Assembly: GCA_029863605.1 (NCBI GenBank) | Contig: JAOTVB010000001.1 | Coordinates: 286,187-350,186 of the forward strand | Direction: 5' to 3' | Length of the DNA: 64,000 nucleotides | Source: Myxococcales bacterium | GTDB taxonomy: Bacteria; Myxococcota_A; Polyangia; Polyangiales; Houyiibacteriaceae | Notes under the pieces: model-generated | Databases searched by the model: none | Seen by the model: only the letters and a program-made list of their open reading frames with translations | Told to the model about the DNA's origin: nothing | In this document: positions 1-64,000 of the stretch, piece after piece | How positions within the stretch are numbered: position 1 is the first letter of the stretch | Layout of the letters: every line of letters starts with the position of its first letter | Position numbers and translations under genes: made by a program

Positions 1-1652
1 TCGACAGTGATCGCGATGATCTTGGCTTCGCGGGCGCGGGCTTCTTGTAGGTTACTGAGGGATCGATCGTAGTGACGATCGCGCGGCAAAAGGACGATCA
101 CCGGGACATGCGCGTCGAGCAGAGCGATCGGGCCGTGCTTCATTTCCCCGGCCGCGTACCCCTCGGCGTGCACATAGGAAATCTCCTTGAGCTTGAGAGC
201 CCCCTCGAGAGCCATCGGAAAGCTCAGTCCACGACCGAGAAACAAAACGTCATGCGCGTCGGCGAAGGTGCGCATGAGGTCCTTGATCGACTCGTGTGTG
301 GACTGGAGGCGCTCTTCGATCAAGTGCGGCACCCGAGCCAGGCCCTCCACGATCTCGGTGGCCTGCGCATCATCGACGGCCCCTCGGCGGCGGCCGAGCC
401 AAATACTGAACATCAAGAGGTTGGCGAGCTGGGCCATGAAGCACTTGGTCGAAGCAACGCCGATCTCGGGACCCGCGTGCGTGTAGAAGCTTGCATCCGC
501 CATCCGGGGGATCGCACTTCCGATGACGTTCGCGATAGCCAGCACCTTGGCGCCTTTTTGCTTGGCTTCCCGCGCGGCCATCAAGGTGTCGATCGTCTCG
601 CCAGACTGGCTCACCGCAATGACCAAATCCCCCTCACCGATGACGGCGTCGCGTCCTCGAAACTCGCTCGCAAGCTCGGCGATCGCCTGCAACCCAGTGA
701 GCTCCTCGATCCAGTACCGGCCCGCGACCGTGGCGTGGTGACTCGTCCCACACGCCAAGAGGACCACGCGCTCGATCTTTTTGGCGTCTTCGTCGGTAAG
801 TCCAATCTCGAGCGCATTCACGTCGGCGCTCTCGCGATCGAGACGTCCACGGAGCGTATCCTCGAGTGCCCGGGGTTGCTCGAAGATCTCCTTCAGCATG
901 AAGTGCTTGTACCCGGCCTTCTCCGCCATGACCGGAGACCACGAAATCCGCTGCGTCTCGCGCTCGACCGGCGCTCCTTCGAGAGTCGACAACGAGAAAC
1001 GCGTCGCTTCGAGAACAGCGATCTCATCGTCTTCGAGGAAGAGCATCTCATCGGTGTATGGAAGCAGCGCAGGGATGTCGCTGGCGCAGTACATGGCCTC
1101 CCTCGATACCCCTATCACGAGTGGTGACGCGTTTTTGGCCACGATGACACGGTCGACCTGCTCGGTGGACAGGACGGCGATGGCGTACGTGCCCTCCACC
1201 TGCGCGAGTGCTCGGCGAACGGCATCCAAAAGATCGCGGCCAGCTTTGGTCTCTCGATGAACGAGGTGCGCGACGATCTCGGTGTCGGTGTCGCTGCTCA
1301 TTCCGAAACCGTCGGCCTCGAGCTCTTGGCGGAGCTCGAGATGGTTCTCGATGATGCCGTTGTGCACCACGGCAATCGGGCCCGCGATGTGTGGATGGGC
1401 GTTGATTTCCGAGGGACGGCCGTGGGTTGCCCATCGCGTGTGTCCGACCCCGACCGTGCCCGTGAGCGGATTCTCCGTGAGGGCCTTTTCGAGGTTTCGG
1501 AGCTTACCGACGGCTCGCACGAGCTCGATGCGACCATCATCGTGGACCGCAACTCCGGCCGAATCGTATCCGCGGTATTCGAGGCGCCGAAGCCCGTCGA
1601 GTAGGATCGGCGCTGCTTGCTCGTCCCCTACGTACCCGACGATTCCGCACAT
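1..1652 (-). CDS. glmS: Glutamine--fructose-6-phosphate aminotransferase (isomerizing), 3' end outside window
   Basis: GlmS makes glucosamine-6-phosphate from fructose-6-phosphate and glutamine in the cytoplasm, the first step towards UDP-GlcNAc for peptidoglycan and lipopolysaccharide. The protein begins MCGIVGYVGD, so the N-terminal nucleophile Cys2 is intact. The glutaminase domain (about residues 1-220, with TRWATHG and HNGIIEN motifs) is followed by two SIS sugar-isomerase domains (about 280 onward; CGTSHHA, SQSGETIDT, EGALKLKEI). About 550 codons are present; the family is about 610 residues, so roughly the last 60 residues lie beyond the left edge. It starts 9 bases after the stop of the upstream M16 gene, so it is probably the third gene of that operon. 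No glmS ribozyme is seen in front of it. Confidence 0.95.
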   Translation of the reverse strand, partial: MCGIVGYVGDEQAAPILLDGLRRLEYRGYDSAGVAVHDDGRIELVRAVGKLRNLEKALTENPLTGTVGVGHTRWATHGRPSEINAHPHIAGPIAVVHNGIIENHLELRQELEADGFGMSSDTDTEIVAHLVHRETKAGRDLLDAVRRALAQVEGTYAIAVLSTEQVDRVIVAKNASPLVIGVSREAMYCASDIPALLPYTDEMLFLEDDEIAVLEATRFSLSTLEGAPVERETQRISWSPVMAEKAGYKHFMLKEIFEQPRALEDTLRGRLDRESADVNALEIGLTDEDAKKIERVVLLACGTSHHATVAGRYWIEELTGLQAIAELASEFRGRDAVIGEGDLVIAVSQSGETIDTLMAAREAKQKGAKVLAIANVIGSAIPRMADASFYTHAGPEIGVASTKCFMAQLANLLMFSIWLGRRRGAVDDAQATEIVEGLARVPHLIEERLQSTHESIKDLMRTFADAHDVLFLGRGLSFPMALEGALKLKEISYVHAEGYAAGEMKHGPIALLDAHVPVIVLLPRDRHYDRSLSNLQEARAREAKIIAITV

Positions 1653-1661
1653 AGAGCGAAT

Positions 1662-3221
1662 CTAGTGGATTGGAGCCGCAGGCGCATCTTTGGGGCTGGG
1701 CTCTGCAGGTTTGGAAGGGGGCTGTGGACTGAACTGGGCTTTTACCTCGCCCTCTGGCGAGACGACAGTGACGGGGCCGAACTCAGTGAGCGACTCCGCG
1801 AAGTCCGCCGCTTGTCCGACGATGACTACGAGCGCCTTGTCTGGTTTGATGTATTCACGGGCCGCGTAGAGCGCTTCTGAGCCACTCGTCGCGCGGATGG
1901 CTCTGCGATACCGGTCCCAATAGTCGTCGGGCAGCTCGAATGTCCTGAGCTCTACGACGAGGTCGGCGAGCTTCCCGGGCGTATCGACCCGGAGTGGGAA
2001 AGAATCGCTCAAATAGCGTTTGGCGTTTGCGAGCTCGTCCGGCGAGGGTTGCTTTTTGACAATGGCCTCGAGATGCTCGAAGAAGGCGCCGATCGCCTCG
2101 TTGGTTACGTCGGTCCGGACCGACGCGTAAGCGATGAACGGTCCAGTCTGCACCCGTTGTGCGACTGTGCTGTACGCGCCGTAGGTGAGGCTCCGCTTCT
2201 CGCGCAGGTCCATGAAGAGTCGCGAGGCTGCCGACCCACCGAGTACTTGATTGGCCACCATGAGCGGGATCCAAACGCGATTCGCCCGCGGGACCGCGAG
2301 GTTTCCGATGTAGATGACCGATTGGACGGAGCCCGGTCGATCGACGACGATGATCTGCCTATCCTTGCGCGACGGCATCTCGCCGTAACTCGGGACGACG
2401 CGTCTGCCCGGCTTCCATTTCGCGAAGTCCCTCTTGGCTGCGGCGGCGACTTGTTCGGGGGTGACGTCCCCAGCGACGACTAGGAAGGCGTTCTTGCCTA
2501 CGAAGTACTTGCCGTGCCATCGCGCCATGTCCTGGCGAGTGACCCTTTTCACCGCAGCCGGCGTCGTGTCGACCGCCGCGTACGGATGATCGCCGTAAAG
2601 CCTCCGGTAGAAGGCACGCCGTGCGATGTAGCCCGGCTCTCTCTCTGCGAGGGCGAGACGATCGAGCTCGCGCTTCTTCAGTTTGGCGAGCTCCTGGGGC
2701 TTGAGCGCGGGCTCGGTCGCGACCTCCGCGAGAATCGACATCGCGACGTCAAACTGGCCTGCCAGAGCCCGGATGCCGACGTAGGTGTTCTCTTCGTCGG
2801 AGCTGGCCCAGAGATCAGCACCGAGGAACTCGACGTCTTCTGCCAGCTGAGCGCTCGTTCGTCTCGTCGTGCCCTCTTTCAACATCGAGGCGACCAATCC
2901 GGCCAGACCCGGGAGCCCTGGGGGATCGGACTCCGCTCCGCTGCTCACGACCAGCGTTGCGTACACTACCGGGAGCTCGTTCGCGACGATGGTGTTGATC
3001 TGGAGACCGTTATCGAGCTCGGTGACGTCGACGGGAGGAAGCGAGACATCCTTGGGCTCACCTGGAGCCGGTGGCGGCTCTCGCGTCGATCGCTCGGCGG
3101 TCTTGACGGCCTTCGCCGTTTCGGTCTCGAGAGGGGCAGCTCCCTTGGGACCGCACGCGGTGACGACGACGAGCGCACAAAGGCCGAAGGAGAGGAGTGG
3201 AGATCTAAGCCGCAACATCAC
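1662..3221 (-). CDS. M16-family peptidase-like lipoprotein, non-catalytic subunit
   Basis: This 519-residue M16 (insulinase/processing-peptidase) protein begins with a lipoprotein signal whose lipobox ends VTAC, with Cys23 as the likely lipidated residue. The N-terminal M16 fold is recognisable (DNGLQINTI near residue 70), but the zinc motif HxxEH is replaced by LAGLVASML, so it should not hydrolyse peptides. The C-terminal M16 domain, with R-S-L-T-Y-G near residue 340, is retained. Such proteins usually form heterodimers with a catalytic M16 partner, and here that partner is directly upstream with a 4-base ATGA overlap. Predicted location is periplasmic and membrane-anchored. Substrate unknown. 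Confidence 0.88.
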   Translation of the reverse strand: MMLRLRSPLLSFGLCALVVVTACGPKGAAPLETETAKAVKTAERSTREPPPAPGEPKDVSLPPVDVTELDNGLQINTIVANELPVVYATLVVSSGAESDPPGLPGLAGLVASMLKEGTTRRTSAQLAEDVEFLGADLWASSDEENTYVGIRALAGQFDVAMSILAEVATEPALKPQELAKLKKRELDRLALAEREPGYIARRAFYRRLYGDHPYAAVDTTPAAVKRVTRQDMARWHGKYFVGKNAFLVVAGDVTPEQVAAAAKRDFAKWKPGRRVVPSYGEMPSRKDRQIIVVDRPGSVQSVIYIGNLAVPRANRVWIPLMVANQVLGGSAASRLFMDLREKRSLTYGAYSTVAQRVQTGPFIAYASVRTDVTNEAIGAFFEHLEAIVKKQPSPDELANAKRYLSDSFPLRVDTPGKLADLVVELRTFELPDDYWDRYRRAIRATSGSEALYAAREYIKPDKALVVIVGQAADFAESLTEFGPVTVVSPEGEVKAQFSPQPPSKPAEPSPKDAPAAPIH

Positions 3222-4609
3222 TTTTCCTCCGAGGCAGGCGGCGAGCCGGGCACGACCTCGAGCACCGTGCGGTTATTCGCGCCGAAGTACTCCTTAGCGA
3301 CACGCCGAATGTCCTCACGTGATACCGCCAAGTAGTGGTCGAGCTCCAACATCAGGAGATTCGCGTCGCCCCAATATAGCTCGAACTCTGCGAGGTTCAT
3401 CGCTCGCGCCATGTTCGATTGAAGCCCGAACACGAACGCGGCACTGATCCGGTTCTTGGCTTTCTCGAGCTCGCGCGCGGTGACGCCTTTTTTCGCAACC
3501 CGTGAGAGCTCCGAGTACACGACTGCTTGAGCTTTTTTGGGCGGATGCCCACTCGACATCACCGCCCACACCGAAAACAGGTCCGGCCCACGCCTGTCGT
3601 CGGTGCCCACGGCCACGTCTTGGCAGATCTCCTTGTTCTTGATGAGCGTCTGGTAGAGGCGGCTCGACTCGCCGTCACCGAGAATCAGGGCGAGCATTTC
3701 GAGCGGATAGTGATCGGGGGTGCGGCTTGCGGGGATGTGATACGCCAGGTGGAACGCGGGAAGCGTAGCGTTTGGGTCATACATCGTTTCGGTGCGCTCC
3801 GCGGTCTGTTTCGGCGGCTCTGTTTCGACGAGTGGTGTGCGCTCGCGCGAGGGGATGGCCCCGAAGTACTTTTCGATCAACCGCATGGCTTGATTGGGAT
3901 CGAAATCTCCGCTGATGCTCAGCACGGCGTTGTTGGGGGCGTAGTACATGTCGAAGAACTCTTGGACGGCTTCGAGCGGCGCATCGAGGAGGTCTTGCAT
4001 ATCGCCGATCGTCGAGTGCGCATAGGGCCAGTAGTCCCCATAGGCGAGCTCGTTGATGCGAAGCATGCTGGGGACGTACGGCTGGTTGTCGATCCGCTGT
4101 CGTCGCTCTTCCATCACCGTCTGTCTTTGGTTCTCGAAGTTCTTCTGGGTGATCGCGAGCGAGCGCATGCGGTCTGCCTCGAGCCAAAGCCCGAGTGCCA
4201 GCTCGTTGGAGGGAAGCGTCTCGAAATAATTGGTGCGGTCGTTGCTCGTGGTGCCGTTGGCGTCGCCTCCACGATTGATGATCAAGCTGAAGTGCTCGCC
4301 CTTGTCGATGTTGGCCGAGCCTTGGAACATCATGTGCTCGAATAGGTGGGCGAAACCCGACCGACCCTTCGTTTCGTTGCGGGAACCGACGTCGTAGTAG
4401 ACTGCCACCGCGACTGTCGGCACGGTGTGATCCTCACTCATCACGACCCGTAAGCCGTTGTCGAGCGTGGCTCGAGTGAGCTGCAGATTCGGAAGAGAAG
4501 AGACTGCGAGCTCGGCACCTGCATGACCGCGCAACGAGCCGAGCTGAATCACCAACACCGAGGCAAAGAGGAACGCTGCGGGCGCCCGGCCCATCGAAGA
4601 TCGCTTCAT
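3218..4609 (-). CDS. M16-family zinc metallopeptidase, catalytic subunit
   Basis: This 463-residue protein has an N-terminal signal sequence (residues 1 to about 32, ending near GHAGA) and a complete M16 zinc motif HLFEH (His88, Glu91, His92). The downstream MEERRQR segment near residue 165 probably carries the third zinc ligand. It is a single-repeat-pair M16B enzyme of about normal length, expected to degrade or process peptides in the periplasm. Its stop overlaps the start of the non-catalytic M16 lipoprotein by 4 bases, which fits translational coupling and a heterodimer. It is the first gene of a likely operon with that lipoprotein and glmS, and is divergent from cinA across 114 bases. 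Confidence 0.92.
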   Translation of the reverse strand: MKRSSMGRAPAAFLFASVLVIQLGSLRGHAGAELAVSSLPNLQLTRATLDNGLRVVMSEDHTVPTVAVAVYYDVGSRNETKGRSGFAHLFEHMMFQGSANIDKGEHFSLIINRGGDANGTTSNDRTNYFETLPSNELALGLWLEADRMRSLAITQKNFENQRQTVMEERRQRIDNQPYVPSMLRINELAYGDYWPYAHSTIGDMQDLLDAPLEAVQEFFDMYYAPNNAVLSISGDFDPNQAMRLIEKYFGAIPSRERTPLVETEPPKQTAERTETMYDPNATLPAFHLAYHIPASRTPDHYPLEMLALILGDGESSRLYQTLIKNKEICQDVAVGTDDRRGPDLFSVWAVMSSGHPPKKAQAVVYSELSRVAKKGVTARELEKAKNRISAAFVFGLQSNMARAMNLAEFELYWGDANLLMLELDHYLAVSREDIRRVAKEYFGANNRTVLEVVPGSPPASEEK

Positions 4610-4723
4610 GTCTCTCCCATCAACACGCCAAAACCGAAAGAACTTCCGCAGTCGCTACCACATTCACCCCGCAGGGCAAAGCGGTTGACGAGTCGTTCTG
4701 TTTTACGGACACTCCACGACCCC

Positions 4724-5983
4724 ATGACCGCAGCTGTGCTTTCGATCGGTACCGAGCTCACACGTGGAGAGTTGGTCAACACCAATGCTACGTGGCTTTC
4801 GGAAGAGCTCACACAGCTCGGATTCGAGGTCGTAGAGCACGCGACTGTCGACGACGACCTCGAGCGAATCGTGACGCTCATCCGTCGCTTTTCGGAAACA
4901 CATCAGGTGGTAGTGGCCACAGGGGGCCTCGGCCCGACCACTGACGATCTCACGACTGCAGCGGCGGCGAAGGCTGCTGGGGTAGATCTCTTGCGAGACG
5001 AAAGTGTCGTCGAGGGGATTCGTCGCAAGTTCGAGGCCTTTGGCCGGGTGATGCCCGAATCGAACGCCAAGCAGGGCGATTTCCCCGCGGGCGCAGATGT
5101 GCTCCCGAATCCCGTCGGAACGGCGCCGGGTTTCGCGATCGGTCTCGGTAAAGCGCGCCTGTTCTTCGTGCCGGGCGTGCCGCGCGAGATGAAGCACATC
5201 TTCGTCGAGTCGATTCGGCCGGCGATCGCAGGGCTTGCCGAACGACGCACACACCAGATTCACATCCGGACGTTCGGGATGACCGAGTCGGGGGTGGCCC
5301 AGGCGTTAAAAGGCCTCGAAGAGGCGCACCCGGGGCTGACCCTCGGCTTCCGCGCCCACTTTCCCGAGATCGAGGTCAAGGTGCACGTGCGATCGGAGTC
5401 GGCCGCCGAAGCGGAGCGCGAGGCGCAGGCGATCGCGGACGAGGTTCGCAGCCTCCTCGGCCACGCCGTGTTTGGCGGAAGAAACGATTCCTTTGCCGCA
5501 GTCGTCGGCAAAGCGCTTCGCGACAAGGGGAAAAAGCTCGCGGTCGCAGAATCCTGTACCGGCGGACAGGTCGGGGAGATGCTGACCCGCATTCCAGGGA
5601 GCTCCGACTACCTGCTCTTGGACGCGGTCGTTTACTCGAACGGTGCGAAAGAGAGAGTGTTGGGTGTGAGCCCGGACATGTTGCGCGCACATGGGGCGGT
5701 CAGCTCGGAGACTGCGGCGGCCATGGCCGAGGGCGTGCTGCGGGTTTCCGGCGCGGACATCGCCGTCTCGATCACCGGCATCGCAGGACCCGGAGGCGGC
5801 ACCGACGACAAGCCCGTCGGAACGGTGTGGTTTGGCTTGGCGCAGCGGGGCGAGCCCACGATCACCCGGCACCGGAAGCTGCCGTGGGGACGCGACCGAG
5901 TCCAAACGCTCTCGGCCTATGTGGCTCTCGAGCTGGTCCGCCGCGCGACGCTTGGCCGGGACCTCGACCTCGGCGAGCGGTGA
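4724..5983 (+). CDS. cinA: CinA-like protein: MoCF-like domain plus NMN deamidase domain
   Basis: CinA (419 residues) has an N-terminal MoCF-biosynthesis-like domain (about 1-170, SIGTELTRGE and ATGGLGPTTDD motifs; ADP-ribose pyrophosphatase activity in studied homologues) and a C-terminal nicotinamide-mononucleotide deamidase domain (about 255-419, AESCTGG and SITGIAGPGG motifs). It probably serves pyridine-nucleotide salvage. The start MTAAVLSIGTE is preferred because it begins at the conserved first strand; the frame stays open 67 codons further upstream, but that part has no family similarity and overlaps the divergent M16 gene. recA follows after 113 bases, the common cinA-recA neighbourhood. 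Confidence 0.93.
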   Translation: MTAAVLSIGTELTRGELVNTNATWLSEELTQLGFEVVEHATVDDDLERIVTLIRRFSETHQVVVATGGLGPTTDDLTTAAAAKAAGVDLLRDESVVEGIRRKFEAFGRVMPESNAKQGDFPAGADVLPNPVGTAPGFAIGLGKARLFFVPGVPREMKHIFVESIRPAIAGLAERRTHQIHIRTFGMTESGVAQALKGLEEAHPGLTLGFRAHFPEIEVKVHVRSESAAEAEREAQAIADEVRSLLGHAVFGGRNDSFAAVVGKALRDKGKKLAVAESCTGGQVGEMLTRIPGSSDYLLLDAVVYSNGAKERVLGVSPDMLRAHGAVSSETAAAMAEGVLRVSGADIAVSITGIAGPGGGTDDKPVGTVWFGLAQRGEPTITRHRKLPWGRDRVQTLSAYVALELVRRATLGRDLDLGER

Positions 5984-6028
5984 CACACGGTCGTGCTAGA
6001 CGTCTCTCGGGGGAGACTTCGCGCGAAC

Positions 6029-6067
6029 TTGACGTCTGTGACGAAGCCGACTAAACGGTTGTTCAGT
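6029..6067 (+). promoter_or_regulatory. recA promoter with Myxococcus-type LexA box
   Basis: TTGACG at 6029-6034 can serve as a -35 element. The sequence CTAAACGGTTGTTCAGT at 6051-6067 agrees with the published Myxococcus xanthus LexA operator CTRHAMRYBYGTTCAGS at 15 of 17 positions, including the whole GTTCAG core. The box covers the expected -10 position and ends 30 bases before the recA ATG, after which comes a strong AGGAGG (6081-6086). This fits SOS repression of recA by LexA. Confidence 0.75.
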
Positions 6068-6096
6068 AGCACGATCCAGCAGGAGGAACCCACGCC

Positions 6097-7200
6097 ATGG
6101 CCGACTCGAACCGCGAAAAAGCCCTCAATCTCGCTCTTGGAACTATCGAGAAAGCTTACGGAAAGGGCTCGATCATGCGTCTCGGTGATGCCGGGGCCAA
6201 AGTCCAGGTCCCGGTCTTCTCGACCGGCGCGATCTCTCTCGACCTCGCGCTCGGGATCGGGGGTTACCCTCGGGGTCGGATCGTCGAGATCTATGGCCCC
6301 GAGTCGAGCGGCAAGACGACCCTGACCCTCCACGCGATCGCCGAGTGCCAAAAATTGGGGGGTGTCGCGGCCTTCATCGACGCCGAGCATGCGCTCGACC
6401 CAAACTATGCCCGGAAACTCGGGGTCAATGTCGATGAGCTTCTGGTGAGCCAGCCCGACCACGGCGAGCAGGCCCTGGAAATCGCCGATACCCTGGTTCG
6501 CTCCGGGGCGGTGGACGTCATCGTCATCGACTCGGTGGCGGCGCTCGTCCCCCGTGCCGAGATCGAAGGCGAAATGGGGGACAGCCACGTGGGCCTCCAG
6601 GCCCGCCTGATGAGCCAGGCACTCCGCAAGCTCACCGGCACCGTGCAAAAGAGCCAGACCACCCTCTTCTTCATCAATCAGATACGCATGAAGATCGGCG
6701 TGATGTTCGGGAGCCCAGAGACTACGAGCGGCGGGAACGCGCTCAAATTCTACGCGTCACAACGGCTCGACATCCGCCGCATAGGTACGATCAAGGTCGG
6801 CGACGCCGCCGTTGGAAACCGCTGCAGGGTCAAGGTCGTGAAGAACAAGCTCGCGCCCCCGTTCCGGCTTTGTGAGTTCGACATCCTGTTCGGCCAGGGC
6901 ATCAGCCGCACCGGCGACGTGCTCGATTTGGGGGTCGAAGCCGACATCGTCAACAAGTCGGGCGCCTGGTACAGCTACGGTGACGAGCGCATTGGGCAGG
7001 GGCGTGACAACGCGCGCACCTTCCTCGAGGAGCATCCTGACATGCTCGCTCAAATCGAACGGAAGCTCCTCCAAAAGCACGGTCTCCTCCAAGAGGAGAC
7101 CCCAACGGAGGCCCAAGAAACTACATCGGGTGCGAACGACAAGCCGAGCCCCGTCTCGCCCGCCAAGGGTAGTTCTGGTAAGCGTCCGCGGCCCAATTGA
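6097..7200 (+). CDS. recA: Recombinase RecA
   Basis: RecA forms ATP-dependent filaments on single-stranded DNA, pairs homologous strands and triggers LexA self-cleavage. The 367-residue product has the Walker A motif GPESSGKTT (residues 67-75), Walker B-like [10 protein letters not shown] near 140 and the [12 protein letters not shown] loop near 193. Length is normal, with an acidic and Ser/Pro-rich tail. The ATG lies 10 bases after AGGAGG. It follows cinA by 113 bases but has its own promoter with a LexA box, so it can be induced independently. Confidence 0.98.
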
Positions 7201-7285
7201 CCGGCTGCCCGGAGCATCTCTTCAGCCCTTTCTCCAATTATGGGGTAAGTCGCTGTAATTACACGGATATGCTGCAAACCAGGTG

Positions 7286-7314
7286 TTGACTTTTTCGCCG
7301 GGTTTTGCTATATA
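7286..7314 (+). promoter_or_regulatory. Sigma-70-type promoter of cdnL
   Basis: TTGACT (7286-7291) and TATATA (7309-7314) are separated by 17 bases and lie in the AT-rich part of the recA-cdnL gap. Predicted transcription start is near 7321, giving a leader of about 98 bases before the cdnL ATG. This is one of the best consensus promoters in the window. Confidence 0.7.
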
Positions 7315-7363
7315 AATTACGTGCATGCAGTTCTTTGCACACCGGACGACAGCCCGTTTGCGA

Positions 7364-7390
7364 CCCGCGCGGAAGGCGCGGGTTTTGTCG
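7364..7390 (+). terminator. Terminator-like hairpin inside the cdnL leader (possible attenuator)
   Basis: CCCGCGC (7364-7370) and GCGCGGG (7376-7382) form a perfect 7-bp GC stem with a GGAAG loop, followed at once by TTTTGTCGTTT. It lies between the predicted cdnL start site (about 7321) and the cdnL ribosome-binding site AAAGGAAGG (7404 onward). It could end a share of transcripts early. The segment ACGACA (7346-7351) can pair with TGTCGT (7386-7391) around the stem, so a longer structure is also possible. Confidence 0.5.
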
Positions 7391-7418
7391 TTTGGACCCC
7401 TTAAAGGAAGGTGATTTC

Positions 7419-7907
7419 ATGAGCTTCAGCATTGGCGACAAGGCAGTTCATCCCGCCCACGGCGTCGGCGAGATCACCCAGATCGAAGAAAGCTTGATCG
7501 GTGCCAACAAGATCGATTTCTACATCCTCAAGCTCGTGAATGGGAAAGCAGGCACGATCAAGGTCGCGCTGGACGCGGTGGATCGGGTGGGGCTCCGCCA
7601 AGTGATGTCCCGGAGGGCCGCCAAGACCGTCCTCGACGAGCTCAAAAAAGATGAGATGGCGGTTACATCACAGCCCTGGAACCGTCGCTACCGCGAGTAC
7701 ACCGAAATGCTGAAAAGCGGCTCTCCCATCGAGGTGGCCAAAGTTCTTCGTGACCTCTCTAAGGTGCGCGCCGACAAAGGCGAGCTCAGCTACGGCGAAA
7801 AGAAGCTCATGGAGCAAGCCCGCAAGCTCCTGATCACCGAGATGGCGGTCGCCCGTCGTGTGCGCGAGGAGACCATAGAGCGCGACATCGACAAGATCCT
7901 CAATTAG
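7419..7907 (+). CDS. cdnL: CdnL-type RNA-polymerase-binding transcription factor (CarD/CdnL/TRCF family)
   Basis: The 162-residue protein has the N-terminal RNA-polymerase-interacting domain (GDKAVHPAHGVGEI, residues 6-19) and the helical DNA-binding domain with WNRRYREY near residue 89, length and order as in Myxococcus CdnL. CdnL binds the RNA polymerase beta subunit and stabilises open complexes at sigma-A promoters, notably those of rRNA. It lacks the AT-hook extension of true CarD. The ATG follows AAAGGAAGG; an upstream in-frame start near 7305 lies inside the predicted promoter and was rejected. It has its own promoter, a structured leader and a downstream terminator, so it is probably monocistronic. 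Confidence 0.93.
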   Translation: MSFSIGDKAVHPAHGVGEITQIEESLIGANKIDFYILKLVNGKAGTIKVALDAVDRVGLRQVMSRRAAKTVLDELKKDEMAVTSQPWNRRYREYTEMLKSGSPIEVAKVLRDLSKVRADKGELSYGEKKLMEQARKLLITEMAVARRVREETIERDIDKILN

Positions 7908-7943
7908 CTAGAGTGCGGGTCTTTTCTCTCGCACACTAGTTTT
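7908..7943. terminator. Rho-independent terminator between cdnL and hisIE
   Basis: CTAGAGTGCG (7908-7917) and CGCACACTAG (7930-7939) pair at 9 of 10 positions and are followed by TTTTGTGGG. It begins one base after the cdnL stop codon. As the neighbouring hisIE gene converges on it, it may act in both directions, although the T run is on the cdnL side. Confidence 0.75.
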
Positions 7944-7954
7944 GTGGGATTTGT

Positions 7955-8743
7955 TTAGCGCGAGGCCTTTTCTTGGTGGCCGGAGCGCGAGAAGCGCTTC
8001 GACAGGACCGCGAAAAGGTCTCGGAGCGAGATGTCGCGCAGGGCGAGCCCCACCAGCAGGTGATAGAGAAGGTCCCCGGCCTCGGAGGCCACCCGATCGT
8101 CGGACTCGCCGATCAGGGCCTGGCCGAGCTCCCTGGCTTCTTCGCGAACCTTAGCGTCGACCTTGGTCGGGCCTCCATCGAGCAGCGATTTGGTATAGCT
8201 CTCGGCGGCGGTCGAGGCCTGGCGTTCCCGGAGGATGCGTTCGAGCCGAAGGAGGGTCGGAGCGGCGCCTACGCTCGACCCTTCGATCAGCCTGCCCGCT
8301 GTGTCGAGCTCCCGGAAGAAGCATGTGTTCGCGCCCGTGTGGCAGGAGGGGCCTTTCGGATCGACGAGGTAGATCAGGGTGTCCCCATCGCAATCGACCC
8401 ACACCTCGCGCACGGTCATCGTATTGCCGCTGCTCTCGCCCTTTTTCCAGAGCTTCTGACGCGTGCGGCTGAAGAAATACGCCTGGCTCGTTTCCAAAGT
8501 GCGCTCGATCGCCGTTCGATCGGCACATGCGACCATGCGCACCTCGCCGGTCTCGGCATCCTGCGCAACGACTGACACGAGACCCTGATCGTCGTAGTTG
8601 AGAGCGTTGAGGCCCATGCGGGGAGGAGTACGCCAGGCGAGCGGGTTGGTAAAGGAGACGGGGAGCTGCGTCCACCGGTGAGTCGGCCCGCGGCACGCGA
8701 CGGGCGTGCTCGCGATGGGGCCCCGGTCGCCCTTGCGGCTCAT
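7955..8743 (-). CDS. hisIE: Bifunctional phosphoribosyl-AMP cyclohydrolase / phosphoribosyl-ATP pyrophosphohydrolase
   Basis: HisIE carries out steps 2 and 3 of histidine synthesis. The HisI part has WKKGESSGN, the metal motif DCDGD and GPSCHTG. The HisE part follows (LLRLERILRER, VREEARELGQAL, EAGDLLYHLLVGLA). The start is uncertain. The ATG at 8743 gives 262 residues with about 42 extra residues at the front. The internal ATG at 8617 (220 residues) fits the usual family start better but has a pyrimidine-rich upstream without any ribosome-binding site. No other his gene is in the window. In the region MVACADRTAI the usual Asn of the HisI N-terminal motif is Asp. Confidence 0.88.
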   Translation of the reverse strand: MSRKGDRGPIASTPVACRGPTHRWTQLPVSFTNPLAWRTPPRMGLNALNYDDQGLVSVVAQDAETGEVRMVACADRTAIERTLETSQAYFFSRTRQKLWKKGESSGNTMTVREVWVDCDGDTLIYLVDPKGPSCHTGANTCFFRELDTAGRLIEGSSVGAAPTLLRLERILRERQASTAAESYTKSLLDGGPTKVDAKVREEARELGQALIGESDDRVASEAGDLLYHLLVGLALRDISLRDLFAVLSKRFSRSGHQEKASR

Positions 8744-8880
8744 TACGGATCTTTACGCGGGCTCCTCCCCATCGCTGTGCTGCCCATCCCGTGCCGCGGG
8801 GGGACTCACCTACTCCTCGAGAACAGTGCCACCTCGTAAAGCGACTTCGTCGCCACGGGGCAGTGCGCCAGCGCCGGTGC

Positions 8881-9492
8881 TTACCGGCCGACGCCCATCA
8901 ACGCTTCTAGCGTGTCTCTCAAGCCTCGCACGTCCGATACTCTGACGTGAGCTGAGGCGCCGGCTTCCAATGCCTCTTCCTTGTCCGAGTCGGCGCTCGA
9001 GAAGAGGACTGCTCGGATGTGCTGTGTGCTGTCGCTTCGTTTCAGGGCCCCGATGATCTCGGCGGCCGACAACCGACCGACTTTTGCGCCGAGCACCACT
9101 GCGTCGGGGGGTCGCTCCCCGATCCTCAGTAGGGCATCGACCGCGTCGGAGTAGTCCAAGACTTCGAAGGTGCTTCGGAGAGCTTCGAGGATGACGTCCT
9201 TCAGCGCCGCGGCATCGAGCAGCACGGCGACGCGCGGACGTTCTTCGGTGAGCTCGTGGGGAATCGGGTATCCGTACTTCCGAAGAAAGTCGAGCACATG
9301 AGGGCGACGGAAACGAAGGTGCCGCCCGGGAGTGCGGAAGTGAGAGATGCGGCCCCGGCCGGCCCAGTTGTGAATGGTCTTGAGATCGACTTGGCAGAAC
9401 CGCGCGATCTGCGATGCCGTCAAGAAGTCTTTGGGCCTACGGGAGGGGGCATCCACTACCCTTTTGGGTAACGCGTCGGCCCGTTCGGCCAC
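8881..9492 (-). CDS. HTH (MerR/excisionase-like) regulator with non-canonical receiver domain
   Basis: The 203-residue protein has a MerR/excisionase-type winged HTH (about 22-75: LTASQIARFCQVDLKTIHNW, then RTPGRHLRFRR) followed by a receiver-like alpha/beta domain (about 86-200). The receiver is atypical: the usual Asp pair at the first strand is reduced to one Asp (LLDAA) and the phosphoacceptor position after strand 3 (AVVLG, residue 135) is Gly, so phosphorelay control is unlikely. Such HTH-receiver proteins are common in Myxococcota but poorly studied. The start is GTG with a weak ribosome-binding site. It follows the Nudix gene by 35 bases and precedes hisIE by 137 bases. Regulatory target unknown; the excisionase-like HTH does not indicate a mobile element here. 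Confidence 0.8.
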   Translation of the reverse strand: MAERADALPKRVVDAPSRRPKDFLTASQIARFCQVDLKTIHNWAGRGRISHFRTPGRHLRFRRPHVLDFLRKYGYPIPHELTEERPRVAVLLDAAALKDVILEALRSTFEVLDYSDAVDALLRIGERPPDAVVLGAKVGRLSAAEIIGALKRSDSTQHIRAVLFSSADSDKEEALEAGASAHVRVSDVRGLRDTLEALMGVGR

Positions 9493-9527
9493 AAGGCAGA
9501 AGCGGTAGAATCTGGAAAAACTGTGCC

Positions 9528-10382
9528 TTAGCCAACAGGAATGGCGGCATCGACCCAGGCCCCGCCTTCGAACACCATCCGGGTCGAGCCGGGAAGCACG
9601 GGGTCGTCTTCTGGGTGGTCCGGGTCCCCAGGGAGCGCGAGAAACCAGCCGGCCTCTCCACTCACGATCCGTGGGCGCACGAGGGGTGGCTTACGCGAGG
9701 AGGCGTCTGCGATTGCGGAGGCTGCGGTGTCAAACGCTGCGAGCCACTCGAGCGTGCGAACGGTAGGGGGAGCGAGCTTGATCCGACCGGCATGCATTCC
9801 CTCGAGGGCATCGGATGGCTTGAGCCAAATCGCGGACGTCGTTTCGGTCCCGTCGTGGGTCGCGCGCTGGCCTTCGGGGAGCACGGCGACGAAGAATCGC
9901 GTATCGAACCGCTTGGTCTCCATCTTTGGCGTGATCCAACGCGCGTAGGGTGTCAGCGCCATCGCTTCGATGGTCATCCCGATGTCAGCGGCGATCTCCG
10001 AGAACGGAACTCCAGCGTGGAGGCGCCGTCTTTCCGCATCGAGATCCACCCGGCTTTCGGTGTTGGCAACCAACACACCGGCTTCCTCGAAAGTCTCGCG
10101 TACTCCAGCGACCCAAAAGCCAAGCCCGTCGTCTTGGTCCGCCTCGCCCAGAAGCTCCGCCATCTCTCGGCTAGACCGATCGACTCTCTCTTTCCAAGCG
10201 GTGCCGGTATCGTCGACATCGACCTTACCTCCCGGAAAGACGTGCGCGCCGCCCATGAATCCGCTCTGGCTGTGCCGACACAACATGAACGTCTCTAAGG
10301 CATCCCCCTTTTCGCGGAGGATGATCACGGTCGACGCGTCTTTGATTGGCTTTTCCGGCGTTCCAGCGGAGCTCTTGGTCAT
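9528..10382 (-). CDS. Nudix hydrolase of the NUDT19/CoA-diphosphatase-like group
   Basis: The 284-residue protein has the Nudix elements split as in NUDT19-like enzymes: VFPGGKVD (residues 48-55) and, after a long insertion, GVRETFEEAGVL (93-104). The family hydrolyses nucleoside diphosphates linked to another group, and the NUDT19 branch cleaves CoA or acyl-CoA derivatives. The substrate here is inferred only from the split Nudix layout. The ATG overlaps the stop of the upstream XRE regulator by 4 bases (ATGA), so the two are probably co-translated. Confidence 0.82.
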   Translation of the reverse strand: MTKSSAGTPEKPIKDASTVIILREKGDALETFMLCRHSQSGFMGGAHVFPGGKVDVDDTGTAWKERVDRSSREMAELLGEADQDDGLGFWVAGVRETFEEAGVLVANTESRVDLDAERRRLHAGVPFSEIAADIGMTIEAMALTPYARWITPKMETKRFDTRFFVAVLPEGQRATHDGTETTSAIWLKPSDALEGMHAGRIKLAPPTVRTLEWLAAFDTAASAIADASSRKPPLVRPRIVSGEAGWFLALPGDPDHPEDDPVLPGSTRMVFEGGAWVDAAIPVG

Positions 10383-11200
10383 GACTCGCGCGAAACCAAC
10401 ACATGCGTCGTCGACACACCGATGGCGCTCGCGATCCGAGCCAAGGTCTCGAGCGACGGCGTATGCCGCCCGGCCTCCACGCGCGCGATGTTCGGGCGGT
10501 GAATCCCCGTGCGCCGGGCGAGCTCTGCCTGCGTGAGGCCCGCAGCGAGACGCAACTCGCGAAGCCGTGCACCGAGCTTTTCCCCATCGATCGCAATGTC
10601 TGCCTCTCCATTCGTCAGACCCCTCGCGGAGTGCACCGCGCCCACACCGAGTCGACAGATCACGCCGCTCTTCAACTGTAGCGTTGCGGTCGTTGCGTTC
10701 GGATCGATGCTTATGTTCGTGATCTCGGAGCCGTCGTCTGCGGGGTCGATCGGACGCCTGTGCAACGCGGCATCACCGTTGCCGAGCACTGCGAGTATGT
10801 CATCTCCGCAAGGCGAGACGGTTACGAACTCGAAACGAAGGTGACGCCTCGGATCTGAGCGACGCGTCAAAGCCGCGGCGACGCGCGTGACGTCCTCTTT
10901 GTTCGTGGTGACGAGACCGTCACAGAGCTCGCTGACGATGTCTTCGAGGGAACCTCGATCCGGTTCGACGTGTGCAATGGGAATCGCACCCACGGCTCGA
11001 ACGTAGCCGAGCGTCGACAGGAGCTCGTCCGGCAGGAGCGCATCGTCGATATCGACGACCACCGCCGTCTGACCGTCGAGGGCGTTGGCGAGCTCGCTTG
11101 GCGCGACAACTCGCGTTTGAATGCCGTTGTTGGCCAACGCTTGCCCCCATTGCTGCGCGACGTGTTCGCGTTCGGTCAACAGTGTTACGCTCACAGTCAT
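10379..11200 (-). CDS. XRE-family regulator with N-terminal receiver-like domain
   Basis: The 273-residue protein has an N-terminal receiver-like domain (about 1-115; AVVVDIDDALLPDELL), a beta-rich middle part of unknown type (about 120-200) and a C-terminal XRE/Cro helix-turn-helix (about 207-262; LRELRLAAGLTQAELARRTG, then RPNIARVEAGRHTPS). The start at 11200 is chosen because GGAGG lies 5 to 9 bases before it; the open frame runs a further 42 codons upstream without a ribosome-binding site. The Nudix gene follows with a 4-base overlap. A pair of GTACACT repeats in the gap before prs could be its own operator. Target unknown. Confidence 0.8.
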   Translation of the reverse strand: MTVSVTLLTEREHVAQQWGQALANNGIQTRVVAPSELANALDGQTAVVVDIDDALLPDELLSTLGYVRAVGAIPIAHVEPDRGSLEDIVSELCDGLVTTNKEDVTRVAAALTRRSDPRRHLRFEFVTVSPCGDDILAVLGNGDAALHRRPIDPADDGSEITNISIDPNATTATLQLKSGVICRLGVGAVHSARGLTNGEADIAIDGEKLGARLRELRLAAGLTQAELARRTGIHRPNIARVEAGRHTPSLETLARIASAIGVSTTHVLVSRES

Positions 11201-11230
11201 CGCGCCTCCGCCCTTCGGGAGCGATGAGAT

Positions 11231-11280
11231 GTACACTTCCCGGAACGGAAGCTCAACCATGTACGACAGGAAAGTACACT
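11231..11280. promoter_or_regulatory. GTACACT direct repeats between the XRE regulator gene and prs
   Basis: GTACACT occurs at 11231-11237 and 11274-11280, start-to-start distance 43 bases (about four helical turns), with a third GTAC at 11261-11264 and the inverted repeat CTTCC-6-GGAAG at 11236-11251. The segment lies 31 to 80 bases upstream of the regulator start. Function as an operator is inferred. Confidence 0.35.
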
Positions 11281-11319
11281 CTTTGCAGTTGGCAAGGGGT
11301 TTGCTAGCAGCGCTCGCGG

Positions 11320-11348
11320 TTGACACTTGGCGACCGCTTTGCTACCCA
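11320..11348 (+). promoter_or_regulatory. Probable prs promoter
   Basis: A perfect -35 box TTGACA (11320-11325) is followed after 17 bases by the weak -10 candidate TACCCA (11343-11348). It would give a leader of about 45 bases before the prs ATG at 11401. The -10 match is poor, so only the -35 box is convincing. Confidence 0.45.
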
Positions 11349-11400
11349 CCAACGCCCTTCAACTGGGTCGCACTTCTCTACTGAGTCAAGGGAACCGCCG

Positions 11401-12342
11401 ATGTTCAAGTCGACCTGCGTATTTTCCGGCAACTCGAATCCCGCGCTGTCCGAGAAAATCGCTAACTACTTGGAATTGCCGCTTGCTCGGGCCCGGGTCT
11501 CGCGGTTTTCGGACGGTGAGGTCTTCGCCGAGATCCAAGAGAACGTGCGCGGCGTCGATGTGTACGTCATCCAGTCGACCTGCGCACCCGTCAACGACAA
11601 CTTGATGGAGTTGCTCGTGATGGTCGATGCCCTCAAGCGCGCCTCGGCGGGCTCAATCGCCGCGGTCATCCCTTATTACGGATACGCGCGTCAGGACAGG
11701 AAGGCTGCGCCGCGGACACCGATTACGGCCAAGCTCGTCGCCGACTTGTTGAGCGGGTCCGGAATTGACCGGGTTGTCTCCATGGACCTGCACGCTGGGC
11801 AGATTCAGGGCTTTTTCAACGTTCCGTTCGACCATCTTTACGCTTTGCCGGTTTTTCTGGAGCATCTGCGACCGCGGTTCTCGGCCCCACCGGTTTTTGT
11901 ATCTCCCGACGCGGGTGGCGTGGAGAGAACACGCGCTTACGCCAAACGGCTAGACGCAGACCTCGCCATCATCGACAAGCGCCGAGAAGAGAAGAATGTC
12001 AGCGAGGTCATGAACATCATCGGCGACGTGCATGGGCGTGAGTGCGTGATCTTGGACGACATGATCGACACCGCCGGTACGATTACCAACGCCGCCAGGG
12101 CGCTGGAGGAAAAGGGCGCACAGCGGGTTCTGGCCGCCGCGACCCACCCCGTCCTTTCGGGTCCGGCCCTCGAAAGGATCGTGAATTCACCCCTGGAGGA
12201 AGTGATTGTCACCGATACGATCCCCCTCCGGGACGAGGTGGTGGCCTCGGGGCGCTTCCGCGTGCTTTCGGTCGCAAGTTTGCTAGGAGAGGCGATCAAA
12301 CGGATTCACCACAGCGACTCGGTGAGCTCGCTGTTCGTATGA
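11401..12342 (+). CDS. prs: Ribose-phosphate pyrophosphokinase
   Basis: Prs makes PRPP from ribose-5-phosphate and ATP for nucleotide, histidine and tryptophan synthesis. The 313-residue protein has the expected landmarks: [14 protein letters not shown] at the start, [10 protein letters not shown] near 98, the [13 protein letters not shown] metal site near 127 and the PRPP loop [12 protein letters not shown] near 217. The ATG at 11401 matches the family start; the frame is open 27 codons upstream but covers the promoter. First gene of prs-rplY-pth-rpsF-rpsR-rplI-dnaB; rplY follows after 15 bases. Confidence 0.97.
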
Positions 12343-12357
12343 ATGGAGCATTAGACG

Positions 12358-13053
12358 ATGGAAACGACGACGTTGCAGGCTGAGGTCCGCGCTGATCGCG
12401 GAAAGGGGCCAGCGCGTCGGCTGCGTGCTCAAGGAAAGCTCCCGGGCGTTTTTTACGGCCCGGGTCTCGAGCCAACGCCGCTGACCCTTTCCCCCAAAGA
12501 ACTCGAAAAAGCGCTACGCGGAAAGAGGGGCAGGAACGCCGTGTTCAAGTTGACGGTCGACGGCAAGGACGAGCTGGCGATGGTCCGGGAAATCACGACC
12601 GACCCCGTCACACAGCACCTGCTCCATGTGGACCTCTATCGAGTCTTCGAAGACAAGGAGCTCGACATCGAGGTGCCGTTCCACGCCGTCGGTAGAGCGA
12701 TTGGGGTCGTTCAGGGCGGCGTGTTGAACCTGACCCGAAGGCATCTGCCGGTTCGTACGACTCCGGCCAAGATTCCCGTCTCGATCGATGTCGATGTCAC
12801 CCATCTCGACATGCGGGATAGCCTCGCCGTCGAAGATGTCGCGTTTCCCGAGGGGGTCGAGTGCGCGCTGAATCCCAAGCTCACCCTCGTGATCGTCCTC
12901 GAGCCCCGAATGGCGACTGCGGATGAAGAAGCCGCTGAGGCGGAAGCGGCCGCGGCAACTGCCGAGGGTGTGGCGGCTGTTGAAGGTGAGGCAGCTACCG
13001 AAGGTGCGGCGCCGTCCGAACCCGAGGCGGGTGGCGACAAGCCAGCAAGCTGA
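12358..13053 (+). CDS. rplY: 50S ribosomal protein L25/Ctc with acidic Ala-rich tail
   Basis: The 231-residue L25 is of the two-domain CTC/TL5 type: N-terminal 5S-rRNA-binding beta barrel (about 1-95; GPARRLRAQGKLPGVFYG) and C-terminal domain (about 96-190; LDIEVPFHAVG). It binds 5S rRNA in the large subunit. From about residue 190 a tail rich in Ala, Glu and Gly follows, not part of the conserved fold. It lies 15 bases after prs, and pth starts 14 bases after it, an arrangement common in bacteria. Confidence 0.95.
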   Translation: METTTLQAEVRADRGKGPARRLRAQGKLPGVFYGPGLEPTPLTLSPKELEKALRGKRGRNAVFKLTVDGKDELAMVREITTDPVTQHLLHVDLYRVFEDKELDIEVPFHAVGRAIGVVQGGVLNLTRRHLPVRTTPAKIPVSIDVDVTHLDMRDSLAVEDVAFPEGVECALNPKLTLVIVLEPRMATADEEAAEAEAAAATAEGVAAVEGEAATEGAAPSEPEAGGDKPAS

Positions 13054-13067
13054 AAGCCTAGAAGACC

Positions 13068-13637
13068 GTGAGCACGCATCTCATCGCGGGCCTCGGTAAT
13101 CCCGGACCGAAGTACGCCAGCAATCGCCACAATGTCGGATTCATGGTGGCCAACGCGCTCGCGCACCGCTGGGGTGCGCCGGGCTTCCGAGATAAGTTCA
13201 AGGGCGAGTTCACCAAAGTCGGCCTGGCGGGGATGGACGTCATTCTGCTCAAGCCCATGACCTACATGAACCTGAGCGGCGAGTCCGTGCAGGCCGCGAT
13301 GCGGTTCTTCCGGGTTCCATTGGATCACGTGATGACGGTCCACGACGAGCTGGACCTTTCCTTCGGGGTGGTTCGGCTCAAGGTGGGCGGCGGCACCGCA
13401 GGCCACAATGGGCTTCGGTCGATGATGGAGCACTGCGGTGGGCCCGATTTCGATCGCTGTCGCGTGGGTATTGGACGACCCGAGCGGGGCCGGCCTGAGA
13501 GTTACGTCTTGAGTGATTTCAATGACTTCGAGAAAGCGGAGCTCGGGGACGTCCTCGAGCTCGCCGCGGACATGGTCGAAACGGCCATCCGGGAGGGCAC
13601 CCGGGCCGCCATGAACCGCTACCACGGAAGCTCCTGA
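13068..13637 (+). CDS. pth: Peptidyl-tRNA hydrolase
   Basis: Pth releases peptides from peptidyl-tRNA dropped by stalled ribosomes. The 189-residue protein shows GLGNPGPKYASNRHNVGF with catalytic His21, KPMTYMNLSGESV with the conserved Asn, HDELDL near 94 and GGTAGHNGLRS near 110. The start codon is GTG at the conserved N-terminus (STHLIAGLGN). Length is normal. It sits between rplY and rpsF, 89 bases before the rpsF start. Confidence 0.96.
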   Translation: MSTHLIAGLGNPGPKYASNRHNVGFMVANALAHRWGAPGFRDKFKGEFTKVGLAGMDVILLKPMTYMNLSGESVQAAMRFFRVPLDHVMTVHDELDLSFGVVRLKVGGGTAGHNGLRSMMEHCGGPDFDRCRVGIGRPERGRPESYVLSDFNDFEKAELGDVLELAADMVETAIREGTRAAMNRYHGSS

Positions 13638-13677
13638 CCGCTCGACTGGCGTACCCATGAAGATCGGCTATCACGCG

Positions 13678-13726
13678 TCCTCCCTCGCTCCAGCTTTGAG
13701 CTGGGGCCGTCAGACCAGGAGGATCG
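13678..13726 (+). promoter_or_regulatory. Candidate rpsF leader: hairpin pairing with the ribosome-binding site
   Basis: TCCTCC (13678-13683) is complementary to the rpsF ribosome-binding site GGAGGA (13718-13723). Inside this outer stem lies an 8-bp hairpin, CTCCAGCT (13688-13695) with AGCTGGGG (13699-13706; one G-T pair) and a TTG loop. The trinucleotide CCG (13707-13709) follows the inner stem on the 3' side. The known S6:S18-binding mRNA motif uses a CCG bulge next to a stem-loop in rpsF leaders. The layout suggests autogenous control of rpsF-rpsR-rplI by S6:S18; not demonstrated here. Confidence 0.55.
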
Positions 13727-14347
13727 ATGGCAACTGCGGCAGCAGCGCCCAAGACGCAATGGGCGCGCGAATACGAAACGATTTACATCCTTCGACCGGA
13801 TGTGGATAACGCAACGGCCGAGAAGGTGGTCGGGCGCGCACGTGATGTCGTGAAGCGACTCGGCGGCACGCTGACGAAGCTTGACAACTGGGGCAAGCGT
13901 CGGCTCGCTTACCCGATCGAGAAGAATACACGCGGGATCTTCGTCTACCTGAAGTATGTCGGGTTTGGGGACCTCGTGGCAGAACTCGAGCGCAATCTGC
14001 GTCTTCTTGACGAGGTGGTCCGCTTTCAAACGGTTCTTCTTCGCGAGGATATAGACCCGGCTACCGTCGAGGTAGACCCCGAGGAAGTGCAATACCTGCA
14101 CGTCGAGGACGAAGACGAGCCCGAGGATGCCGAGACCGAGCGTGCACGGAGCCTCGGGATGATCCCGAGGGCACCGCGGCCGGAGCGGCCGTCAGAGGCA
14201 GGGCCGGCGGTGGAGGCAGCGCCAGTGGCAGAGGCCGAGCCAGCGCCAGTCGCAGAGGCAGCGGAAGAGCCAGCAGCCGAGCCGGTTGGCGAGGGAGCTT
14301 CTAAGGGGGCCGAGGATGACGACGACAAGCCCAAAGGGGGTGGGTGA
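13727..14347 (+). CDS. rpsF: 30S ribosomal protein S6 with long acidic Ala-rich tail
   Basis: S6 binds 16S rRNA together with S18. The conserved domain is at about residues 12-115 ([38 protein letters not shown]). The 206-residue length is well above the usual 95-135 because of a tail from about residue 125 rich in Glu, Ala and Pro, ending in [11 protein letters not shown] ribosome-binding site GGAGGA lies 3 bases before the ATG, inside a possible regulatory hairpin. The stop codon overlaps the start of rpsR by one base (TGATG). Confidence 0.95.
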
Positions 14348-14649
14348 TGGCGGATGACAGAGACAGAGACAGAGACAGAGGCAGAGGCGACGAGCTCCGG
14401 CAGGATTTCGACGTCGAAGCTGGCGGCCGTCGGCGAACGGGACGCAAGCGAGCTCCCGCGTTCGCGCTCGATCCGGATTTCAGGTTTGATTACAAAGATC
14501 CCCAGCAGCTGCGGCACTTCATCACCGACCGTGGAAAGATCGTGCCCAGGCGCATTACCGGTCTGAGCGCCAAGCAGCAGCGCAATCTGACCCGTGCGAT
14601 CAAACGAGCGCGCAATATCGCGCTTCTTCCTTACACGGCGACGAAGTGA
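14347..14649 (+). CDS. rpsR: 30S ribosomal protein S18, zinc-free form, with repetitive N-terminus
   Basis: The 100-residue S18 has the conserved core from about residue 40 ([19 protein letters not shown], then [22 protein letters not shown]). The usual Cys residues of the N-terminal arm are absent, so it is the C-minus type that needs no zinc. The N-terminus is a low-complexity [12 protein letters not shown] run coded by a GAC-AGA repeat. The start is the ATG at 14347, overlapping the S6 stop; a GTG one codon earlier is possible. rplI follows after 7 bases. Confidence 0.94.
14356..14385 (+). repeat. Hexanucleotide repeat GACAGA within rpsR
   Basis: Four perfect GACAGA units (14356-14379) and one variant GGCAGA (14380-14385) encode the Asp-Arg repeat at the S18 N-terminus. 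AGA is a rare Arg codon in GC-rich genomes, and five lie within the first 14 codons of this gene. The unit is a multiple of three, so length changes would not shift the frame. Confidence 0.8.
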
Positions 14650-14656
14650 GGCAGCC

Positions 14657-15124
14657 ATGTCGTCTACCGTAGAAGTCGTGCTGAAAGAAAGCCTCGAGCA
14701 TTTGGGCTCGATCGGCGACGTGGTGCGTGTCCGGCGCGGATACGCACGCAACTACCTGCTGCCCCGGGGTCTCGCCGTCGTCGCGAGCCGCGGGAACGTA
14801 CGCCAGATCGAGCATGAAAAGGCTGTTCAGGCGCAACGGGTAGCCAAGCTCAGGGCGGACCAGGAGGCAATCGTCTCCGAGCTTGCAGAAATCACCATCA
14901 TGGTTGCCAAGGAGGCTGGCGAGGACGGCAAGCTTTTCGGCTCCGTGACGTCGAACGAGGTGATCGAGGGCCTCAAGGCCAAGGACTTGAAGATCGAGAT
15001 CGACAAGAAGAAGCTCGTGATGCCTGACCAGCCCATCAAAGAGGTCGGCAGTTACGAGGTGGGCGTGAAGTTGCCGTACGGTCTGACCGCCACGTTCCAG
15101 CTGGAAGTCAAAACCCGCGCCTGA
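14657..15124 (+). CDS. rplI: 50S ribosomal protein L9
   Basis: L9 (155 residues) binds 23S rRNA through its N-terminal domain (VEVVLKESLEHLGSIGDVV, then RRGYARNYLLPRGLA) and has a long central helix (about 40-80) and a C-terminal domain (about 82-150; KLFGSVTSNEVIEGLK). Length is close to the usual 150. Start chosen at ATG 14657 at the conserved N-terminus; the open frame upstream overlaps rpsR. It ends the ribosomal group; dnaB follows after about 90 bases. Confidence 0.96.
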   Translation: MSSTVEVVLKESLEHLGSIGDVVRVRRGYARNYLLPRGLAVVASRGNVRQIEHEKAVQAQRVAKLRADQEAIVSELAEITIMVAKEAGEDGKLFGSVTSNEVIEGLKAKDLKIEIDKKKLVMPDQPIKEVGSYEVGVKLPYGLTATFQLEVKTRA

Positions 15125-15216
15125 CGTTTCAAACCCATTGGCGGGTTGGGCGATTTTGGCTAGAACCAAACCTCGGGAGGGACGGGGTCATTTCAGCAGC
15201 AGAGCGAACCGGATAC

Positions 15217-16578
15217 GTGCCGCCGAACTCCCTCGAGGCAGAACGGGCGGTGCTCGGCGGCATCCTGCTCGAGAACGACTCGATGAACGTCGTCCTCGAG
15301 GTGCTATCGCTCGACGACTTTTACAGCGAAGCCAACGCCAAGATCTTCGAAGCGATGAGCGAGCTCTTTCGCCGAAACCAACCTGTCGATCAAGTGACCC
15401 TCCGAGAGGCCCTCCTTCACGGCGGCAGGCTCGCAGGGGTCGGGGGCGACGAGTACATTCTGTCGCTGACCAATACGATTCCGACCGTCTCGAACATCAA
15501 GACGCACGCTCGGATCGTCCGCGAGAAGTCGGTCGTACGGAATTTGATTCAGGTTTGTCACGAGGTCACCGCGCGCGGCTACGGCGACTATGGGGCTGTC
15601 GAGGAGTTTCTCGACCAAGCGGAGTCGTCGATCTTCGCGGTCGCCCGAGAGCGCGCACGCCACCCCTACGAGCACGTCAAAGAAGTCGTGATGCGGACGT
15701 TTCAGGAGATCCATGAAACGGCTAACCGCGGCGAAGTGATCACGGGCCTTCCCACTGGCTTTGCGAAGCTCGACCAGCTCACCGCCGGGATGCACGGGGG
15801 CGAGTTGATCATCGTGGCGGGGCGTCCCGGCATGGGGAAGACCTCCCTTGCCCTGAACGTGGCGCACAACGCCTGCGAGGCGACCAAAGCGCCGGTGGCG
15901 ATCTTCTCCCTCGAGATGCCGAAGGGACAACTGGTTCGGAGGTTCCTAGGGGCCGAGGCGCGGGTCGACGGAAATCGCATCCGCACGGGGCAGCTCCACA
16001 AGGACGATTGGCCGAAGCTCGCCGATGCAGCCGGGACCTTGAGCGAGCTCCCGATTTGGATCGACGACACGCCGGCGATCACGCTGCTAGAGCTTCGCGC
16101 CAAGGCTCGCCGACTTCGCTCGGAGGTTGGCCTCAGGCTCCTCGTCGTCGACTACCTCCAGTTGATGCGGTCGGGCTCCCGCAACGATTCGCGAGAACAA
16201 GAGATCAGCGAGATCAGCCGAAGCCTAAAAGCACTGGCCAAAGAGCTCGAGATTCCGATCATGGCCCTTTCGCAGCTCAACCGTGGCGTGGAATCGCGGG
16301 GCGTCAAAGACAAGCGCCCGCAGTTGTCCGACCTGCGCGAGTCAGGCGCCATCGAGCAGGACGCCGATACGATCTGGTTCATCTATCGCGACGAAGTTTA
16401 CAATCGCGATAGCGATGACCGCGGCATTGCGGAGATCATCATCGGGAAACAACGTGCCGGCCCAACCGGCACCTGTCGAGTTCGTTTCTTCAGCGAGTTC
16501 ACCCGGTTCGACGATCTCGCCGAGCGCGAGTACTACGGCGCGTCGGCTGCAGGTGCGGCCGACTTCCGCGACACGTAG
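15217..16578 (+). CDS. dnaB: Replicative DNA helicase DnaB
   Basis: DnaB is the hexameric 5'-to-3' helicase of the replication fork. The protein (453 residues from GTG) has the N-terminal primase-interacting domain (NSLEAERAVLGGILL, about 4-100) and the RecA-like C-terminal domain with Walker A GRPGMGKTS near 206 and the LRESGAIEQDADTIWF segment near 378. The GTG at 15217 has no clear ribosome-binding site. GGGAGGG at 15175-15181 is well placed for a rare ATT start at 15190, which would add nine residues. No intein is present. Confidence 0.95.
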   Translation: MPPNSLEAERAVLGGILLENDSMNVVLEVLSLDDFYSEANAKIFEAMSELFRRNQPVDQVTLREALLHGGRLAGVGGDEYILSLTNTIPTVSNIKTHARIVREKSVVRNLIQVCHEVTARGYGDYGAVEEFLDQAESSIFAVARERARHPYEHVKEVVMRTFQEIHETANRGEVITGLPTGFAKLDQLTAGMHGGELIIVAGRPGMGKTSLALNVAHNACEATKAPVAIFSLEMPKGQLVRRFLGAEARVDGNRIRTGQLHKDDWPKLADAAGTLSELPIWIDDTPAITLLELRAKARRLRSEVGLRLLVVDYLQLMRSGSRNDSREQEISEISRSLKALAKELEIPIMALSQLNRGVESRGVKDKRPQLSDLRESGAIEQDADTIWFIYRDEVYNRDSDDRGIAEIIIGKQRAGPTGTCRVRFFSEFTRFDDLAEREYYGASAAGAADFRDT

Positions 16579-16672
16579 GTGCTCGCGTGGGGGTGGATCA
16601 TCTGCGTCAACCGGTGACCTGGGCCGGCGTGGCGAGTGCCAACCCGTCCGACGGCAGCCCGGCGTCGCGCGA

Positions 16673-18103
<1,431 letters not shown>

Positions 18104-18394
18104 CTACTTCTTCTTCTTTCCAAACATGCGGAGCATGCGATCCGTGACCAAGAATCCGCCAACGACGTTGATCGTCGCAGTGATGATTGCGATGAAGCCC
18201 AAAATGTTGGAGATGGTGGGCGAAGCGGTCGTCGCCGCGGCAACCGCACCGACGATGGTGATGCCGCTGATCGCATTGGCGCCGCTCATCAGAGGCGTGT
18301 GGAGCGTCGGCGGCACCTTGGTGATCATCTCGAAGCCGACGAAGCCGGCGAGCACGAACACGTAGATGCCTATGAGCAGGGGTCCCAGGGTCAC
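18104..18394 (-). CDS. pntAB: NAD(P) transhydrogenase subunit alpha, membrane part
   Basis: This 96-residue protein has three membrane helices (about 5-25, 38-58, 62-84) and a Lys-rich cytoplasmic end. It matches the small membrane part of the alpha subunit (TLHTPLMSGANAISGI), which is a separate gene in Rhodospirillum-type three-gene operons but fused to the NAD domain in E. coli PntA. It lies between pntAA (24-base gap) and pntB (no gap). Confidence 0.94.
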   Translation of the reverse strand: MTLGPLLIGIYVFVLAGFVGFEMITKVPPTLHTPLMSGANAISGITIVGAVAAATTASPTISNILGFIAIITATINVVGGFLVTDRMLRMFGKKKK

Positions 18395-18418
18395 AGCCGG
18401 TCTCCTTCCATTGTGAAG

Positions 18419-19558
18419 CTAGGCATTGAGTGCCTCGGCGGTCGGTCTGTGGCGAACCTCACCGTCGTGGGTGAGAAGCGCGCCATTTGTGATTTCGTCC
18501 TCGAGATCGAGCACGAGCTTGCCTTCGGAGAGCATGTTGAGAATCAGCGCATGAATGTTGCGGGCGTACAGGAGACTTGCGTCTGCCGGAGTGGCCGCGG
18601 GCATGTTCGGGTGGCCGATGATCGTCACGCCGGACACGGTCACGGCTTCGCCGCTCTTCGACAGCTCGCAGTTTCCGCCTTGTTCGACGGCGAGGTCCAC
18701 GATGACCGCACCTTCACGCATCTCCTCGACCATGTCCTTCGTGATGAGCGTTGGTGCAGGGCGGCCTGGCACGAGCGCCGTCGTGATGACTGCATCGGCT
18801 GCAACGACTTTCTTACGAACTGCCTCCCGCTGGGCTTCGAGTTGCTCGGCGGTGAGCTCCCGGGCGTATCCCCCTTCACCCTCGCCGCTCTCGTCCATCG
18901 GAAAGTCGATAAAGCGTCCCCCAAGGGACTCGACTTGCTCTTTGACCGCGGGACGGATGTCCGAGACCTCGACGATCGCGCCGAGTCGCCGGGCGGTCGC
19001 AATCGCTTGAAGACCCGCAACACCCGCTCCCATGATCACGATCTTGGCTGGCTGAATCGTGCCGGCAGCCGTCATCAGAAGCGGGAAGTATTTGTCGAGA
19101 TACGTCGCCGCCATCAAAACAGCCTGGTACCCTGCGATCGAAGCCTGAGAGCTCAACGCATCCATGGTCTGAGCGCGGCTGATTCTGGGGATGAGCTCCA
19201 TCGCGATCGCGCTGACCTTTCGGTCGCGGAGCACGCGAATCGATTCGCGGTTCTTGTGAGGCGACATGAAGCCGATGAAAATGCAGCCTTCTTTGAGCTT
19301 GGCAGCCTCTTCAGGCGTGATTGGCCACACCCGGAGAACGACGTCGGCTGCGCCCCAATAGGCCTCCGCCTCGGCGCCAGACACGATCTTGGCACCCGCG
19401 TCCTCGTACTGCCGATCGATGAAATGCGCGTGCGACCCCGCACCGCTTTCGATGACGACCCCAAAGCCTTCTTTCACGTAGCGCTTTGTCGTATCCGGTG
19501 TGCAGGCGACCCGAGTCTCGCCAGGGGCGATTTCCTTGGGCACAAAAACCTGAGGCAT
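18419..19558 (-). CDS. pntAA: NAD(P) transhydrogenase subunit alpha, NAD(H)-binding part
   Basis: The 379-residue soluble domain I binds NAD(H) and resembles alanine dehydrogenase: MPQVFVPKEIAPGETRVA at the start, SSQASIAGYQAVL near 134 and the Rossmann motif VIMGAGVAGLQAIATARRLGA near 171. It passes hydride to PntB across the membrane subunits. A GGAGGAA ribosome-binding site precedes the ATG. First gene of the pnt operon, divergent from tkt across 181 bases that hold an inverted repeat. Confidence 0.95.
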   Translation of the reverse strand: MPQVFVPKEIAPGETRVACTPDTTKRYVKEGFGVVIESGAGSHAHFIDRQYEDAGAKIVSGAEAEAYWGAADVVLRVWPITPEEAAKLKEGCIFIGFMSPHKNRESIRVLRDRKVSAIAMELIPRISRAQTMDALSSQASIAGYQAVLMAATYLDKYFPLLMTAAGTIQPAKIVIMGAGVAGLQAIATARRLGAIVEVSDIRPAVKEQVESLGGRFIDFPMDESGEGEGGYARELTAEQLEAQREAVRKKVVAADAVITTALVPGRPAPTLITKDMVEEMREGAVIVDLAVEQGGNCELSKSGEAVTVSGVTIIGHPNMPAATPADASLLYARNIHALILNMLSEGKLVLDLEDEITNGALLTHDGEVRHRPTAEALNA

Positions 19559-19609
19559 GCCTTCCTCCAGCGCGAGCTCTGCAGGGGAGCAAACCCGATT
19601 GATCTAGTC

Positions 19610-19639
19610 AACAACCGGGCGCCCGCGTCCGGGGTTGTT
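19610..19639. repeat. Inverted repeat between pntAA and tkt
   Basis: AACAACC (19610-19616) and GGTTGTT (19633-19639) form a perfect 7-bp inverted repeat around a 16-base GC-rich centre that can add CCGG pairing. It lies 52 bases before the pntAA start and 101 bases before the tkt start, between two divergent genes of NADPH/carbon metabolism. It could be an operator; no T run follows, so it is not a terminator. Confidence 0.4.
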
Positions 19640-19739
19640 AGTGGCGATCCGGGATGATGTCCAGCAGCGGACAAAAACATCCTTTCGGCGACTGTCCCCG
19701 CCTGCTAGATCCGGCGCCCGTACGGAGGAGGACCGCAGC

Positions 19740-21740
19740 ATGGGGAACCCCGGGCAGCTCGACGCGCTCGCCATCAAGACGATTCGTGGTTTGAGCATGG
19801 ATGCAGTGCAGGCCGCGAGCTCGGGCCACCCAGGCACACCCATGGCGTTGGCCCCTTTGGGTTGGGCGCTCTTTTCCGAATTGCGGCGGCACGATCCGGG
19901 CGACCCGGACTGGCCCGACCGCGACCGTTTCGTTCTCTCGTGCGGTCACGCCTCGATGCTGCAGTACGCGCTTCTTCACCTCACTGGGTATGCGGTCTCT
20001 CTCGACGACATCCGTCACTTCCGCCAGTGGGGGAGCCTCACCCCGGGCCATCCCGAGTCACACCTGACGCCCGGCGTGGAAACCACGACCGGCCCACTAG
20101 GCCAGGGGTTCGGAAACGCCGTCGGGATGGCGATGGCCGAACGGCATCTCGCAGCTCGCTTCAACAGACCCGGCCACGCGATCGTCGATCACCGTACGTG
20201 GGTCATCGCATCCGATGGCGACATCATGGAAGGGGTGGCCTCCGAGGCTGCGTCGATCGCTGGCCATCTTCGTTTGGGCAAACTGGTCGTCTTCTGGGAC
20301 GACAACCGAATCACGATCGATGGCTCAACCGATCTTTGTTTCAGCGAAGATGTGCTCAAACGCTTCGAGTCGTACGGGTGGCACACCGAGAGCGTCGAGG
20401 ATGGAGAAGACTTGGAAGCCTTGAAGCGCACGGCCGAAGTTGCGGTGGCCGATGACCGTCCGAGCTTCATTCGTGTGCGCACGATCATCGGTTATCCCTC
20501 GCCGAACAAGAGCAACAGCTCGGCGGCGCATGGTGCGCCGCTTGGTGAAGACGAGATCATCGCAACCAAACAGCTCATGGAGTGGCCGACCGATACTTTC
20601 TTCGTGCCAGACGAGCTTGCTGCAGCGGCGGAAGACATTCGAGAGCGCGGTGCGAAGAGCCGTTCCGCCTGGCGACGGCGTTTCGACGCCTACCGGGGCC
20701 AGTTCCCCGAGGAAGCCCGGGCTTTCGACGAGGCGATCGCTGGGGAGCTTCCGGCAGCTTGGGATCGTGATCTGCCGGTCTTCGAGGCTGACCCGAAGGG
20801 CCTCGCAACCCGCAAGGCGAGCGGCCAGGTGCTAAACGTTCTAGCGTCGCGTCTCGAGGGATTGATGGGCGGCTCGGCCGACCTTGCGGGCTCGAACAAC
20901 AGCACCATCAAAGGTCACTCGACCTTTCTTGCAGACGCGGTGGGAATACCGCGCAACATGGACTGGGGGATTCGCGAGCACGGCATGGCATCTGCGCTCA
21001 ACGGGATGGCGCTTCACGGCGGCGTGATTCCCTTCGGCGCGACCTTTCTGATCTTCAGCGACTACATGCGGCCTGCCATTCGGCTTGCAGCCCTGATGGG
21101 CCTTCATACCCGATATATCTTCACCCACGACAGCATCGGACTCGGCGAAGATGGGCCGACACACCAGCCGGTGGAGCAACTGGCTTCGCTTCGTGCGATC
21201 CCCGGCCTTGCGGTCCTCAGACCAGCCGACGCCAACGAGGTTCGAGAGTGTTGGAAAGCGGCGATCGAATGGGACGGCCCGGCGGCCCTCGCGTTGACTC
21301 GCCAGGGTGTTCCGACGCTCGATCGCGGCGACCTCGCGAGCGCTGAAAAGGCGAAGCGCGGCGCGTACATCCTGCGAGAGGCGGGAGGCGGGGGCCCTGA
21401 CGTCATTCTCGTCGCAACTGGCAGTGAGGTCGCGATCGCACTTGGCGCAGCGGAGGCTCTCGAGGCCGAAGGTGCGAGCGTCCGCGTCGTAAGCATGCCT
21501 TGTTGGGAGCTTTTCGCGCAGCAGGGCGAGGACTACCAGCGTGAGGTGCTCCCGAAAGAAACACCCAAGGTGGTCGTCGAGGCAGGGATCCGACAAGGCT
21601 GGGACCGCTGGGTCGGAAACGACGCCGCCTTTGTCACAGTCGAGAAGTTTGGAGCGTCGGCGCCATACAAGGTGCTGTTCGAGAAGTACGGCCTTACCGC
21701 CGAGAACGTGGCCGCCCAAGCGAAGCGGCTTCTTTCGTAG
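19740..21740 (+). CDS. tkt: Transketolase
   Basis: Transketolase moves two-carbon units between sugar phosphates in the pentose-phosphate pathway with thiamine diphosphate. The 666-residue enzyme shows [13 protein letters not shown] near 24, the thiamine-diphosphate site GDGDIMEG near 161, the catalytic-Glu region [16 protein letters not shown] near 413 and the TRQG segment near 520. Start chosen at ATG 19740, eight bases after GGAGGAGG; the frame is open 35 codons upstream. Divergent from the NADPH-producing pnt operon. Confidence 0.96.
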
Positions 21741-21767
21741 GTCGCGGATCGAAAGTGTCGGTGTCGC

Positions 21768-22265
21768 TCAGCTCACTGCAGCCAGTGCGGCGTCGTAGTT
21801 CGGTTCTTGTGCGATCTCCGGTACGAGCTCGGTGTGCACGACTTTGTCGTTCTCGTCGAGCACGACGATGGCGCGAGCGGAAACGCCTTTGAGCGGACCA
21901 TCGATCAGCTCCACGCCATAATCCCTCAGGAAGGTTCCGCGAAACGTCGAAACGGGAATGACACCTTCGATGCCCTCGGCGGCGCAGAACCGCTTTTGCG
22001 CAAACGGAAGGTCCGCGCTGACCATGAGCACGACCACATCGTCCAAGCCCGCCGCGCGCTCGTTGAACGTGCGCGTGGCGACTTGGCAAACCGGGGTGTC
22101 ATAGCTCGGGTTGATCGAAAGGATCTTCTTCTTGCCGCCGAAGTCGGCGAGCTTCTTCTCGCTCATGTCGGTTGCGACGAGCAGGAAGTCCGGCGCCTTG
22201 CTGCCGATTGTGGGCAGGTCGCCGTTGGTGTGAATCGGGTTTCCTTTGAGCGCCGTCGTTGCCAT
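21768..22265 (-). CDS. tpx: Thiol peroxidase (Tpx-type peroxiredoxin)
   Basis: Tpx reduces hydrogen and organic peroxides using thioredoxin. The 165-residue protein has the peroxidatic Cys60 in PSYDTPVC and the resolving Cys94 in RFCAAEG, spaced as in atypical 2-Cys Tpx. The start is the ATG at 22265; the frame stays open 45 codons further, across the divergent promoter region, without similarity. It faces away from the iron-uptake genes feoAB with a Fur box in the gap. Confidence 0.94.
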   Translation of the reverse strand: MATTALKGNPIHTNGDLPTIGSKAPDFLLVATDMSEKKLADFGGKKKILSINPSYDTPVCQVATRTFNERAAGLDDVVVLMVSADLPFAQKRFCAAEGIEGVIPVSTFRGTFLRDYGVELIDGPLKGVSARAIVVLDENDKVVHTELVPEIAQEPNYDAALAAVS

Positions 22266-22337
22266 GTTTCTCCCTCCGAGCAGCCGGTAGGGCGCTGTTA
22301 TAGAGACATGGCGGGGAATTCCAAGCGGTTTGCAAAC

Positions 22338-22356
22338 GAAAAAGAAATTCATTATC
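22338..22356 (+). promoter_or_regulatory. Fur box upstream of feoA
   Basis: GAAAAAGAAATTCATTATC agrees with the Fur consensus GATAATGATAATCATTATC at 15 of 19 positions, the 3' half being nearly perfect. It ends 8 bases before the feoA ATG and overlaps the ribosome-binding region, so bound Fur-Fe2+ would block transcription of feoAB. TATAGA at 22299-22304 is a possible -10 box upstream. Confidence 0.75.
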
Positions 22357-22364
22357 AATTGGTG

Positions 22365-22604
22365 ATGAAGCCCTCGCTTGCGGACCTGGCTCTCGGCCAA
22401 GCGGCCGAAATCGTGTCGATCGACTGCGATCGGTCGATTTCGAGGCGCCTCATGGAGATGGGCCTCATCCCCGGGACCGAGGTTCGCGTGGTGCGGGTGG
22501 CGCCACTCGGCGACCCCATCGAGCTCCGCGTGCGAGACTATGCCCTTTCCGTGCGGCGTGCCGAGGCGGCGAGGATCGCGGTCGTCCCTGCGAGGGCGGC
22601 ATGA
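22365..22604 (+). CDS. feoA: Ferrous iron transport protein A
   Basis: FeoA is a small SH3-like cytoplasmic protein needed for FeoB function. The 79-residue protein has the family pattern SRRLMEMGLIPGTEVRVVR and ends with the ELRVRDYALSVRRAEA strand. It was identified inside a longer open frame; the ATG at 22365 fits the family start. Its last 4 bases overlap the feoB ATG (ATGA). A Fur box lies just upstream. Confidence 0.92.
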   Translation: MKPSLADLALGQAAEIVSIDCDRSISRRLMEMGLIPGTEVRVVRVAPLGDPIELRVRDYALSVRRAEAARIAVVPARAA

Positions 22605-24769
22605 ACCCGCGCGCCGGGACGCCGGAGATCTTGATCGCGGGTAACCCCAACTCCGGAAAGAGCACGTTGTTCAACGCGCTCTCCGGGGGCAGCGCCCGTG
22701 TTGGGAACTACCCGGGGGTTACGGTCGATCGTACCACTGCGACCGTTCGTCTCAGCGCGCGGCAGGTCGCGCTGGTCGATGTCCCGGGCATGTACAGCCT
22801 GACAGCGAATTCGCCCGAGGAGCAGCTCGCTGTCGACGCACTCGTCGCCAGCGAAACCCGGGCGGTCGTTTGCGTCGTGGACGCCACCACCCTTCAGCGT
22901 GGTCTCTATCTTGCGCTTCAACTGCGGGAGTCCGGTGTCCCGGTCGTCGTGGCTCTAAACATGATGGACGCGGCGGAGCGGATGGGGCTCCGTATCGACA
23001 CCGACCACCTGTCCGAGTCGTTTGGTGCGCCCGTGGTACCCGTTGTGGCCACCAAGAGGCAAGGGTTAGACGCGCTGCTGAACGCGGTCGAAGGCCAGCT
23101 CGGGCTGACATCCCCCGTCGACGCCCCTTCGGTTTCCTATCCAGCCGCTCTCGAGGCGGATCTTTCGGAGCTAGTTCCATTGGTCGAACAATGGCGGCCC
23201 GGCGCTTCCTCCCAGCAAACCCGTGCAGTCGCATTGTGGTCCCTTCTATCGCTCGACGAGGATAGCCTCCGAGGCGTTCCGGATTCGCTCCGAATCGCCG
23301 TGCAAGAGCTTCGTTCTGCAGCGATTGCCCAGGGCCGCAACCCGGATCTCGAGATCATCGCGACCCGTTATGCCTGGATCGAAGAACAGGTAAGCCGGGC
23401 TTCGTCGAACCCGGACCCGAAACCGAGCGTTAGCGAACGCATCGACAATGTGCTCACTCACCCCGTGTTCGGCCTGGTCGTGTTTGCGATCGTGATGTTC
23501 CTCATCTTCGAGGCACTCTTCACGTGGGCCGAGCCCGCGATCGGTTTCATCGAAGGTCTCACCGCAGCTCTCCAAGGCCAGGTTGCCGGCTCGCTCCCGG
23601 ACGGGGTGCTTCAAGATCTCATCGTCGAGGGCATCATTGCGGGCGTTGGCAACGTCATCGTGTTTGCACCCCAGATTCTCTTGCTGTTCCTCTTCATCGG
23701 TTTTCTCGAGGACTCCGGGTACCTCGCCCGAGTGGCGTTCGTCATCGATCGCGTGATGAAGGGGGTGGGGCTACACGGTAAGGCCTTCGTACCGCTGCTT
23801 TCGGGTTTCGCGTGCGCCATCCCCGCCGTCATGGCCACTCGGACGATCGAGCGGCGACGGGATCGCCTCGTGACGATGCTCGCCTTGCCGTTGATGTCGT
23901 GCAGCGCTCGGCTTCCGGTCTACATTCTCGTGGTCGGCACCGTTTTTGCGGGCGCAACGCTATGGTGGTTTAGCGCCGGCGCCGTAGCGCTGTTTGCGAT
24001 GTACACCCTTTCCGTCGTGGTCACGCTCACCGCGGCCGCGGTGATTCGCCGAACCATTCTTCCCGGGCCCGCCCCGACATTCATGCTCGAGATGCCTCCC
24101 TATCGATGGCCCTCCGCGCAGATCCTATGGATCAACGCGTGGCGCCGTTTGAGAATCTTTCTCGTCGACGCGGGGACGATTATCTTGGCTATGACGGTGC
24201 TCTTGTGGGCGCTCCTCTCGTTTCCCAAGTCAGACGAAATCGCTGTCCGCTACTCACAAGAGCGCGCGACGGTCGCGCAAATGGATCTACACCCCGACGA
24301 AGCCGCTCGGCTCGTTGCGGCCCTGAACGCGCGGGAAGCGTCCGAGCAGCTCGAGCAAAGCGTTGCGGGTAGGTTTGGGCATGCGCTCGAACCGGTTCTC
24401 CGGCCCATCGGCTTCGACTGGCAAATCGGCGTCGGGATCATCGGCGCATTCGCGGCACGCGAGGTGTTCATTTCGACCCTCGGGGTCGTCTTCGGAATCG
24501 GAGAGACCGACCAGGAAAACAAGCCTTTGCGCCAGGCTCTCAGAGAAGCGCGCCATTCAGACGGCACTCCCGTGATGACCCCCCTCAGCGGAGTCTCGCT
24601 GATGGTGTTCTTCTTGCTCGCATGCCAGTGCATGAGCACAATCGCAGTCGTCCGAAGGGAATCGGGCGCGTGGAAATGGCCGGCGTTCCTCTTTGCCTAC
24701 ATGACCGTGCTTGCCTACACCGGCTCCTTCTTGGTCTATCAGGGAGGCAGGCTTTTCGGGTTCGAATAG
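22601..24769 (+). CDS. feoB: Ferrous iron transport protein B (GTPase transporter)
   Basis: FeoB imports Fe2+ across the inner membrane. The N-terminal G domain has G1 GNPNSGKST (residues 14-22), G3 DVPG (60-63) and G4 NMMD (120-123); the C-terminal membrane domain (about 285-722) has two Gate motifs (GCAIPAVMATRTI-like segment near 405 and AAREVFISTLGV near 625). The length, 722 residues, is normal. Overlaps feoA by 4 bases and is followed after 9 bases by a small membrane protein. Confidence 0.96.
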   Translation: MNPRAGTPEILIAGNPNSGKSTLFNALSGGSARVGNYPGVTVDRTTATVRLSARQVALVDVPGMYSLTANSPEEQLAVDALVASETRAVVCVVDATTLQRGLYLALQLRESGVPVVVALNMMDAAERMGLRIDTDHLSESFGAPVVPVVATKRQGLDALLNAVEGQLGLTSPVDAPSVSYPAALEADLSELVPLVEQWRPGASSQQTRAVALWSLLSLDEDSLRGVPDSLRIAVQELRSAAIAQGRNPDLEIIATRYAWIEEQVSRASSNPDPKPSVSERIDNVLTHPVFGLVVFAIVMFLIFEALFTWAEPAIGFIEGLTAALQGQVAGSLPDGVLQDLIVEGIIAGVGNVIVFAPQILLLFLFIGFLEDSGYLARVAFVIDRVMKGVGLHGKAFVPLLSGFACAIPAVMATRTIERRRDRLVTMLALPLMSCSARLPVYILVVGTVFAGATLWWFSAGAVALFAMYTLSVVVTLTAAAVIRRTILPGPAPTFMLEMPPYRWPSAQILWINAWRRLRIFLVDAGTIILAMTVLLWALLSFPKSDEIAVRYSQERATVAQMDLHPDEAARLVAALNAREASEQLEQSVAGRFGHALEPVLRPIGFDWQIGVGIIGAFAAREVFISTLGVVFGIGETDQENKPLRQALREARHSDGTPVMTPLSGVSLMVFFLLACQCMSTIAVVRRESGAWKWPAFLFAYMTVLAYTGSFLVYQGGRLFGFE

Positions 24770-24778
24770 GTTCTTTAG

Positions 24779-24943
24779 ATGCTGTGGCAGGAAATCGTGG
24801 CAGGATTGATCGTCTTCGGGGCTAGCGCCTATTTATACAGACGGTTTCGTCGCAGACGCGGTGAGTCGAGGCCCCAGGGGCCGGACGTGCCGGTGTCGAG
24901 GCTCAAACGCAAGCGTTCTTCGCGGGATTCGTGCGAGCATTGA
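24779..24943 (+). CDS. Small FeoB-associated-type membrane protein
   Basis: A 54-residue protein begins MLWQEIVAGLIVFGASAYLY: one N-terminal membrane helix (about 4-20) followed by a very basic stretch (RRFRRRRG) and a Ser/Arg-rich tail with a single Cys near the end. Position just after feoB, and the short start plus helix plus tail layout, match the FeoB-associated small membrane proteins that often replace FeoC. The usual Cys-rich tail is missing. The gene lies 9 bases after feoB and is very likely translated with it. Function in iron uptake is inferred from context. Confidence 0.7.
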   Translation: MLWQEIVAGLIVFGASAYLYRRFRRRRGESRPQGPDVPVSRLKRKRSSRDSCEH

Positions 24944-24967
24944 AACAAGTGACTACATTGAGTTGAA

Positions 24968-25960
24968 ATGGGCAGATCCGCGACAATTGAGGGTCTCCGG
25001 AAATTTCGCCAGAGGCTTCTTCGCGAGCGAGACCCGTGGCACGACGCATCGCGCCGGTTCCGCGTCCGTCGCTTTGCGGGTCCCGAGTGTTTCATCGAGC
25101 ATCTCGAGGGTGTCCGCGTCGCTCATCTGACCGACCTTCACGTCGGCCGTGTGACGCCGATGGCCGTTCAATACGATGCGGTCTCGATGACGAACGCAGG
25201 CAACCCCGACATCATCGTCATCAGTGGAGACTTCGTTTGTCATAGCCAGGTCTATCTCGACGACCTCACCGACGTGATCGACAAGTTCGACGCGCCGGTG
25301 TTTGCCGTGCTCGGCAACCACGATCACTGGGCGGGCGCCGATGCCGTTCGCAAGGCGTTGCAAAAAGGCGGCGCCGAGGTGCTCGACAACGCCCACACGA
25401 CGATCACGATCGGACACCAACCCTTGCAGGTCCTGGGCCTCGACGATGCATATACCGGCCACGCTTCTCAGCGCGACGCGCTCAAGGGGCTCAAATCGAA
25501 CCTCCCGGTCATCGGGCTCTCCCATATCGCCGAGGAGGCCGACGCTCTTTGGGAGCGCGGGGTGCCTCTCGTCTTTTCGGGACATACCCACGCGGGGCAG
25601 ATCACGGTGGCCCGCCTGCATGAGCTTTCTGTCGGCAAGCTGGCCGGCCACAAGTACATTCACGGCCTGTACGGGTCGCGCGCCGCGGACGAGCCCAAAG
25701 GCGCGGTGTACGTCGGCGCGGGGGTAGGGGCAGCGGTCGTTCCCCTGAGGCTCGGGGAGCGTGCGCAACGAGAAGTGGCGTTTTTCGAGCTCGGCGTCCA
25801 ACCAGGCGCCTTCGACGAGCATCACGAGGAGCAGGCGGGATATCGAGGGCGGAAACCGTCGAGAAAGAAGAAAGAACGCCGCGCTCAGGCTGTCCTTCGG
25901 AAACGAGAGCGTCGTGCCCGGCGAAACGGGAACGGCGCAGATCTCGGGTCCTCAGGGTAG
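24968..25960 (+). CDS. Calcineurin-like metallophosphoesterase with basic tail
   Basis: The 330-residue protein has the full two-metal phosphoesterase signature: DLHVG (Asp56, His58), GDFV (Asp88), GNHDHW (Asn117, His118) and GHTHAGQ near 205. It resembles YkuE-like enzymes, but lacks a membrane anchor or Tat signal. From about residue 285 a tail very rich in Arg and Lys follows, which could bind nucleic acid or acidic phospholipids. It is 24 bases after the Feo-associated gene and converges with trxB. Substrate unknown. Confidence 0.85.
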   Translation: MGRSATIEGLRKFRQRLLRERDPWHDASRRFRVRRFAGPECFIEHLEGVRVAHLTDLHVGRVTPMAVQYDAVSMTNAGNPDIIVISGDFVCHSQVYLDDLTDVIDKFDAPVFAVLGNHDHWAGADAVRKALQKGGAEVLDNAHTTITIGHQPLQVLGLDDAYTGHASQRDALKGLKSNLPVIGLSHIAEEADALWERGVPLVFSGHTHAGQITVARLHELSVGKLAGHKYIHGLYGSRAADEPKGAVYVGAGVGAAVVPLRLGERAQREVAFFELGVQPGAFDEHHEEQAGYRGRKPSRKKKERRAQAVLRKRERRARRNGNGADLGSSG

Positions 25961-25974
25961 GGCTGATCAGCCCT
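25959..25974. repeat. 16-bp perfect palindrome across the stops of two convergent genes
   Basis: AGGGCTGATCAGCCCT is a perfect palindrome. It contains the last two bases of the phosphoesterase stop (TAG, 25958-25960) and the trxB stop on the other strand (25967-25969). It could form a 6-bp hairpin in either transcript, but no T run follows on either side. Confidence 0.6.
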
Positions 25975-26914
25975 GTGCGGTGAGGAAGTGCTCGGCTTCG
26001 AGCGCTGCCATACAACCCGTGCCCGCGGCGGTGACCGCCTGACGCCACTTTTTGTCCTGCGCGTCGCCCGCGGCGAACACTCCGGGCACGTTGGTGGCCG
26101 TCGAATCGGGCTTGGTGATGATGTACCCCTGCTCGTCGGTGTCGATCTGACCGTTGAGGAACGCGGTATTCGGTGTGTGGCCGATGGCGAAGAACAGACC
26201 TGCCACCGGGACGTCCCGCTCCTCGTCTGTTTTGAGGTCTTTGACTCGGATTGCCTCGAGAAAGTCCTTCCCCTTGGCTTCCGTCACCACGTGCGACCAC
26301 AGCATTTCGATCTTGGAGTTCGTCAGGGCGCGATGCTGCATGATCTTCGAGGCGCGAAGCTCGTCTCGGCGGTGTACGATATAGACCGGCGACCCGTACT
26401 TAGTGAGAAACGTCGCCTCTTCTACGGCGGAGTCGCCACCGCCGATCACCGCCAGCGGCTGATTGCGAAACGCTGGCAAAGCGCCGTCGCAGACCGCGCA
26501 TGCCGAAATACCCTTCTGCCAGAGCTCTCCATCGCTTGCGCCCGGGATGTCGAGCCGCTTCGCCGTGGCACCGGTCGCGATGATGATCGTCTGCGCCGTG
26601 CCCTCCTGGGTATCCGCTTTGAAATGGAACGGTCTGCTCGAAAGATCGACCTCGTTTACCGTTTCGGTGTGAATCGTCGTGCCGAACCGCTCGGATTGGG
26701 CGCGAAAGCGCTCGGTCAGGTCGGGGCCCATGATACCCTCGGGGAAACCGGGGAAGTTTTCGACATCGGTCGTGGTGGTGAGCTGTCCCCCTGCTGCGAC
26801 CCCACCCGCTAGGAATCCTTCGAAGAGCACGGGCTTGAGCTCCGCGCGAGCCGCGTAGATCGCCGCCGTGTGCGCTGCTGGTCCGCTTCCTATGATCAAG
26901 ACTCGATGGCTCAT
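25967..26914 (-). CDS. trxB: Thioredoxin reductase
   Basis: TrxB reduces thioredoxin with NADPH. The 315-residue protein has the FAD motif [16 protein letters not shown] (9-24), the redox-active CAVC (139-142), the NADPH motif [10 protein letters not shown] near 157 and a C-terminal FAD motif [10 protein letters not shown] near 282. Length is typical. It is the last gene of a minus-strand run after the L-2-hydroxyglutarate oxidase gene (61-base gap). Confidence 0.95.
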
Positions 26915-26975
26915 GAAACTCCTCTTCAGGCGGTTGAGGCGGGGTTATGCATACGGGTCGGCAGGGGCGCAACCC

Positions 26976-28088
26976 CTACCTAATCACCTCGGACACATGG
27001 GCGCCGATGGCAAGGGAAGCCGTAAGGCCTGGAGATTCGATGCCGATCAGGTGAACCACCCCAGGTTGCGATTTGGGCGTTGCGATGACGAAGTCGGCGA
27101 ACCCCCCACCTGGGCCGACGAGCTTCGGGCGGATCCCCGCATAGTCCGGCGTCAAGTGCTCGGGTCGGATTGCGGGCAGGTATCGTGCGACCGCCTCGGC
27201 GAATCTCTCGGCGTGCGATTCGTCCACGGTGTAGTCGATCTGGTCGACGTACTTGGCGTCCGGGCCTGCGCGGCGAGCTCCCGAGAGGTCGGCCGTGATG
27301 TGCACGCCGAGGCCTGCGCCCTGGGGCAGAGGATAGATCAAGCTGTGCTTCGTCGGAGGCGCCCCCGCCTGAAGCGCGAAGTACGAGCCCTTGCAGGGAT
27401 AGAGACGCCAGGGCCGCTCGCGTGGCGGCAGGCCCGACTTTTCGGCGATGTCGAGGGCTGAAAGGCCAGCGGCGTTGACGATCCGACGTGTCCGTATCTC
27501 CGTCGCTCGACCCATTGTGTCTGTGGTTCGAACGATCCAATCTCGTCCCGATCGACCGATTTCCTCGACCACCGTCTGAAAGACGGTCGTGCCGTCGGCT
27601 TCCCGCACCTCGCGAAGGAAGCTTGCAAGTAATTCGTGAACGTCGATGACGCCAGAAGTGGGCGAGTAGAGCGCAGCCTGGCAGCGAAGCTCAGGATCCC
27701 TTCGCGCGACTTCTGCACCGGTCAACGGCTCGAGATCGCCGGCCCCCACCTCTTTGGCGTGTCGCGCGAGCTTGCGGAGACGCTCCTCGTCCTCATCGCT
27801 CGTTGCAACGATCAGCTTGCCCGTGCGCGCATGCGGGATGTCGTGGATTTCACACCACCGGTAGAGAAGCATCTTGCCCTCGATACAGAGGCGCGTCTTG
27901 AGGGAGTCGCCCGGATAGTAGATCCCTGCATGGATCACACCGCTGTTGCGGCTCGAGATCTCTCGGCCAGGGCCTACTTCGCGTTCGATCAAGACGACCG
28001 AATCGAGGCGGCAAGCGAGCTCGACCGCACATGCGAGGCCGACGGCGCCCGCCCCGATCACGACTGCATCGACCTCGTCGCCCGCCAT
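26976..28088 (-). CDS. lhgO: L-2-hydroxyglutarate oxidase/dehydrogenase, FAD-dependent
   Basis: LhgO oxidises L-2-hydroxyglutarate, a side product of malate or lactate dehydrogenase, to 2-oxoglutarate and feeds electrons to the membrane quinone pool. The 370-residue protein has the N-terminal FAD motif VIGAGAVGLACAVELA, the family signature SSRNSGVIHAGIYY near 45, PRPL-like RPWRLYPCKGSYF near 226 and the C-terminal IGIESPGLTASLAIG. The start follows the lytic transglycosylase stop by 12 bases. Symbol assigned on family pattern. Confidence 0.88.
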   Translation of the reverse strand: MAGDEVDAVVIGAGAVGLACAVELACRLDSVVLIEREVGPGREISSRNSGVIHAGIYYPGDSLKTRLCIEGKMLLYRWCEIHDIPHARTGKLIVATSDEDEERLRKLARHAKEVGAGDLEPLTGAEVARRDPELRCQAALYSPTSGVIDVHELLASFLREVREADGTTVFQTVVEEIGRSGRDWIVRTTDTMGRATEIRTRRIVNAAGLSALDIAEKSGLPPRERPWRLYPCKGSYFALQAGAPPTKHSLIYPLPQGAGLGVHITADLSGARRAGPDAKYVDQIDYTVDESHAERFAEAVARYLPAIRPEHLTPDYAGIRPKLVGPGGGFADFVIATPKSQPGVVHLIGIESPGLTASLAIGAHVSEVIR

Positions 28089-28100
28089 TGCTTCGTTGTA

Positions 28101-30470
28101 TCAGAAAGACAGCGGATCGACGCGTTGCGCCGGTAACCGTACCGATAGCGTCGGCGGTGGAAGCTGCTGCTGCTTACGATAGGCTTCGTAGTTCACCAAA
28201 ACCCGCCGCACGTAGCGGTGGGTCTGCGAGAATGGGATCTGCTCCAGAAAAACGTCGACCGAGGTTTGGTCGGCGCATTCCTGCATCCATCGGCGTACGT
28301 TGTGCGGGCCCCCGTTATAGGCTGCGATGGCAAGGGGCAGGCGGCCGTCAAACCGGCGGATCAACGAAGTCAGGTACCACGCCGCGAACTCCAAGTTGGT
28401 ACGTGGATCGAGCAAGTCCGCCGGCGAGAAGTCCTCGTGGCCGAGTGCATGCGCGATCAACTGGCCTGTGCGGGGCATGATCTGCATGAGACCGACGGCG
28501 CCGGCATACGACACGATGTGCTTCTGGTAGGCGCTTTCGACGCGCATGACCGCGAGCAAGAGGTTTGGGTCGAGACCGTATCGGTTCGCTGCGGGTACAG
28601 CGAGCCACTCGTACGCGCGCGGCAAGGTCTCGATGAAGCTGGGACCCGCAAAGCCTCCTGCAGTTCCCATGTCACCCAGCGAAGCCGCCACCGAAGAAAG
28701 AGTCGCGCGATCCGAGTCGCTCAGTCCCAGGCGCGCGGCGCGGAGGTCTGTCGCGATAGACTCGTGTACACGGCCGTCGGCGCGCGCTACCGAATCGAGG
28801 CCGGCTCGCGCGACGGGCTTTCCGAGCGCGTGCCGCCATGAGAGATATGCTTCGAAGAGCTCGGCAGTCGCCGAATCCCGCTCGCCGATGCGAAGGAGGT
28901 CGGCCGCTCGCCCAATCCAGGGATAGGTGTCGCTGTGGATCTCCGCAATGGGCTCCAGTCGACCAGCAAGCTCGGAGTCGGCAGTTTGCGGGGCACGTGG
29001 CATGCCGCGTCGGTCGAGGTCGGAGAACCCTTCTGGGCTCTCGATGCGACTACCGGCCTCGAGCCTGGCGAGGCCGTTGACGGCCCAGATCGCGTAGTAC
29101 TCGTCGCCGGTTTCGAGCGTGGTCGAGTAGTAGCTCCGTGCTTCGTCGGGCCGTCCCCCACGTTCATGTGCCCTGCCGAGGTGATAGAGCGCAGCGGCCC
29201 GATACCGAGTATTGTCTTGCTTTGCCACGCGGTTGAGCAGGACGATGATCAGCCCTTCGCCTCCGGTCCCGACTGCCGCCATCGCCGCATCGAGTAGGGT
29301 GGTGGATGCGACCCCTGCCCGCGCGCCCAAAGCCACCAGCATATCGTCGACTTCGTCTTTCAAGCCAGCGGGAGAGGCAAGCCGGATCATGTCACGGAGC
29401 TGCGTAGATGGAATGGCTGCATATGCTCGTCTCGCTCTCAGCCTACTCAGCGCCACGAGCACGGTGGCCTTTTCGCGTGCTGCTGCAGCTTGCGCCATGT
29501 CGTTCGCGTGGTCCTTGATCTCTCGAGTTGACGCGACGTCGGCGGATGGAAATCCCTGCGCAGTACGAAGGTAGGTCTCCGCCGCTTGCCAGCGACCTTC
29601 ATAACGAGCTAGCCGGCCTGCGAGGTAGTGAACCCTGGCGTCCTGCTCCGGTGTCAGTGACGTTTCGAGCAACTCGTTGACGTTTGCCTTGGCTTTGTCG
29701 AGCGGCCCCGTGCGCACGAGCTCTCGCGCGATTCTGACTCGTGCTTCGGTCGTCAGCTCTGGGGTGTGATACCCGAGCCGCGCAAGACGGGTCAGCTCGG
29801 CTCCTGCGCGGGGCGCGAGGTGGCTTCCCGGGTGGTCGACGCGGATGGCGTGAAGTATCTGCGCCGCTTCGTCGTGACGCTGCTGCCGCAGGAGGCTCCG
29901 GGCGTGCTCAAACAGCAGGTCGGCGCGCTCGGGAAGGGCTGGATAGGTCCACAACAGGTCGTGGAGGGCCGCTTCCCCGACCGGGTCATCGGCTCGAAGG
30001 AGCGCGAAGGCATAGCCAAAGCTCCCTTGGACCCTGACCGATTCATGAATGCTCTCGGTGGCTTCCGCGAAAAAAATCGCCGCGCGATCCGGCCGGTCAC
30101 GAAGCAGCTCGAGCCGCGCGCTCTGAAGCGCGATGTGGTCGGCGATTCGCGGAAGGCCTTGGTGGGCGAGATCCAGTTTCAGGCGCGCCGCTTCATAGCG
30201 GGCGGCCGCGATCAACTGTGTGGCTTGCCGGTAGGCTCGAACCGCGCTGCTCGACGTCGGATCCGCTTCGGTGAGTGCAATCGGAGCAGCGTACGGGCCA
30301 CACATGCCGCCGGCAGAGATCCACGGGCGGTCGACATTGATCGTCGTTTCGACGAGACGCGCTTGCTCGGCGACGCACATGGGTACTTCGGGTGACGCGT
30401 ACACGGGCGCTGGCGCCCAACAGGAGAGCACCGATGCAAACACGACAGCAATGAGTCTGCGATGCGTCAC
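28101..30470 (-). CDS. slt: Soluble lytic murein transglycosylase with TPR-like N-terminus
   Basis: The C-terminal SLT domain (about 640-780) has catalytic Glu in AVMRVESAYQ, then GAVGLMQIMP and AIAAYNGG; it cleaves peptidoglycan between MurNAc and GlcNAc, forming 1,6-anhydro ends. The long N-terminal part is helical and repeat-rich like the Slt70 superhelix. The GTG at 30470 (789 residues) is chosen because it gives a clean signal peptide MTHRRLIAVVFAS...VYA-S. A TTG at 30509 would add 13 residues before the signal. Periplasmic. Gap of 115 bases to the small gene upstream. Confidence 0.9.
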   Translation of the reverse strand: MTHRRLIAVVFASVLSCWAPAPVYASPEVPMCVAEQARLVETTINVDRPWISAGGMCGPYAAPIALTEADPTSSSAVRAYRQATQLIAAARYEAARLKLDLAHQGLPRIADHIALQSARLELLRDRPDRAAIFFAEATESIHESVRVQGSFGYAFALLRADDPVGEAALHDLLWTYPALPERADLLFEHARSLLRQQRHDEAAQILHAIRVDHPGSHLAPRAGAELTRLARLGYHTPELTTEARVRIARELVRTGPLDKAKANVNELLETSLTPEQDARVHYLAGRLARYEGRWQAAETYLRTAQGFPSADVASTREIKDHANDMAQAAAAREKATVLVALSRLRARRAYAAIPSTQLRDMIRLASPAGLKDEVDDMLVALGARAGVASTTLLDAAMAAVGTGGEGLIIVLLNRVAKQDNTRYRAAALYHLGRAHERGGRPDEARSYYSTTLETGDEYYAIWAVNGLARLEAGSRIESPEGFSDLDRRGMPRAPQTADSELAGRLEPIAEIHSDTYPWIGRAADLLRIGERDSATAELFEAYLSWRHALGKPVARAGLDSVARADGRVHESIATDLRAARLGLSDSDRATLSSVAASLGDMGTAGGFAGPSFIETLPRAYEWLAVPAANRYGLDPNLLLAVMRVESAYQKHIVSYAGAVGLMQIMPRTGQLIAHALGHEDFSPADLLDPRTNLEFAAWYLTSLIRRFDGRLPLAIAAYNGGPHNVRRWMQECADQTSVDVFLEQIPFSQTHRYVRRVLVNYEAYRKQQQLPPPTLSVRLPAQRVDPLSF

Positions 30471-30585
30471 GCTCTCTATGAGTTTGCAAAATTGTGAGCT
30501 GCGGCGCAAAGAATGAGTTGTCTTTGCTCGCGTTTTTGTGTAGTGCGCGCGCGGTCCCTACTCGCCCCAATGCCGTTTGTCGTCC

Positions 30586-30759
30586 CTATTCTTGCATGTC
30601 TTCATCGTCTTGTGAGGTAGCTGACTCTTTTGTGGAATCGTCCTCCAGCTCCGGCAACAAGACGGTCACGACGCCAATTCCGATCAAAACTGCAAACCCC
30701 ACGGCCAACCAGAAGGTTCTCCACTTCGGAGTCTCGTATGTGTCTTCGTAGCGCGTCAC
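30586..30759 (-). CDS. Small single-pass membrane protein downstream of proS
   Basis: A 57-residue frame starts with GTG 4 bases after the proS stop. It encodes a polar start (TRYEDTYETPKWR), one membrane helix (about residues 15-36, FWLAVGFAVLIGIGVVTVLL) and a very acidic tail (EDDSTKESATSQDDEDMQE). The tight spacing, charge order and stop position suggest a real gene co-transcribed with proS. I recognise no family. It is below common gene-finder length limits. Confidence 0.6.
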   Translation of the reverse strand: MTRYEDTYETPKWRTFWLAVGFAVLIGIGVVTVLLPELEDDSTKESATSQDDEDMQE

Positions 30760-30763
30760 GCGT

Positions 30764-32479
30764 TCAGCCCCTGAGAGCGGCCAGTGCCGCTTTCGTCGCG
30801 GATACGATGTTGACGGCGGGTACGTCCTCCGACTCCGCTTCGATGCGCTTCTTGAGCTCCACCGTGCCCTGCTTCAGCCCGCGTGAACCGACCGTAATTC
30901 GCAACGGAATTCCGAGTAAATCGGCATCCTTGAATTTCACCCCGGGGCGTTCCGAGCGGTCGTCGAGCAGAGCCTCGACGCCCTCAGCGCACAGGGTTTC
31001 GTAGATCTCGGTGGCCTTCGTGAGGGGCTCCTCATCCTTGCCGATGGGGGTCACGATCACTTCGTACGGAGCGACATGCACCGGCCAGCGGATCCCTTGC
31101 TCGTCGTGATGTTGCTCGATGATGGCGGCGATTAGCCTCGTCACCCCGATTCCGTAGCAGCCCATCACGATTGGATGACTGTTACCCTGCTCGTCGAGGA
31201 AGGTCGCGTTCATCCTATCGCTGTAGTGTGTGCCAAGGACGAAGATATGACCTCCCTCGATTCCGCGATAGAGCTCTAAAGTCCCGCTACACTTGGGGCA
31301 GGGGTCGCCCGAGGTCGCTTGACGGATCGAGAGGACCTCGGCGGTGTAGTCGCGCCCATGATTGACGTTCTTGAGATGGTAGGGCGTCTCCCCAGCACCC
31401 GCGATCGCGTTCAGCACCGAAACGGCGTCGGGATCGGCAATGATGCGCCCCTCGAAGTCAACTGGACCAACGAAACCGATTTCCGTGTTCGTGGTCTCCT
31501 TGACCGCCGCATCCGATGCGAGAACCACCTCGTCAACCCCCAGCTGGCGGGCAAGGCTGATCTCGTTGATCTCGTGGTCGCCTCGAACGATGGCCAGGAC
31601 GATTTCATCACCTGCAAGATAGACCAGTGACTTGAGCGTGTGGGCCGCGTTCGCGTCCGGCCCGAAGAAGGCGACCACTTCCTCGATGGTATGGGTATTT
31701 GGGGTTTCGATTCTTTCTAAGGGAAGCATTTGCGATGCATCCGGCTCGGCACCCGTGACGGGCCCGGGGCGGGCGATTTCGACGTTCGCGGCGTAATCGC
31801 ACTCGTTGCAGGCGACGATCGAGTCTTCCCCGGTCTGGGCGAGAACCTGGAACTCGGCGCTTTGCTTGCCGCCGATGGCTCCGCTGTCGGCCTCCACTAC
31901 ACGATAGTCGAGCCCGAGTCGTTGAAAGATCCGGTGGTAGGTGTCGTGCATCTGTTGGTAACTCGCCAATGCAGCTTCGTCCGATACGTCGAAGGAATAG
32001 GCATCCTTCATGATGAACTCGCGACATCGGAGAAGACCAGCACGCGGCCGGGGCTCGTCGCGATACTTGTTCTGAATCTGGTAGAGGTTGAGCGGCAGCT
32101 GGCGGTAGCTCTTCACTTCGCGACGTACCAGGTCGGTGACGATCTCTTCGTGCGTGGGCCCGAGGTGGTACTCGCCGCCCTTACGGTCTTTGATGCGCAG
32201 CAGGGTCGGCCCGTAGAGCTCCCAACGACCCGACTCTTTGAAGTACTCGCCAGGGAGAAAGGTCGGCATCAGGAGCTCTTGCGCACCCGCCGCATCCATT
32301 TCCTCTCGTACGATCTTCTCGATCTTGTGGAGCACCCGTGTTCCGAGGGGAAGAAGCTCGTAGATACCGGCCCCCACCATGCGCGCGTATCCCGCACGCA
32401 ACATGAGGATATGCGACGGCATCGTCGCATCCTTCGGCACTTCCTTGACCGTCGGAATGAACGCCCGCGAATACCGCAT
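30764..32479 (-). CDS. proS: Prolyl-tRNA synthetase
   Basis: ProS charges tRNA-Pro. The 571-residue enzyme is the bacterial type with class II motifs: motif 1 near 45-75, motif 2 in YRDEPRPRAGLLRCREFIMKD near 137, the editing INS domain (about 225-385) and motif 3 MGCYGIGVTRLIAA near 438, then the anticodon-binding domain. The start RYSRAFIPTVKEVPKDA is the family start. First gene of the minus-strand run that ends with trxB. Confidence 0.96.
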   Translation of the reverse strand: MRYSRAFIPTVKEVPKDATMPSHILMLRAGYARMVGAGIYELLPLGTRVLHKIEKIVREEMDAAGAQELLMPTFLPGEYFKESGRWELYGPTLLRIKDRKGGEYHLGPTHEEIVTDLVRREVKSYRQLPLNLYQIQNKYRDEPRPRAGLLRCREFIMKDAYSFDVSDEAALASYQQMHDTYHRIFQRLGLDYRVVEADSGAIGGKQSAEFQVLAQTGEDSIVACNECDYAANVEIARPGPVTGAEPDASQMLPLERIETPNTHTIEEVVAFFGPDANAAHTLKSLVYLAGDEIVLAIVRGDHEINEISLARQLGVDEVVLASDAAVKETTNTEIGFVGPVDFEGRIIADPDAVSVLNAIAGAGETPYHLKNVNHGRDYTAEVLSIRQATSGDPCPKCSGTLELYRGIEGGHIFVLGTHYSDRMNATFLDEQGNSHPIVMGCYGIGVTRLIAAIIEQHHDEQGIRWPVHVAPYEVIVTPIGKDEEPLTKATEIYETLCAEGVEALLDDRSERPGVKFKDADLLGIPLRITVGSRGLKQGTVELKKRIEAESEDVPAVNIVSATKAALAALRG

Positions 32480-32575
32480 GGCGCCGCTCTAGCAGGCCAA
32501 GCGGACACGTTCCACCCCTCCAACCGCAGAAGCGGTTTGGTTTCGCGGGGTTGTGAAGAGGGAGAGTGGCGCTTC

Positions 32576-33823
32576 CTAGGTGCCGATGACGAAGCTGACG
32601 CTCGTGGTGCCGCTTCCGCCGATGTTGAGGGTCTGGATGTTCTTGGCGCCGTTGATTTGGTAACTGCCGGCTTCGCCCGCGACCTGCTTGTGCGAGTCGA
32701 GGACTTGGCGGACCCCAGTAGCGCCAACGGGATGACCAGCACCGATGAGGCCGCCACTCGGGTTGATCGGGGTCTTGCCACCGAGGGCGATGACGCCTTC
32801 TTCGACCGCCTTCCAGCTTTCGCCAGGGGCAGTGAGACCGAAGTGGTCGATCGCCATGTACTCCGAGGTCGTAAAGCAGTCATGCGTTTCAATGCCGTCG
32901 ATGCCATCGCTGTCGGTTATGCCAGCGCGTTTTTGCGCGTCTGTGACGGTGGCGCGAACGTGGGGAAGCACGTACTCGTGGTTGGCACTCTCTGCGATCT
33001 TGTCTTCGAAGCGAATCCGCGCCGTGTGATGCCCCCAGCCCTTGATGCGAGGGATCGACTCGAGCGATACCCCGACGCGCTCCGCCCACTTCTTGGCGTA
33101 TTCGGGCGAGGCGAGCAGCACGGCTGCCGCGCCGTCGGTCACCTGCGAGCAGTCGGAGATGTTGATGCGCCCGCCGATGTTGCCGTTGAATTCGTCACGG
33201 CTCATCGCATGGTCGTAGTTCATGTACCAGGTGCGTGTTTGCGCGTTTGGATTGAGCTTCGCGTTTGCGTAGTTGATCGTGCTGATCCCGGCGAGGTGCT
33301 CGTCCTTCAACCCGTAGCGCTTGTCGTACTCGTCGCCGAGCTTTCCAAAGAGCTTCGGGAAGGGGAACTCGACGCCCTGGGCCTCGAGCTCGTACCAAGC
33401 TGCCGTCCCTAGGAAGTCGCCGCCTTCACCGGCGCCGACGGTTTTCATCTGCTCGACGCCAACCACACATGCGAGGTCGTAGCGCTTGGCTTCGATCTCG
33501 GCACCCGCAGCGAGGAGCGCGATGCTGCCCGAGGCACAGGCTGCCTCGTGTCGCGAAGTCGGAAGGCCGCTGAAGACGGGGTCGATCTCGAGAAAGAAAG
33601 CCCCCATATGGCCCTGCTTGCTGTAGAGCTCACCGGCGAAGTTTCCGGTGTGCGCCACTTCAATTTCGCTCGGCTCGATCTGCGTCTTTTCGAGCGCGCC
33701 GAGAACCGCCTCGCGCATCATCGCAACGAAGTGTTTCTTCTCTTTGCTCCAGTTGCGGGCAAAGTCCGTTTGATACCCGCCGAGAACGTAAACCTCTGGA
33801 ACCTGTGCCATCTGACTCACCAA
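32576..33823 (-). CDS. SCP2-type thiolase (acetyl-CoA acyltransferase)
   Basis: The 415-residue thiolase has the nucleophilic Cys96 in EAACASGS, His314 and Cys316 in IETHDCF and His364 in GGLIGAGHPVGATG. The C-terminal CxG motif of classic thiolases is replaced by NIGGSG. The HDCF cysteine takes its place in SCP2/SCPx thiolases, which cleave 3-ketoacyl-CoA, often branched or sterol side chains. It follows the 3-hydroxyacyl-CoA dehydrogenase gene by 9 bases, giving the last two steps of a beta-oxidation round. The start could also be the ATG four codons later. Confidence 0.88.
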   Translation of the reverse strand: MVSQMAQVPEVYVLGGYQTDFARNWSKEKKHFVAMMREAVLGALEKTQIEPSEIEVAHTGNFAGELYSKQGHMGAFFLEIDPVFSGLPTSRHEAACASGSIALLAAGAEIEAKRYDLACVVGVEQMKTVGAGEGGDFLGTAAWYELEAQGVEFPFPKLFGKLGDEYDKRYGLKDEHLAGISTINYANAKLNPNAQTRTWYMNYDHAMSRDEFNGNIGGRINISDCSQVTDGAAAVLLASPEYAKKWAERVGVSLESIPRIKGWGHHTARIRFEDKIAESANHEYVLPHVRATVTDAQKRAGITDSDGIDGIETHDCFTTSEYMAIDHFGLTAPGESWKAVEEGVIALGGKTPINPSGGLIGAGHPVGATGVRQVLDSHKQVAGEAGSYQINGAKNIQTLNIGGSGTTSVSFVIGT

Positions 33824-33832
33824 ACCTTTCGT

Positions 33833-35185
33833 TCACGCGGCAACGAAGAACTTGCCCACATTGACCTGTGGGTCTCGGAAAAACGTGGTGCCTTCTTGGG
33901 CGTTTGTCAGGGCAGGCGGCACGGGAAGCCCGGCCTTTTCGATCATCTGGATGCTCGGCTTTAGGCCGATGACGTCCACCAGAACGCTCGGTGGCGCCCA
34001 GTTGAAGCCGAAGCCCATGATGCGATCAATGCCCGAAATGTCGTCTGTCACTTCGCCAACCCGGTGGAACGAGTAGCTGATGTATCCGGCGATGACTTTT
34101 TGAGCGATCGCGGCGTGCGGGCCGGTCGCGGCTGCAAACGCCTGCATGCCTTCACGGTAGCGACCGACGCGGTGCAATTCCGAGACCTCTTCGATGAAGG
34201 GCAGCTCCGGCCGTGCGATCGCACTCTTTTGGCTGTACTTTCGCGTCTTCGGGTCGAGCACGATACGCTCACCTGCGTCGTCTTTTCCGAAAAAACCAGC
34301 GCCAGTCTTGCGACCGAGGACACCCTTGGCCATCAGGTCCGCCATGTAGTTGGGGAGCTTCAGGGTTTCGTGCGCCTCGTCCGGCGCCAGCTCGTAAATG
34401 TTGTCGACGATCGCGCGATGGATGTCCCAGCCAACGAGATCGATCGTCGCGAGTGGTGTCATGGCGCGGCCGGTATAGGGACCGACCAGCTCGTCGATCA
34501 GCAGTGGACCGTGCTCCTCGGCGAGGATGGCGCACTCGTTGAGCACCTTGAAACCGATCCGGTTGCCGGCAAAGCCTGGGGTGTCGGCGGTGCGCACCAT
34601 GGCTCGACCGAGCAGCTTCGTACAATACTCGTCGATGAAGTCCACGAGCTTCGGATCGGTGTCCTTGCCGGCGATGAGCTCGGTGCCGACGATGACATTT
34701 GGGGGATTGAAGAAGTGAAGCCCGAGGAAGTTCTTGCGAAACGATTCGCTCCGCCCCTCGGCGAGCAAGTTGATCGATAAGCCCGAGGTGACCGTCGCGA
34801 CGATCGAATCCGGTCGCCTGACTTTGTCGATCCGCTCGAAGAACTCGCGCTTCAGGTCGAGCCGCTCGGTGACGGCCTCGAAGATGAGATCCGCCTCGGC
34901 GACGGCGCGATCGAAGTCCGCGTCGTAGCTGCCCGTCTCGACCCGATTGGCGACGGTACTCGATCGCACCATCTTGATCGCCGCGGATAACCCACCGTCG
35001 GCTTTTTCCTTCGTCCGAGCCAGGAATGTGACCCGGGGGACGGCCAAGGTGAAAAGCGCCCCGCTACCTGCGCCCATCGCGCCATTGGCGCCTAGGACTA
35101 CAACGCGTTGGATCGAGCGAGAGTTGAGTAAGTCCGTGGACTTGGCGCTCTTCCCTACCGCGCTCGCCGTGCTCGCCGACAACAT
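33833..35185 (-). CDS. 3-hydroxyacyl-CoA dehydrogenase
   Basis: The 450-residue protein has the NAD motif VVVLGANGAMGAG near 28-40, then EAVTERLDLKREFF near 103 and GLHFFNPPNVI with the catalytic His near 155. The C-terminal dimer domain is present (TPGFAGNRIGFKVLNEC, then GRKTGAGFF). No enoyl-CoA hydratase domain is fused. It oxidises 3-hydroxyacyl-CoA to 3-ketoacyl-CoA, the substrate of the downstream thiolase. The ATG follows AAAGGA. A promoter (35236-35241, 35212-35217) and operator-like repeats lie upstream. Confidence 0.92.
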   Translation of the reverse strand: MLSASTASAVGKSAKSTDLLNSRSIQRVVVLGANGAMGAGSGALFTLAVPRVTFLARTKEKADGGLSAAIKMVRSSTVANRVETGSYDADFDRAVAEADLIFEAVTERLDLKREFFERIDKVRRPDSIVATVTSGLSINLLAEGRSESFRKNFLGLHFFNPPNVIVGTELIAGKDTDPKLVDFIDEYCTKLLGRAMVRTADTPGFAGNRIGFKVLNECAILAEEHGPLLIDELVGPYTGRAMTPLATIDLVGWDIHRAIVDNIYELAPDEAHETLKLPNYMADLMAKGVLGRKTGAGFFGKDDAGERIVLDPKTRKYSQKSAIARPELPFIEEVSELHRVGRYREGMQAFAAATGPHAAIAQKVIAGYISYSFHRVGEVTDDISGIDRIMGFGFNWAPPSVLVDVIGLKPSIQMIEKAGLPVPPALTNAQEGTTFFRDPQVNVGKFFVAA

Positions 35186-35211
35186 CTTACGTCCTTTCGC
35201 TACCTCAGCTG

Positions 35212-35241
35212 TTTACAAGTTAACTAGCCGGGAAGCGTCAA
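35212..35241 (-). promoter_or_regulatory. Probable promoter of the dehydrogenase-thiolase operon
   Basis: On the minus strand, TTGACG (35241-35236) and TGTAAA (35217-35212) are separated by 18 bases and lie about 27 bases before the start codon. The -10 box is one of three TTTACA (TGTAAA on the other strand) copies in this gap. Confidence 0.5.
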
Positions 35242-35344
35242 TGTGGGTCGGTCAGAGTCCAAAGTCAACCTAAACTCAGCAAAAACAGGTATTTACAGGC
35301 GATTTACAAACCTGGTTTGGCCTGGTTTTCGGACAACTAGCCGG
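35222..35344. promoter_or_regulatory. Repeat-rich, operator-like region between the beta-oxidation genes and yqeY
   Basis: The segment holds a palindrome AAACCTGGTTT (35308-35318), a second CCTGGTTT (35321-35328) exactly 10 bases after the first (35311), an inverted AAACAGGT (35283-35290) and TTTACA at 35292-35297 and 35303-35308 (11 bases apart). The 10-bp direct repeat AACTAGCCGG flanks it (35222-35231 and 35335-35344). The helical phasing suggests a regulator-binding site for the divergent genes. No protein is assigned. Confidence 0.5.
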
Positions 35345-35396
35345 AATTACAGGGATCTCGATAGACTCATGTGGGATCCGAGCGCAGGCTTCGGCC

Positions 35397-35816
35397 ATGT
35401 CACTGCTCGATACGATCAATGCAGACCTCAAAAAGGCGATGTTGGCGCGCGACGAGATCACCCGGGACACCCTACGAATGCTCAAGTCTGAGCTCCTCAC
35501 CCTCGACAAACCCGATGAGATGGAGGTTCTCTCACGTGCGGTCAAATCCCGGCGGGACAGCGCTCAGAGTTACAGGGAGGGCGGCCGCGAGGACCTCGCC
35601 AAGAAGGAAGAGGCGGAGATCGCGGTCGTTGAGCGTTACCTACCGGCGCAACTCACCGAAGACGAGGCCCGCGAAGCCATCACCGCGATCGTCGCGGATC
35701 TCGGCGCTGCCAGTAAGAAAGACCTCGGCAGGGTCATGAAAGAAGTGATGGCACGTCACCGAGGACAGATCGATGGCAAGCTCGCGTCGTCGATCGCGGG
35801 ACAGCTCCTCGCCTGA
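35397..35816 (+). CDS. yqeY: GatB/YqeY domain protein
   Basis: The 139-residue protein matches YqeY: LLDTINADLKKAMLARDEITRDTLRML at the start, SRRDSAQSYREGGREDLAKKEEAEI near 51 and LPAQLTEDEAREAI near 82. YqeY is related to the tRNA-binding tail of GatB and is thought to act on tRNA or translation; its exact role is not established. It is alone on the plus strand, 3 bases from the convergent HEAT-repeat gene. Confidence 0.9.
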   Translation: MSLLDTINADLKKAMLARDEITRDTLRMLKSELLTLDKPDEMEVLSRAVKSRRDSAQSYREGGREDLAKKEEAEIAVVERYLPAQLTEDEAREAITAIVADLGAASKKDLGRVMKEVMARHRGQIDGKLASSIAGQLLA

Positions 35817-35819
35817 TGA

Positions 35820-37073
35820 TCAGTCGTTCTCGCGTTGAGCGAGCCACCAGAGACGATAGCGTTCGCGGATCGCTTGGCGTTCATCCGAAGGCAAGTCTGC
35901 TCGGTAGCCGAAGTTTTTTTTCGACTGGCGAGCGAGATCGCCCGCGACGATCCTCCGGATTTCCTCGTCTTCGTGATCGAGGCTTGCGATCAGCCATTCA
36001 ATTCGCGAGCGTCGGCCATTTTCGTCCCACCAAGCGCGCCAGGCGTCCGAGTCGGTGCCAAAATCCTGTGCGGTGAGCATACGCAGTACACGCCAAGCGG
36101 CCTCGCCTAGCACGCTGTGCTCCGAGAGCGCAGGGATCAACGCTCCCACCGACGCCTGGTCTCGAAGCACGGCGAGTGCCCGCATTGCGAGCAAACGCGT
36201 CCGTTGATCGGTCTCAGGCTCCGTCGCGAGGGCACGAAGCGATTCCTTGAGGCTGTCGATGCCCTCGAGCTCGCTAAACACCTCTAGCGCGTAGAGCGCA
36301 CCTCGGGACACGCCCTGGTCGTCGTCGAGCAGGGCGGTAGCGAGGGGTTCGATCAAGAGCGGATCGGGAAGCTCAGCGGCGACGAGGATGGCGTAATATC
36401 GAATCTCTTCGTCGTCGGATTTCAGGAGCTCTGCGACATATGGGACTGCGGGCTTGCCGAACGCAACCAAGGTCCTGCACAAGCCGGAGACGCTTCTACC
36501 CTTGGGCGGTTGCACATGGGGCTCCCAGCGGCTGAACCAAAGACGGCCGGGGAAAAGCTCTTGCAGGGTCGGCAGCACTTCTTCGCCAAGGTCGAGCAGT
36601 GCCCGGTGATCGGGGGCCTCTTCGTTGGGGCCGTGCATGCCGAGCCGCGTGACCATGACTTTGACTCGCGAGGAGAAGTCAGGGGGCGCGATCGAGGGCA
36701 GGGCGGTACGTGGGGCCGTTCCGACGGCTGTCAGGCCGGTCACGTGGAGGCGTTCCACCAAAAACTTGAGCGCGCGCGAACGCGCGCTGTCGCCGGTGGC
36801 GGGCGGGATATCCGTCCACCTGCGAAACGCCTTGCCAAGTTCTTCGTCGGGCCACCATTTCGCCTCGAGACTTTCACCCGGCGGTGGGTTCGACGTTCGC
36901 CAACGCTCGCTGGTGGGCTTGGATTCGGGCGTGGTGCTGGGACTCGGCGCGTCCACCCGGTCGGATGCTGCATTCTTGATCAAGTACGTCGAGTCGCGAT
37001 CTTTGCCTGAGCCCACCCACGTGAGGGTACACCAAACGCCCTCAAACGAGCATCTTGATGCGTCGCTCTTCAT
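35820..37073 (-). CDS. HEAT-repeat protein
   Basis: The protein (417 residues from the ATG at 37073) contains HEAT-like helical repeats between about residues 195 and 330 (for example GKPAVPYVAELLKSDDEEIRYYAILVAAEL). It ends with a Trp-rich segment (RAWWDENG, RLWWLAQ) often seen in myxobacterial HEAT proteins. Such repeats bind proteins; no enzyme motif is seen. The start is uncertain: ATG 37073 has GAGGG just upstream and overlaps the end of the Rieske gene by 32 bases, while GTG 37016 is an alternative without overlap. No signal peptide. Confidence 0.7.
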   Translation of the reverse strand: MKSDASRCSFEGVWCTLTWVGSGKDRDSTYLIKNAASDRVDAPSPSTTPESKPTSERWRTSNPPPGESLEAKWWPDEELGKAFRRWTDIPPATGDSARSRALKFLVERLHVTGLTAVGTAPRTALPSIAPPDFSSRVKVMVTRLGMHGPNEEAPDHRALLDLGEEVLPTLQELFPGRLWFSRWEPHVQPPKGRSVSGLCRTLVAFGKPAVPYVAELLKSDDEEIRYYAILVAAELPDPLLIEPLATALLDDDQGVSRGALYALEVFSELEGIDSLKESLRALATEPETDQRTRLLAMRALAVLRDQASVGALIPALSEHSVLGEAAWRVLRMLTAQDFGTDSDAWRAWWDENGRRSRIEWLIASLDHEDEEIRRIVAGDLARQSKKNFGYRADLPSDERQAIRERYRLWWLAQREND

Positions 37074-38136
37074 CACCCTCGCGAAGACGCCCGGTCGCGG
37101 CCTCGCGCAGCAGTTTCTTGATTCGAAGGCCGAGGACGTCGATTTCGGTGGAGACGAACTCTTCACCCCCGAAGCGTCGAACTTGCTCGGTCTGTCGTCG
37201 CAGAATCTTGGCGTCCTGTCGGACGATGTGCATCGCGGAGGGTTTCACGATCGTCCTCAGGATGGCATGGGGGACCGGGACGTTGACGGCAACCGTTGCG
37301 AAAAGATCCGTCACCGTCGGAGTTCGCGGAGTGAGCGCCGCCGTCGTGATGATGTGACTGCGCTCGCTCAATCGGTACTCCACCTGTGCAATGCAAGGGA
37401 GAATGAAGCGGTCGCAATGGAACACCTGGCCTCCCTTTGGCGCTAAGAATCGCCCTACGAGGCCCTTGGGCCTTTCTTCCCCGACGAATTCGGCCTCGAC
37501 GCGGTCGCGGGACGTGTGGACGATGACCTCGATGGGATGCCTGTTTTTGTTTTTGCGAAAAAGGCCTGCATGGACGAATGCGGTGTGCGGGACGTCGAGG
37601 GCGTTTTCGGCGACTGCGTCCAACGGACCCGGCATTTCGATTCGCTCGCGGACAGTGAGGTAGCCTTTTTGATCCGCGAACGGGATCTCGTAGGGAGTCG
37701 AGTCCGGTTCCACGTCCGGCACCGAATAAACCCAGAGCCAACCTTGTGCGTCGCGGCACGCGTACGAGGGGACTCGACGCTTTGGGTGCTCCGTATCTCC
37801 GCACAACCCTGGCACCTCCCGGCATTTGCCAGCACGGTCGAACTGCCAACCGTGGTAATCACACTGAATGTTCGACCCGATGACTCGACCAAGAGACAAT
37901 GGTGCGTTCCGATGGGCGCAACGGTCTACCAAGACAGCGGGACGTCTTTTTGCGTCGCGAAATGTAACGAGCGGTAACCCGTTTAACAGGAATGGCTTTG
38001 GTTTAACGCCTACCTGATCACTCGCCGCCAGTACGTACCAGCCAGGTGCGAAGTTTTCGCCCAAATCCGATCTGGTTCGACGTAGCGACTGTTCCTTCAT
38101 GAGGGTGCGCGCAGTTTCTGCACGACGATCTGCCAT
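37042..38136 (-). CDS. Rieske non-heme iron oxygenase, alpha-subunit type
   Basis: The 364-residue protein has the Rieske [2Fe-2S] ligands Cys73-x-His75 and Cys92-x-x-His95 (CAHRNAP, CDYHGW) and the mononuclear iron motif DVPHTAFVH (Asp181, His184, His189). These enzymes hydroxylate or demethylate aromatic, chlorophyll-like or sterol substrates using O2 and an electron-transfer partner. No ferredoxin or reductase gene is nearby. The start is uncertain: ATG 38136 or ATG 38100. Divergent from a TetR gene across 81 bases. It may belong to the surrounding acyl-CoA metabolism. Confidence 0.85.
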   Translation of the reverse strand: MADRRAETARTLMKEQSLRRTRSDLGENFAPGWYVLAASDQVGVKPKPFLLNGLPLVTFRDAKRRPAVLVDRCAHRNAPLSLGRVIGSNIQCDYHGWQFDRAGKCREVPGLCGDTEHPKRRVPSYACRDAQGWLWVYSVPDVEPDSTPYEIPFADQKGYLTVRERIEMPGPLDAVAENALDVPHTAFVHAGLFRKNKNRHPIEVIVHTSRDRVEAEFVGEERPKGLVGRFLAPKGGQVFHCDRFILPCIAQVEYRLSERSHIITTAALTPRTPTVTDLFATVAVNVPVPHAILRTIVKPSAMHIVRQDAKILRRQTEQVRRFGGEEFVSTEIDVLGLRIKKLLREAATGRLREGDEERRIKMLV

Positions 38137-38182
38137 GCACGTTTCATTTGTGTAAATACCATGGTTGTGACGAGTTTTGCAT

Positions 38183-38199
38183 GGAACCGGTTGGGTTCC
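38183..38199. promoter_or_regulatory. Candidate TetR operator between the Rieske and TetR genes
   Basis: GGAACCGGTTGGGTTCC has perfect 6-bp arms (38183-38188 and 38194-38199) around a 5-base centre and also contains the palindrome AACCGGTT. It lies 18 bases before the TetR ATG and 46 bases before the divergent Rieske start, the usual place for an operator of a self-regulating TetR protein. Confidence 0.55.
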
Positions 38200-38217
38200 C
38201 CTGCTAGATGAGTGCCC

Positions 38218-38823
38218 ATGTCTCGCCAAACCAACAAGGAACGCACGCGGCTTCGTTTGCTGCAAGCGATTCTCAAGACGATTCATCGTTACGGCCACGG
38301 AACGCTGACGACCGGCCGGGTCGCCCAGCTTGCGGGGATGGCCCAACCTACCTTCTACGTCCATTTCCGAAGCATGGACCAAGCGCTCGAGCAGGTGGCC
38401 GAGTGGGTCGCCGCCGAGCTCGGACCGGCCTTCGAGCCGGCGTTTTCCCCCGAGAGCGACCGCGCAGCTCAGGTTCTCGAGCAAGCGGTGTCGAAGTGCA
38501 CGCGTTCGCTAGTTGAGGATCGGAAAATTGCCGAGGTGTTCCTGTCCAACCGCCGGGATCGGACCACCGCCCTTGGGCGGCACTGGACCGTGCTCACCGG
38601 CGGACTGCGTGAACGGATGTGCCAGATGGTGGTGCAGGTCAGGCCAGGCGCAACCCCGGCCGACGCTGCTTTGCACGCCGAGATGCTCGTCAGCATCATC
38701 TTCGGCCTTGCCGAAGCACATCTCGACGAGCGGGTCGGCGATCTCGACCGCGCCGCCTCGGTCGCGTCGCGCGCGATCATCAGCAGCATCTTGTCCAACA
38801 CGGGGGTCGCAGACGCTGCTTAG
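38218..38823 (+). CDS. TetR-family transcriptional regulator
   Basis: The 201-residue protein has an N-terminal HTH (about 12-55; LTTGRVAQLAGMAQPTFYVHF) and a helical ligand-binding domain typical of TetR repressors. The ligand is probably an acyl-CoA or the Rieske substrate, inferred from the neighbours. The ATG at 38218 is preferred; a GTG two codons earlier is possible. It precedes the acyl-CoA dehydrogenase by 30 bases and faces away from the Rieske gene, with an inverted-repeat candidate operator between. Confidence 0.88.
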   Translation: MSRQTNKERTRLRLLQAILKTIHRYGHGTLTTGRVAQLAGMAQPTFYVHFRSMDQALEQVAEWVAAELGPAFEPAFSPESDRAAQVLEQAVSKCTRSLVEDRKIAEVFLSNRRDRTTALGRHWTVLTGGLRERMCQMVVQVRPGATPADAALHAEMLVSIIFGLAEAHLDERVGDLDRAASVASRAIISSILSNTGVADAA

Positions 38824-38853
38824 GCGATAGTATGGGGGTGGTGGGGCGGCAGA

Positions 38854-40032
38854 GTGACTGACTTGTTCAATCCGTCTCCGGAGCATCGCGCGCTCCGCGA
38901 GCTTGTTCGTTCATTTGTGGAACGAGAGGTCGATCCACAAGCCGAGGCGTCCGATCACGCGGAACGGTTCAACATCGCGCTCTTTCGAAAGCTCGGGGAG
39001 CTCGGGCTTCTTGGGATCACGGTCGAAGAGCGCTTCGGCGGCTCGGGGTTGGATCCGGTGGCCGTCGTGATCGCGCACGAGGAGATCTCCGCTGCCGACC
39101 CCGGCTTTGCGCTGGCGTTTCTCGCCCATTCCATACTTTTCGCCAACAACCTGCAGATCAACGGGAGCGATGCCCAGCGGGCTCAATACCTTCCGATCGC
39201 CTGTACGGGAGAGAAGGTTTGCGGGATGTGCATGTCTGAACCGAGCGCGGGGACCGACGTCCTCGGTATGCAGACCTCCGCCGTTCGCAAGGGTGAAGTC
39301 TACGTGCTGAACGGCGCCAAAATGTGGATCACCAACGGGGCGGTGAGTGACTCGGAGCTCGGAGACGTGTTTTTGGTCTATGCGCGTGTGGAAGGGCAGG
39401 GCCGCAACCAGCTCTCGATGTTCATCGTCGAAAAGGGCTTCCAGGGCTTCAGTCTCGGCCAGAAGATCAAGGGTAAGCTAGGGATGCGTGCTTCCATGAC
39501 GGCGGAGCTCGTGTTCGAGGACTGCGAAGTTCCGGTGGAGAACCTAGTCGGAGAAGAAGGCACCGCGACGCTTCACATGATGCGTAACCTCGAGATCGAG
39601 CGAGTGGCGCTCGCGGGAATGAGCCTCGGGATCGCGCGACGGTCTCTCGAAGTGATGAATCGATACGCCAACGAACGCAGCTCGTTTGGGAAACCACTTC
39701 GGGAGTTCGGCCAGATCCAACGCTACATCGCTCAGTCGTATGCGGAATTCATGGCTGGCCGCGCGTATACCTATCACACGGCGGCGACCATGAGCCTGGA
39801 GACGCCGGGCCAGCGGCTGGATAGTGATGGCGTGAAGCTTTTCACCTCGACCATGGGCAAGGATATTGCCGACCGCGCCATCCAAGTGCTCGGGGGCTAT
39901 GGCTACGTCTCGGAGTACGGTGTCGAACGGCTCTGGCGAGACGCGAAGCTCCTGGAAATAGGTGGCGGTACGCTAGAGGCGCATCAAAAAAACATGTGTC
40001 GCGAGCTCAGCCGGGTTGAGCGCATTTTGTGA
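38854..40032 (+). CDS. Acyl-CoA dehydrogenase, isovaleryl-CoA-dehydrogenase-like
   Basis: The 392-residue flavoenzyme has MSEPSAGTDVLGM near 128, MWITNGAV near 156 and the C-terminal IQVLGGYGYVSEYGVERLWRDAKL. The usual catalytic Glu near the C-terminus (as in medium-chain enzymes) is replaced in EIGGGTLEAHQ, while EIERVALAG near 248 carries a Glu where isovaleryl-CoA dehydrogenase has its catalytic base. This points to branched short-chain acyl-CoA, such as leucine breakdown products. The start is GTG at 38854. Probably in an operon with the TetR gene. Confidence 0.9.
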   Translation: MTDLFNPSPEHRALRELVRSFVEREVDPQAEASDHAERFNIALFRKLGELGLLGITVEERFGGSGLDPVAVVIAHEEISAADPGFALAFLAHSILFANNLQINGSDAQRAQYLPIACTGEKVCGMCMSEPSAGTDVLGMQTSAVRKGEVYVLNGAKMWITNGAVSDSELGDVFLVYARVEGQGRNQLSMFIVEKGFQGFSLGQKIKGKLGMRASMTAELVFEDCEVPVENLVGEEGTATLHMMRNLEIERVALAGMSLGIARRSLEVMNRYANERSSFGKPLREFGQIQRYIAQSYAEFMAGRAYTYHTAATMSLETPGQRLDSDGVKLFTSTMGKDIADRAIQVLGGYGYVSEYGVERLWRDAKLLEIGGGTLEAHQKNMCRELSRVERIL

Positions 40033-40203
40033 GGAAAACCACAACTCTCCGCGCACCCAGATCTTTTCGACGTCCTAAGTAGGCGATGGCCATTTTGAAA
40101 GGGTATGCTGTTTTGTAGGACATGACTCCTCGGGGGGGGAATTGACGGCCGCCGCTTCGAGCGCGGTGGGACCTGCCCAGCGGGGAAGTGTCTGGGGACA
40201 CTC

Positions 40204-42096
40204 GTGACACAGGAACAGCAAGCCGCAGCTGAAGTTGGAGGGCCGAAGCCCCCCGTGGACCTTCCGGTCCTCGGTAGGTTTGCCGGCTATGACATCTTGG
40301 GACGGCTTGCTCTCGGCGGTATGGCCGAGATCCTGCTCGCGCGGCACAAAGACATCGATGGCGATACGCGCTTCTTGGTAATCAAGCGTATCTTGCCGCA
40401 CTTCGAGCAAGACAATGACTTTGTTCAGATGTTCCTCGACGAAGCGCGCATAGGGATGCAGCTGCATCATCCCAATATCTGTAAGTTCCACCAGTTCGGC
40501 GCCGACGAAGGTTCGCACTTCATCGTCATGGAGTGGGTCAACGGCATGCCTCTGGGACGCTTGATTCGGAAGGCCCGCAAACAAGGGGGCATTAGCCTTC
40601 CGATCGCCATTCGCATCGGAGCGGATATCGCGCGAGGCCTCCACTACGCACACACCGCCAACGACGAGCACGGTGAGCCGTTCAACATGATCCACCGCGA
40701 CGTTTCGCCCCACAACATCATGATCGGTTACGACGGATCGTCGAAGCTCCTCGATTTTGGTATCGCCAAGGCGGACCACCGTGCCCACAAGACTCAGGCC
40801 GGTGTCGTCAAGGGCAAGTTCGCGTACATGGCCCCCGAGCAATGCACGGGGGCGCAGGCGGACCATCGCCTCGACATTTTTGCGCTGGGTGTTTGCATTT
40901 TCGAAACCGTGACAGGGCGCTCGCTCTATCGAAGGCAGACCGAAGCCGCGACGATGCGTGCCGTCATCATGGACCCCGTTCCCTCACTCAAGGAACGGCT
41001 TCCCGACGTGTCAGACGAGCTCGAGCAAATCCTTCAAAAGGCGCTTGCGAAAGATGCCGGCGATCGATTCGCGACCGCCGAAGAGCTCGCCGACGCGCTC
41101 GAGAAATTTGGGAAGTCGACGGAGCAGTTCGCTCGCCAGCGGGAGGTCTCGGACTTCATCAAAAAGGTGTTCCCTGAAGAGTTCTCGCGGGGGCCTCGTG
41201 TCGACACCGTTCCCTTCGGCGCTTCGTACAGCGTGGACATGCATCACGCCAACGACTCTTCGAAGTCGTACGTGTCGCAGATTCCGGGCGTACGTGAGCT
41301 CGAGGTCGACACCACTGGTGGTCTTGATTTGAGTCACTTGCTCGACGCACTCCCCGCGCCAGCGACCGCCTCGGGGGGGACCTCGTCCGACGAGGACGCC
41401 TCAGGGCCTCGACTCACCGGAAAGCCAGCGGCGGACCCACCTAAGCGGGTGACCAGCGGGCCGACTCGAGGCAGACCGGTCCCGAAAGGAAACTGGAAAC
41501 GCTTCGTTGCGCTCCTCGTAGTTTTGGTAGCGGGCGGCGGGTACGTAGTGACGCAGCTCGACGGGATGAAGTACGTTCGTGGTCTCTTTCCCGACGAGGG
41601 CCCGCCCGAGATTGCGCTCGACGAGAATCCGCTTCTTCAACAGCACGGAGCTCGAATCTTGGTCGCGTCATCGCCTCCAGGCGCGAAGATCTACCTCGAC
41701 GGCAAAGAACAAGGGGTGACTCCGGTTGCTCTCACGGGCCTCATGCAGGGCGAATATCGAATCCGGATCGAGACGCCAGGCTTTGCCTCATGGTCGACCA
41801 CTGCGAAGGTCTCGACTGGTGAGACTGCGGGCGTGACCGCCCGCCTCCTCGGGAAGCAGGGGGGTGCTCAGCCCGGGGCCTATGGCCGAATAGACATCGA
41901 GACCAACCCACCCTCGGACGTGTCCGTCGGCGGGGACCTGCTGGGCCGCACACCGATGGAGAGCGTTTATGTCCCGCTTGGTCGTGTGACCTTGGAGTTC
42001 GAGCTCAACGACGGGCGTCGGGTGACGCGCAAGGTCAACGTCAAGGCAGACCGCGTGTCGAGAGCGCGGTTCGACTTGAGAAAAGACGCACCCTAG
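40204..42096 (+). CDS. PknB-type Ser/Thr protein kinase with two PEGA domains
   Basis: The 630-residue membrane kinase has a cytoplasmic kinase domain (about 28-300): Gly-rich LALGGMAEILLA, Lys61, catalytic loop HRDVSPHN (Asp166, Asn171), DFG at 184-186 and APE near 210. A disordered linker follows, then one membrane helix (about 433-453) and two extracytoplasmic PEGA domains (about 484-560 and 566-630). PEGA domains are thought to bind cell-surface components. HRDVSPxN is typical of myxobacterial kinases. Start GTG. Its stop codon TAG lies within a CTAG shared with the convergent rsgA stop. Substrates unknown. Confidence 0.94.
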   Translation: MTQEQQAAAEVGGPKPPVDLPVLGRFAGYDILGRLALGGMAEILLARHKDIDGDTRFLVIKRILPHFEQDNDFVQMFLDEARIGMQLHHPNICKFHQFGADEGSHFIVMEWVNGMPLGRLIRKARKQGGISLPIAIRIGADIARGLHYAHTANDEHGEPFNMIHRDVSPHNIMIGYDGSSKLLDFGIAKADHRAHKTQAGVVKGKFAYMAPEQCTGAQADHRLDIFALGVCIFETVTGRSLYRRQTEAATMRAVIMDPVPSLKERLPDVSDELEQILQKALAKDAGDRFATAEELADALEKFGKSTEQFARQREVSDFIKKVFPEEFSRGPRVDTVPFGASYSVDMHHANDSSKSYVSQIPGVRELEVDTTGGLDLSHLLDALPAPATASGGTSSDEDASGPRLTGKPAADPPKRVTSGPTRGRPVPKGNWKRFVALLVVLVAGGGYVVTQLDGMKYVRGLFPDEGPPEIALDENPLLQQHGARILVASSPPGAKIYLDGKEQGVTPVALTGLMQGEYRIRIETPGFASWSTTAKVSTGETAGVTARLLGKQGGAQPGAYGRIDIETNPPSDVSVGGDLLGRTPMESVYVPLGRVTLEFELNDGRRVTRKVNVKADRVSRARFDLRKDAP

Positions 42097-43001
42097 GCCG
42101 GCGTGTCCTCACGGAGACGCACGTAGCTCTCATAGCGATTGCGATCGATTGCGCCGCGATGCACGGCGTCGATGACTGCGCACTGTGGTTCGTGGGTGTG
42201 TGTGCAACTCCGAAACGTACACTCGGTTCGATATCGGGTGAGCTCCGGGAAACAACGGTCGAGCTCGTCGATCGGCAGCGCCCAAGTCGCGAGCTCCCGG
42301 ATGCCCGGTGTGTCGGCCAAGAAGCCGCCCTGAGGGAGCGCGTAGAGCGAAGCGACCCGGGTCGCATGGCGCCCCTTACCGTGATGTTCGCTCACCGATG
42401 CGACGCCGAGTTCCAAACCTGGCAAGACCTGATTGATGAGGCTGCTCTTTCCGACCCCAGACGGTCCGACGAACGCCGATATCTTTCCACGCAACGCGTC
42501 GCGGAGTACACCGAGGCCTTCACCGGTCCCTGCGCTTACGTTCAACACGGGGTATCCGATCGATTCGTAGGTATTGTGCCAACTCGAGTCACCGGGTTGC
42601 TCGAGGTCAGCCTTGTTCATGACGATGATCGGTCGAACACATTGATGCTCGGCGATTACCAGGAACCGATCCAGAAGCCGGGCGTTGAAGCGTGGTCGAC
42701 CGTACGAGAAGGTGATGAGCAGTTGGTCGAGGTTGGCGACGAGCACGTCTTCCTTGCCCGGCCCCCTGCCGGGTTGGCGTCTCGAAAACCGAGTTCGTCG
42801 CGGCAGGACCTCGGTGACGACGCATGTCTGGCCGTCCACCTGTGAGACCACTACGCGATCGCCGATGACGCAAAGATCGGTGTCTCGCGGCTCCTTTTTG
42901 AGCCTCCCTCGAATTCGGCATTGGATGACTTCGTCGTCTATCAGTACGTCTACGAAGCCTGCGGTCGCACAAACAACGAGGCCTTGAACCAGTTCTGACA
43001 T
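42093..43001 (-). CDS. rsgA: Ribosome small-subunit-dependent GTPase A
   Basis: RsgA helps late 30S subunit maturation. The 302-residue protein has an OB-fold N-terminus (about 1-70), a circularly permuted GTPase domain in which NKAD (G4) precedes GPSGVGKSS (G1) and DTPGIRE (G3), and a zinc-binding C-terminus (CTFRSCTHTHEPQCAV). Length is typical. It follows the truncated haemoglobin gene by one base, so translation may be coupled, and it converges with the kinase gene. Confidence 0.94.
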   Translation of the reverse strand: MSELVQGLVVCATAGFVDVLIDDEVIQCRIRGRLKKEPRDTDLCVIGDRVVVSQVDGQTCVVTEVLPRRTRFSRRQPGRGPGKEDVLVANLDQLLITFSYGRPRFNARLLDRFLVIAEHQCVRPIIVMNKADLEQPGDSSWHNTYESIGYPVLNVSAGTGEGLGVLRDALRGKISAFVGPSGVGKSSLINQVLPGLELGVASVSEHHGKGRHATRVASLYALPQGGFLADTPGIRELATWALPIDELDRCFPELTRYRTECTFRSCTHTHEPQCAVIDAVHRGAIDRNRYESYVRLREDTPA

Positions 43002-43002
43002 G

Positions 43003-43377
43003 TTAGTCTTGGCAGTTCGAGTCGGGGTCCTTCGTGATCAAGTGTCGCAGCTCGTCTTGATGACTCATCCAAGCGTCGACGACAGCCTCGGGTACCGCGT
43101 GGGCATGGAGCGTTTCCTTGAGGATCTGTTTACGTCGATCAAACTGACCTCCGAGAATGCGGTGAGGCCGATGGGCTTCGTCGAGTGGTCGCCCTTCGTA
43201 TTCGATCTGCGCGCCAAGTGCCTTCGCGGCGTGCTGATATTCGAAGCGCTTGATTCGATCTCGTTCCGCCCGAGCGAAAAGGAAACCGATCATCACGTCA
43301 TCGAAGCATCGGTCGATGAAGTCATCAACGATCGCTCGAAGGTTCGGCTCGCCACCAAGTTCTTCGAATAGGCTCAT
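43003..43377 (-). CDS. Truncated haemoglobin (2/2 globin)
   Basis: The 124-residue protein matches group truncated haemoglobins: FEELGGEPNLRAIVDDFIDRCF at the start, LGAQIEYEGRPLDEAHRPHRI with the likely proximal His near 70, and the GQFDRRKQILKETLHAHAVP helix region. Such globins bind O2 or NO and may protect respiration. It lies 36 bases after ligD and one base before rsgA on the same strand. The exact haem ligand among the nearby His residues cannot be fixed by eye. Confidence 0.82.
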   Translation of the reverse strand: MSLFEELGGEPNLRAIVDDFIDRCFDDVMIGFLFARAERDRIKRFEYQHAAKALGAQIEYEGRPLDEAHRPHRILGGQFDRRKQILKETLHAHAVPEAVVDAWMSHQDELRHLITKDPDSNCQD

Positions 43378-43413
43378 CTATTTCGTGGACCCTGGTTCAA
43401 TGTTGTGCGCGAA

Positions 43414-45924
43414 TCAAGTTGGGTCGTCTTGACCAACGAGCGCGCCCAAGCGTGCCAAGGTTTCCGCCAGGTCGACCTCGACGGCGAATGCATCCTGCAT
43501 TGGATCGCCCGCCGTGAGAACGCGTTGCGGGACCGTGAAGATGTTAAAAGAGGAGGGGTCCAAAGACAGACTGATCTCGTCCCATGAAAGCGGCGTAGAG
43601 ACCGGAGCCCCTGGAACCTCCCGAACGGAGTAGGGAGCGACGATCGTTCGGTGCGGGCCGGTTTGACCTACGTCGATCAATACTCGGATGCCCCGTTTGG
43701 CCTTACGCCGCTCCATCGTCGCCGCGTTGGGATGCCGCTGCAGAACCAGCCTTCCGATCAGCTCGAGGAGCTGTTTGGCGGCGTCCCACGGAAGCCCGCT
43801 GCCGAGTGGCACCAAGACGTGCAGCCCGGTCTTACCGGACGTCTTGGGAAACCCCTGAAGCCCGACTTCCTGTAGGATTTCGCGGATCGTCAGGGCGATC
43901 GGGATCGCTTGCTCGAGGGAAGCTAATTCGACATCGAGGTCGAGGGTGAGGAAATCGCAGGTGTCGAGTGCGCCCGCGTGGGACGCGATGACGTGGAGCG
44001 GGATGCACCCGATGTTTGCTACATACATCAATGAGCTCAGATCGTTGACCAGGATGGTGTTCACCTCTTTGCCGTCTTCTTCCTCGGACCGCAGCCTTAG
44101 GGAACGAAGCCATGGGGGAGCTTGTTGCGGGATTCTCCACTGAAAAAAGCTCTTCCCCCCGATGCCGTCGGGAAAGCGAACGAGCGTCACCGGTCGATCG
44201 TGAAGATGGGGCAGCAACACCGGAGCGATGGCTTCGTAGTAGTCGCAGAGATCGCCTTTGGTGATCCCGTCGTCCGGCCAGAACAGCTTGCTCTGGTTCG
44301 TGAGGCGAGCCTTGCCGACGATGCGATCCGCGTCGGTTTCTACGGCGTCGCCATCGTCGAGCATGGTGGCGTCTTCGGGCTTGGGTGCCAGCGTCACGTC
44401 CTCAGGGGCGACATCGTCCCGCATGCCGAGGTAGACAGGGTGTCGAAGATTGCCGTCCTCCGTCCACCCAGTGTAGCGGACCCCTACGACCACCGGAGCG
44501 TCCTGCGAAAGTCGCTGGAGCAAGAGGCTGATCTCCCGATCCGAGAGCCCACTTCCCACGCGACCGCACGCCGTGAGCTCGCCGTCCTGGTACGTCGCGA
44601 GCTCGAGCGCCCCGAGCTTCTTTCGGCTTCCTTTGCCCTGGGTGTAGCCGGTGGCGATGAAGTCGTCCTCGCGCACTCGTTTGACTTTGATCCAATGCCC
44701 CGAACGGGTCGGACCCGCGCGATACGCGGAGTCTATGCGCTTTGCCACGAGCCCCTCGAGGCCATGTGAGTCGCAGAAAGCCAGCAGCGCGCCCCCATCG
44801 TTTTCGAAGTAGTCGAGGGTGCGAATCACCCCAGCGCCGCGGACTACTTTCTCGAGCAGGACCTTCCGGTCACGCAGCGGGAGCGTCTGCAAATCCAGGT
44901 CCCCGAGGCTCAAGATATCGAACACGACGAAGACCACCGGAATCGCGTCGCGCAGAAAACCAATATCGCCGGGGCGCCTTGCGTGGATGCGGCTCGCTAG
45001 TTTTTGAAAGGACGGATGCCCCGCATCGTCGAACGTGATGATCTCTCCGTCGAGCACAACGTCTGGAGCGAGGAGCGCCTTGAGGGCTTCCACGATCTCC
45101 GGGAAGCTCGCGGTCGCCGGGCGGTGCGTTCGATAAAAGAGTCGCGCTTCGGTGTCCCGACGTTCGGCCAAGATGCGAACACCATCGAGCTTGAGCTCGT
45201 ACAGCCAGCCTGACCGGTCGACGGGAACGTCGTCGAGAGTGCAGAGCATTGGCGTGAGTCGACTGGCTTGTACGGTGCCATGCTTCGCCCCGAGCTCTTT
45301 GGCCTTCTCGCATGCCTCGTCGTACAAGCGCCCGGCATCGGCAAGCTCCTCGACCGTGAGCCCCGAAAGCACACTGCGGGGCTCGGCAGCGATGACATCG
45401 GTTTCGCTCGAAAACGCATCGTCGCGCTTCATGAGCAGCCACTGGTTCTGCTGATTGCCCTGCTGTTTGGACGGGCGCACTAGGCTGAAACGGCCCTTCA
45501 GCTTGAAACCATCTAGCTCGAACGAGAGCGCACCTTTGTCGAGCCCGTCCTCCGCCGTGTCGCGCGGGTAAGAGACCCGACCGCGGTCCCAGACGATCAT
45601 CGGACCTGCGCCATAGTTTCCGTCTGGAATGACGCCTTCGAAGCTCAGGTAGCGCAGCGGATGAGGCTCGGTTTGAATGGCTAGTCGTTTGTCCTCGATG
45701 TTGAGGCTCGGTCCCTTTGGAACCGCAAAGCTCTGCAACACGCTGCCTACTTGTATCCGCAAGTCGTAGTGAAGCGCTCTCGCGCTGTGACAATGCACGA
45801 CGAACCGCCCGCGCCGTGTGGCCCCGCCCCTGCGCGGAGGTTCAGCTTCAAACGGCTCGGTAGTCTTGCCGGGATCGCGCTTTTTCCGGTATTGCGCGAG
45901 CCCTTTGTCACGTTCCTTACTCAA
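43414..45924 (-). CDS. ligD: Multifunctional NHEJ DNA ligase LigD (PE-LIG-POL)
   Basis: LigD repairs double-strand breaks with Ku. The 836-residue protein has the Pseudomonas-type order: phosphoesterase (about 38-165; HSARALHYDLRIQ), ATP-dependent ligase (about 222-520; nucleophile Lys245 in ELKLDGVR) and primase-polymerase (about 545-836; LFWPDDGITKGDL, metal motif DLDVE). In the phosphoesterase start, FVVHCH replaces the usual FVVQKH. The start codon is TTG at 45924, 38 bases from the divergent ku start. Co-directional with the globin and rsgA genes. Confidence 0.94.
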   Translation of the reverse strand: MSKERDKGLAQYRKKRDPGKTTEPFEAEPPRRGGATRRGRFVVHCHSARALHYDLRIQVGSVLQSFAVPKGPSLNIEDKRLAIQTEPHPLRYLSFEGVIPDGNYGAGPMIVWDRGRVSYPRDTAEDGLDKGALSFELDGFKLKGRFSLVRPSKQQGNQQNQWLLMKRDDAFSSETDVIAAEPRSVLSGLTVEELADAGRLYDEACEKAKELGAKHGTVQASRLTPMLCTLDDVPVDRSGWLYELKLDGVRILAERRDTEARLFYRTHRPATASFPEIVEALKALLAPDVVLDGEIITFDDAGHPSFQKLASRIHARRPGDIGFLRDAIPVVFVVFDILSLGDLDLQTLPLRDRKVLLEKVVRGAGVIRTLDYFENDGGALLAFCDSHGLEGLVAKRIDSAYRAGPTRSGHWIKVKRVREDDFIATGYTQGKGSRKKLGALELATYQDGELTACGRVGSGLSDREISLLLQRLSQDAPVVVGVRYTGWTEDGNLRHPVYLGMRDDVAPEDVTLAPKPEDATMLDDGDAVETDADRIVGKARLTNQSKLFWPDDGITKGDLCDYYEAIAPVLLPHLHDRPVTLVRFPDGIGGKSFFQWRIPQQAPPWLRSLRLRSEEEDGKEVNTILVNDLSSLMYVANIGCIPLHVIASHAGALDTCDFLTLDLDVELASLEQAIPIALTIREILQEVGLQGFPKTSGKTGLHVLVPLGSGLPWDAAKQLLELIGRLVLQRHPNAATMERRKAKRGIRVLIDVGQTGPHRTIVAPYSVREVPGAPVSTPLSWDEISLSLDPSSFNIFTVPQRVLTAGDPMQDAFAVEVDLAETLARLGALVGQDDPT

Positions 45925-45962
45925 CTCTTCGCCAATCCTAAGATGCGATCTATCATGTTCCG

Positions 45963-46835
45963 GTGCCCGCGCGCGCCATTAGCTCAGGGACTCTGTCCTT
46001 TGGCCTCGTGTCGATCCCTTTTAAGATCTTCACGGCGGCTAGCGCCGAGGGCGTGAGGTTCCACCAGCTCCACGAAAGGTGCGGCAACCGCATCAAGTAC
46101 CAGGTCTATTGCCCGACCGACGACGAGGTCGTGGACAGGGCCGACCTGGTCAAGGGTTATGAATACGCCAAGGGGCAGTTCGTGCGTTTCAGCGCCGAGG
46201 AGCTGAAGGCGCTCGAGGAGGAAAAGACGCATAACCTAGAGATCATCGAGTTCGTGCCTCTCGACACCGTGGACTTCGTCTACGTGGAGAAGTCCTACTA
46301 CCTCGGTCCCGACAAGGGGGGGCACAAGGCGTACCGATTGCTTTCGGACGCGATGCGCGAAACGGGCCGGGTCGCGCTCGGTCGTCACATTGCCCGTGGC
46401 AAGAGTCACCTGGTCGTGATCCGCCCCTACAAAGAGGGCCTGATGATGCACCAGGTGTTCTACTCGGACGAGGTCCGGGATTTCGGGGAAGTCGATCTCG
46501 GCGATGATGTTTCGTTCAAGCCCGCAGAGACGAAGATGGCACGGCAGCTCATCGAGCAGCTCAGTGAGGACCGATTCGAGCCTGAAAAGTTCCGGGACGA
46601 GTTCCGGGCACGCGTGCTAGAGGCGGTCGAGGAAAAGATCGCGGGACACGAGATCACAACTACGCCCGAAGCACCACAAGCCAAGGTCATCGATCTGTTC
46701 GAGGCGCTCAAGGCAAGCGTCGAGCAGTCGCAAGCCTCCGGGAAGCGAAAGCTGAAGCCGCCCAAGAAGGCTCCTGCGAAGAAGGCTGTCAGGAAGACGC
46801 GCAAGAAGAAGACCGCGTCGAGCAAAGACGAGTAG
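45963..46835 (+). CDS. ku: Non-homologous end-joining protein Ku
   Basis: Bacterial Ku forms a homodimer ring on DNA ends and recruits LigD. The 290-residue protein shows the family start ARAISSGTLSFGLVSIPFKIF, the YEYAKGQFVRFSAEELKAL segment near 65 and LIEQLSEDRFEPEKFRDEF near 195. The C-terminal tail (about 258-290) is very Lys-rich, a feature that aids DNA binding in several species. Start GTG. Divergent from ligD; an M20 peptidase gene follows after 7 bases. Confidence 0.95.
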   Translation: MPARAISSGTLSFGLVSIPFKIFTAASAEGVRFHQLHERCGNRIKYQVYCPTDDEVVDRADLVKGYEYAKGQFVRFSAEELKALEEEKTHNLEIIEFVPLDTVDFVYVEKSYYLGPDKGGHKAYRLLSDAMRETGRVALGRHIARGKSHLVVIRPYKEGLMMHQVFYSDEVRDFGEVDLGDDVSFKPAETKMARQLIEQLSEDRFEPEKFRDEFRARVLEAVEEKIAGHEITTTPEAPQAKVIDLFEALKASVEQSQASGKRKLKPPKKAPAKKAVRKTRKKKTASSKDE

Positions 46836-46842
46836 TCGCGCC

Positions 46843-48180
46843 ATGGCGGACGGCGATCGGGAACTCACCGAGCATTCGTTTCGACTCTGTCAACAGCTGC
46901 TCCGAATCGACACCACCAACCCGCCGGGAAACGAACGGGAAGCCGCGGAGCTCGTCGCTGAGGAGCTGAACGGCGCTGGCTTGGAGCCCGTCGTGCTGGA
47001 GAGTGCGCCGCAGCGGACCAATGTCGTCGCCCGTCTTCGGGGTACCGGCGAGAAACGTCCGCTTCTGCTCACCGCGCACCTCGATGTCGTCGAGGCTGAC
47101 CCTTCGGCCTGGGAGCACCCGCCGTTTTGCGGCGAGGTGCATGACGGATGTCTTTGGGGGCGCGGCGCGATCGACATGAAGAACATGGCGGCGATGTCGG
47201 TCGCGATCATGGCGCGACTCGCACGAGACGGCATCAAGCCAAAACGCGATCTGATCTTTGCGGCGGTTGCTGATGAAGAAGCGGGTTGTCGATACGGGTC
47301 GCTATGGCTTTCGGAAAACCATCCGGATCTAGTGCGTAGCGAATACGCGATCGGGGAGGGTGGGGGCTTCAACATCCAAGTGGCCGGCCGAACCTTCTTC
47401 ACCGTCGAAGTGGCCGAGAAGGGCGTTTGTTGGATGCGCGCGCGCGCTACTGGTGATCCAGGGCACGGCTCGATGCCACGCGACGATTCGGCGGTCGTCA
47501 AGCTCAGTGAGGCCATTGCCAAGCTTGGCAAGGAGGGATTGCCGCTCCATGGCTCCGAGCCCGTCAGGGGTTTCATCGGTGCGCTGGCGTCCCATCTGCC
47601 CGCGCCCCTTCGCCCGATCATCAAGCTTCTCGCGAGTCCGAGCATCGGTCCGGCGGCGCTCAATCTCTTGCCCGACCCCTCGCTCAAACGCGCGTTTCGA
47701 GCGTTGCTCGGAAACACGGCATCCCCAACGGTGCTCAGGGCTGGCAACAAGACGAACGTGATCCCTGGTCTTGCCGAAGCCGAGATCGACGGCCGCATCT
47801 TGCCCGGACAGACGAAAGAAGATCTGATTCGAGAGCTCCAGGCGGTGCTGGGCCCAGAGATCGAGCTCGAAGTGTTCCACTCCTTTCCGCCCATGATCAC
47901 CGAGCCCAAAGAATCATCTCTTTACTCGACAATTCACGAGGTGATGGCCGAGCGTGCGCCCGGTGCGCCGGTGGTGCCTTTCGTTTTGCAGGGCTTCACC
48001 GACGCCACCGCGTTTACCCGGCTCGGCGCGCGTTGGTACGGTTTTTCGCCGGTCCGCTTGCCGCCTACGATGCGTTTCGCCGACATGTTTCACGGCCACA
48101 ACGAGCGGATCCCGGTCGACGGCTTGGCCTGGGGCACCGAAACGCTGCTAGACGTCGTCCGTCGTTGCATCGAAGCCTAG
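46843..48180 (+). CDS. M20-family metallopeptidase (carboxypeptidase-like)
   Basis: The 445-residue protein has the M20 dizinc site: TAHLDVV (His79), GRGAIDMKN (Asp111) and ADEEAG (catalytic Glu145 and ligand Glu146), then a dimerisation domain (about 180-330) and the C-terminal FHGHNERI with the last His ligand. The family includes carboxypeptidases and acylaminoacylases, and no signal peptide is seen, so it is probably cytoplasmic. It lies 7 bases after ku, but no functional link to repair is known. Substrate unknown. Confidence 0.88.
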   Translation: MADGDRELTEHSFRLCQQLLRIDTTNPPGNEREAAELVAEELNGAGLEPVVLESAPQRTNVVARLRGTGEKRPLLLTAHLDVVEADPSAWEHPPFCGEVHDGCLWGRGAIDMKNMAAMSVAIMARLARDGIKPKRDLIFAAVADEEAGCRYGSLWLSENHPDLVRSEYAIGEGGGFNIQVAGRTFFTVEVAEKGVCWMRARATGDPGHGSMPRDDSAVVKLSEAIAKLGKEGLPLHGSEPVRGFIGALASHLPAPLRPIIKLLASPSIGPAALNLLPDPSLKRAFRALLGNTASPTVLRAGNKTNVIPGLAEAEIDGRILPGQTKEDLIRELQAVLGPEIELEVFHSFPPMITEPKESSLYSTIHEVMAERAPGAPVVPFVLQGFTDATAFTRLGARWYGFSPVRLPPTMRFADMFHGHNERIPVDGLAWGTETLLDVVRRCIEA

Positions 48181-48191
48181 CGCCCCGAGGC

Positions 48192-50021
48192 TTAGTGGTC
48201 TTCGAACTGGCCGCGGGCCTGCAGGGCCTCGAGGATGATTTCGACGGCCTTGTCGATTCGCATCTCGTTGAGAGCCACGGTCACGTCCGGATTGTCGGGG
48301 GGCTCGAATCCCGAGAAGTCCGCATCAGGGCGCCGCTCCCGGCAGAGCGCCTCATCGGTGTTGACGTAGACTTGGACGACTCGGTCCTCGCCAATCCGTT
48401 CAGCAAGCTGGATGCGATCTTGCTTGGTTCGGCTTGGGAACGCGCAGATGTTGATCAGGCCGGCGTCGGTGACCGCCTTTGCTGCGGAGATCATCGAACG
48501 AAGGTCTTCGCCGATGGGGTTCACGACCGTCGCCGTTCGACCTTGGTCGAACAGTCTGCGCTCGAGGGCATAGGCCAGAGTCCACCGACCCGACCCCGGA
48601 AGCCCCGTCAGCCACACCGTAGCGCCGCGTTGTCCGAAGCGCTCCATGCGCTCCTTGGGGCTGACGAAGGTCTTTGGCTCCATCGCCGATTCGGCGTGTA
48701 GCTCTTTCAGCGCTTCTTGGAGGTCTTGACCCGCGCCTTCGAGCTCGATCATCCCCGCTGCCACCGTGTTGTTCGTCAACGAGTCGATCACGATGAACGC
48801 GCCTGTTTCGCGGTTGCGGGTGTAGTCGTCGACGTAAAGCGCGCGGTGGCAACTGAGGTGGACTTTCGCGATGTCGTTGAGGCGAATTTCGTCGGCCGGC
48901 TTCTCCTCGAGCGAATCCATGTCGATTTCACAGTAAATTTTGTCTATCTGGGCGCGCACCGTCTGCGTGGTGTGCTTGATGAGATATGCTTTGTCAGTGT
49001 CGAGTGGCTTTTCGTGCATCCACACGATGTGGGCGTCGAAGCGCCGCGTGACCCGCGGAAGATTGTCGGGCTTGACGATCATGTCGCCTCGGCTGATGTC
49101 GATCTCGTCCTCGAGCAGAATCGTCACCGATTGCGCGGCAGATGCTTCGTCGAGCTCGCCGTCGTAACTGTCGATCGCCTCGACACGGGACGTCTTGCCC
49201 GATGGAAGCGTGACGATCTCATCGCCTTTGCGAATCACACCCGAGGCAACTTCGGCTGCGAAGCCGCGGTAGTCGAGGTCGGGCCGAATCACGTATTGCA
49301 CCGGATAGCGAAAATCATCGTAGTTTCGGTCATCCGAGACAGGAACGGTTTCGAGATATTCGAGAACGTTTGGGCCGTCGTACCAGGGGGTGTTCTCGCT
49401 GTCGCTCACCACGTTGTCTCCGAGAAGCGCACTCACCGGAAAAAACTGAATGTCTTTGAAGCGAAGGGTTTTGCCGAACTCCAGGAAGTCCGCACAGATC
49501 GCATCGTAGACCTCTTCGGAGAACTCTTTGAGATCCATCTTGTTCACGCAAACCGCTAGATGGGGAATGCCCAACAAAGAAGCGATATACGCATGGCGGC
49601 GTGACTGTTGGAGAACGCCATGGCGCGCGTCGATCAGAATCAAGGCCACGTCTGCCGTGGATGCGCCCGTCACCATGTTGCGCGTGTACTGAATGTGTCC
49701 TGGAGTGTCGGCAATGATGAACTTGCGCTTGTCGGTCGAGAAGTAGCGGTACGCCACGTCGATGGTGATCCCCTGCTCGCGCTCGGCCTTGAGGCCATCG
49801 GTCAGCAATGCGAGGTCGGGCTCGTCGCTCTGGGATGCGGCACGCACGGCGGCCATTTGGTCTTCGAACACCATGCCGGTGTCGTAGAGAATCCGGCCGA
49901 TCAGAGTTGACTTCCCGTCGTCAACGGAGCCCACCGACACGAAGCGCAGTAGCTCCTTCTGTTGGTATTTGGCGAGGTAAGCCTCGATGTCCTCGCGAAT
50001 GAGTTCCTTTTCGTCGTGCAT
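48192..50021 (-). CDS. cysN: Sulfate adenylyltransferase large subunit CysN fused to degenerate APS-kinase-like domain
   Basis: The GTPase CysN part (about 1-440) has G1 GSVDDGKST (31-39), DTPGH near 100 and NKMD near 155; it drives APS formation by CysD. The C-terminal part (about 460-609) resembles the APS kinase CysC but its P-loop reads GLPGSGRWT (473-481), with Arg for the essential Lys and Trp for Ser. The DGDNxR segment and nearby helix are missing and the domain is about 150 residues instead of 190. It is probably inactive as a kinase. It follows cysD by 18 bases. No separate cysC or cysH is in the window. Confidence 0.92.
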   Translation of the reverse strand: MHDEKELIREDIEAYLAKYQQKELLRFVSVGSVDDGKSTLIGRILYDTGMVFEDQMAAVRAASQSDEPDLALLTDGLKAEREQGITIDVAYRYFSTDKRKFIIADTPGHIQYTRNMVTGASTADVALILIDARHGVLQQSRRHAYIASLLGIPHLAVCVNKMDLKEFSEEVYDAICADFLEFGKTLRFKDIQFFPVSALLGDNVVSDSENTPWYDGPNVLEYLETVPVSDDRNYDDFRYPVQYVIRPDLDYRGFAAEVASGVIRKGDEIVTLPSGKTSRVEAIDSYDGELDEASAAQSVTILLEDEIDISRGDMIVKPDNLPRVTRRFDAHIVWMHEKPLDTDKAYLIKHTTQTVRAQIDKIYCEIDMDSLEEKPADEIRLNDIAKVHLSCHRALYVDDYTRNRETGAFIVIDSLTNNTVAAGMIELEGAGQDLQEALKELHAESAMEPKTFVSPKERMERFGQRGATVWLTGLPGSGRWTLAYALERRLFDQGRTATVVNPIGEDLRSMISAAKAVTDAGLINICAFPSRTKQDRIQLAERIGEDRVVQVYVNTDEALCRERRPDADFSGFEPPDNPDVTVALNEMRIDKAVEIILEALQARGQFEDH

Positions 50022-50039
50022 CGCGTTTCCCGGCGTAAC

Positions 50040-50948
50040 CTAGAAGTAGCCTTCGCGCTTCTTGGCTTCCATCGAGCCTTCCTCGTCGAAGTCGATCAAT
50101 CGCCCTTGCCGTTCAGAAAAGCGGTTGAGCAACATTTCACGAATGATCTTGGGGACGGTGTCCGCGTCCGACTCGACCGCCCCGCTCAGCGGGTAGCAGC
50201 CCAACGTTCGAAAACGGACCCGCTTCATTTGAGGTCTCTCGCCAGGCTCGAGGCGCATGCGATCGTCGTCTACCAAAATCCACGTCCCCGCGCGCTCGAC
50301 TACCGGGCGCTCCTTGGCGAAATAGAGCGGAACCACTGGGATCTTTTCGAGCCACACGTAGAGCCACACATCGAGCTCCGTCCAGTTGCTCAACGGAAAG
50401 ACGCGAACGTTTTCGCCCTTCTTGATCTTCGCGTTGTAGATGTTCCAAAGCTCAGGACGCTGATTCTTCGGATCCCATACGTGGTTGGCGTCCCTAAACG
50501 AAAAGATGCGCTCCTTCGCGCGGGACTTTTCTTCGTCGCGCCTTGCACCGCCAAAGGCGCAGTCGAATTCGTACTTGGTGAGGGCTTGCTTAAGCCCCTC
50601 GGTCTTCATGATGTCGGTGTACTTCTTGCTCCCGAAATCGAAGGGATTCATTCCCATCTCGACGCCTTCGGTGTTCACGTGCTTGATCAGCTCGCCTTTG
50701 AGCTTGGCCTCGACCAGATCGCGGTAACGATACATGTCCTGAAACTTCCAGGTCGTGTCGACGTGAAGGAGCGGGAAGGGCAGGGGCCCGGGCGCAAATG
50801 CCTTTTCGGCGAGACGCAGCATCACCGACGAGTCCTTCCCGACGGAGTACATCATCACTGGGTTGTCGAACTCGGCCGCAGCCTCACGGATGATCTGAAT
50901 GCTTTCCGCTTCGAGTTGGCGGAGCTGGCTCAGCTTTCGGTCACTCAT
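50040..50948 (-). CDS. cysD: Sulfate adenylyltransferase small subunit
   Basis: CysD adenylates sulfate to APS with ATP. The 302-residue protein starts with [22 protein letters not shown] and has the PP-loop [15 protein letters not shown] near 35, then [21 protein letters not shown]-like segment near 135 and [13 protein letters not shown] near 195. Length matches the family. First gene of cysD-cysN, divergent from orn across 130 bases. Confidence 0.96.
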
Positions 50949-51078
50949 TCTACCGCTGTTTCCTAGGGCGTTCCTCTGCGCGACGCCAGTGTATACGGCA
51001 CCTCCTCGTGACTTCCAAACCGGAGGGCGTGGACAGGGGGCACAACACGGAGGTCATGCTAAGTGTTTCGAGCCGCAG

Positions 51079-51624
51079 ATGTCCGCGATCGTTTGGATGG
51101 ATATGGAAATGTCGGGTCTGGATCCCGAGACCGAAAGGATCTTGGAGGTCGCGGTGCTGGTCACGGACCAAGAGCTCAATGTTCTTGCTGAAGGCCCCAA
51201 CCTCGTCCTGCATCAGTCCGAAGAGGTGCTCAGTGCGATGGATCCGTGGAACACGACCCACCACGGGGAGTCCGGGCTCCTGACACGCGTTCGAGAGTCG
51301 ACCGTCGACGAGGCACAGGCATCCGCTGCGGTTCTCGGTTTCCTCGGAGAGCACACGCAGAAGAACAAAGCGCCGCTTGCTGGGAACTCGATTCATCAGG
51401 ATCGGCGCTTCGTGGCTCGGTATCTTCCCGAAGTCGAGGACTGGCTGCACTATCGGAACATCGACGTGTCCACCATCAAGGAGCTGGCCCGTCGTTGGTA
51501 TCCCAAGCAATACGCTGGCCGCCCGGCCAAAAAGGGAAGCCATCGTGCGATGGATGATCTGCTCGAATCGATCGCCGAGCTCAAATACTATCGCCAGGCC
51601 GTCTTCTTGCCGCAAACGCCATGA
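51079..51624 (+). CDS. orn: Oligoribonuclease
   Basis: Orn degrades 2- to 5-nucleotide RNAs, including pGpG from c-di-GMP turnover. The 181-residue protein has the DEDDh exonuclease residues: WMDMEMSGLD at the start, NSIHQDRRFV near 105 and HRAMDDLLES near 157. Start chosen at ATG 51079 at the conserved N-terminus; an upstream open stretch of 60 codons covers the cysD promoter region. Its last 4 bases overlap the next gene. Confidence 0.95.
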   Translation: MSAIVWMDMEMSGLDPETERILEVAVLVTDQELNVLAEGPNLVLHQSEEVLSAMDPWNTTHHGESGLLTRVRESTVDEAQASAAVLGFLGEHTQKNKAPLAGNSIHQDRRFVARYLPEVEDWLHYRNIDVSTIKELARRWYPKQYAGRPAKKGSHRAMDDLLESIAELKYYRQAVFLPQTP

Positions 51625-52520
51625 GGTGGGTCTCCGTGATCTCGATGATCTTGGTGAGCGCGTGCGCGAGCGCTGCCAAGCCCGAGCCAAAGACCGCCGA
51701 GTCGATCGTGCGGGAGCAAGAGACGCCCCTGAAGCTGATCGACGCGGTGACAGGGTCCGAGGTCACCCTCGAGTGGCTCATGTCACAGCTGCGCAACAAG
51801 CGGGTCGTGTATGTCGGCGAGCGTCACGATCGTCCCGGCGACCACGCGGTCCAGTATTCGCTTCTCAGGCGGCTCTACGCGGAAGATTCCTCGGTCGCAA
51901 TCGGGATGGAAATGTTTCAGGTCCCTTTTCAGCAGCCGCTCGACCAGTGGAGCGCCGGCGAGATCGACGAGACGGTGCTTCGACGCGAGACGGAGTACGA
52001 CCAGCGTTGGGGGTTCGATTTCAGCATGTATCGGCCCATGCTGGAGTTTGCACGGAGCCGTGGTCTCGAGGTCGTTGCGCTCAACGCGCCGCAAGAGATC
52101 GCTTTCGCGGTCGCCAAGAGCGGAGTCGAGGCACTTCCCGCGGATGTCGCAGGAACGTTGCCCGAGCTCGACCTCGACGACCCCGCCCACCGTGCGCTCT
52201 TCGATTCGGAGTTCGACGCCAGCCAACATGACGTGGACGACGGGATCGATCGCTATTACGAAGCCCAGGTCGTCTGGGATGAGACCATGGGCGAGCGTGT
52301 CGCCGAAACCCTCGGCCATCCGAACGGCCCAGCCCGGATGATCGTATTTGCGGGCCGGGTGCACGTGAAGCGGGGCCTCGGCATTCCCGAACGAGCAGCC
52401 CGTCGAGGCGCGACACCCTATGCGGTGGTGATGCCGGTTGCAGACAAAGAGCTCAAGGCGGAGATGAAGGTCCCCCCAGAACAGCGATCTGCCGATTTCT
52501 TCTGGGTCGTGCGCGAGTGA
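51621..52520 (+). CDS. ChaN-like lipoprotein (haem-binding/Tiki superfamily)
   Basis: The 299-residue protein has a lipoprotein signal (MILVSAC, lipidated Cys near 15) and the ChaN pattern: VVYVGERHDRPGDHAVQYSLL near 62, GMEMFQVPFQQPLDQW near 95, RWGFDFSMYRPMLEFAR near 128 and VFAGRVHVKRGLGIPERA near 243. ChaN homologues bind haem pairs at the outer membrane and are structurally related to TIKI metalloproteases. The real function here is open. Overlaps orn by 4 bases. Confidence 0.82.
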   Translation: MRWVSVISMILVSACASAAKPEPKTAESIVREQETPLKLIDAVTGSEVTLEWLMSQLRNKRVVYVGERHDRPGDHAVQYSLLRRLYAEDSSVAIGMEMFQVPFQQPLDQWSAGEIDETVLRRETEYDQRWGFDFSMYRPMLEFARSRGLEVVALNAPQEIAFAVAKSGVEALPADVAGTLPELDLDDPAHRALFDSEFDASQHDVDDGIDRYYEAQVVWDETMGERVAETLGHPNGPARMIVFAGRVHVKRGLGIPERAARRGATPYAVVMPVADKELKAEMKVPPEQRSADFFWVVRE

Positions 52521-52599
52521 TCGCCGCTTCTGCTCGTCGCTTAGCGCCTCGCTCTTGTGCTTCTTCGCGATTCCCTGTACCAAAGCGCACGTACGAGAG

Positions 52600-53928
52600 A
52601 TGCGTGGGCTCTGGTTGGCAGGTCTGATTGCACTCGTCGCTCTGGGTACGGTTTCGACCGCCCGAGCGGGTGGCTACGACATTCCCATCCTCTATTCCGC
52701 GCGGCACATCGGTGCAGGCGGTACGGCAGTCGCGGGTGTCCACGACAGCTCTGCAGTCTTTCACAACCCCGCTGGGATGGGGCATATCGGAAAGGCGAAC
52801 CTCCTGATCGATGTCACGATTCTCACCGGTGATCTTCGAGCAACGCCCTACATCCTGGGGCCGCAGAGCATTCAATCGGAGCCTGTGGTAGCGCCCTTCG
52901 GCTTGTTGGGTGCATCGCTTCGCGTCCATGAATACATTACAATTGGGGGAGCAGCTTATCCGGTCGCAGCTGCCTCTGGTGAGTACAGGTACCAGCTTCC
53001 CGATCCGTCAGGCACCTCGGTTGACGTCGTCGACAGCACGACCCTTCTCTTCCTCGAGGCCTCGCCGGCCATTGCCGTCAACTTCGATAAAATCGGTCTT
53101 CGCATCGGCCTTGGCTACCGACTCACTTTCGTGACGCTCGATAGATCGCGCAACAGCCCTCCCGCACTCGGTGCGATCCCCTCCAACATCGACCTGAACC
53201 TATCCGGCTTCAGTTTTCTGGGCTTTCGAGTAGGTTTCCAGTGGAGCATTACCGAATACCTCGCGATCGGTTTCAACTATCGAACCAAAACCACGACGAA
53301 GGTGGACGAGAGCGGCAACCCAAATCGAACCAGCGGCTCGCCCGCGGGCCTCGGTCAGCTTTTCACCGACGCGTCGACCGAGTTCGTGCTACCCGCACGC
53401 CTCACCACTGGCATCCGCTTTGATTGGGAGCAGTTTACCTTCAAGACTGACTTCGAGTGGGGCTTCAACTCACAGAACGATCGCGCGGTAATCTCCGTGA
53501 CGGATGCGGCAGGCGACACACAGACGCTCGACAACGTCTTCGATTGGAGCGATCAATGGACGCTCCGTGTCGGCACCGTGTACCGGGTCGTGAAGGATCG
53601 AGTCCCGATCCGCCTCGGCTTCATCTACGATTCGAAGACCACGAGCTTCCAATACCCGAGTGGTTTTTCGACCCCACCCAAAGCTACCTATTCGGCCACG
53701 GTAGGGTTGGGGTACGACCATGGGCCTTGGGAGATCAACGTCGCCTACGCTCGGCGCTTTGCCAAGGTGACCATCGATGAGCCTCCGCCTCCGGGTCCGA
53801 CCACCTCTCTTTCCCAAGCGCAGCTCCTCGGCGAGTGCCCAGCGTGCGGTTATGCCGGCGATTACCGCTTCCGCATCAATGGTTTCTACCTCGACTTCTC
53901 CTACGACTGGGAAGTCAAGCCGCGCTAA
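52600..53928 (+). CDS. FadL/OmpP1-type outer-membrane transport protein
   Basis: The 442-residue protein has a signal peptide (about 1-23, ending STARA) and the FadL family features: N-terminal hatch with SARHIGAGGTAVAGVHDSSAVFHNPAGMG, then many amphipathic strands and a C-terminal strand ending in DYRFRINGFYLDFSYDW. FadL-type barrels take up long-chain fatty acids or hydrophobic compounds through the outer membrane, fitting the beta-oxidation genes elsewhere in the window. Start chosen at ATG 52600, directly before the signal peptide. Its stop overlaps the convergent ABC gene's stop by 3 bases. Confidence 0.85.
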   Translation: MRGLWLAGLIALVALGTVSTARAGGYDIPILYSARHIGAGGTAVAGVHDSSAVFHNPAGMGHIGKANLLIDVTILTGDLRATPYILGPQSIQSEPVVAPFGLLGASLRVHEYITIGGAAYPVAAASGEYRYQLPDPSGTSVDVVDSTTLLFLEASPAIAVNFDKIGLRIGLGYRLTFVTLDRSRNSPPALGAIPSNIDLNLSGFSFLGFRVGFQWSITEYLAIGFNYRTKTTTKVDESGNPNRTSGSPAGLGQLFTDASTEFVLPARLTTGIRFDWEQFTFKTDFEWGFNSQNDRAVISVTDAAGDTQTLDNVFDWSDQWTLRVGTVYRVVKDRVPIRLGFIYDSKTTSFQYPSGFSTPPKATYSATVGLGYDHGPWEINVAYARRFAKVTIDEPPPPGPTTSLSQAQLLGECPACGYAGDYRFRINGFYLDFSYDWEVKPR

Positions 53929-55742
53929 CGATAGCCGGCCGCTTGTAGCGTAAAGAGATGGGCGTACTTTCCTTCTCGAGTCATCAGGCTCTCGTGCGTG
54001 CCGCGCTCCGTGACGCGGCCGCGCTCGAGCACGACGATTTCGTCGGCCATTCGCACCGTCGAGAAACGGTGTGAAATGAGGATCACCATCTTGTCTTTGG
54101 CGAGTCGACCGAAGCGTTCGAAGACGGTGGCTTCTGCCTCGGCGTCCATCGAGGCCGTGGGCTCGTCGAGCACCAGGATGTCTGCCTCCTCCCGCATGAA
54201 GGCGCGTGAGAGGGCTACTTTTTGCCATTGTCCGAGGGAGAGCTCGTGGCCGTCGTCGAACCAGCGGCCGAGCTGCGTGTTGTAGCCCGAGGGTAGTCGT
54301 TCGATGAAGTCGTGCGCCATTCCCTTTTCGGCGGCGACCTGCCATCGATCCGGATCGGCAAAGGCCCGGACGTCTCCCACGCCGACATTCTCGCCGGCTG
54401 CAAGTTGATAGCGAACGAAGTCTTGAAAGATCACACCGATCCGCTTCCGAAGAACGTCGAGGTCCCACTCGGAAAGCTCCAGGCCGTCGAGCAGAATTCT
54501 GCCCTCGGTCGGTCGGTACAATCGTGTGAGCAGCTTGATCAGAGTGGTTTTCCCGGCGCCGTTCTCGCCGACCAGAGCCAGTTTGCGTCCGGGGTGCAGA
54601 TGAATGGTGACGTCTTGGAGCGCGGGGACGTCGACGCCAGGATAGGTGAAGCTCACGCGCTCGAATCGGATGCCATCCCCCGGCTTGGCACCGACGATCG
54701 CGGTGCCTACCTCGTCTCGCCCTTCGTACTCGAGGTACTCGTACAGGTTCGAGAGATACAGGCTGTCCTCGTACATCCCACCGATCGACGTGAGGATCGC
54801 AGCAAGCGCCGACTGCCCCTGCTTGAACACGAGCAGGTACATCGTCATGTCACCGAGGGTGATCCGCTTTGCGATGGTCTCGAGCGCGATCCACGCATAG
54901 GCTCCATAAAACGCGACAGTGCTGAGGAGCCCGAGCACGAAGCCCCACCCGCCGCGCCGAAGGGTGAGCGCGCGATCTTCGACGAAGAGATTTCGAAAAA
55001 TCTCCCGATACCGCTCGAGGAAAACGGGGCCCAGGTCGAAGAGCTTGACCTCCTTGGCGAAGTCCTCGCGCGCGAGCAGGACCTCCAGGTAGTTCTGCTT
55101 TCGTGTCTCAGGCGCTCGCCAGGTGAACAGGCGAAACGCATTGGCCGAGAACCTCGTCTCGACGAAGAAGGCCGGGATGGCGGCCACCACGAGCACGGCC
55201 AGTGCCCAAACCGAAAGCTGCAAGAGGAGACCGCTGTACGCGATCAGCGAAAACGAATGCTGGACGAGCTGAAAGCTTCGCATGACCAAGCTCAAGGGGC
55301 GCTGCGAAGCCTCGCGACGTGCGCGGGTCATTCGATCGTAGAGCTCCGAATCTTCGAAGGCGACCAGGTCGAGAGTCAGTGCCTTCTCGAGAATCATCTC
55401 GTTCACGCGTTGGCCGAGGAGTGCGCGAAGGAGTTGCTGGCAGGTGGCCATGCCTTTCTGCGCGCCTGCGAGCACCGCGACCAGACCGAGCTCGACGGCG
55501 ACCCATTTGATGGCCTCGTCGCGATCAGCGGCGAATCCCGTCTGGGCAGCTTGAACGACCGCATCGACGATCAACTTTCCCACCCACGCCGCCGCGGCAG
55601 GCAGGACACCAGCAACCAGACTCAAAATTCCGAGCACGATGCTCAAATTCCGACTCGTCGTCCAGACGAGGCCGAAACCCTGTTTGAGCTGCCGAAACAC
55701 ACCGAATATCTGTGCCCGGTCCTGCGGTGCTCTGCGGCTCAT
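53925..55742 (-). CDS. ABC exporter, fused membrane and ATPase domains
   Basis: The 605-residue half-transporter has about six membrane helices (about 30-310) and a C-terminal ATPase (about 355-600): Walker A GENGAGKTT, signature LSLGQWQKVALSRAF, Walker B ILVLDEPTASMD and the switch His in ISHRFS. The order places it with MsbA-like multidrug, lipid or peptide exporters; a homodimer is expected. No peptidase domain is present. Substrate unknown. Convergent with the FadL-type gene and divergent from the Nudix gene. Confidence 0.93.
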   Translation of the reverse strand: MSRRAPQDRAQIFGVFRQLKQGFGLVWTTSRNLSIVLGILSLVAGVLPAAAAWVGKLIVDAVVQAAQTGFAADRDEAIKWVAVELGLVAVLAGAQKGMATCQQLLRALLGQRVNEMILEKALTLDLVAFEDSELYDRMTRARREASQRPLSLVMRSFQLVQHSFSLIAYSGLLLQLSVWALAVLVVAAIPAFFVETRFSANAFRLFTWRAPETRKQNYLEVLLAREDFAKEVKLFDLGPVFLERYREIFRNLFVEDRALTLRRGGWGFVLGLLSTVAFYGAYAWIALETIAKRITLGDMTMYLLVFKQGQSALAAILTSIGGMYEDSLYLSNLYEYLEYEGRDEVGTAIVGAKPGDGIRFERVSFTYPGVDVPALQDVTIHLHPGRKLALVGENGAGKTTLIKLLTRLYRPTEGRILLDGLELSEWDLDVLRKRIGVIFQDFVRYQLAAGENVGVGDVRAFADPDRWQVAAEKGMAHDFIERLPSGYNTQLGRWFDDGHELSLGQWQKVALSRAFMREEADILVLDEPTASMDAEAEATVFERFGRLAKDKMVILISHRFSTVRMADEIVVLERGRVTERGTHESLMTREGKYAHLFTLQAAGYR

Positions 55743-55856
55743 CCGCCGAAGTCTAGGGCGGCCGCCTCCCTGCGCCAGACGGGCAATGTGCGCTCGAAGG
55801 CCTGCGGCGTCTGGAGCGCCTCAGTACTCCATGGTAGGACGCGGTCGACTGAATCG

Positions 55857-56405
55857 ATGGCGGCGCAAGAAAGAGGCCCTCGCATTAGAGAGATCCCATC
55901 TGGCGACAACCGGCACCGCTTAGTTTGCCCAGATTGCGACTACATCGCTTATGAGAACCCCAAGGTGGTCGTCGGGGTCGTTGCAACGTGGGAGGATAAG
56001 CTGCTCATGTGCCGGCGCGCGATCCAGCCGCGCAAGGGGTACTGGACCCTTCCCGCAGGGTTCATGGAGATGGGGGAGAGCCCCGAGGAAGGCGCTGCGC
56101 GCGAGGCTTGGGAAGAAGCGCGCGCGCAGCTCAAGATCGTCGATCTGCTCGCACTCTACAGCCTCAATCACATCAGTCAGTTGCAACTGTTCTTTCGTGC
56201 ACGCCTCTTGACGCCGGAGGTTTCGGCAGGTCCGGAGAGTGAAGAAGTAGGGCTGTTCGATTTTGACGGTCTGCCGAGCTCCGATCTGGCGTTTCCCTCT
56301 GTCCGCTGGGCGATCGACCACTACCAGCAGGTGAGGGACGTCGGCGCGATTCCACCGTTTCGCAATCCGTCGGGCGTCACGGGCGACATGAGGCGTGGCC
56401 GCTGA
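55857..56405 (+). CDS. Nudix hydrolase with partial zinc ribbon
   Basis: The 182-residue protein starts with a short N-terminal segment carrying one CPDC pair (VCPDCDYIAYENPK) and then a Nudix domain with the box GFMEMGESPEEGAAREAWEEAR, in which the last Gly of the consensus is Ala. The order, ribbon then Nudix box, resembles NudC-like and ADP-ribose pyrophosphatase proteins, but only one of two Cys pairs is there. The ATG at 55857 is the first reasonable start; the frame is open far upstream only as an antisense copy of the ABC gene. Confidence 0.82.
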   Translation: MAAQERGPRIREIPSGDNRHRLVCPDCDYIAYENPKVVVGVVATWEDKLLMCRRAIQPRKGYWTLPAGFMEMGESPEEGAAREAWEEARAQLKIVDLLALYSLNHISQLQLFFRARLLTPEVSAGPESEEVGLFDFDGLPSSDLAFPSVRWAIDHYQQVRDVGAIPPFRNPSGVTGDMRRGR

Positions 56406-56511
56406 CCCACGATCGCGTCCGCGCTGACACGCGTCGAGTCCCCTCGAACATCCAAAACCCGGGCGATCTGGACTGGCACGCGGCGTGCTCCCTCTGTTCC
56501 CAGGAGGTCCC

Positions 56512-57138
56512 ATGAACATCAAGCCCCACGTTGTGATCCTGATTACAATCGCCGCGCTCGCCGTCGGCTGCGACACCGAAGCACCGCGCGAGCCTAGCCC
56601 CCTCGAGCGAGCCGCGTCGAGCGGACCGACGCTTACTGCGTCGAGCATTTCTCCTGTCCCAAAGCCAGCGGACCCAAAGCCTGCGACTTCGATGGAGAAT
56701 CAGGAGAGTGATTCGAGGGCGCCGGCCGAACCCAAGGACGTCGACACGCCGGCCCACGGAGATGAACCACTCTATGAGCCAACGCTGCAAAGCAGCGACG
56801 GGATCAGCATTCATCGCCTGGTTACGGCACCAGACGTTCAAGGCCGTGAGCCCCTTGCGGCTTCTTCAGTCTTCGGCCACGACGAGGAGAAGGTTTACGC
56901 TTTTTTCGAGCTCAGCAACGAGTCAGAGGAACCGAAAACCGTGACGGTGTTCTTCGTCGGCCCCTTCGGACAAGTAAACGGGGGGATCGAGCTCGAAGTG
57001 CCGGGCAACGTTCCCCGATGGCGGACGTGGGCCTATACGCGATTCGCCGATAAGCTCGGGCTGTGGCGTGTCGAGGTACGAAGCTCGGCGGGTGTCCTTT
57101 TAGGCTCCCTGCCATTCGAGGTTGCGGAGGGTTGTTGA
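56512..57138 (+). CDS. DUF2914-like lipoprotein
   Basis: The 208-residue protein starts with a lipoprotein signal (IAALAVGC, Cys near 20), then a disordered linker rich in Pro, Ser and Glu (about 21-95). A compact beta-rich domain follows (about 100-207) with VYAFFELSNESEEPKTVTVFF, RWRTWAYTRF and GLWRVEVRSSAGVLLGSLPFEV, the pattern of DUF2914 domains. AGGAGG precedes the ATG by a few bases. Function unknown; a role at the cell envelope is inferred from the lipid anchor. Confidence 0.7.
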   Translation: MNIKPHVVILITIAALAVGCDTEAPREPSPLERAASSGPTLTASSISPVPKPADPKPATSMENQESDSRAPAEPKDVDTPAHGDEPLYEPTLQSSDGISIHRLVTAPDVQGREPLAASSVFGHDEEKVYAFFELSNESEEPKTVTVFFVGPFGQVNGGIELEVPGNVPRWRTWAYTRFADKLGLWRVEVRSSAGVLLGSLPFEVAEGC

Positions 57139-57184
57139 AGTTAGAATTGGGGTAATTCGCGCGCGGTCCGCTATGCTCCGGGGG

Positions 57185-58441
57185 ATGACCGAGTCCTCGG
57201 TGGTGTCCCGGATCGCGCACGAATCGTGCTTGCGCGCGCCTCCGCTTCTAGCCCAAGGCAACTGGTGGGAGGAGCTGGACCGAGACTTTGCACGACGTCC
57301 CGAGGGCTTCGACCTGGCCTTTACCGACCGTGTGAAGGTCGGCGCTGCCGCGACGTTCGATCGCGCGTTACGCACCGCCGGTGCCTCGATGATCTCCAGC
57401 ATGGCGATTCCCGTCGGATACAACCCCATCGAGCTTCGGAGGGCTTTGCGCGATGCCGACTTCTATGCAGACATCGCCGAGTCGGGCGACCCGAAACGCT
57501 TCTTCGTCACGCCCCCGTCCGGTGTGGCAGTTCGGTCTGAAAAGGGCCGCTGGCTTCCGCGGTTCGAGCCTCTCGATGGAACCTGCGAAGCGCTGTCGTT
57601 CGAGAGCCCTTTCGAGCCGGTCAATCCCTCGCTGCGCAGCCGGTATCTTCGCCATCGTCCCAACCGGGTCGCGCACGCACGTATGTTACGACACCGCGAT
57701 GGCCCGCGGCCGACCATCGTTGCGATTCACGGGTTCACGGCGGACTGGTATCTGATCAACGAATGGTTCTTTGCCTTGCCTTGGTTTTACCGAATGGGCT
57801 GCGACATCGTGCTCTTCACCCTTCCGTTTCATGGTCCTCGGCAGACGCGCTTCTCGCCCTTCTCGGGGCACGGTTACTTCGCCGGGGGCCCGTCGCGAAT
57901 GAACGAGGCGGTCGCTCAGTCGGTGTTCGACTTTCGCATTCTTGTCGACTGGCTTCAAAACGAGCGCGGCGTCGAGCAGGTGGGTGTGACGGGCTTGAGC
58001 CTAGGTGGGTTCACCAGTGCGATGCTCGCCAGCGTAGAAGACCGATTGTCTTTTGCGATTCCTAACGTACCCGTCGTGAGCTTCGCCGACCTCGTGCTCG
58101 AGTGGCAGCCCATCGGATGGCTGCTGCGGGCTGCACTTGCTACGATGCGTTTGGATCTTTCCGATGCGCGGCGTTTGGTCGCGGTCAGTTGCCCGCTGAC
58201 CTATGCGCCAGTGCTTTCACCGGACAAGTTGATGATAGTTTCGGGTGTGGGAGACCGGTTGGCGCCGCCGAAACACTCCCGCGTCTTGTGGGACCACTGG
58301 AATCGCTGCCGAATCCATTGGTTCCCTGGAAGCCACATCATCCACATGGACCGCGGCGTGTATCTCATCGAAATGGCGCGCTTCATGGTCGGCCTCGGGT
58401 TTCTTCCGCAGAATAAGCTGACCGAGCCCGAATTGAGATAG
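57185..58441 (+). CDS. Alpha/beta-hydrolase fold protein
   Basis: The 418-residue protein has the alpha/beta-hydrolase features: oxyanion strand IVAIHGFTADW near 177, nucleophile elbow GLSLGGFTSAM near 273, an acid candidate in VSGVGDRLAPP near 351 and the catalytic-His region GSHIIHMDRG near 379. The first 165 residues are an extra domain without a recognised match. The family includes esterases, lipases and acyltransferases. The start at 57185 has GGGGG just before it. It leads the group hydrolase-EXPERA protein-SDR. Confidence 0.8.
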   Translation: MTESSVVSRIAHESCLRAPPLLAQGNWWEELDRDFARRPEGFDLAFTDRVKVGAAATFDRALRTAGASMISSMAIPVGYNPIELRRALRDADFYADIAESGDPKRFFVTPPSGVAVRSEKGRWLPRFEPLDGTCEALSFESPFEPVNPSLRSRYLRHRPNRVAHARMLRHRDGPRPTIVAIHGFTADWYLINEWFFALPWFYRMGCDIVLFTLPFHGPRQTRFSPFSGHGYFAGGPSRMNEAVAQSVFDFRILVDWLQNERGVEQVGVTGLSLGGFTSAMLASVEDRLSFAIPNVPVVSFADLVLEWQPIGWLLRAALATMRLDLSDARRLVAVSCPLTYAPVLSPDKLMIVSGVGDRLAPPKHSRVLWDHWNRCRIHWFPGSHIIHMDRGVYLIEMARFMVGLGFLPQNKLTEPELR

Positions 58442-58496
58442 ATTTTTTCATCCCCGTGAGTACCCTCGCCCCGACCTTAGCCGAAAGAGGGTTTTC

Positions 58497-59009
58497 ATGG
58501 ACCGCGTCATTCCGTTGCCTCGCCGTAAGGGCGACATTGCAGTTCTCGTTTTCTTCTGGATCAACATTCTTTTCATCACCTACGTCGTCGACGTCGAACA
58601 GATCGTCTTGCCCGACATCAGCGGCGACTGGGAGTACCCGTTGTGGCCGCCCGCCGCAGCGGTCGATGTGATTCACTGGTACGGAAACAACTTCGATCCA
58701 GTTCTCATCGCCAGGCCAGCCTGGTGGCGAATGACGATCTGGATCGACTCCTTGTTCTTCGGTCCATTCTACGTCTTTGCGATCTACGCATGGACCAAGG
58801 GGAAAAACTGGATTCGCATCCCAAGCATCATTTGGGCATCGGTCATGATGACGAACGTGACGATCATCTTGGGCGAGGAATTCATGGGCCCGCACGCGAC
58901 GCCTGCGCCGTTGCTCGTGCTCGCGCTCAATGCACCCTGGTTCCTGTTTCCGGTCTACGTCATCAAGCGGATGTACAGCACCGAGACACCCTTCACCGAG
59001 AACGTCTGA
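58497..59009 (+). CDS. EXPERA-domain membrane protein (TMEM97/EBP-like)
   Basis: The 170-residue protein has four membrane helices (about 13-31, 78-98, 107-125, 138-157). It follows the TMEM97/sigma-2-receptor pattern closely: helix-1 end VVDVEQIVLPD (Asp32), WYGNNFDPVLIARPAW (Asp67), DSLFFGPFYVFAIYAWTKG and WIRIPSIIW. Asp32 and Asp67 fall where TMEM97 has its two ligand-binding Asp residues (29 and 56). EXPERA proteins bind or isomerise sterols and other lipids. The ATG follows an AAAGAGGG ribosome-binding site. It lies 55 bases after the hydrolase and 2 bases before the SDR. Function here unknown. Confidence 0.78.
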   Translation: MDRVIPLPRRKGDIAVLVFFWINILFITYVVDVEQIVLPDISGDWEYPLWPPAAAVDVIHWYGNNFDPVLIARPAWWRMTIWIDSLFFGPFYVFAIYAWTKGKNWIRIPSIIWASVMMTNVTIILGEEFMGPHATPAPLLVLALNAPWFLFPVYVIKRMYSTETPFTENV

Positions 59010-59011
59010 TC

Positions 59012-59809
59012 ATGGCTTCCTTTCAAGAGCGTTATGGGCCTTGGGCGGTCGTTGCGGGGGCCTCAGAGGGCATCGGGGCATCGTTTTCCCGTCGCCTCGC
59101 GGGCCGCGGGTTGAATCTGGTGCTCTTGGCGCGCCGTGCGGGGCGCCTCGAGGAGCTCGCCTCGGAGCTCCGCACGAAGCATGGAGTCGAGGTCAAGACG
59201 CAATCCCTCGACCTCGGCGCAACGAATCTGCTCGAAGGGCTGAAGAAAGCTACTGCGGATCTCGACGTTGGTCTGGCGATCTACAACGCGGCGTATTCCC
59301 CAATCGGAAGGTTTCTCGACGTGAGGCTCGAGGACCACTTCGACGTCATCAACGTCAACGTTCGTGGTCCGCTCGTCGTGTCCCACTATTTCGGCCAGCG
59401 ACTCGCTGCGCGGGGCCGAGGAGGGCTGATCCTGATGTCGTCGATGAGCGGCTATCAGGGTACCGCAATGGTCGCCAATTACGCAGCAACGAAGGCCTAC
59501 GACACGATCCTCGCCGAGGGCCTCTGGTACGAGCTTCAGGAGCAAGGAATCGATGTTCTAGCCTGTGTTGCCGGTGCGACCCTCACTCCGAGCTTCGAGC
59601 AATCGACCGACCGTACTCCATCGAGCTGGCTTGCTCGCCCCATGCAGCCAGACGAAGTGACCGGGCAAGCATTGCGAGACCTCGGTCAGCAGCCGACCGG
59701 CGTCTCCGGGCGGCGCAATCGGTTCGGTGCCACCCTTCTCGGGCGCATTCTGCCGCGTCGTGCTGCGATTCGAATGGTGAGCAAGGAAACCGAGCACATG
59801 TATCGCTAG
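59012..59809 (+). CDS. Short-chain dehydrogenase/reductase
   Basis: The 265-residue SDR has the NAD(P) motif GASEGIGA (about 14-21), NAA near 92, catalytic Ser in MSSMSGYQG and YAATK with catalytic Tyr and Lys near 155. It resembles HSD17B12-like and DltE-like SDRs, which act on keto groups of lipids or steroids. It begins 2 bases after the EXPERA gene stop, so the two are probably co-translated. Substrate unknown. Confidence 0.88.
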   Translation: MASFQERYGPWAVVAGASEGIGASFSRRLAGRGLNLVLLARRAGRLEELASELRTKHGVEVKTQSLDLGATNLLEGLKKATADLDVGLAIYNAAYSPIGRFLDVRLEDHFDVINVNVRGPLVVSHYFGQRLAARGRGGLILMSSMSGYQGTAMVANYAATKAYDTILAEGLWYELQEQGIDVLACVAGATLTPSFEQSTDRTPSSWLARPMQPDEVTGQALRDLGQQPTGVSGRRNRFGATLLGRILPRRAAIRMVSKETEHMYR

Positions 59810-59900
59810 GCTCGATTTGGCATGAGGGCCTTCCGAGCACACCCAATGTGCGTGTATCCGGCCTTCCCGCTATGCTGAGGCCGGCTTCCCTGGGAACAGA

Positions 59901-60953
59901 ATGAAGATTATGGTCACCGGAGGTGCCGGGTTCATCGGCGCCAACTTTTTGAATCTTCTGGTGCCCAGATTTCCCGAGCATCAGTTCGTCAACGTCGACA
60001 AGCTGACCTACGCGGCGAATCTGGGGAGTCTTCGGTCGGTCGATCAGCTGCCGAACTACTCGCTGCGCCGGGTCGACATCACCGACATGGATGCGGTCGA
60101 TGCGGTCTTCGACGAGGTCGGGCCGGAGCTGGTGGTCCACTTCGCCGCCGAAAGCCACGTGGATCGAAGCATCCTCGGGCCCCGTGAGTTCGTCCGTACC
60201 AACATCGAAGGCACGTTCAACCTGCTCGAGGCATGTCGAAAACGATGGACGGTTGATACCGGCGCGCTCTTTCACCACGTGAGCACCGATGAGGTCTACG
60301 GATCACTCGGCGAGACGGGCAAGTTCCAAGAGACGACCGCCTACGACCCGTCGAGCCCATATTCCGCATCAAAGGCGGCGAGTGATCATATCGTACGCGC
60401 GTACCACCGAACCTACCGGCTTCCCGTGAAAATCACCAACTGCTCCAACAACTACGGCCCGATGCAGTTCCCAGAGAAGTTGATCCCCTTGATGATCTTG
60501 AACGCTCTCGAGCGAAAATCGCTTCCGATCTATGGAGAGGGCCTGAATGTCAGGGACTGGCTCTACGTCGAGGATCACTGTGAAGCGATCTGGTCGGTGA
60601 TCGAGAAGGGCGAGATCGGACGCACCTACAACATCGGCGGCGACAGCGAGAAACGAAACATCGACGTCGTCGACACCCTGTGCGAGGTGGTCGCCGATGA
60701 GACAGGGGGCGATGTCGGCGAGCTGCTTCAGCTCAAGAAGCTCGTCACCGATAGACCGGGCCACGACCTCCGATACGCCATCGATGCAACGAGGATTCGG
60801 CAGGAGTGCGGCTGGGAGCCCAAAGAAACTTTCGATACCGGCATCCGCAAGACCGTGAAGTGGTATCTTTCGAACGAAGACTGGGTACGTGAGGTGCGGT
60901 CCGGGGAATATCGAAAGTGGATTGACCTCAACTACGGCGAACGCACCGCATAG
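59901..60953 (+). CDS. rmlB: dTDP-glucose 4,6-dehydratase
   Basis: RmlB turns dTDP-glucose into dTDP-4-keto-6-deoxyglucose. The 350-residue protein has the NAD motif VTGGAGFIGANF, the family segment HFAAESHVDRSI, STDEVYGS and YSASKAASDH with catalytic Tyr and Lys. Length is normal. First gene of rmlBACD, with an NAD-dependent extended-SDR fold; next gene after 9 bases. Confidence 0.96.
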   Translation: MKIMVTGGAGFIGANFLNLLVPRFPEHQFVNVDKLTYAANLGSLRSVDQLPNYSLRRVDITDMDAVDAVFDEVGPELVVHFAAESHVDRSILGPREFVRTNIEGTFNLLEACRKRWTVDTGALFHHVSTDEVYGSLGETGKFQETTAYDPSSPYSASKAASDHIVRAYHRTYRLPVKITNCSNNYGPMQFPEKLIPLMILNALERKSLPIYGEGLNVRDWLYVEDHCEAIWSVIEKGEIGRTYNIGGDSEKRNIDVVDTLCEVVADETGGDVGELLQLKKLVTDRPGHDLRYAIDATRIRQECGWEPKETFDTGIRKTVKWYLSNEDWVREVRSGEYRKWIDLNYGERTA

Positions 60954-60962
60954 AGGATAAGC

Positions 60963-61843
<881 letters not shown>

Positions 61844-61844
<1 letters not shown>

Positions 61845-62398
61845 TGGAGGTCGAGGCCGCAAAGATCCCTGGGCTCCTCGTCATCGACCCGGTCGTTCAC
61901 GGCGATGCTCGCGGTTTCTTCCTGGAGACTTACTCGCGCGACCGCTATGCCAACGCCGGTATCGACTTGGAATTCGTGCAAGACAATCTTTCATCGTCAC
62001 GCCGCGGCATTCTTCGAGGCCTTCATTTTCAGCACCCGCGAGGTCAAGGCAAGCTGTGCTCGGTGATCGAAGGCGAGGTTTTCGATGTCGCCGTGGACGT
62101 TCGTATCGGGTCTCCCATGTTCGGCCAATGGGTCGGAGTGACGCTGTCTTCCGAAAACAAGCGACAGCTCTACATTCCTCCGGGCTGCGCACATGGTTTT
62201 TGCGTCATGAGCGAAAGAGCTCTTTTTTCGTACAAGTGCACTGACTTCTATTCGGCCGGCAACGAGCTCGGCGTCGCGTGGAACGACGAAGACATAGGAG
62301 TCGAATGGCCGATCGACGCCCCGGTGTTATCGGACAAGGATCGAGCCAACCCGAAGCTTCAAGATATTCCTCCCGATCGTCTTCCTCGCTATGCCTGA
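61844..62398 (+). CDS. rmlC: dTDP-4-dehydrorhamnose 3,5-epimerase
   Basis: RmlC epimerises C3 and C5 of the keto-sugar. The 184-residue cupin has RGLHFQHPRGQGKL with the catalytic His, DVAVDVRIGSPMFGQW, IPPGCAHGFCVMSE and YKCTDFYSAGNE. The ATG at 61844 fits the family start; the longer frame upstream overlaps rmlA. The stop overlaps the rmlD start by 8 bases. Confidence 0.95.
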
Positions 62399-63239
62399 GT
62401 TCTTGGTCACCGGCGCTTCCGGTATGTTGGGGCGAAGCTGGACGAGATTGCTCGAGACGCGGGGCATCGATCATCTTGGAGCGCCTCGCGCCGAGCTCGA
62501 CATCACCAAGGTCGACGCACTCAAGCGATGGATAGTTCGAGGGACGAAGTGGGTCATCAACTGCGCCGCCTGGACCGACGTCGACGGTGCCGAGTCGCAC
62601 CCCGAGGATGCCAACGCTGTCAACGGTTTGGCAGTGGCTCGCCTTGCGGATCGATGCGTGGAGGTGGGCGCGAAGCTCGTTCATTACAGCACCGACTATG
62701 TGTTCGATGGAAAGAAACGCCTACCCTATCGAACTGAGCAAGCGCGCGCACCGATCAACGCCTATGGGCGAAGTAAGGCGTTAGGGGAGGAGTTGCTCGA
62801 ACAGGCCGGCGTAAACCACCTGCTCGTCCGAAGCAGTTGGCTCTACGCCCCATGGGGCAAGAATTTCGTCCTCACGATGCGGGAGCTCGTTCAGACGCGT
62901 TCGCAGTTGCGCGTCGTCGACGATCAGCGCGGCCGGCCTTCATCGTGTCATCACATCGCGGAAGCGACGCTGGGGTTGCTCGAGAACCACTGCTTCGGGA
63001 CTTATCATGTGTGTGACGGGGGCGAGTGCACCTGGTTTGACCTCGCCTCGCTTGTTCGAGACGTCGTGAACCCCGACTGCGTCATCGAGGCGTGCGCGAG
63101 CGAAGAGTTCCCGCGCCCGGCTCCGAGACCCGCGTACAGCGTCTTGGATCTCACCGCTACGGAGCAGGTGCTCGGCCCCATCTCCGACTGGAAAGGTCGC
63201 GTGACAAGGATGCTCGAAGATCTCGAGGGAATAGGTTGA
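62391..63239 (+). CDS. rmlD: dTDP-4-dehydrorhamnose reductase
   Basis: RmlD reduces the keto-sugar to dTDP-L-rhamnose with NAD(P)H. The 282-residue protein has VTGASGMLG at the start, INCAAWTDVDGAE near 48, YSTDYVFDG near 98 and YGRSKALGE with catalytic Tyr and Lys. Last gene of rmlBACD; dTDP-rhamnose feeds O-antigen or exopolysaccharide, consistent with the facing chain-length-type protein. Confidence 0.95.
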   Translation: MPEFLVTGASGMLGRSWTRLLETRGIDHLGAPRAELDITKVDALKRWIVRGTKWVINCAAWTDVDGAESHPEDANAVNGLAVARLADRCVEVGAKLVHYSTDYVFDGKKRLPYRTEQARAPINAYGRSKALGEELLEQAGVNHLLVRSSWLYAPWGKNFVLTMRELVQTRSQLRVVDDQRGRPSSCHHIAEATLGLLENHCFGTYHVCDGGECTWFDLASLVRDVVNPDCVIEACASEEFPRPAPRPAYSVLDLTATEQVLGPISDWKGRVTRMLEDLEGIG

Positions 63240-63288
63240 GGGAAACGCGCAGAGACACCGGGCACCTCGCCGATGAGTCCGAGCTCGC

Positions 63289-64000
63289 TTAGGCGCTCAC
63301 CCACCAAAACTCAGCGACGTCGCCGATCCGGTCCGGCAAGGAGCTGAGCTCGTCAGGTAGTCCGACGATGACATACCCGATCCCGTCTTTGCGTCCAAGC
63401 CGACGTTGCGTGTCGTTGAGCTGAAGCACGGAGAGCGCGCCCGAATGAACCAGTACCAGGACCCGGCGTGCGAGGCGCGCGGCCCGTCGAAGAGCTTGCC
63501 CTTCGAAAGGTCCGTCCCAGGCTTCGAGCTTGATGCGCTCCGTGCCGGGTCGAGTCGCGAGTGCCTCGACAGCTCTGATGGAGGGACGCGTGGCGAGTGC
63601 TGTGGACCGGGATACCGGGTAGGGCCCCGAGGGAGGAGGAGTTTGGATCGGCGTCGGTGCACGGATCGGCTGGGGTACCGGCGGACCCCCGCTCGGGGTC
63701 CCCCCGGTGATCACCCAGTCATTGTTCATCCGAGCCCCGAGCTCCAGGGCGAGGGATGTTTCGTGGGGCGATCCACCTACGATCAAGACGCTGCCCCTTG
63801 CATCCGGGGCGTAGTCGTCGAGTCCGGCGACGAGCTCCTCGAGGCCGTGCGGATCGTTCGGCCACGACGTCGTACCCAGTACCGGACCGCGGCCCCAGAA
63901 CGCGACCTCAGCGGGCGTTTGGACTCGGAGCCCCCGAAACTCACGCCACAACACGAACAAGAGGGCGAGTCCAAACGATGCCAAGGGCACCGCGCCAAAA
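63289..64000 (-). CDS. C-terminal part of a chain-length-determinant/BY-kinase-like exopolysaccharide protein (5' end outside window)
   Basis: The frame stays open through the right edge, so only the C-terminal 236 or so residues are seen. It starts with a membrane helix (about ASFGLALLFVLW), then REFRGLRVQTPAEVAFWG, the transition typical of Wzz proteins fused to a tyrosine-kinase-like domain, where the second helix leads to a cytoplasmic P-loop domain. The P-loop strand is recognisable as VLIVGGSPHE but has no Lys, and Pro-rich linker sequence follows. So the cytoplasmic domain is probably not a kinase. Role in polysaccharide export or chain length is inferred from this and from the neighbouring rhamnose genes. 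Confidence 0.6.
   Translation of the reverse strand, partial: FGAVPLASFGLALLFVLWREFRGLRVQTPAEVAFWGRGPVLGTTSWPNDPHGLEELVAGLDDYAPDARGSVLIVGGSPHETSLALELGARMNNDWVITGGTPSGGPPVPQPIRAPTPIQTPPPSGPYPVSRSTALATRPSIRAVEALATRPGTERIKLEAWDGPFEGQALRRAARLARRVLVLVHSGALSVLQLNDTQRRLGRKDGIGYVIVGLPDELSSLPDRIGDVAEFWWVSA

Follow-up and report, generated by a model that had tools for sequence, protein, structure and literature searches.

The question raised by this locus is whether the leader of rpsF, which lies in a 64,000-nucleotide stretch of DNA referred to below as the window, belongs to the class of rpsF leaders that bind ribosomal proteins S6 and S18, and, if so, which of its bases hide the Shine-Dalgarno (SD) sequence and which are contacted by the proteins. 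The class reportedly goes back to Matelska 2013 and Fu 2014, the original motif papers, and was treated in Babina 2015. It has been reported from a wide range of bacterial phyla (PMC4647458; PMC10931766; PMC7247131). In E. coli, S6 and S18 together repress rpsF translation fourfold, and mutating two cytosines or the strand that pairs with the SD abolishes or nearly abolishes regulation; for B. subtilis, in vitro binding of S6:S18 to the leader has been reported (PMC4647458). We consider it very probable that the window leader is a member of this class and locks its SD with S6:S18, and we infer that binding, repression and coupling occur here. The leader has a structure that is conserved and covaries among its relatives, it is homologous to the leaders of E. 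coli and the Bacilli, and the effector residues of both proteins are conserved.

The rpsF locus and the fold of its leader

On the + strand, the gene for L25 is followed by the operon pth (13068-13637), rpsF, rpsR, rplI and dnaB. The leader (13678-13726) occupies part of the 89-nt gap between pth and rpsF, and 3 nt separate the end of the SD from the ATG of rpsF, with rpsR and rplI downstream; this position before rpsF is that of the class. The features are as follows.

13678..13683, + strand: alternative 5' strand UCCUCC, proposed by an earlier sequence-only reading; pairs with the whole SD and is thermodynamically preferred in the window
13683..13686, + strand: 5' strand of the conserved lower stem (H1), CCUC; pairs with 13719-13722
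13687..13707, + strand: upper hairpin (H2), 9 bp; 13687-13695 pairs with 13699-13707, loop 13696-13698
13707..13709, + strand: CCG of the sequence-only reading; the first C closes H2 and CG opens the bulge
13708..13718, + strand: 3' bulge between H2 and H1, CGUCAGACCAG, in the conserved register; probable S6:S18 contact region
13715..13716, + strand: near-invariant CC of the bulge; aligns with the CC of the E. coli CCG through the Bacilli model R2 (see below)
13718..13723, + strand: SD, GGAGGA, invariant in the genus; 13719-13722 form the 3' strand of H1 in the conserved register
13727..14347, + strand: rpsF, ribosomal protein S6, ATG at 13727 (TIGR00166, E = 4.7e-18)
14347..14649, + strand: rpsR, ribosomal protein S18 (TIGR00165, E = 2.1e-25)
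14657..15124, + strand: rplI, ribosomal protein L9 (TIGR00158, E = 1.4e-38)

The stop codon of rpsF overlaps the start codon of rpsR in TGATG (14345-14349), an arrangement that would couple the translation of S18 to that of S6 and through which rpsR could be repressed. S6 carries a long, acidic, A/E/P-rich C-terminal extension (14050-14347) and is 206 aa long, compared with 131 in E. coli, and the N-terminal RDRDRDR of S18 (14356-14387) is encoded by a GACAGA tandem repeat.

Upstream of the leader, the block AGATCGGCTAT at 13661-13671 is nearly invariant within the genus, and several members of the family have a GCTA-containing block at a comparable distance from the stem. Judged by its sequence, this block may be a -10 promoter element; transcription would then begin around 13677-13680, where H1 has its 5' edge. 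A sigma-70 scan did not flag the block, and no intrinsic terminator (a G+C-rich stem with a T run) was found in 13560-13800; scanning gave no support to a promoter or a terminator as the explanation of the leader.

The minimum-energy fold of 13672-13730 had an energy of -26.3 kcal/mol (z = -2.2), and 6 of 200 shuffled sequences folded equally well. It contains the pairing of TCCTCC (13678-13683) with GGAGGA (13718-13723) that the sequence-only reading had pointed out, at exactly these coordinates. The hairpin that the same reading had placed at 13688-13706 is also present, with 9 pairs rather than the claimed 8, because G13687-C13707 closes it; accordingly, the CCG said to follow the hairpin directly is indeed found at 13707-13709, but its first C is paired inside the stem. 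H1 stacks directly on H2, and the architecture of the bulge matches that of the E. coli structure in RF02893 and of the Bacilli leaders. In leaders shuffled with the SD kept, TCCTCC occurred upstream by chance in 465 of 5000 cases, and TCCTCC together with an enclosed hairpin of at least 8 bp in 33 of 5000. Given these frequencies, the pairing by itself is only mildly unusual, and it is conservation, rather than the pairing, that convinces.

The predicted free RNA also bears on a simpler explanation, namely that the hairpin hides the SD without any protein and slows rpsF translation, either constantly or depending on temperature, with no need of S6:S18. The SD is mostly paired in this RNA (unpaired probability mostly < 0.2, with one base at up to 0.42, varying with the assumed 5' end), and the 6-bp register is stable in this species; both points favour such a brake. 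The conserved parts of the leader, described below, speak against it.

Conservation of the two stems and the register of the lower stem

We searched 57 related genomes for S6, found it in 55, and extracted the leaders. All 18 same-genus leaders contain CCUCGCUCC(A/G)GC, a short loop and a hairpin 3' strand ending in GGGGCC, followed a few bases 3' of the hairpin by GACC(A/G)GGAGGA. Seventeen leaders from the rest of the order, with the genus of the window itself left out, served to build a covariance model, R1. R1 matched the window at 13677-13726 with E = 1.9e-8 (its E-values are rough, owing to a shortened calibration), and had no other match in the genome of 4.2 Mb. Over 114 genomes of the order, R1 had exactly one match in 63, and in the 40 one-match genomes with a known S6 position, the match was just upstream of rpsF in every case. 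About half of the sampled genomes of the order (e.g., L221, L181 and L055) had no R1 match; L221 and L181 seem to have diverged forms, and L055 shows none that is convincing. It is possible that the leader was lost or replaced in genomes of this kind.

Compensatory changes in H2 were found in the genus, the order and the phylum. Within the genus, double changes occurred in H2 only; the SD does not change there, which is why H1 shows no covariation and the genus alone is uninformative for this stem. H1 was assessed with anchors taken from H2 and the CC only, and 398 pairs formed, whereas none of 1000 shuffles gave more than 378; this figure is to be used as a guide only because the shuffles ignore relatedness and some anchors are wrong. 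Among the full stems, the fifth H1 pair was U-A in 18, A-U in 7, C-G in 2 and G-U in 1, and the variants of H1 included UCCUC/GAGGA, CUCCCU/AGGGAG and AACCUC/GAGGUU. One of the covariation alignments includes six leaders from outside the order that were chosen for fitting. Judged from these alignments, the leader has the class feature of an SD-containing H1 with an H2, both stems covarying across 164 related rpsF leaders. The sequence-only reading had made its proposal depend on covariation among relatives, and both stems covary, H1 not within the genus.

The same leaders distinguish two registers of H1. The CCUC/GAGG register (13683-13686 with 13719-13722) is complete in 18 of 18 same-genus leaders, and it is the one picked by RNAalifold, by R1 and by R2, a covariance model built from 20 Bacilli leaders only. 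The six-pair UCCUCC/GGAGGA register, in contrast, is complete in 2 of 18, so that the lower stem of the sequence-only reading is not the conserved one. In the window, the six-pair register is the more stable (-21.9 vs. -18.4 kcal/mol for the conserved register), and the protein-free fold may therefore differ from the binding fold. Predicted folds across the genus use either register, and both hide the SD.

The doubled pyrimidine tract UCCUCCCUC and its two registers may be specific to this lineage. One could further suppose that UCCUCCCUC offers two mutually exclusive registers for the SD, a stable protein-free one and a weaker, conserved one that is competent for binding, and that S6:S18 shifts the RNA from one to the other. 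We regard such a slip switch as unlikely, and we know of none described for other rpsF leaders.

The bulge cytosines and the effector proteins

A scan by geometry alone covered the 164 rpsF leaders from the rest of the phylum, the genus being left out. It asked for two adjoining stems, H1 and H2, each with 5 pairs or more, and for a bulge of 7-15 bases, with no constraint on sequence, and it kept 64 leaders. With the bulge numbered from H1, 59 of the 64 had C at position -4, 58 had C at -3 and 60 had a purine at -2. The window equivalents are C13715, C13716 and A13717, the last being A or G in relatives. A related scan that required CC returned the known E. coli and Bacilli structures. The window leader has the class feature of a conserved CC(G) in the bulge between the hairpin and the lower stem, at 13715-13716. 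A sub-type seen in five Myxococcota leaders (L057, L058, L068, L078 and L266), with H1 CCUCCGC/GUGGAGG and a C-rich 3' side of H2, is unlike the form of the order, yet keeps the CC-purine end of the bulge.

These results place the probable contact trinucleotide elsewhere than the sequence-only reading had done. That reading took CCG 13707-13709 for the CCG of the class, whereas the E. coli CCG aligns at C13715-C13716-A13717, next to the lower stem. Its exact version, in which H1 is UCCUCC/GGAGGA and the proteins touch 13707-13709, agrees with the minimum-energy register of the window and with a CCG at the base of H2 that is conserved in the Bacilli too. Against it, the six pairs have the narrow distribution in the genus given above, where CCUC/GAGG is general, C13707 is paired, and the CCG at the base of H2 occurs in 15 of the 64 structure-selected Myxococcota leaders and is CUG in E. 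coli; within the genus, the CC of 13707-13709 is kept and the G is A in two members. We consider this version highly unlikely.

Alignment with the E. coli proteins showed that K60, R61 and R63, as well as Y23 and K24, of E. coli S18 are conserved in the window S18, and that R44, Y48, P49 and R85 of E. coli S6 are conserved in the window S6. K60, R61 and R63 of E. coli S18 contact the RNA, and the residues of the S6-S18 interface are likewise found in the window proteins (residues as named in PMC4647458). The effector residues of S18 and S6 that mark the class are thus retained. A protein-free brake has no use for an invariant CC-purine at a distance of two bases from H1 or for a fixed junction of H1 and H2, and Myxococcota, Bacilli and E. 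coli all keep both; the conserved contact residues of S18 and S6 likewise argue against it; we consider such a brake very improbable.

As far as can be read from its sequence, the window leader has every feature that the E. coli mechanism requires. In the S6:S18-dependent mechanism, the CC-purine-N end of the bulge would resemble the S18 site of 16S rRNA, as is held for the class. Whenever S6:S18 outnumbers rRNA, the dimer would bind the bulge, with S18 contacting C13715-C13716, and the bound dimer would stabilize H1, hiding GGAGGA and blocking the initiation of rpsF. Expression of rpsR would fall with that of rpsF by coupling through TGATG, and that of rplI would probably drop too. The cytosines and the stem register are now fixed as targets for an experimental test.

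Comparison with known S6:S18 leaders

The sequence-only reading had named a search with the published S6:S18 leader model (RF02893) as a check. RF02893 gave no match to the window leader, either at the gathering threshold or at E up to 10, and no other Rfam family fitted the leader at these settings. The 14 control genomes included 10 with S6; RF02893 matched E. coli only and missed nine S6 carriers, including B. subtilis, whose leader reportedly binds S6:S18, and the missing match therefore limits the model and not the class. The model is too narrow to count against membership: leaders of Bacilli and Myxococcota with the complete architecture escape it. The family looks under-built. The present result extends a known element of ribosomal autoregulation to a lineage in which the Rfam model does not detect it.

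As a second reference, 80 Bacilli leaders were fetched, using a B. subtilis S6 query that is confirmed by its closest matches, Bacillus S6 genes with 91-99% identity; viral contigs searched for the E. coli or B. subtilis S6 as a source of reference leaders yielded none. The Bacilli leaders follow the pattern CUCCUU-GCCC..GGGC-CG....AG(U/A)CCAA-AAGGAG. The best match of R2 in the window was 13683-13722 (E = 0.016; next, E = 2.7), and R2 matched 17 of 17 other same-genus leaders, 13 of them at E ≤ 0.003. Genome-wide, the window match had E ~1 and was not significant, so R2 supports membership but does not prove it. In E. coli, the best R2 match was the true leader, with the E. coli UCCG aligned with the Bacilli (U/A)CCA. 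R1 did not recover the E. coli leader, and the bridge to E. coli therefore rests on R2 and the shared architecture.

Several unrelated leaders per ligand are known among r-leaders (PMC7247131), and this position could in principle be taken by another kind of r-leader, either a target of L9, another protein of the operon, or an S6:S18 leader with a non-homologous fold like that of Chlorobi. Bacilli-leader models, however, align the whole motif, beyond one stem, and no other family in Rfam fits, which makes this explanation extremely improbable. The Myxococcota and Bacilli models, the covariation and the conserved S18 and S6 residues agree instead with what the sequence-only reading had proposed in general terms, an rpsF leader of the S6:S18 type with its SD occluded.

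In a comparison based on the literature, the leader resembles the S6:S18 site of 16S rRNA (C719, C720) in having an unpaired CC beside a helix, a mimicry described in PMC4647458; unlike the leader, the rRNA site takes shape within a multi-helix domain after S15 binding. A pattern search for the genome's own 16S segment with the S18 site gave no match. The leader of the E. coli rpsF-priB-rpsR-rplI operon, represented by RF02893, has H1 GUUCCUU/AAGGAGC, H2 GCCUCC/GGAGGC and the bulge UGAAUAAUCCGU, and the position of its CCG was taken from this structure. Like the window leader, it lies before rpsF, has the SD in H1 and H2 stacked on H1, and has a 3' bulge ending in CC-purine-N ahead of the H1 3' strand. 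The H2 loop is 3 nt in the window and 23 nt in E. coli, the window has CCA in place of CCG, and its operon has no priB. The Firmicutes operon includes ssb (PMC10931766), which is absent from the operon in the window. The Bacillus rpsF leader has a shorter H2 (4-8 pairs in Bacilli, compared with 9 in the window) and an H1 of CUCCUU/AAGGAG rather than CCUC/GAGG. As in the window, this H1 overlaps the SD and H2 begins with an invariant G-C pair, and the Bacillus bulge, which opens with CCG and has AG(U/A)CCA close to the other end, closely resembles the GCCGUCAGACCA of the window.
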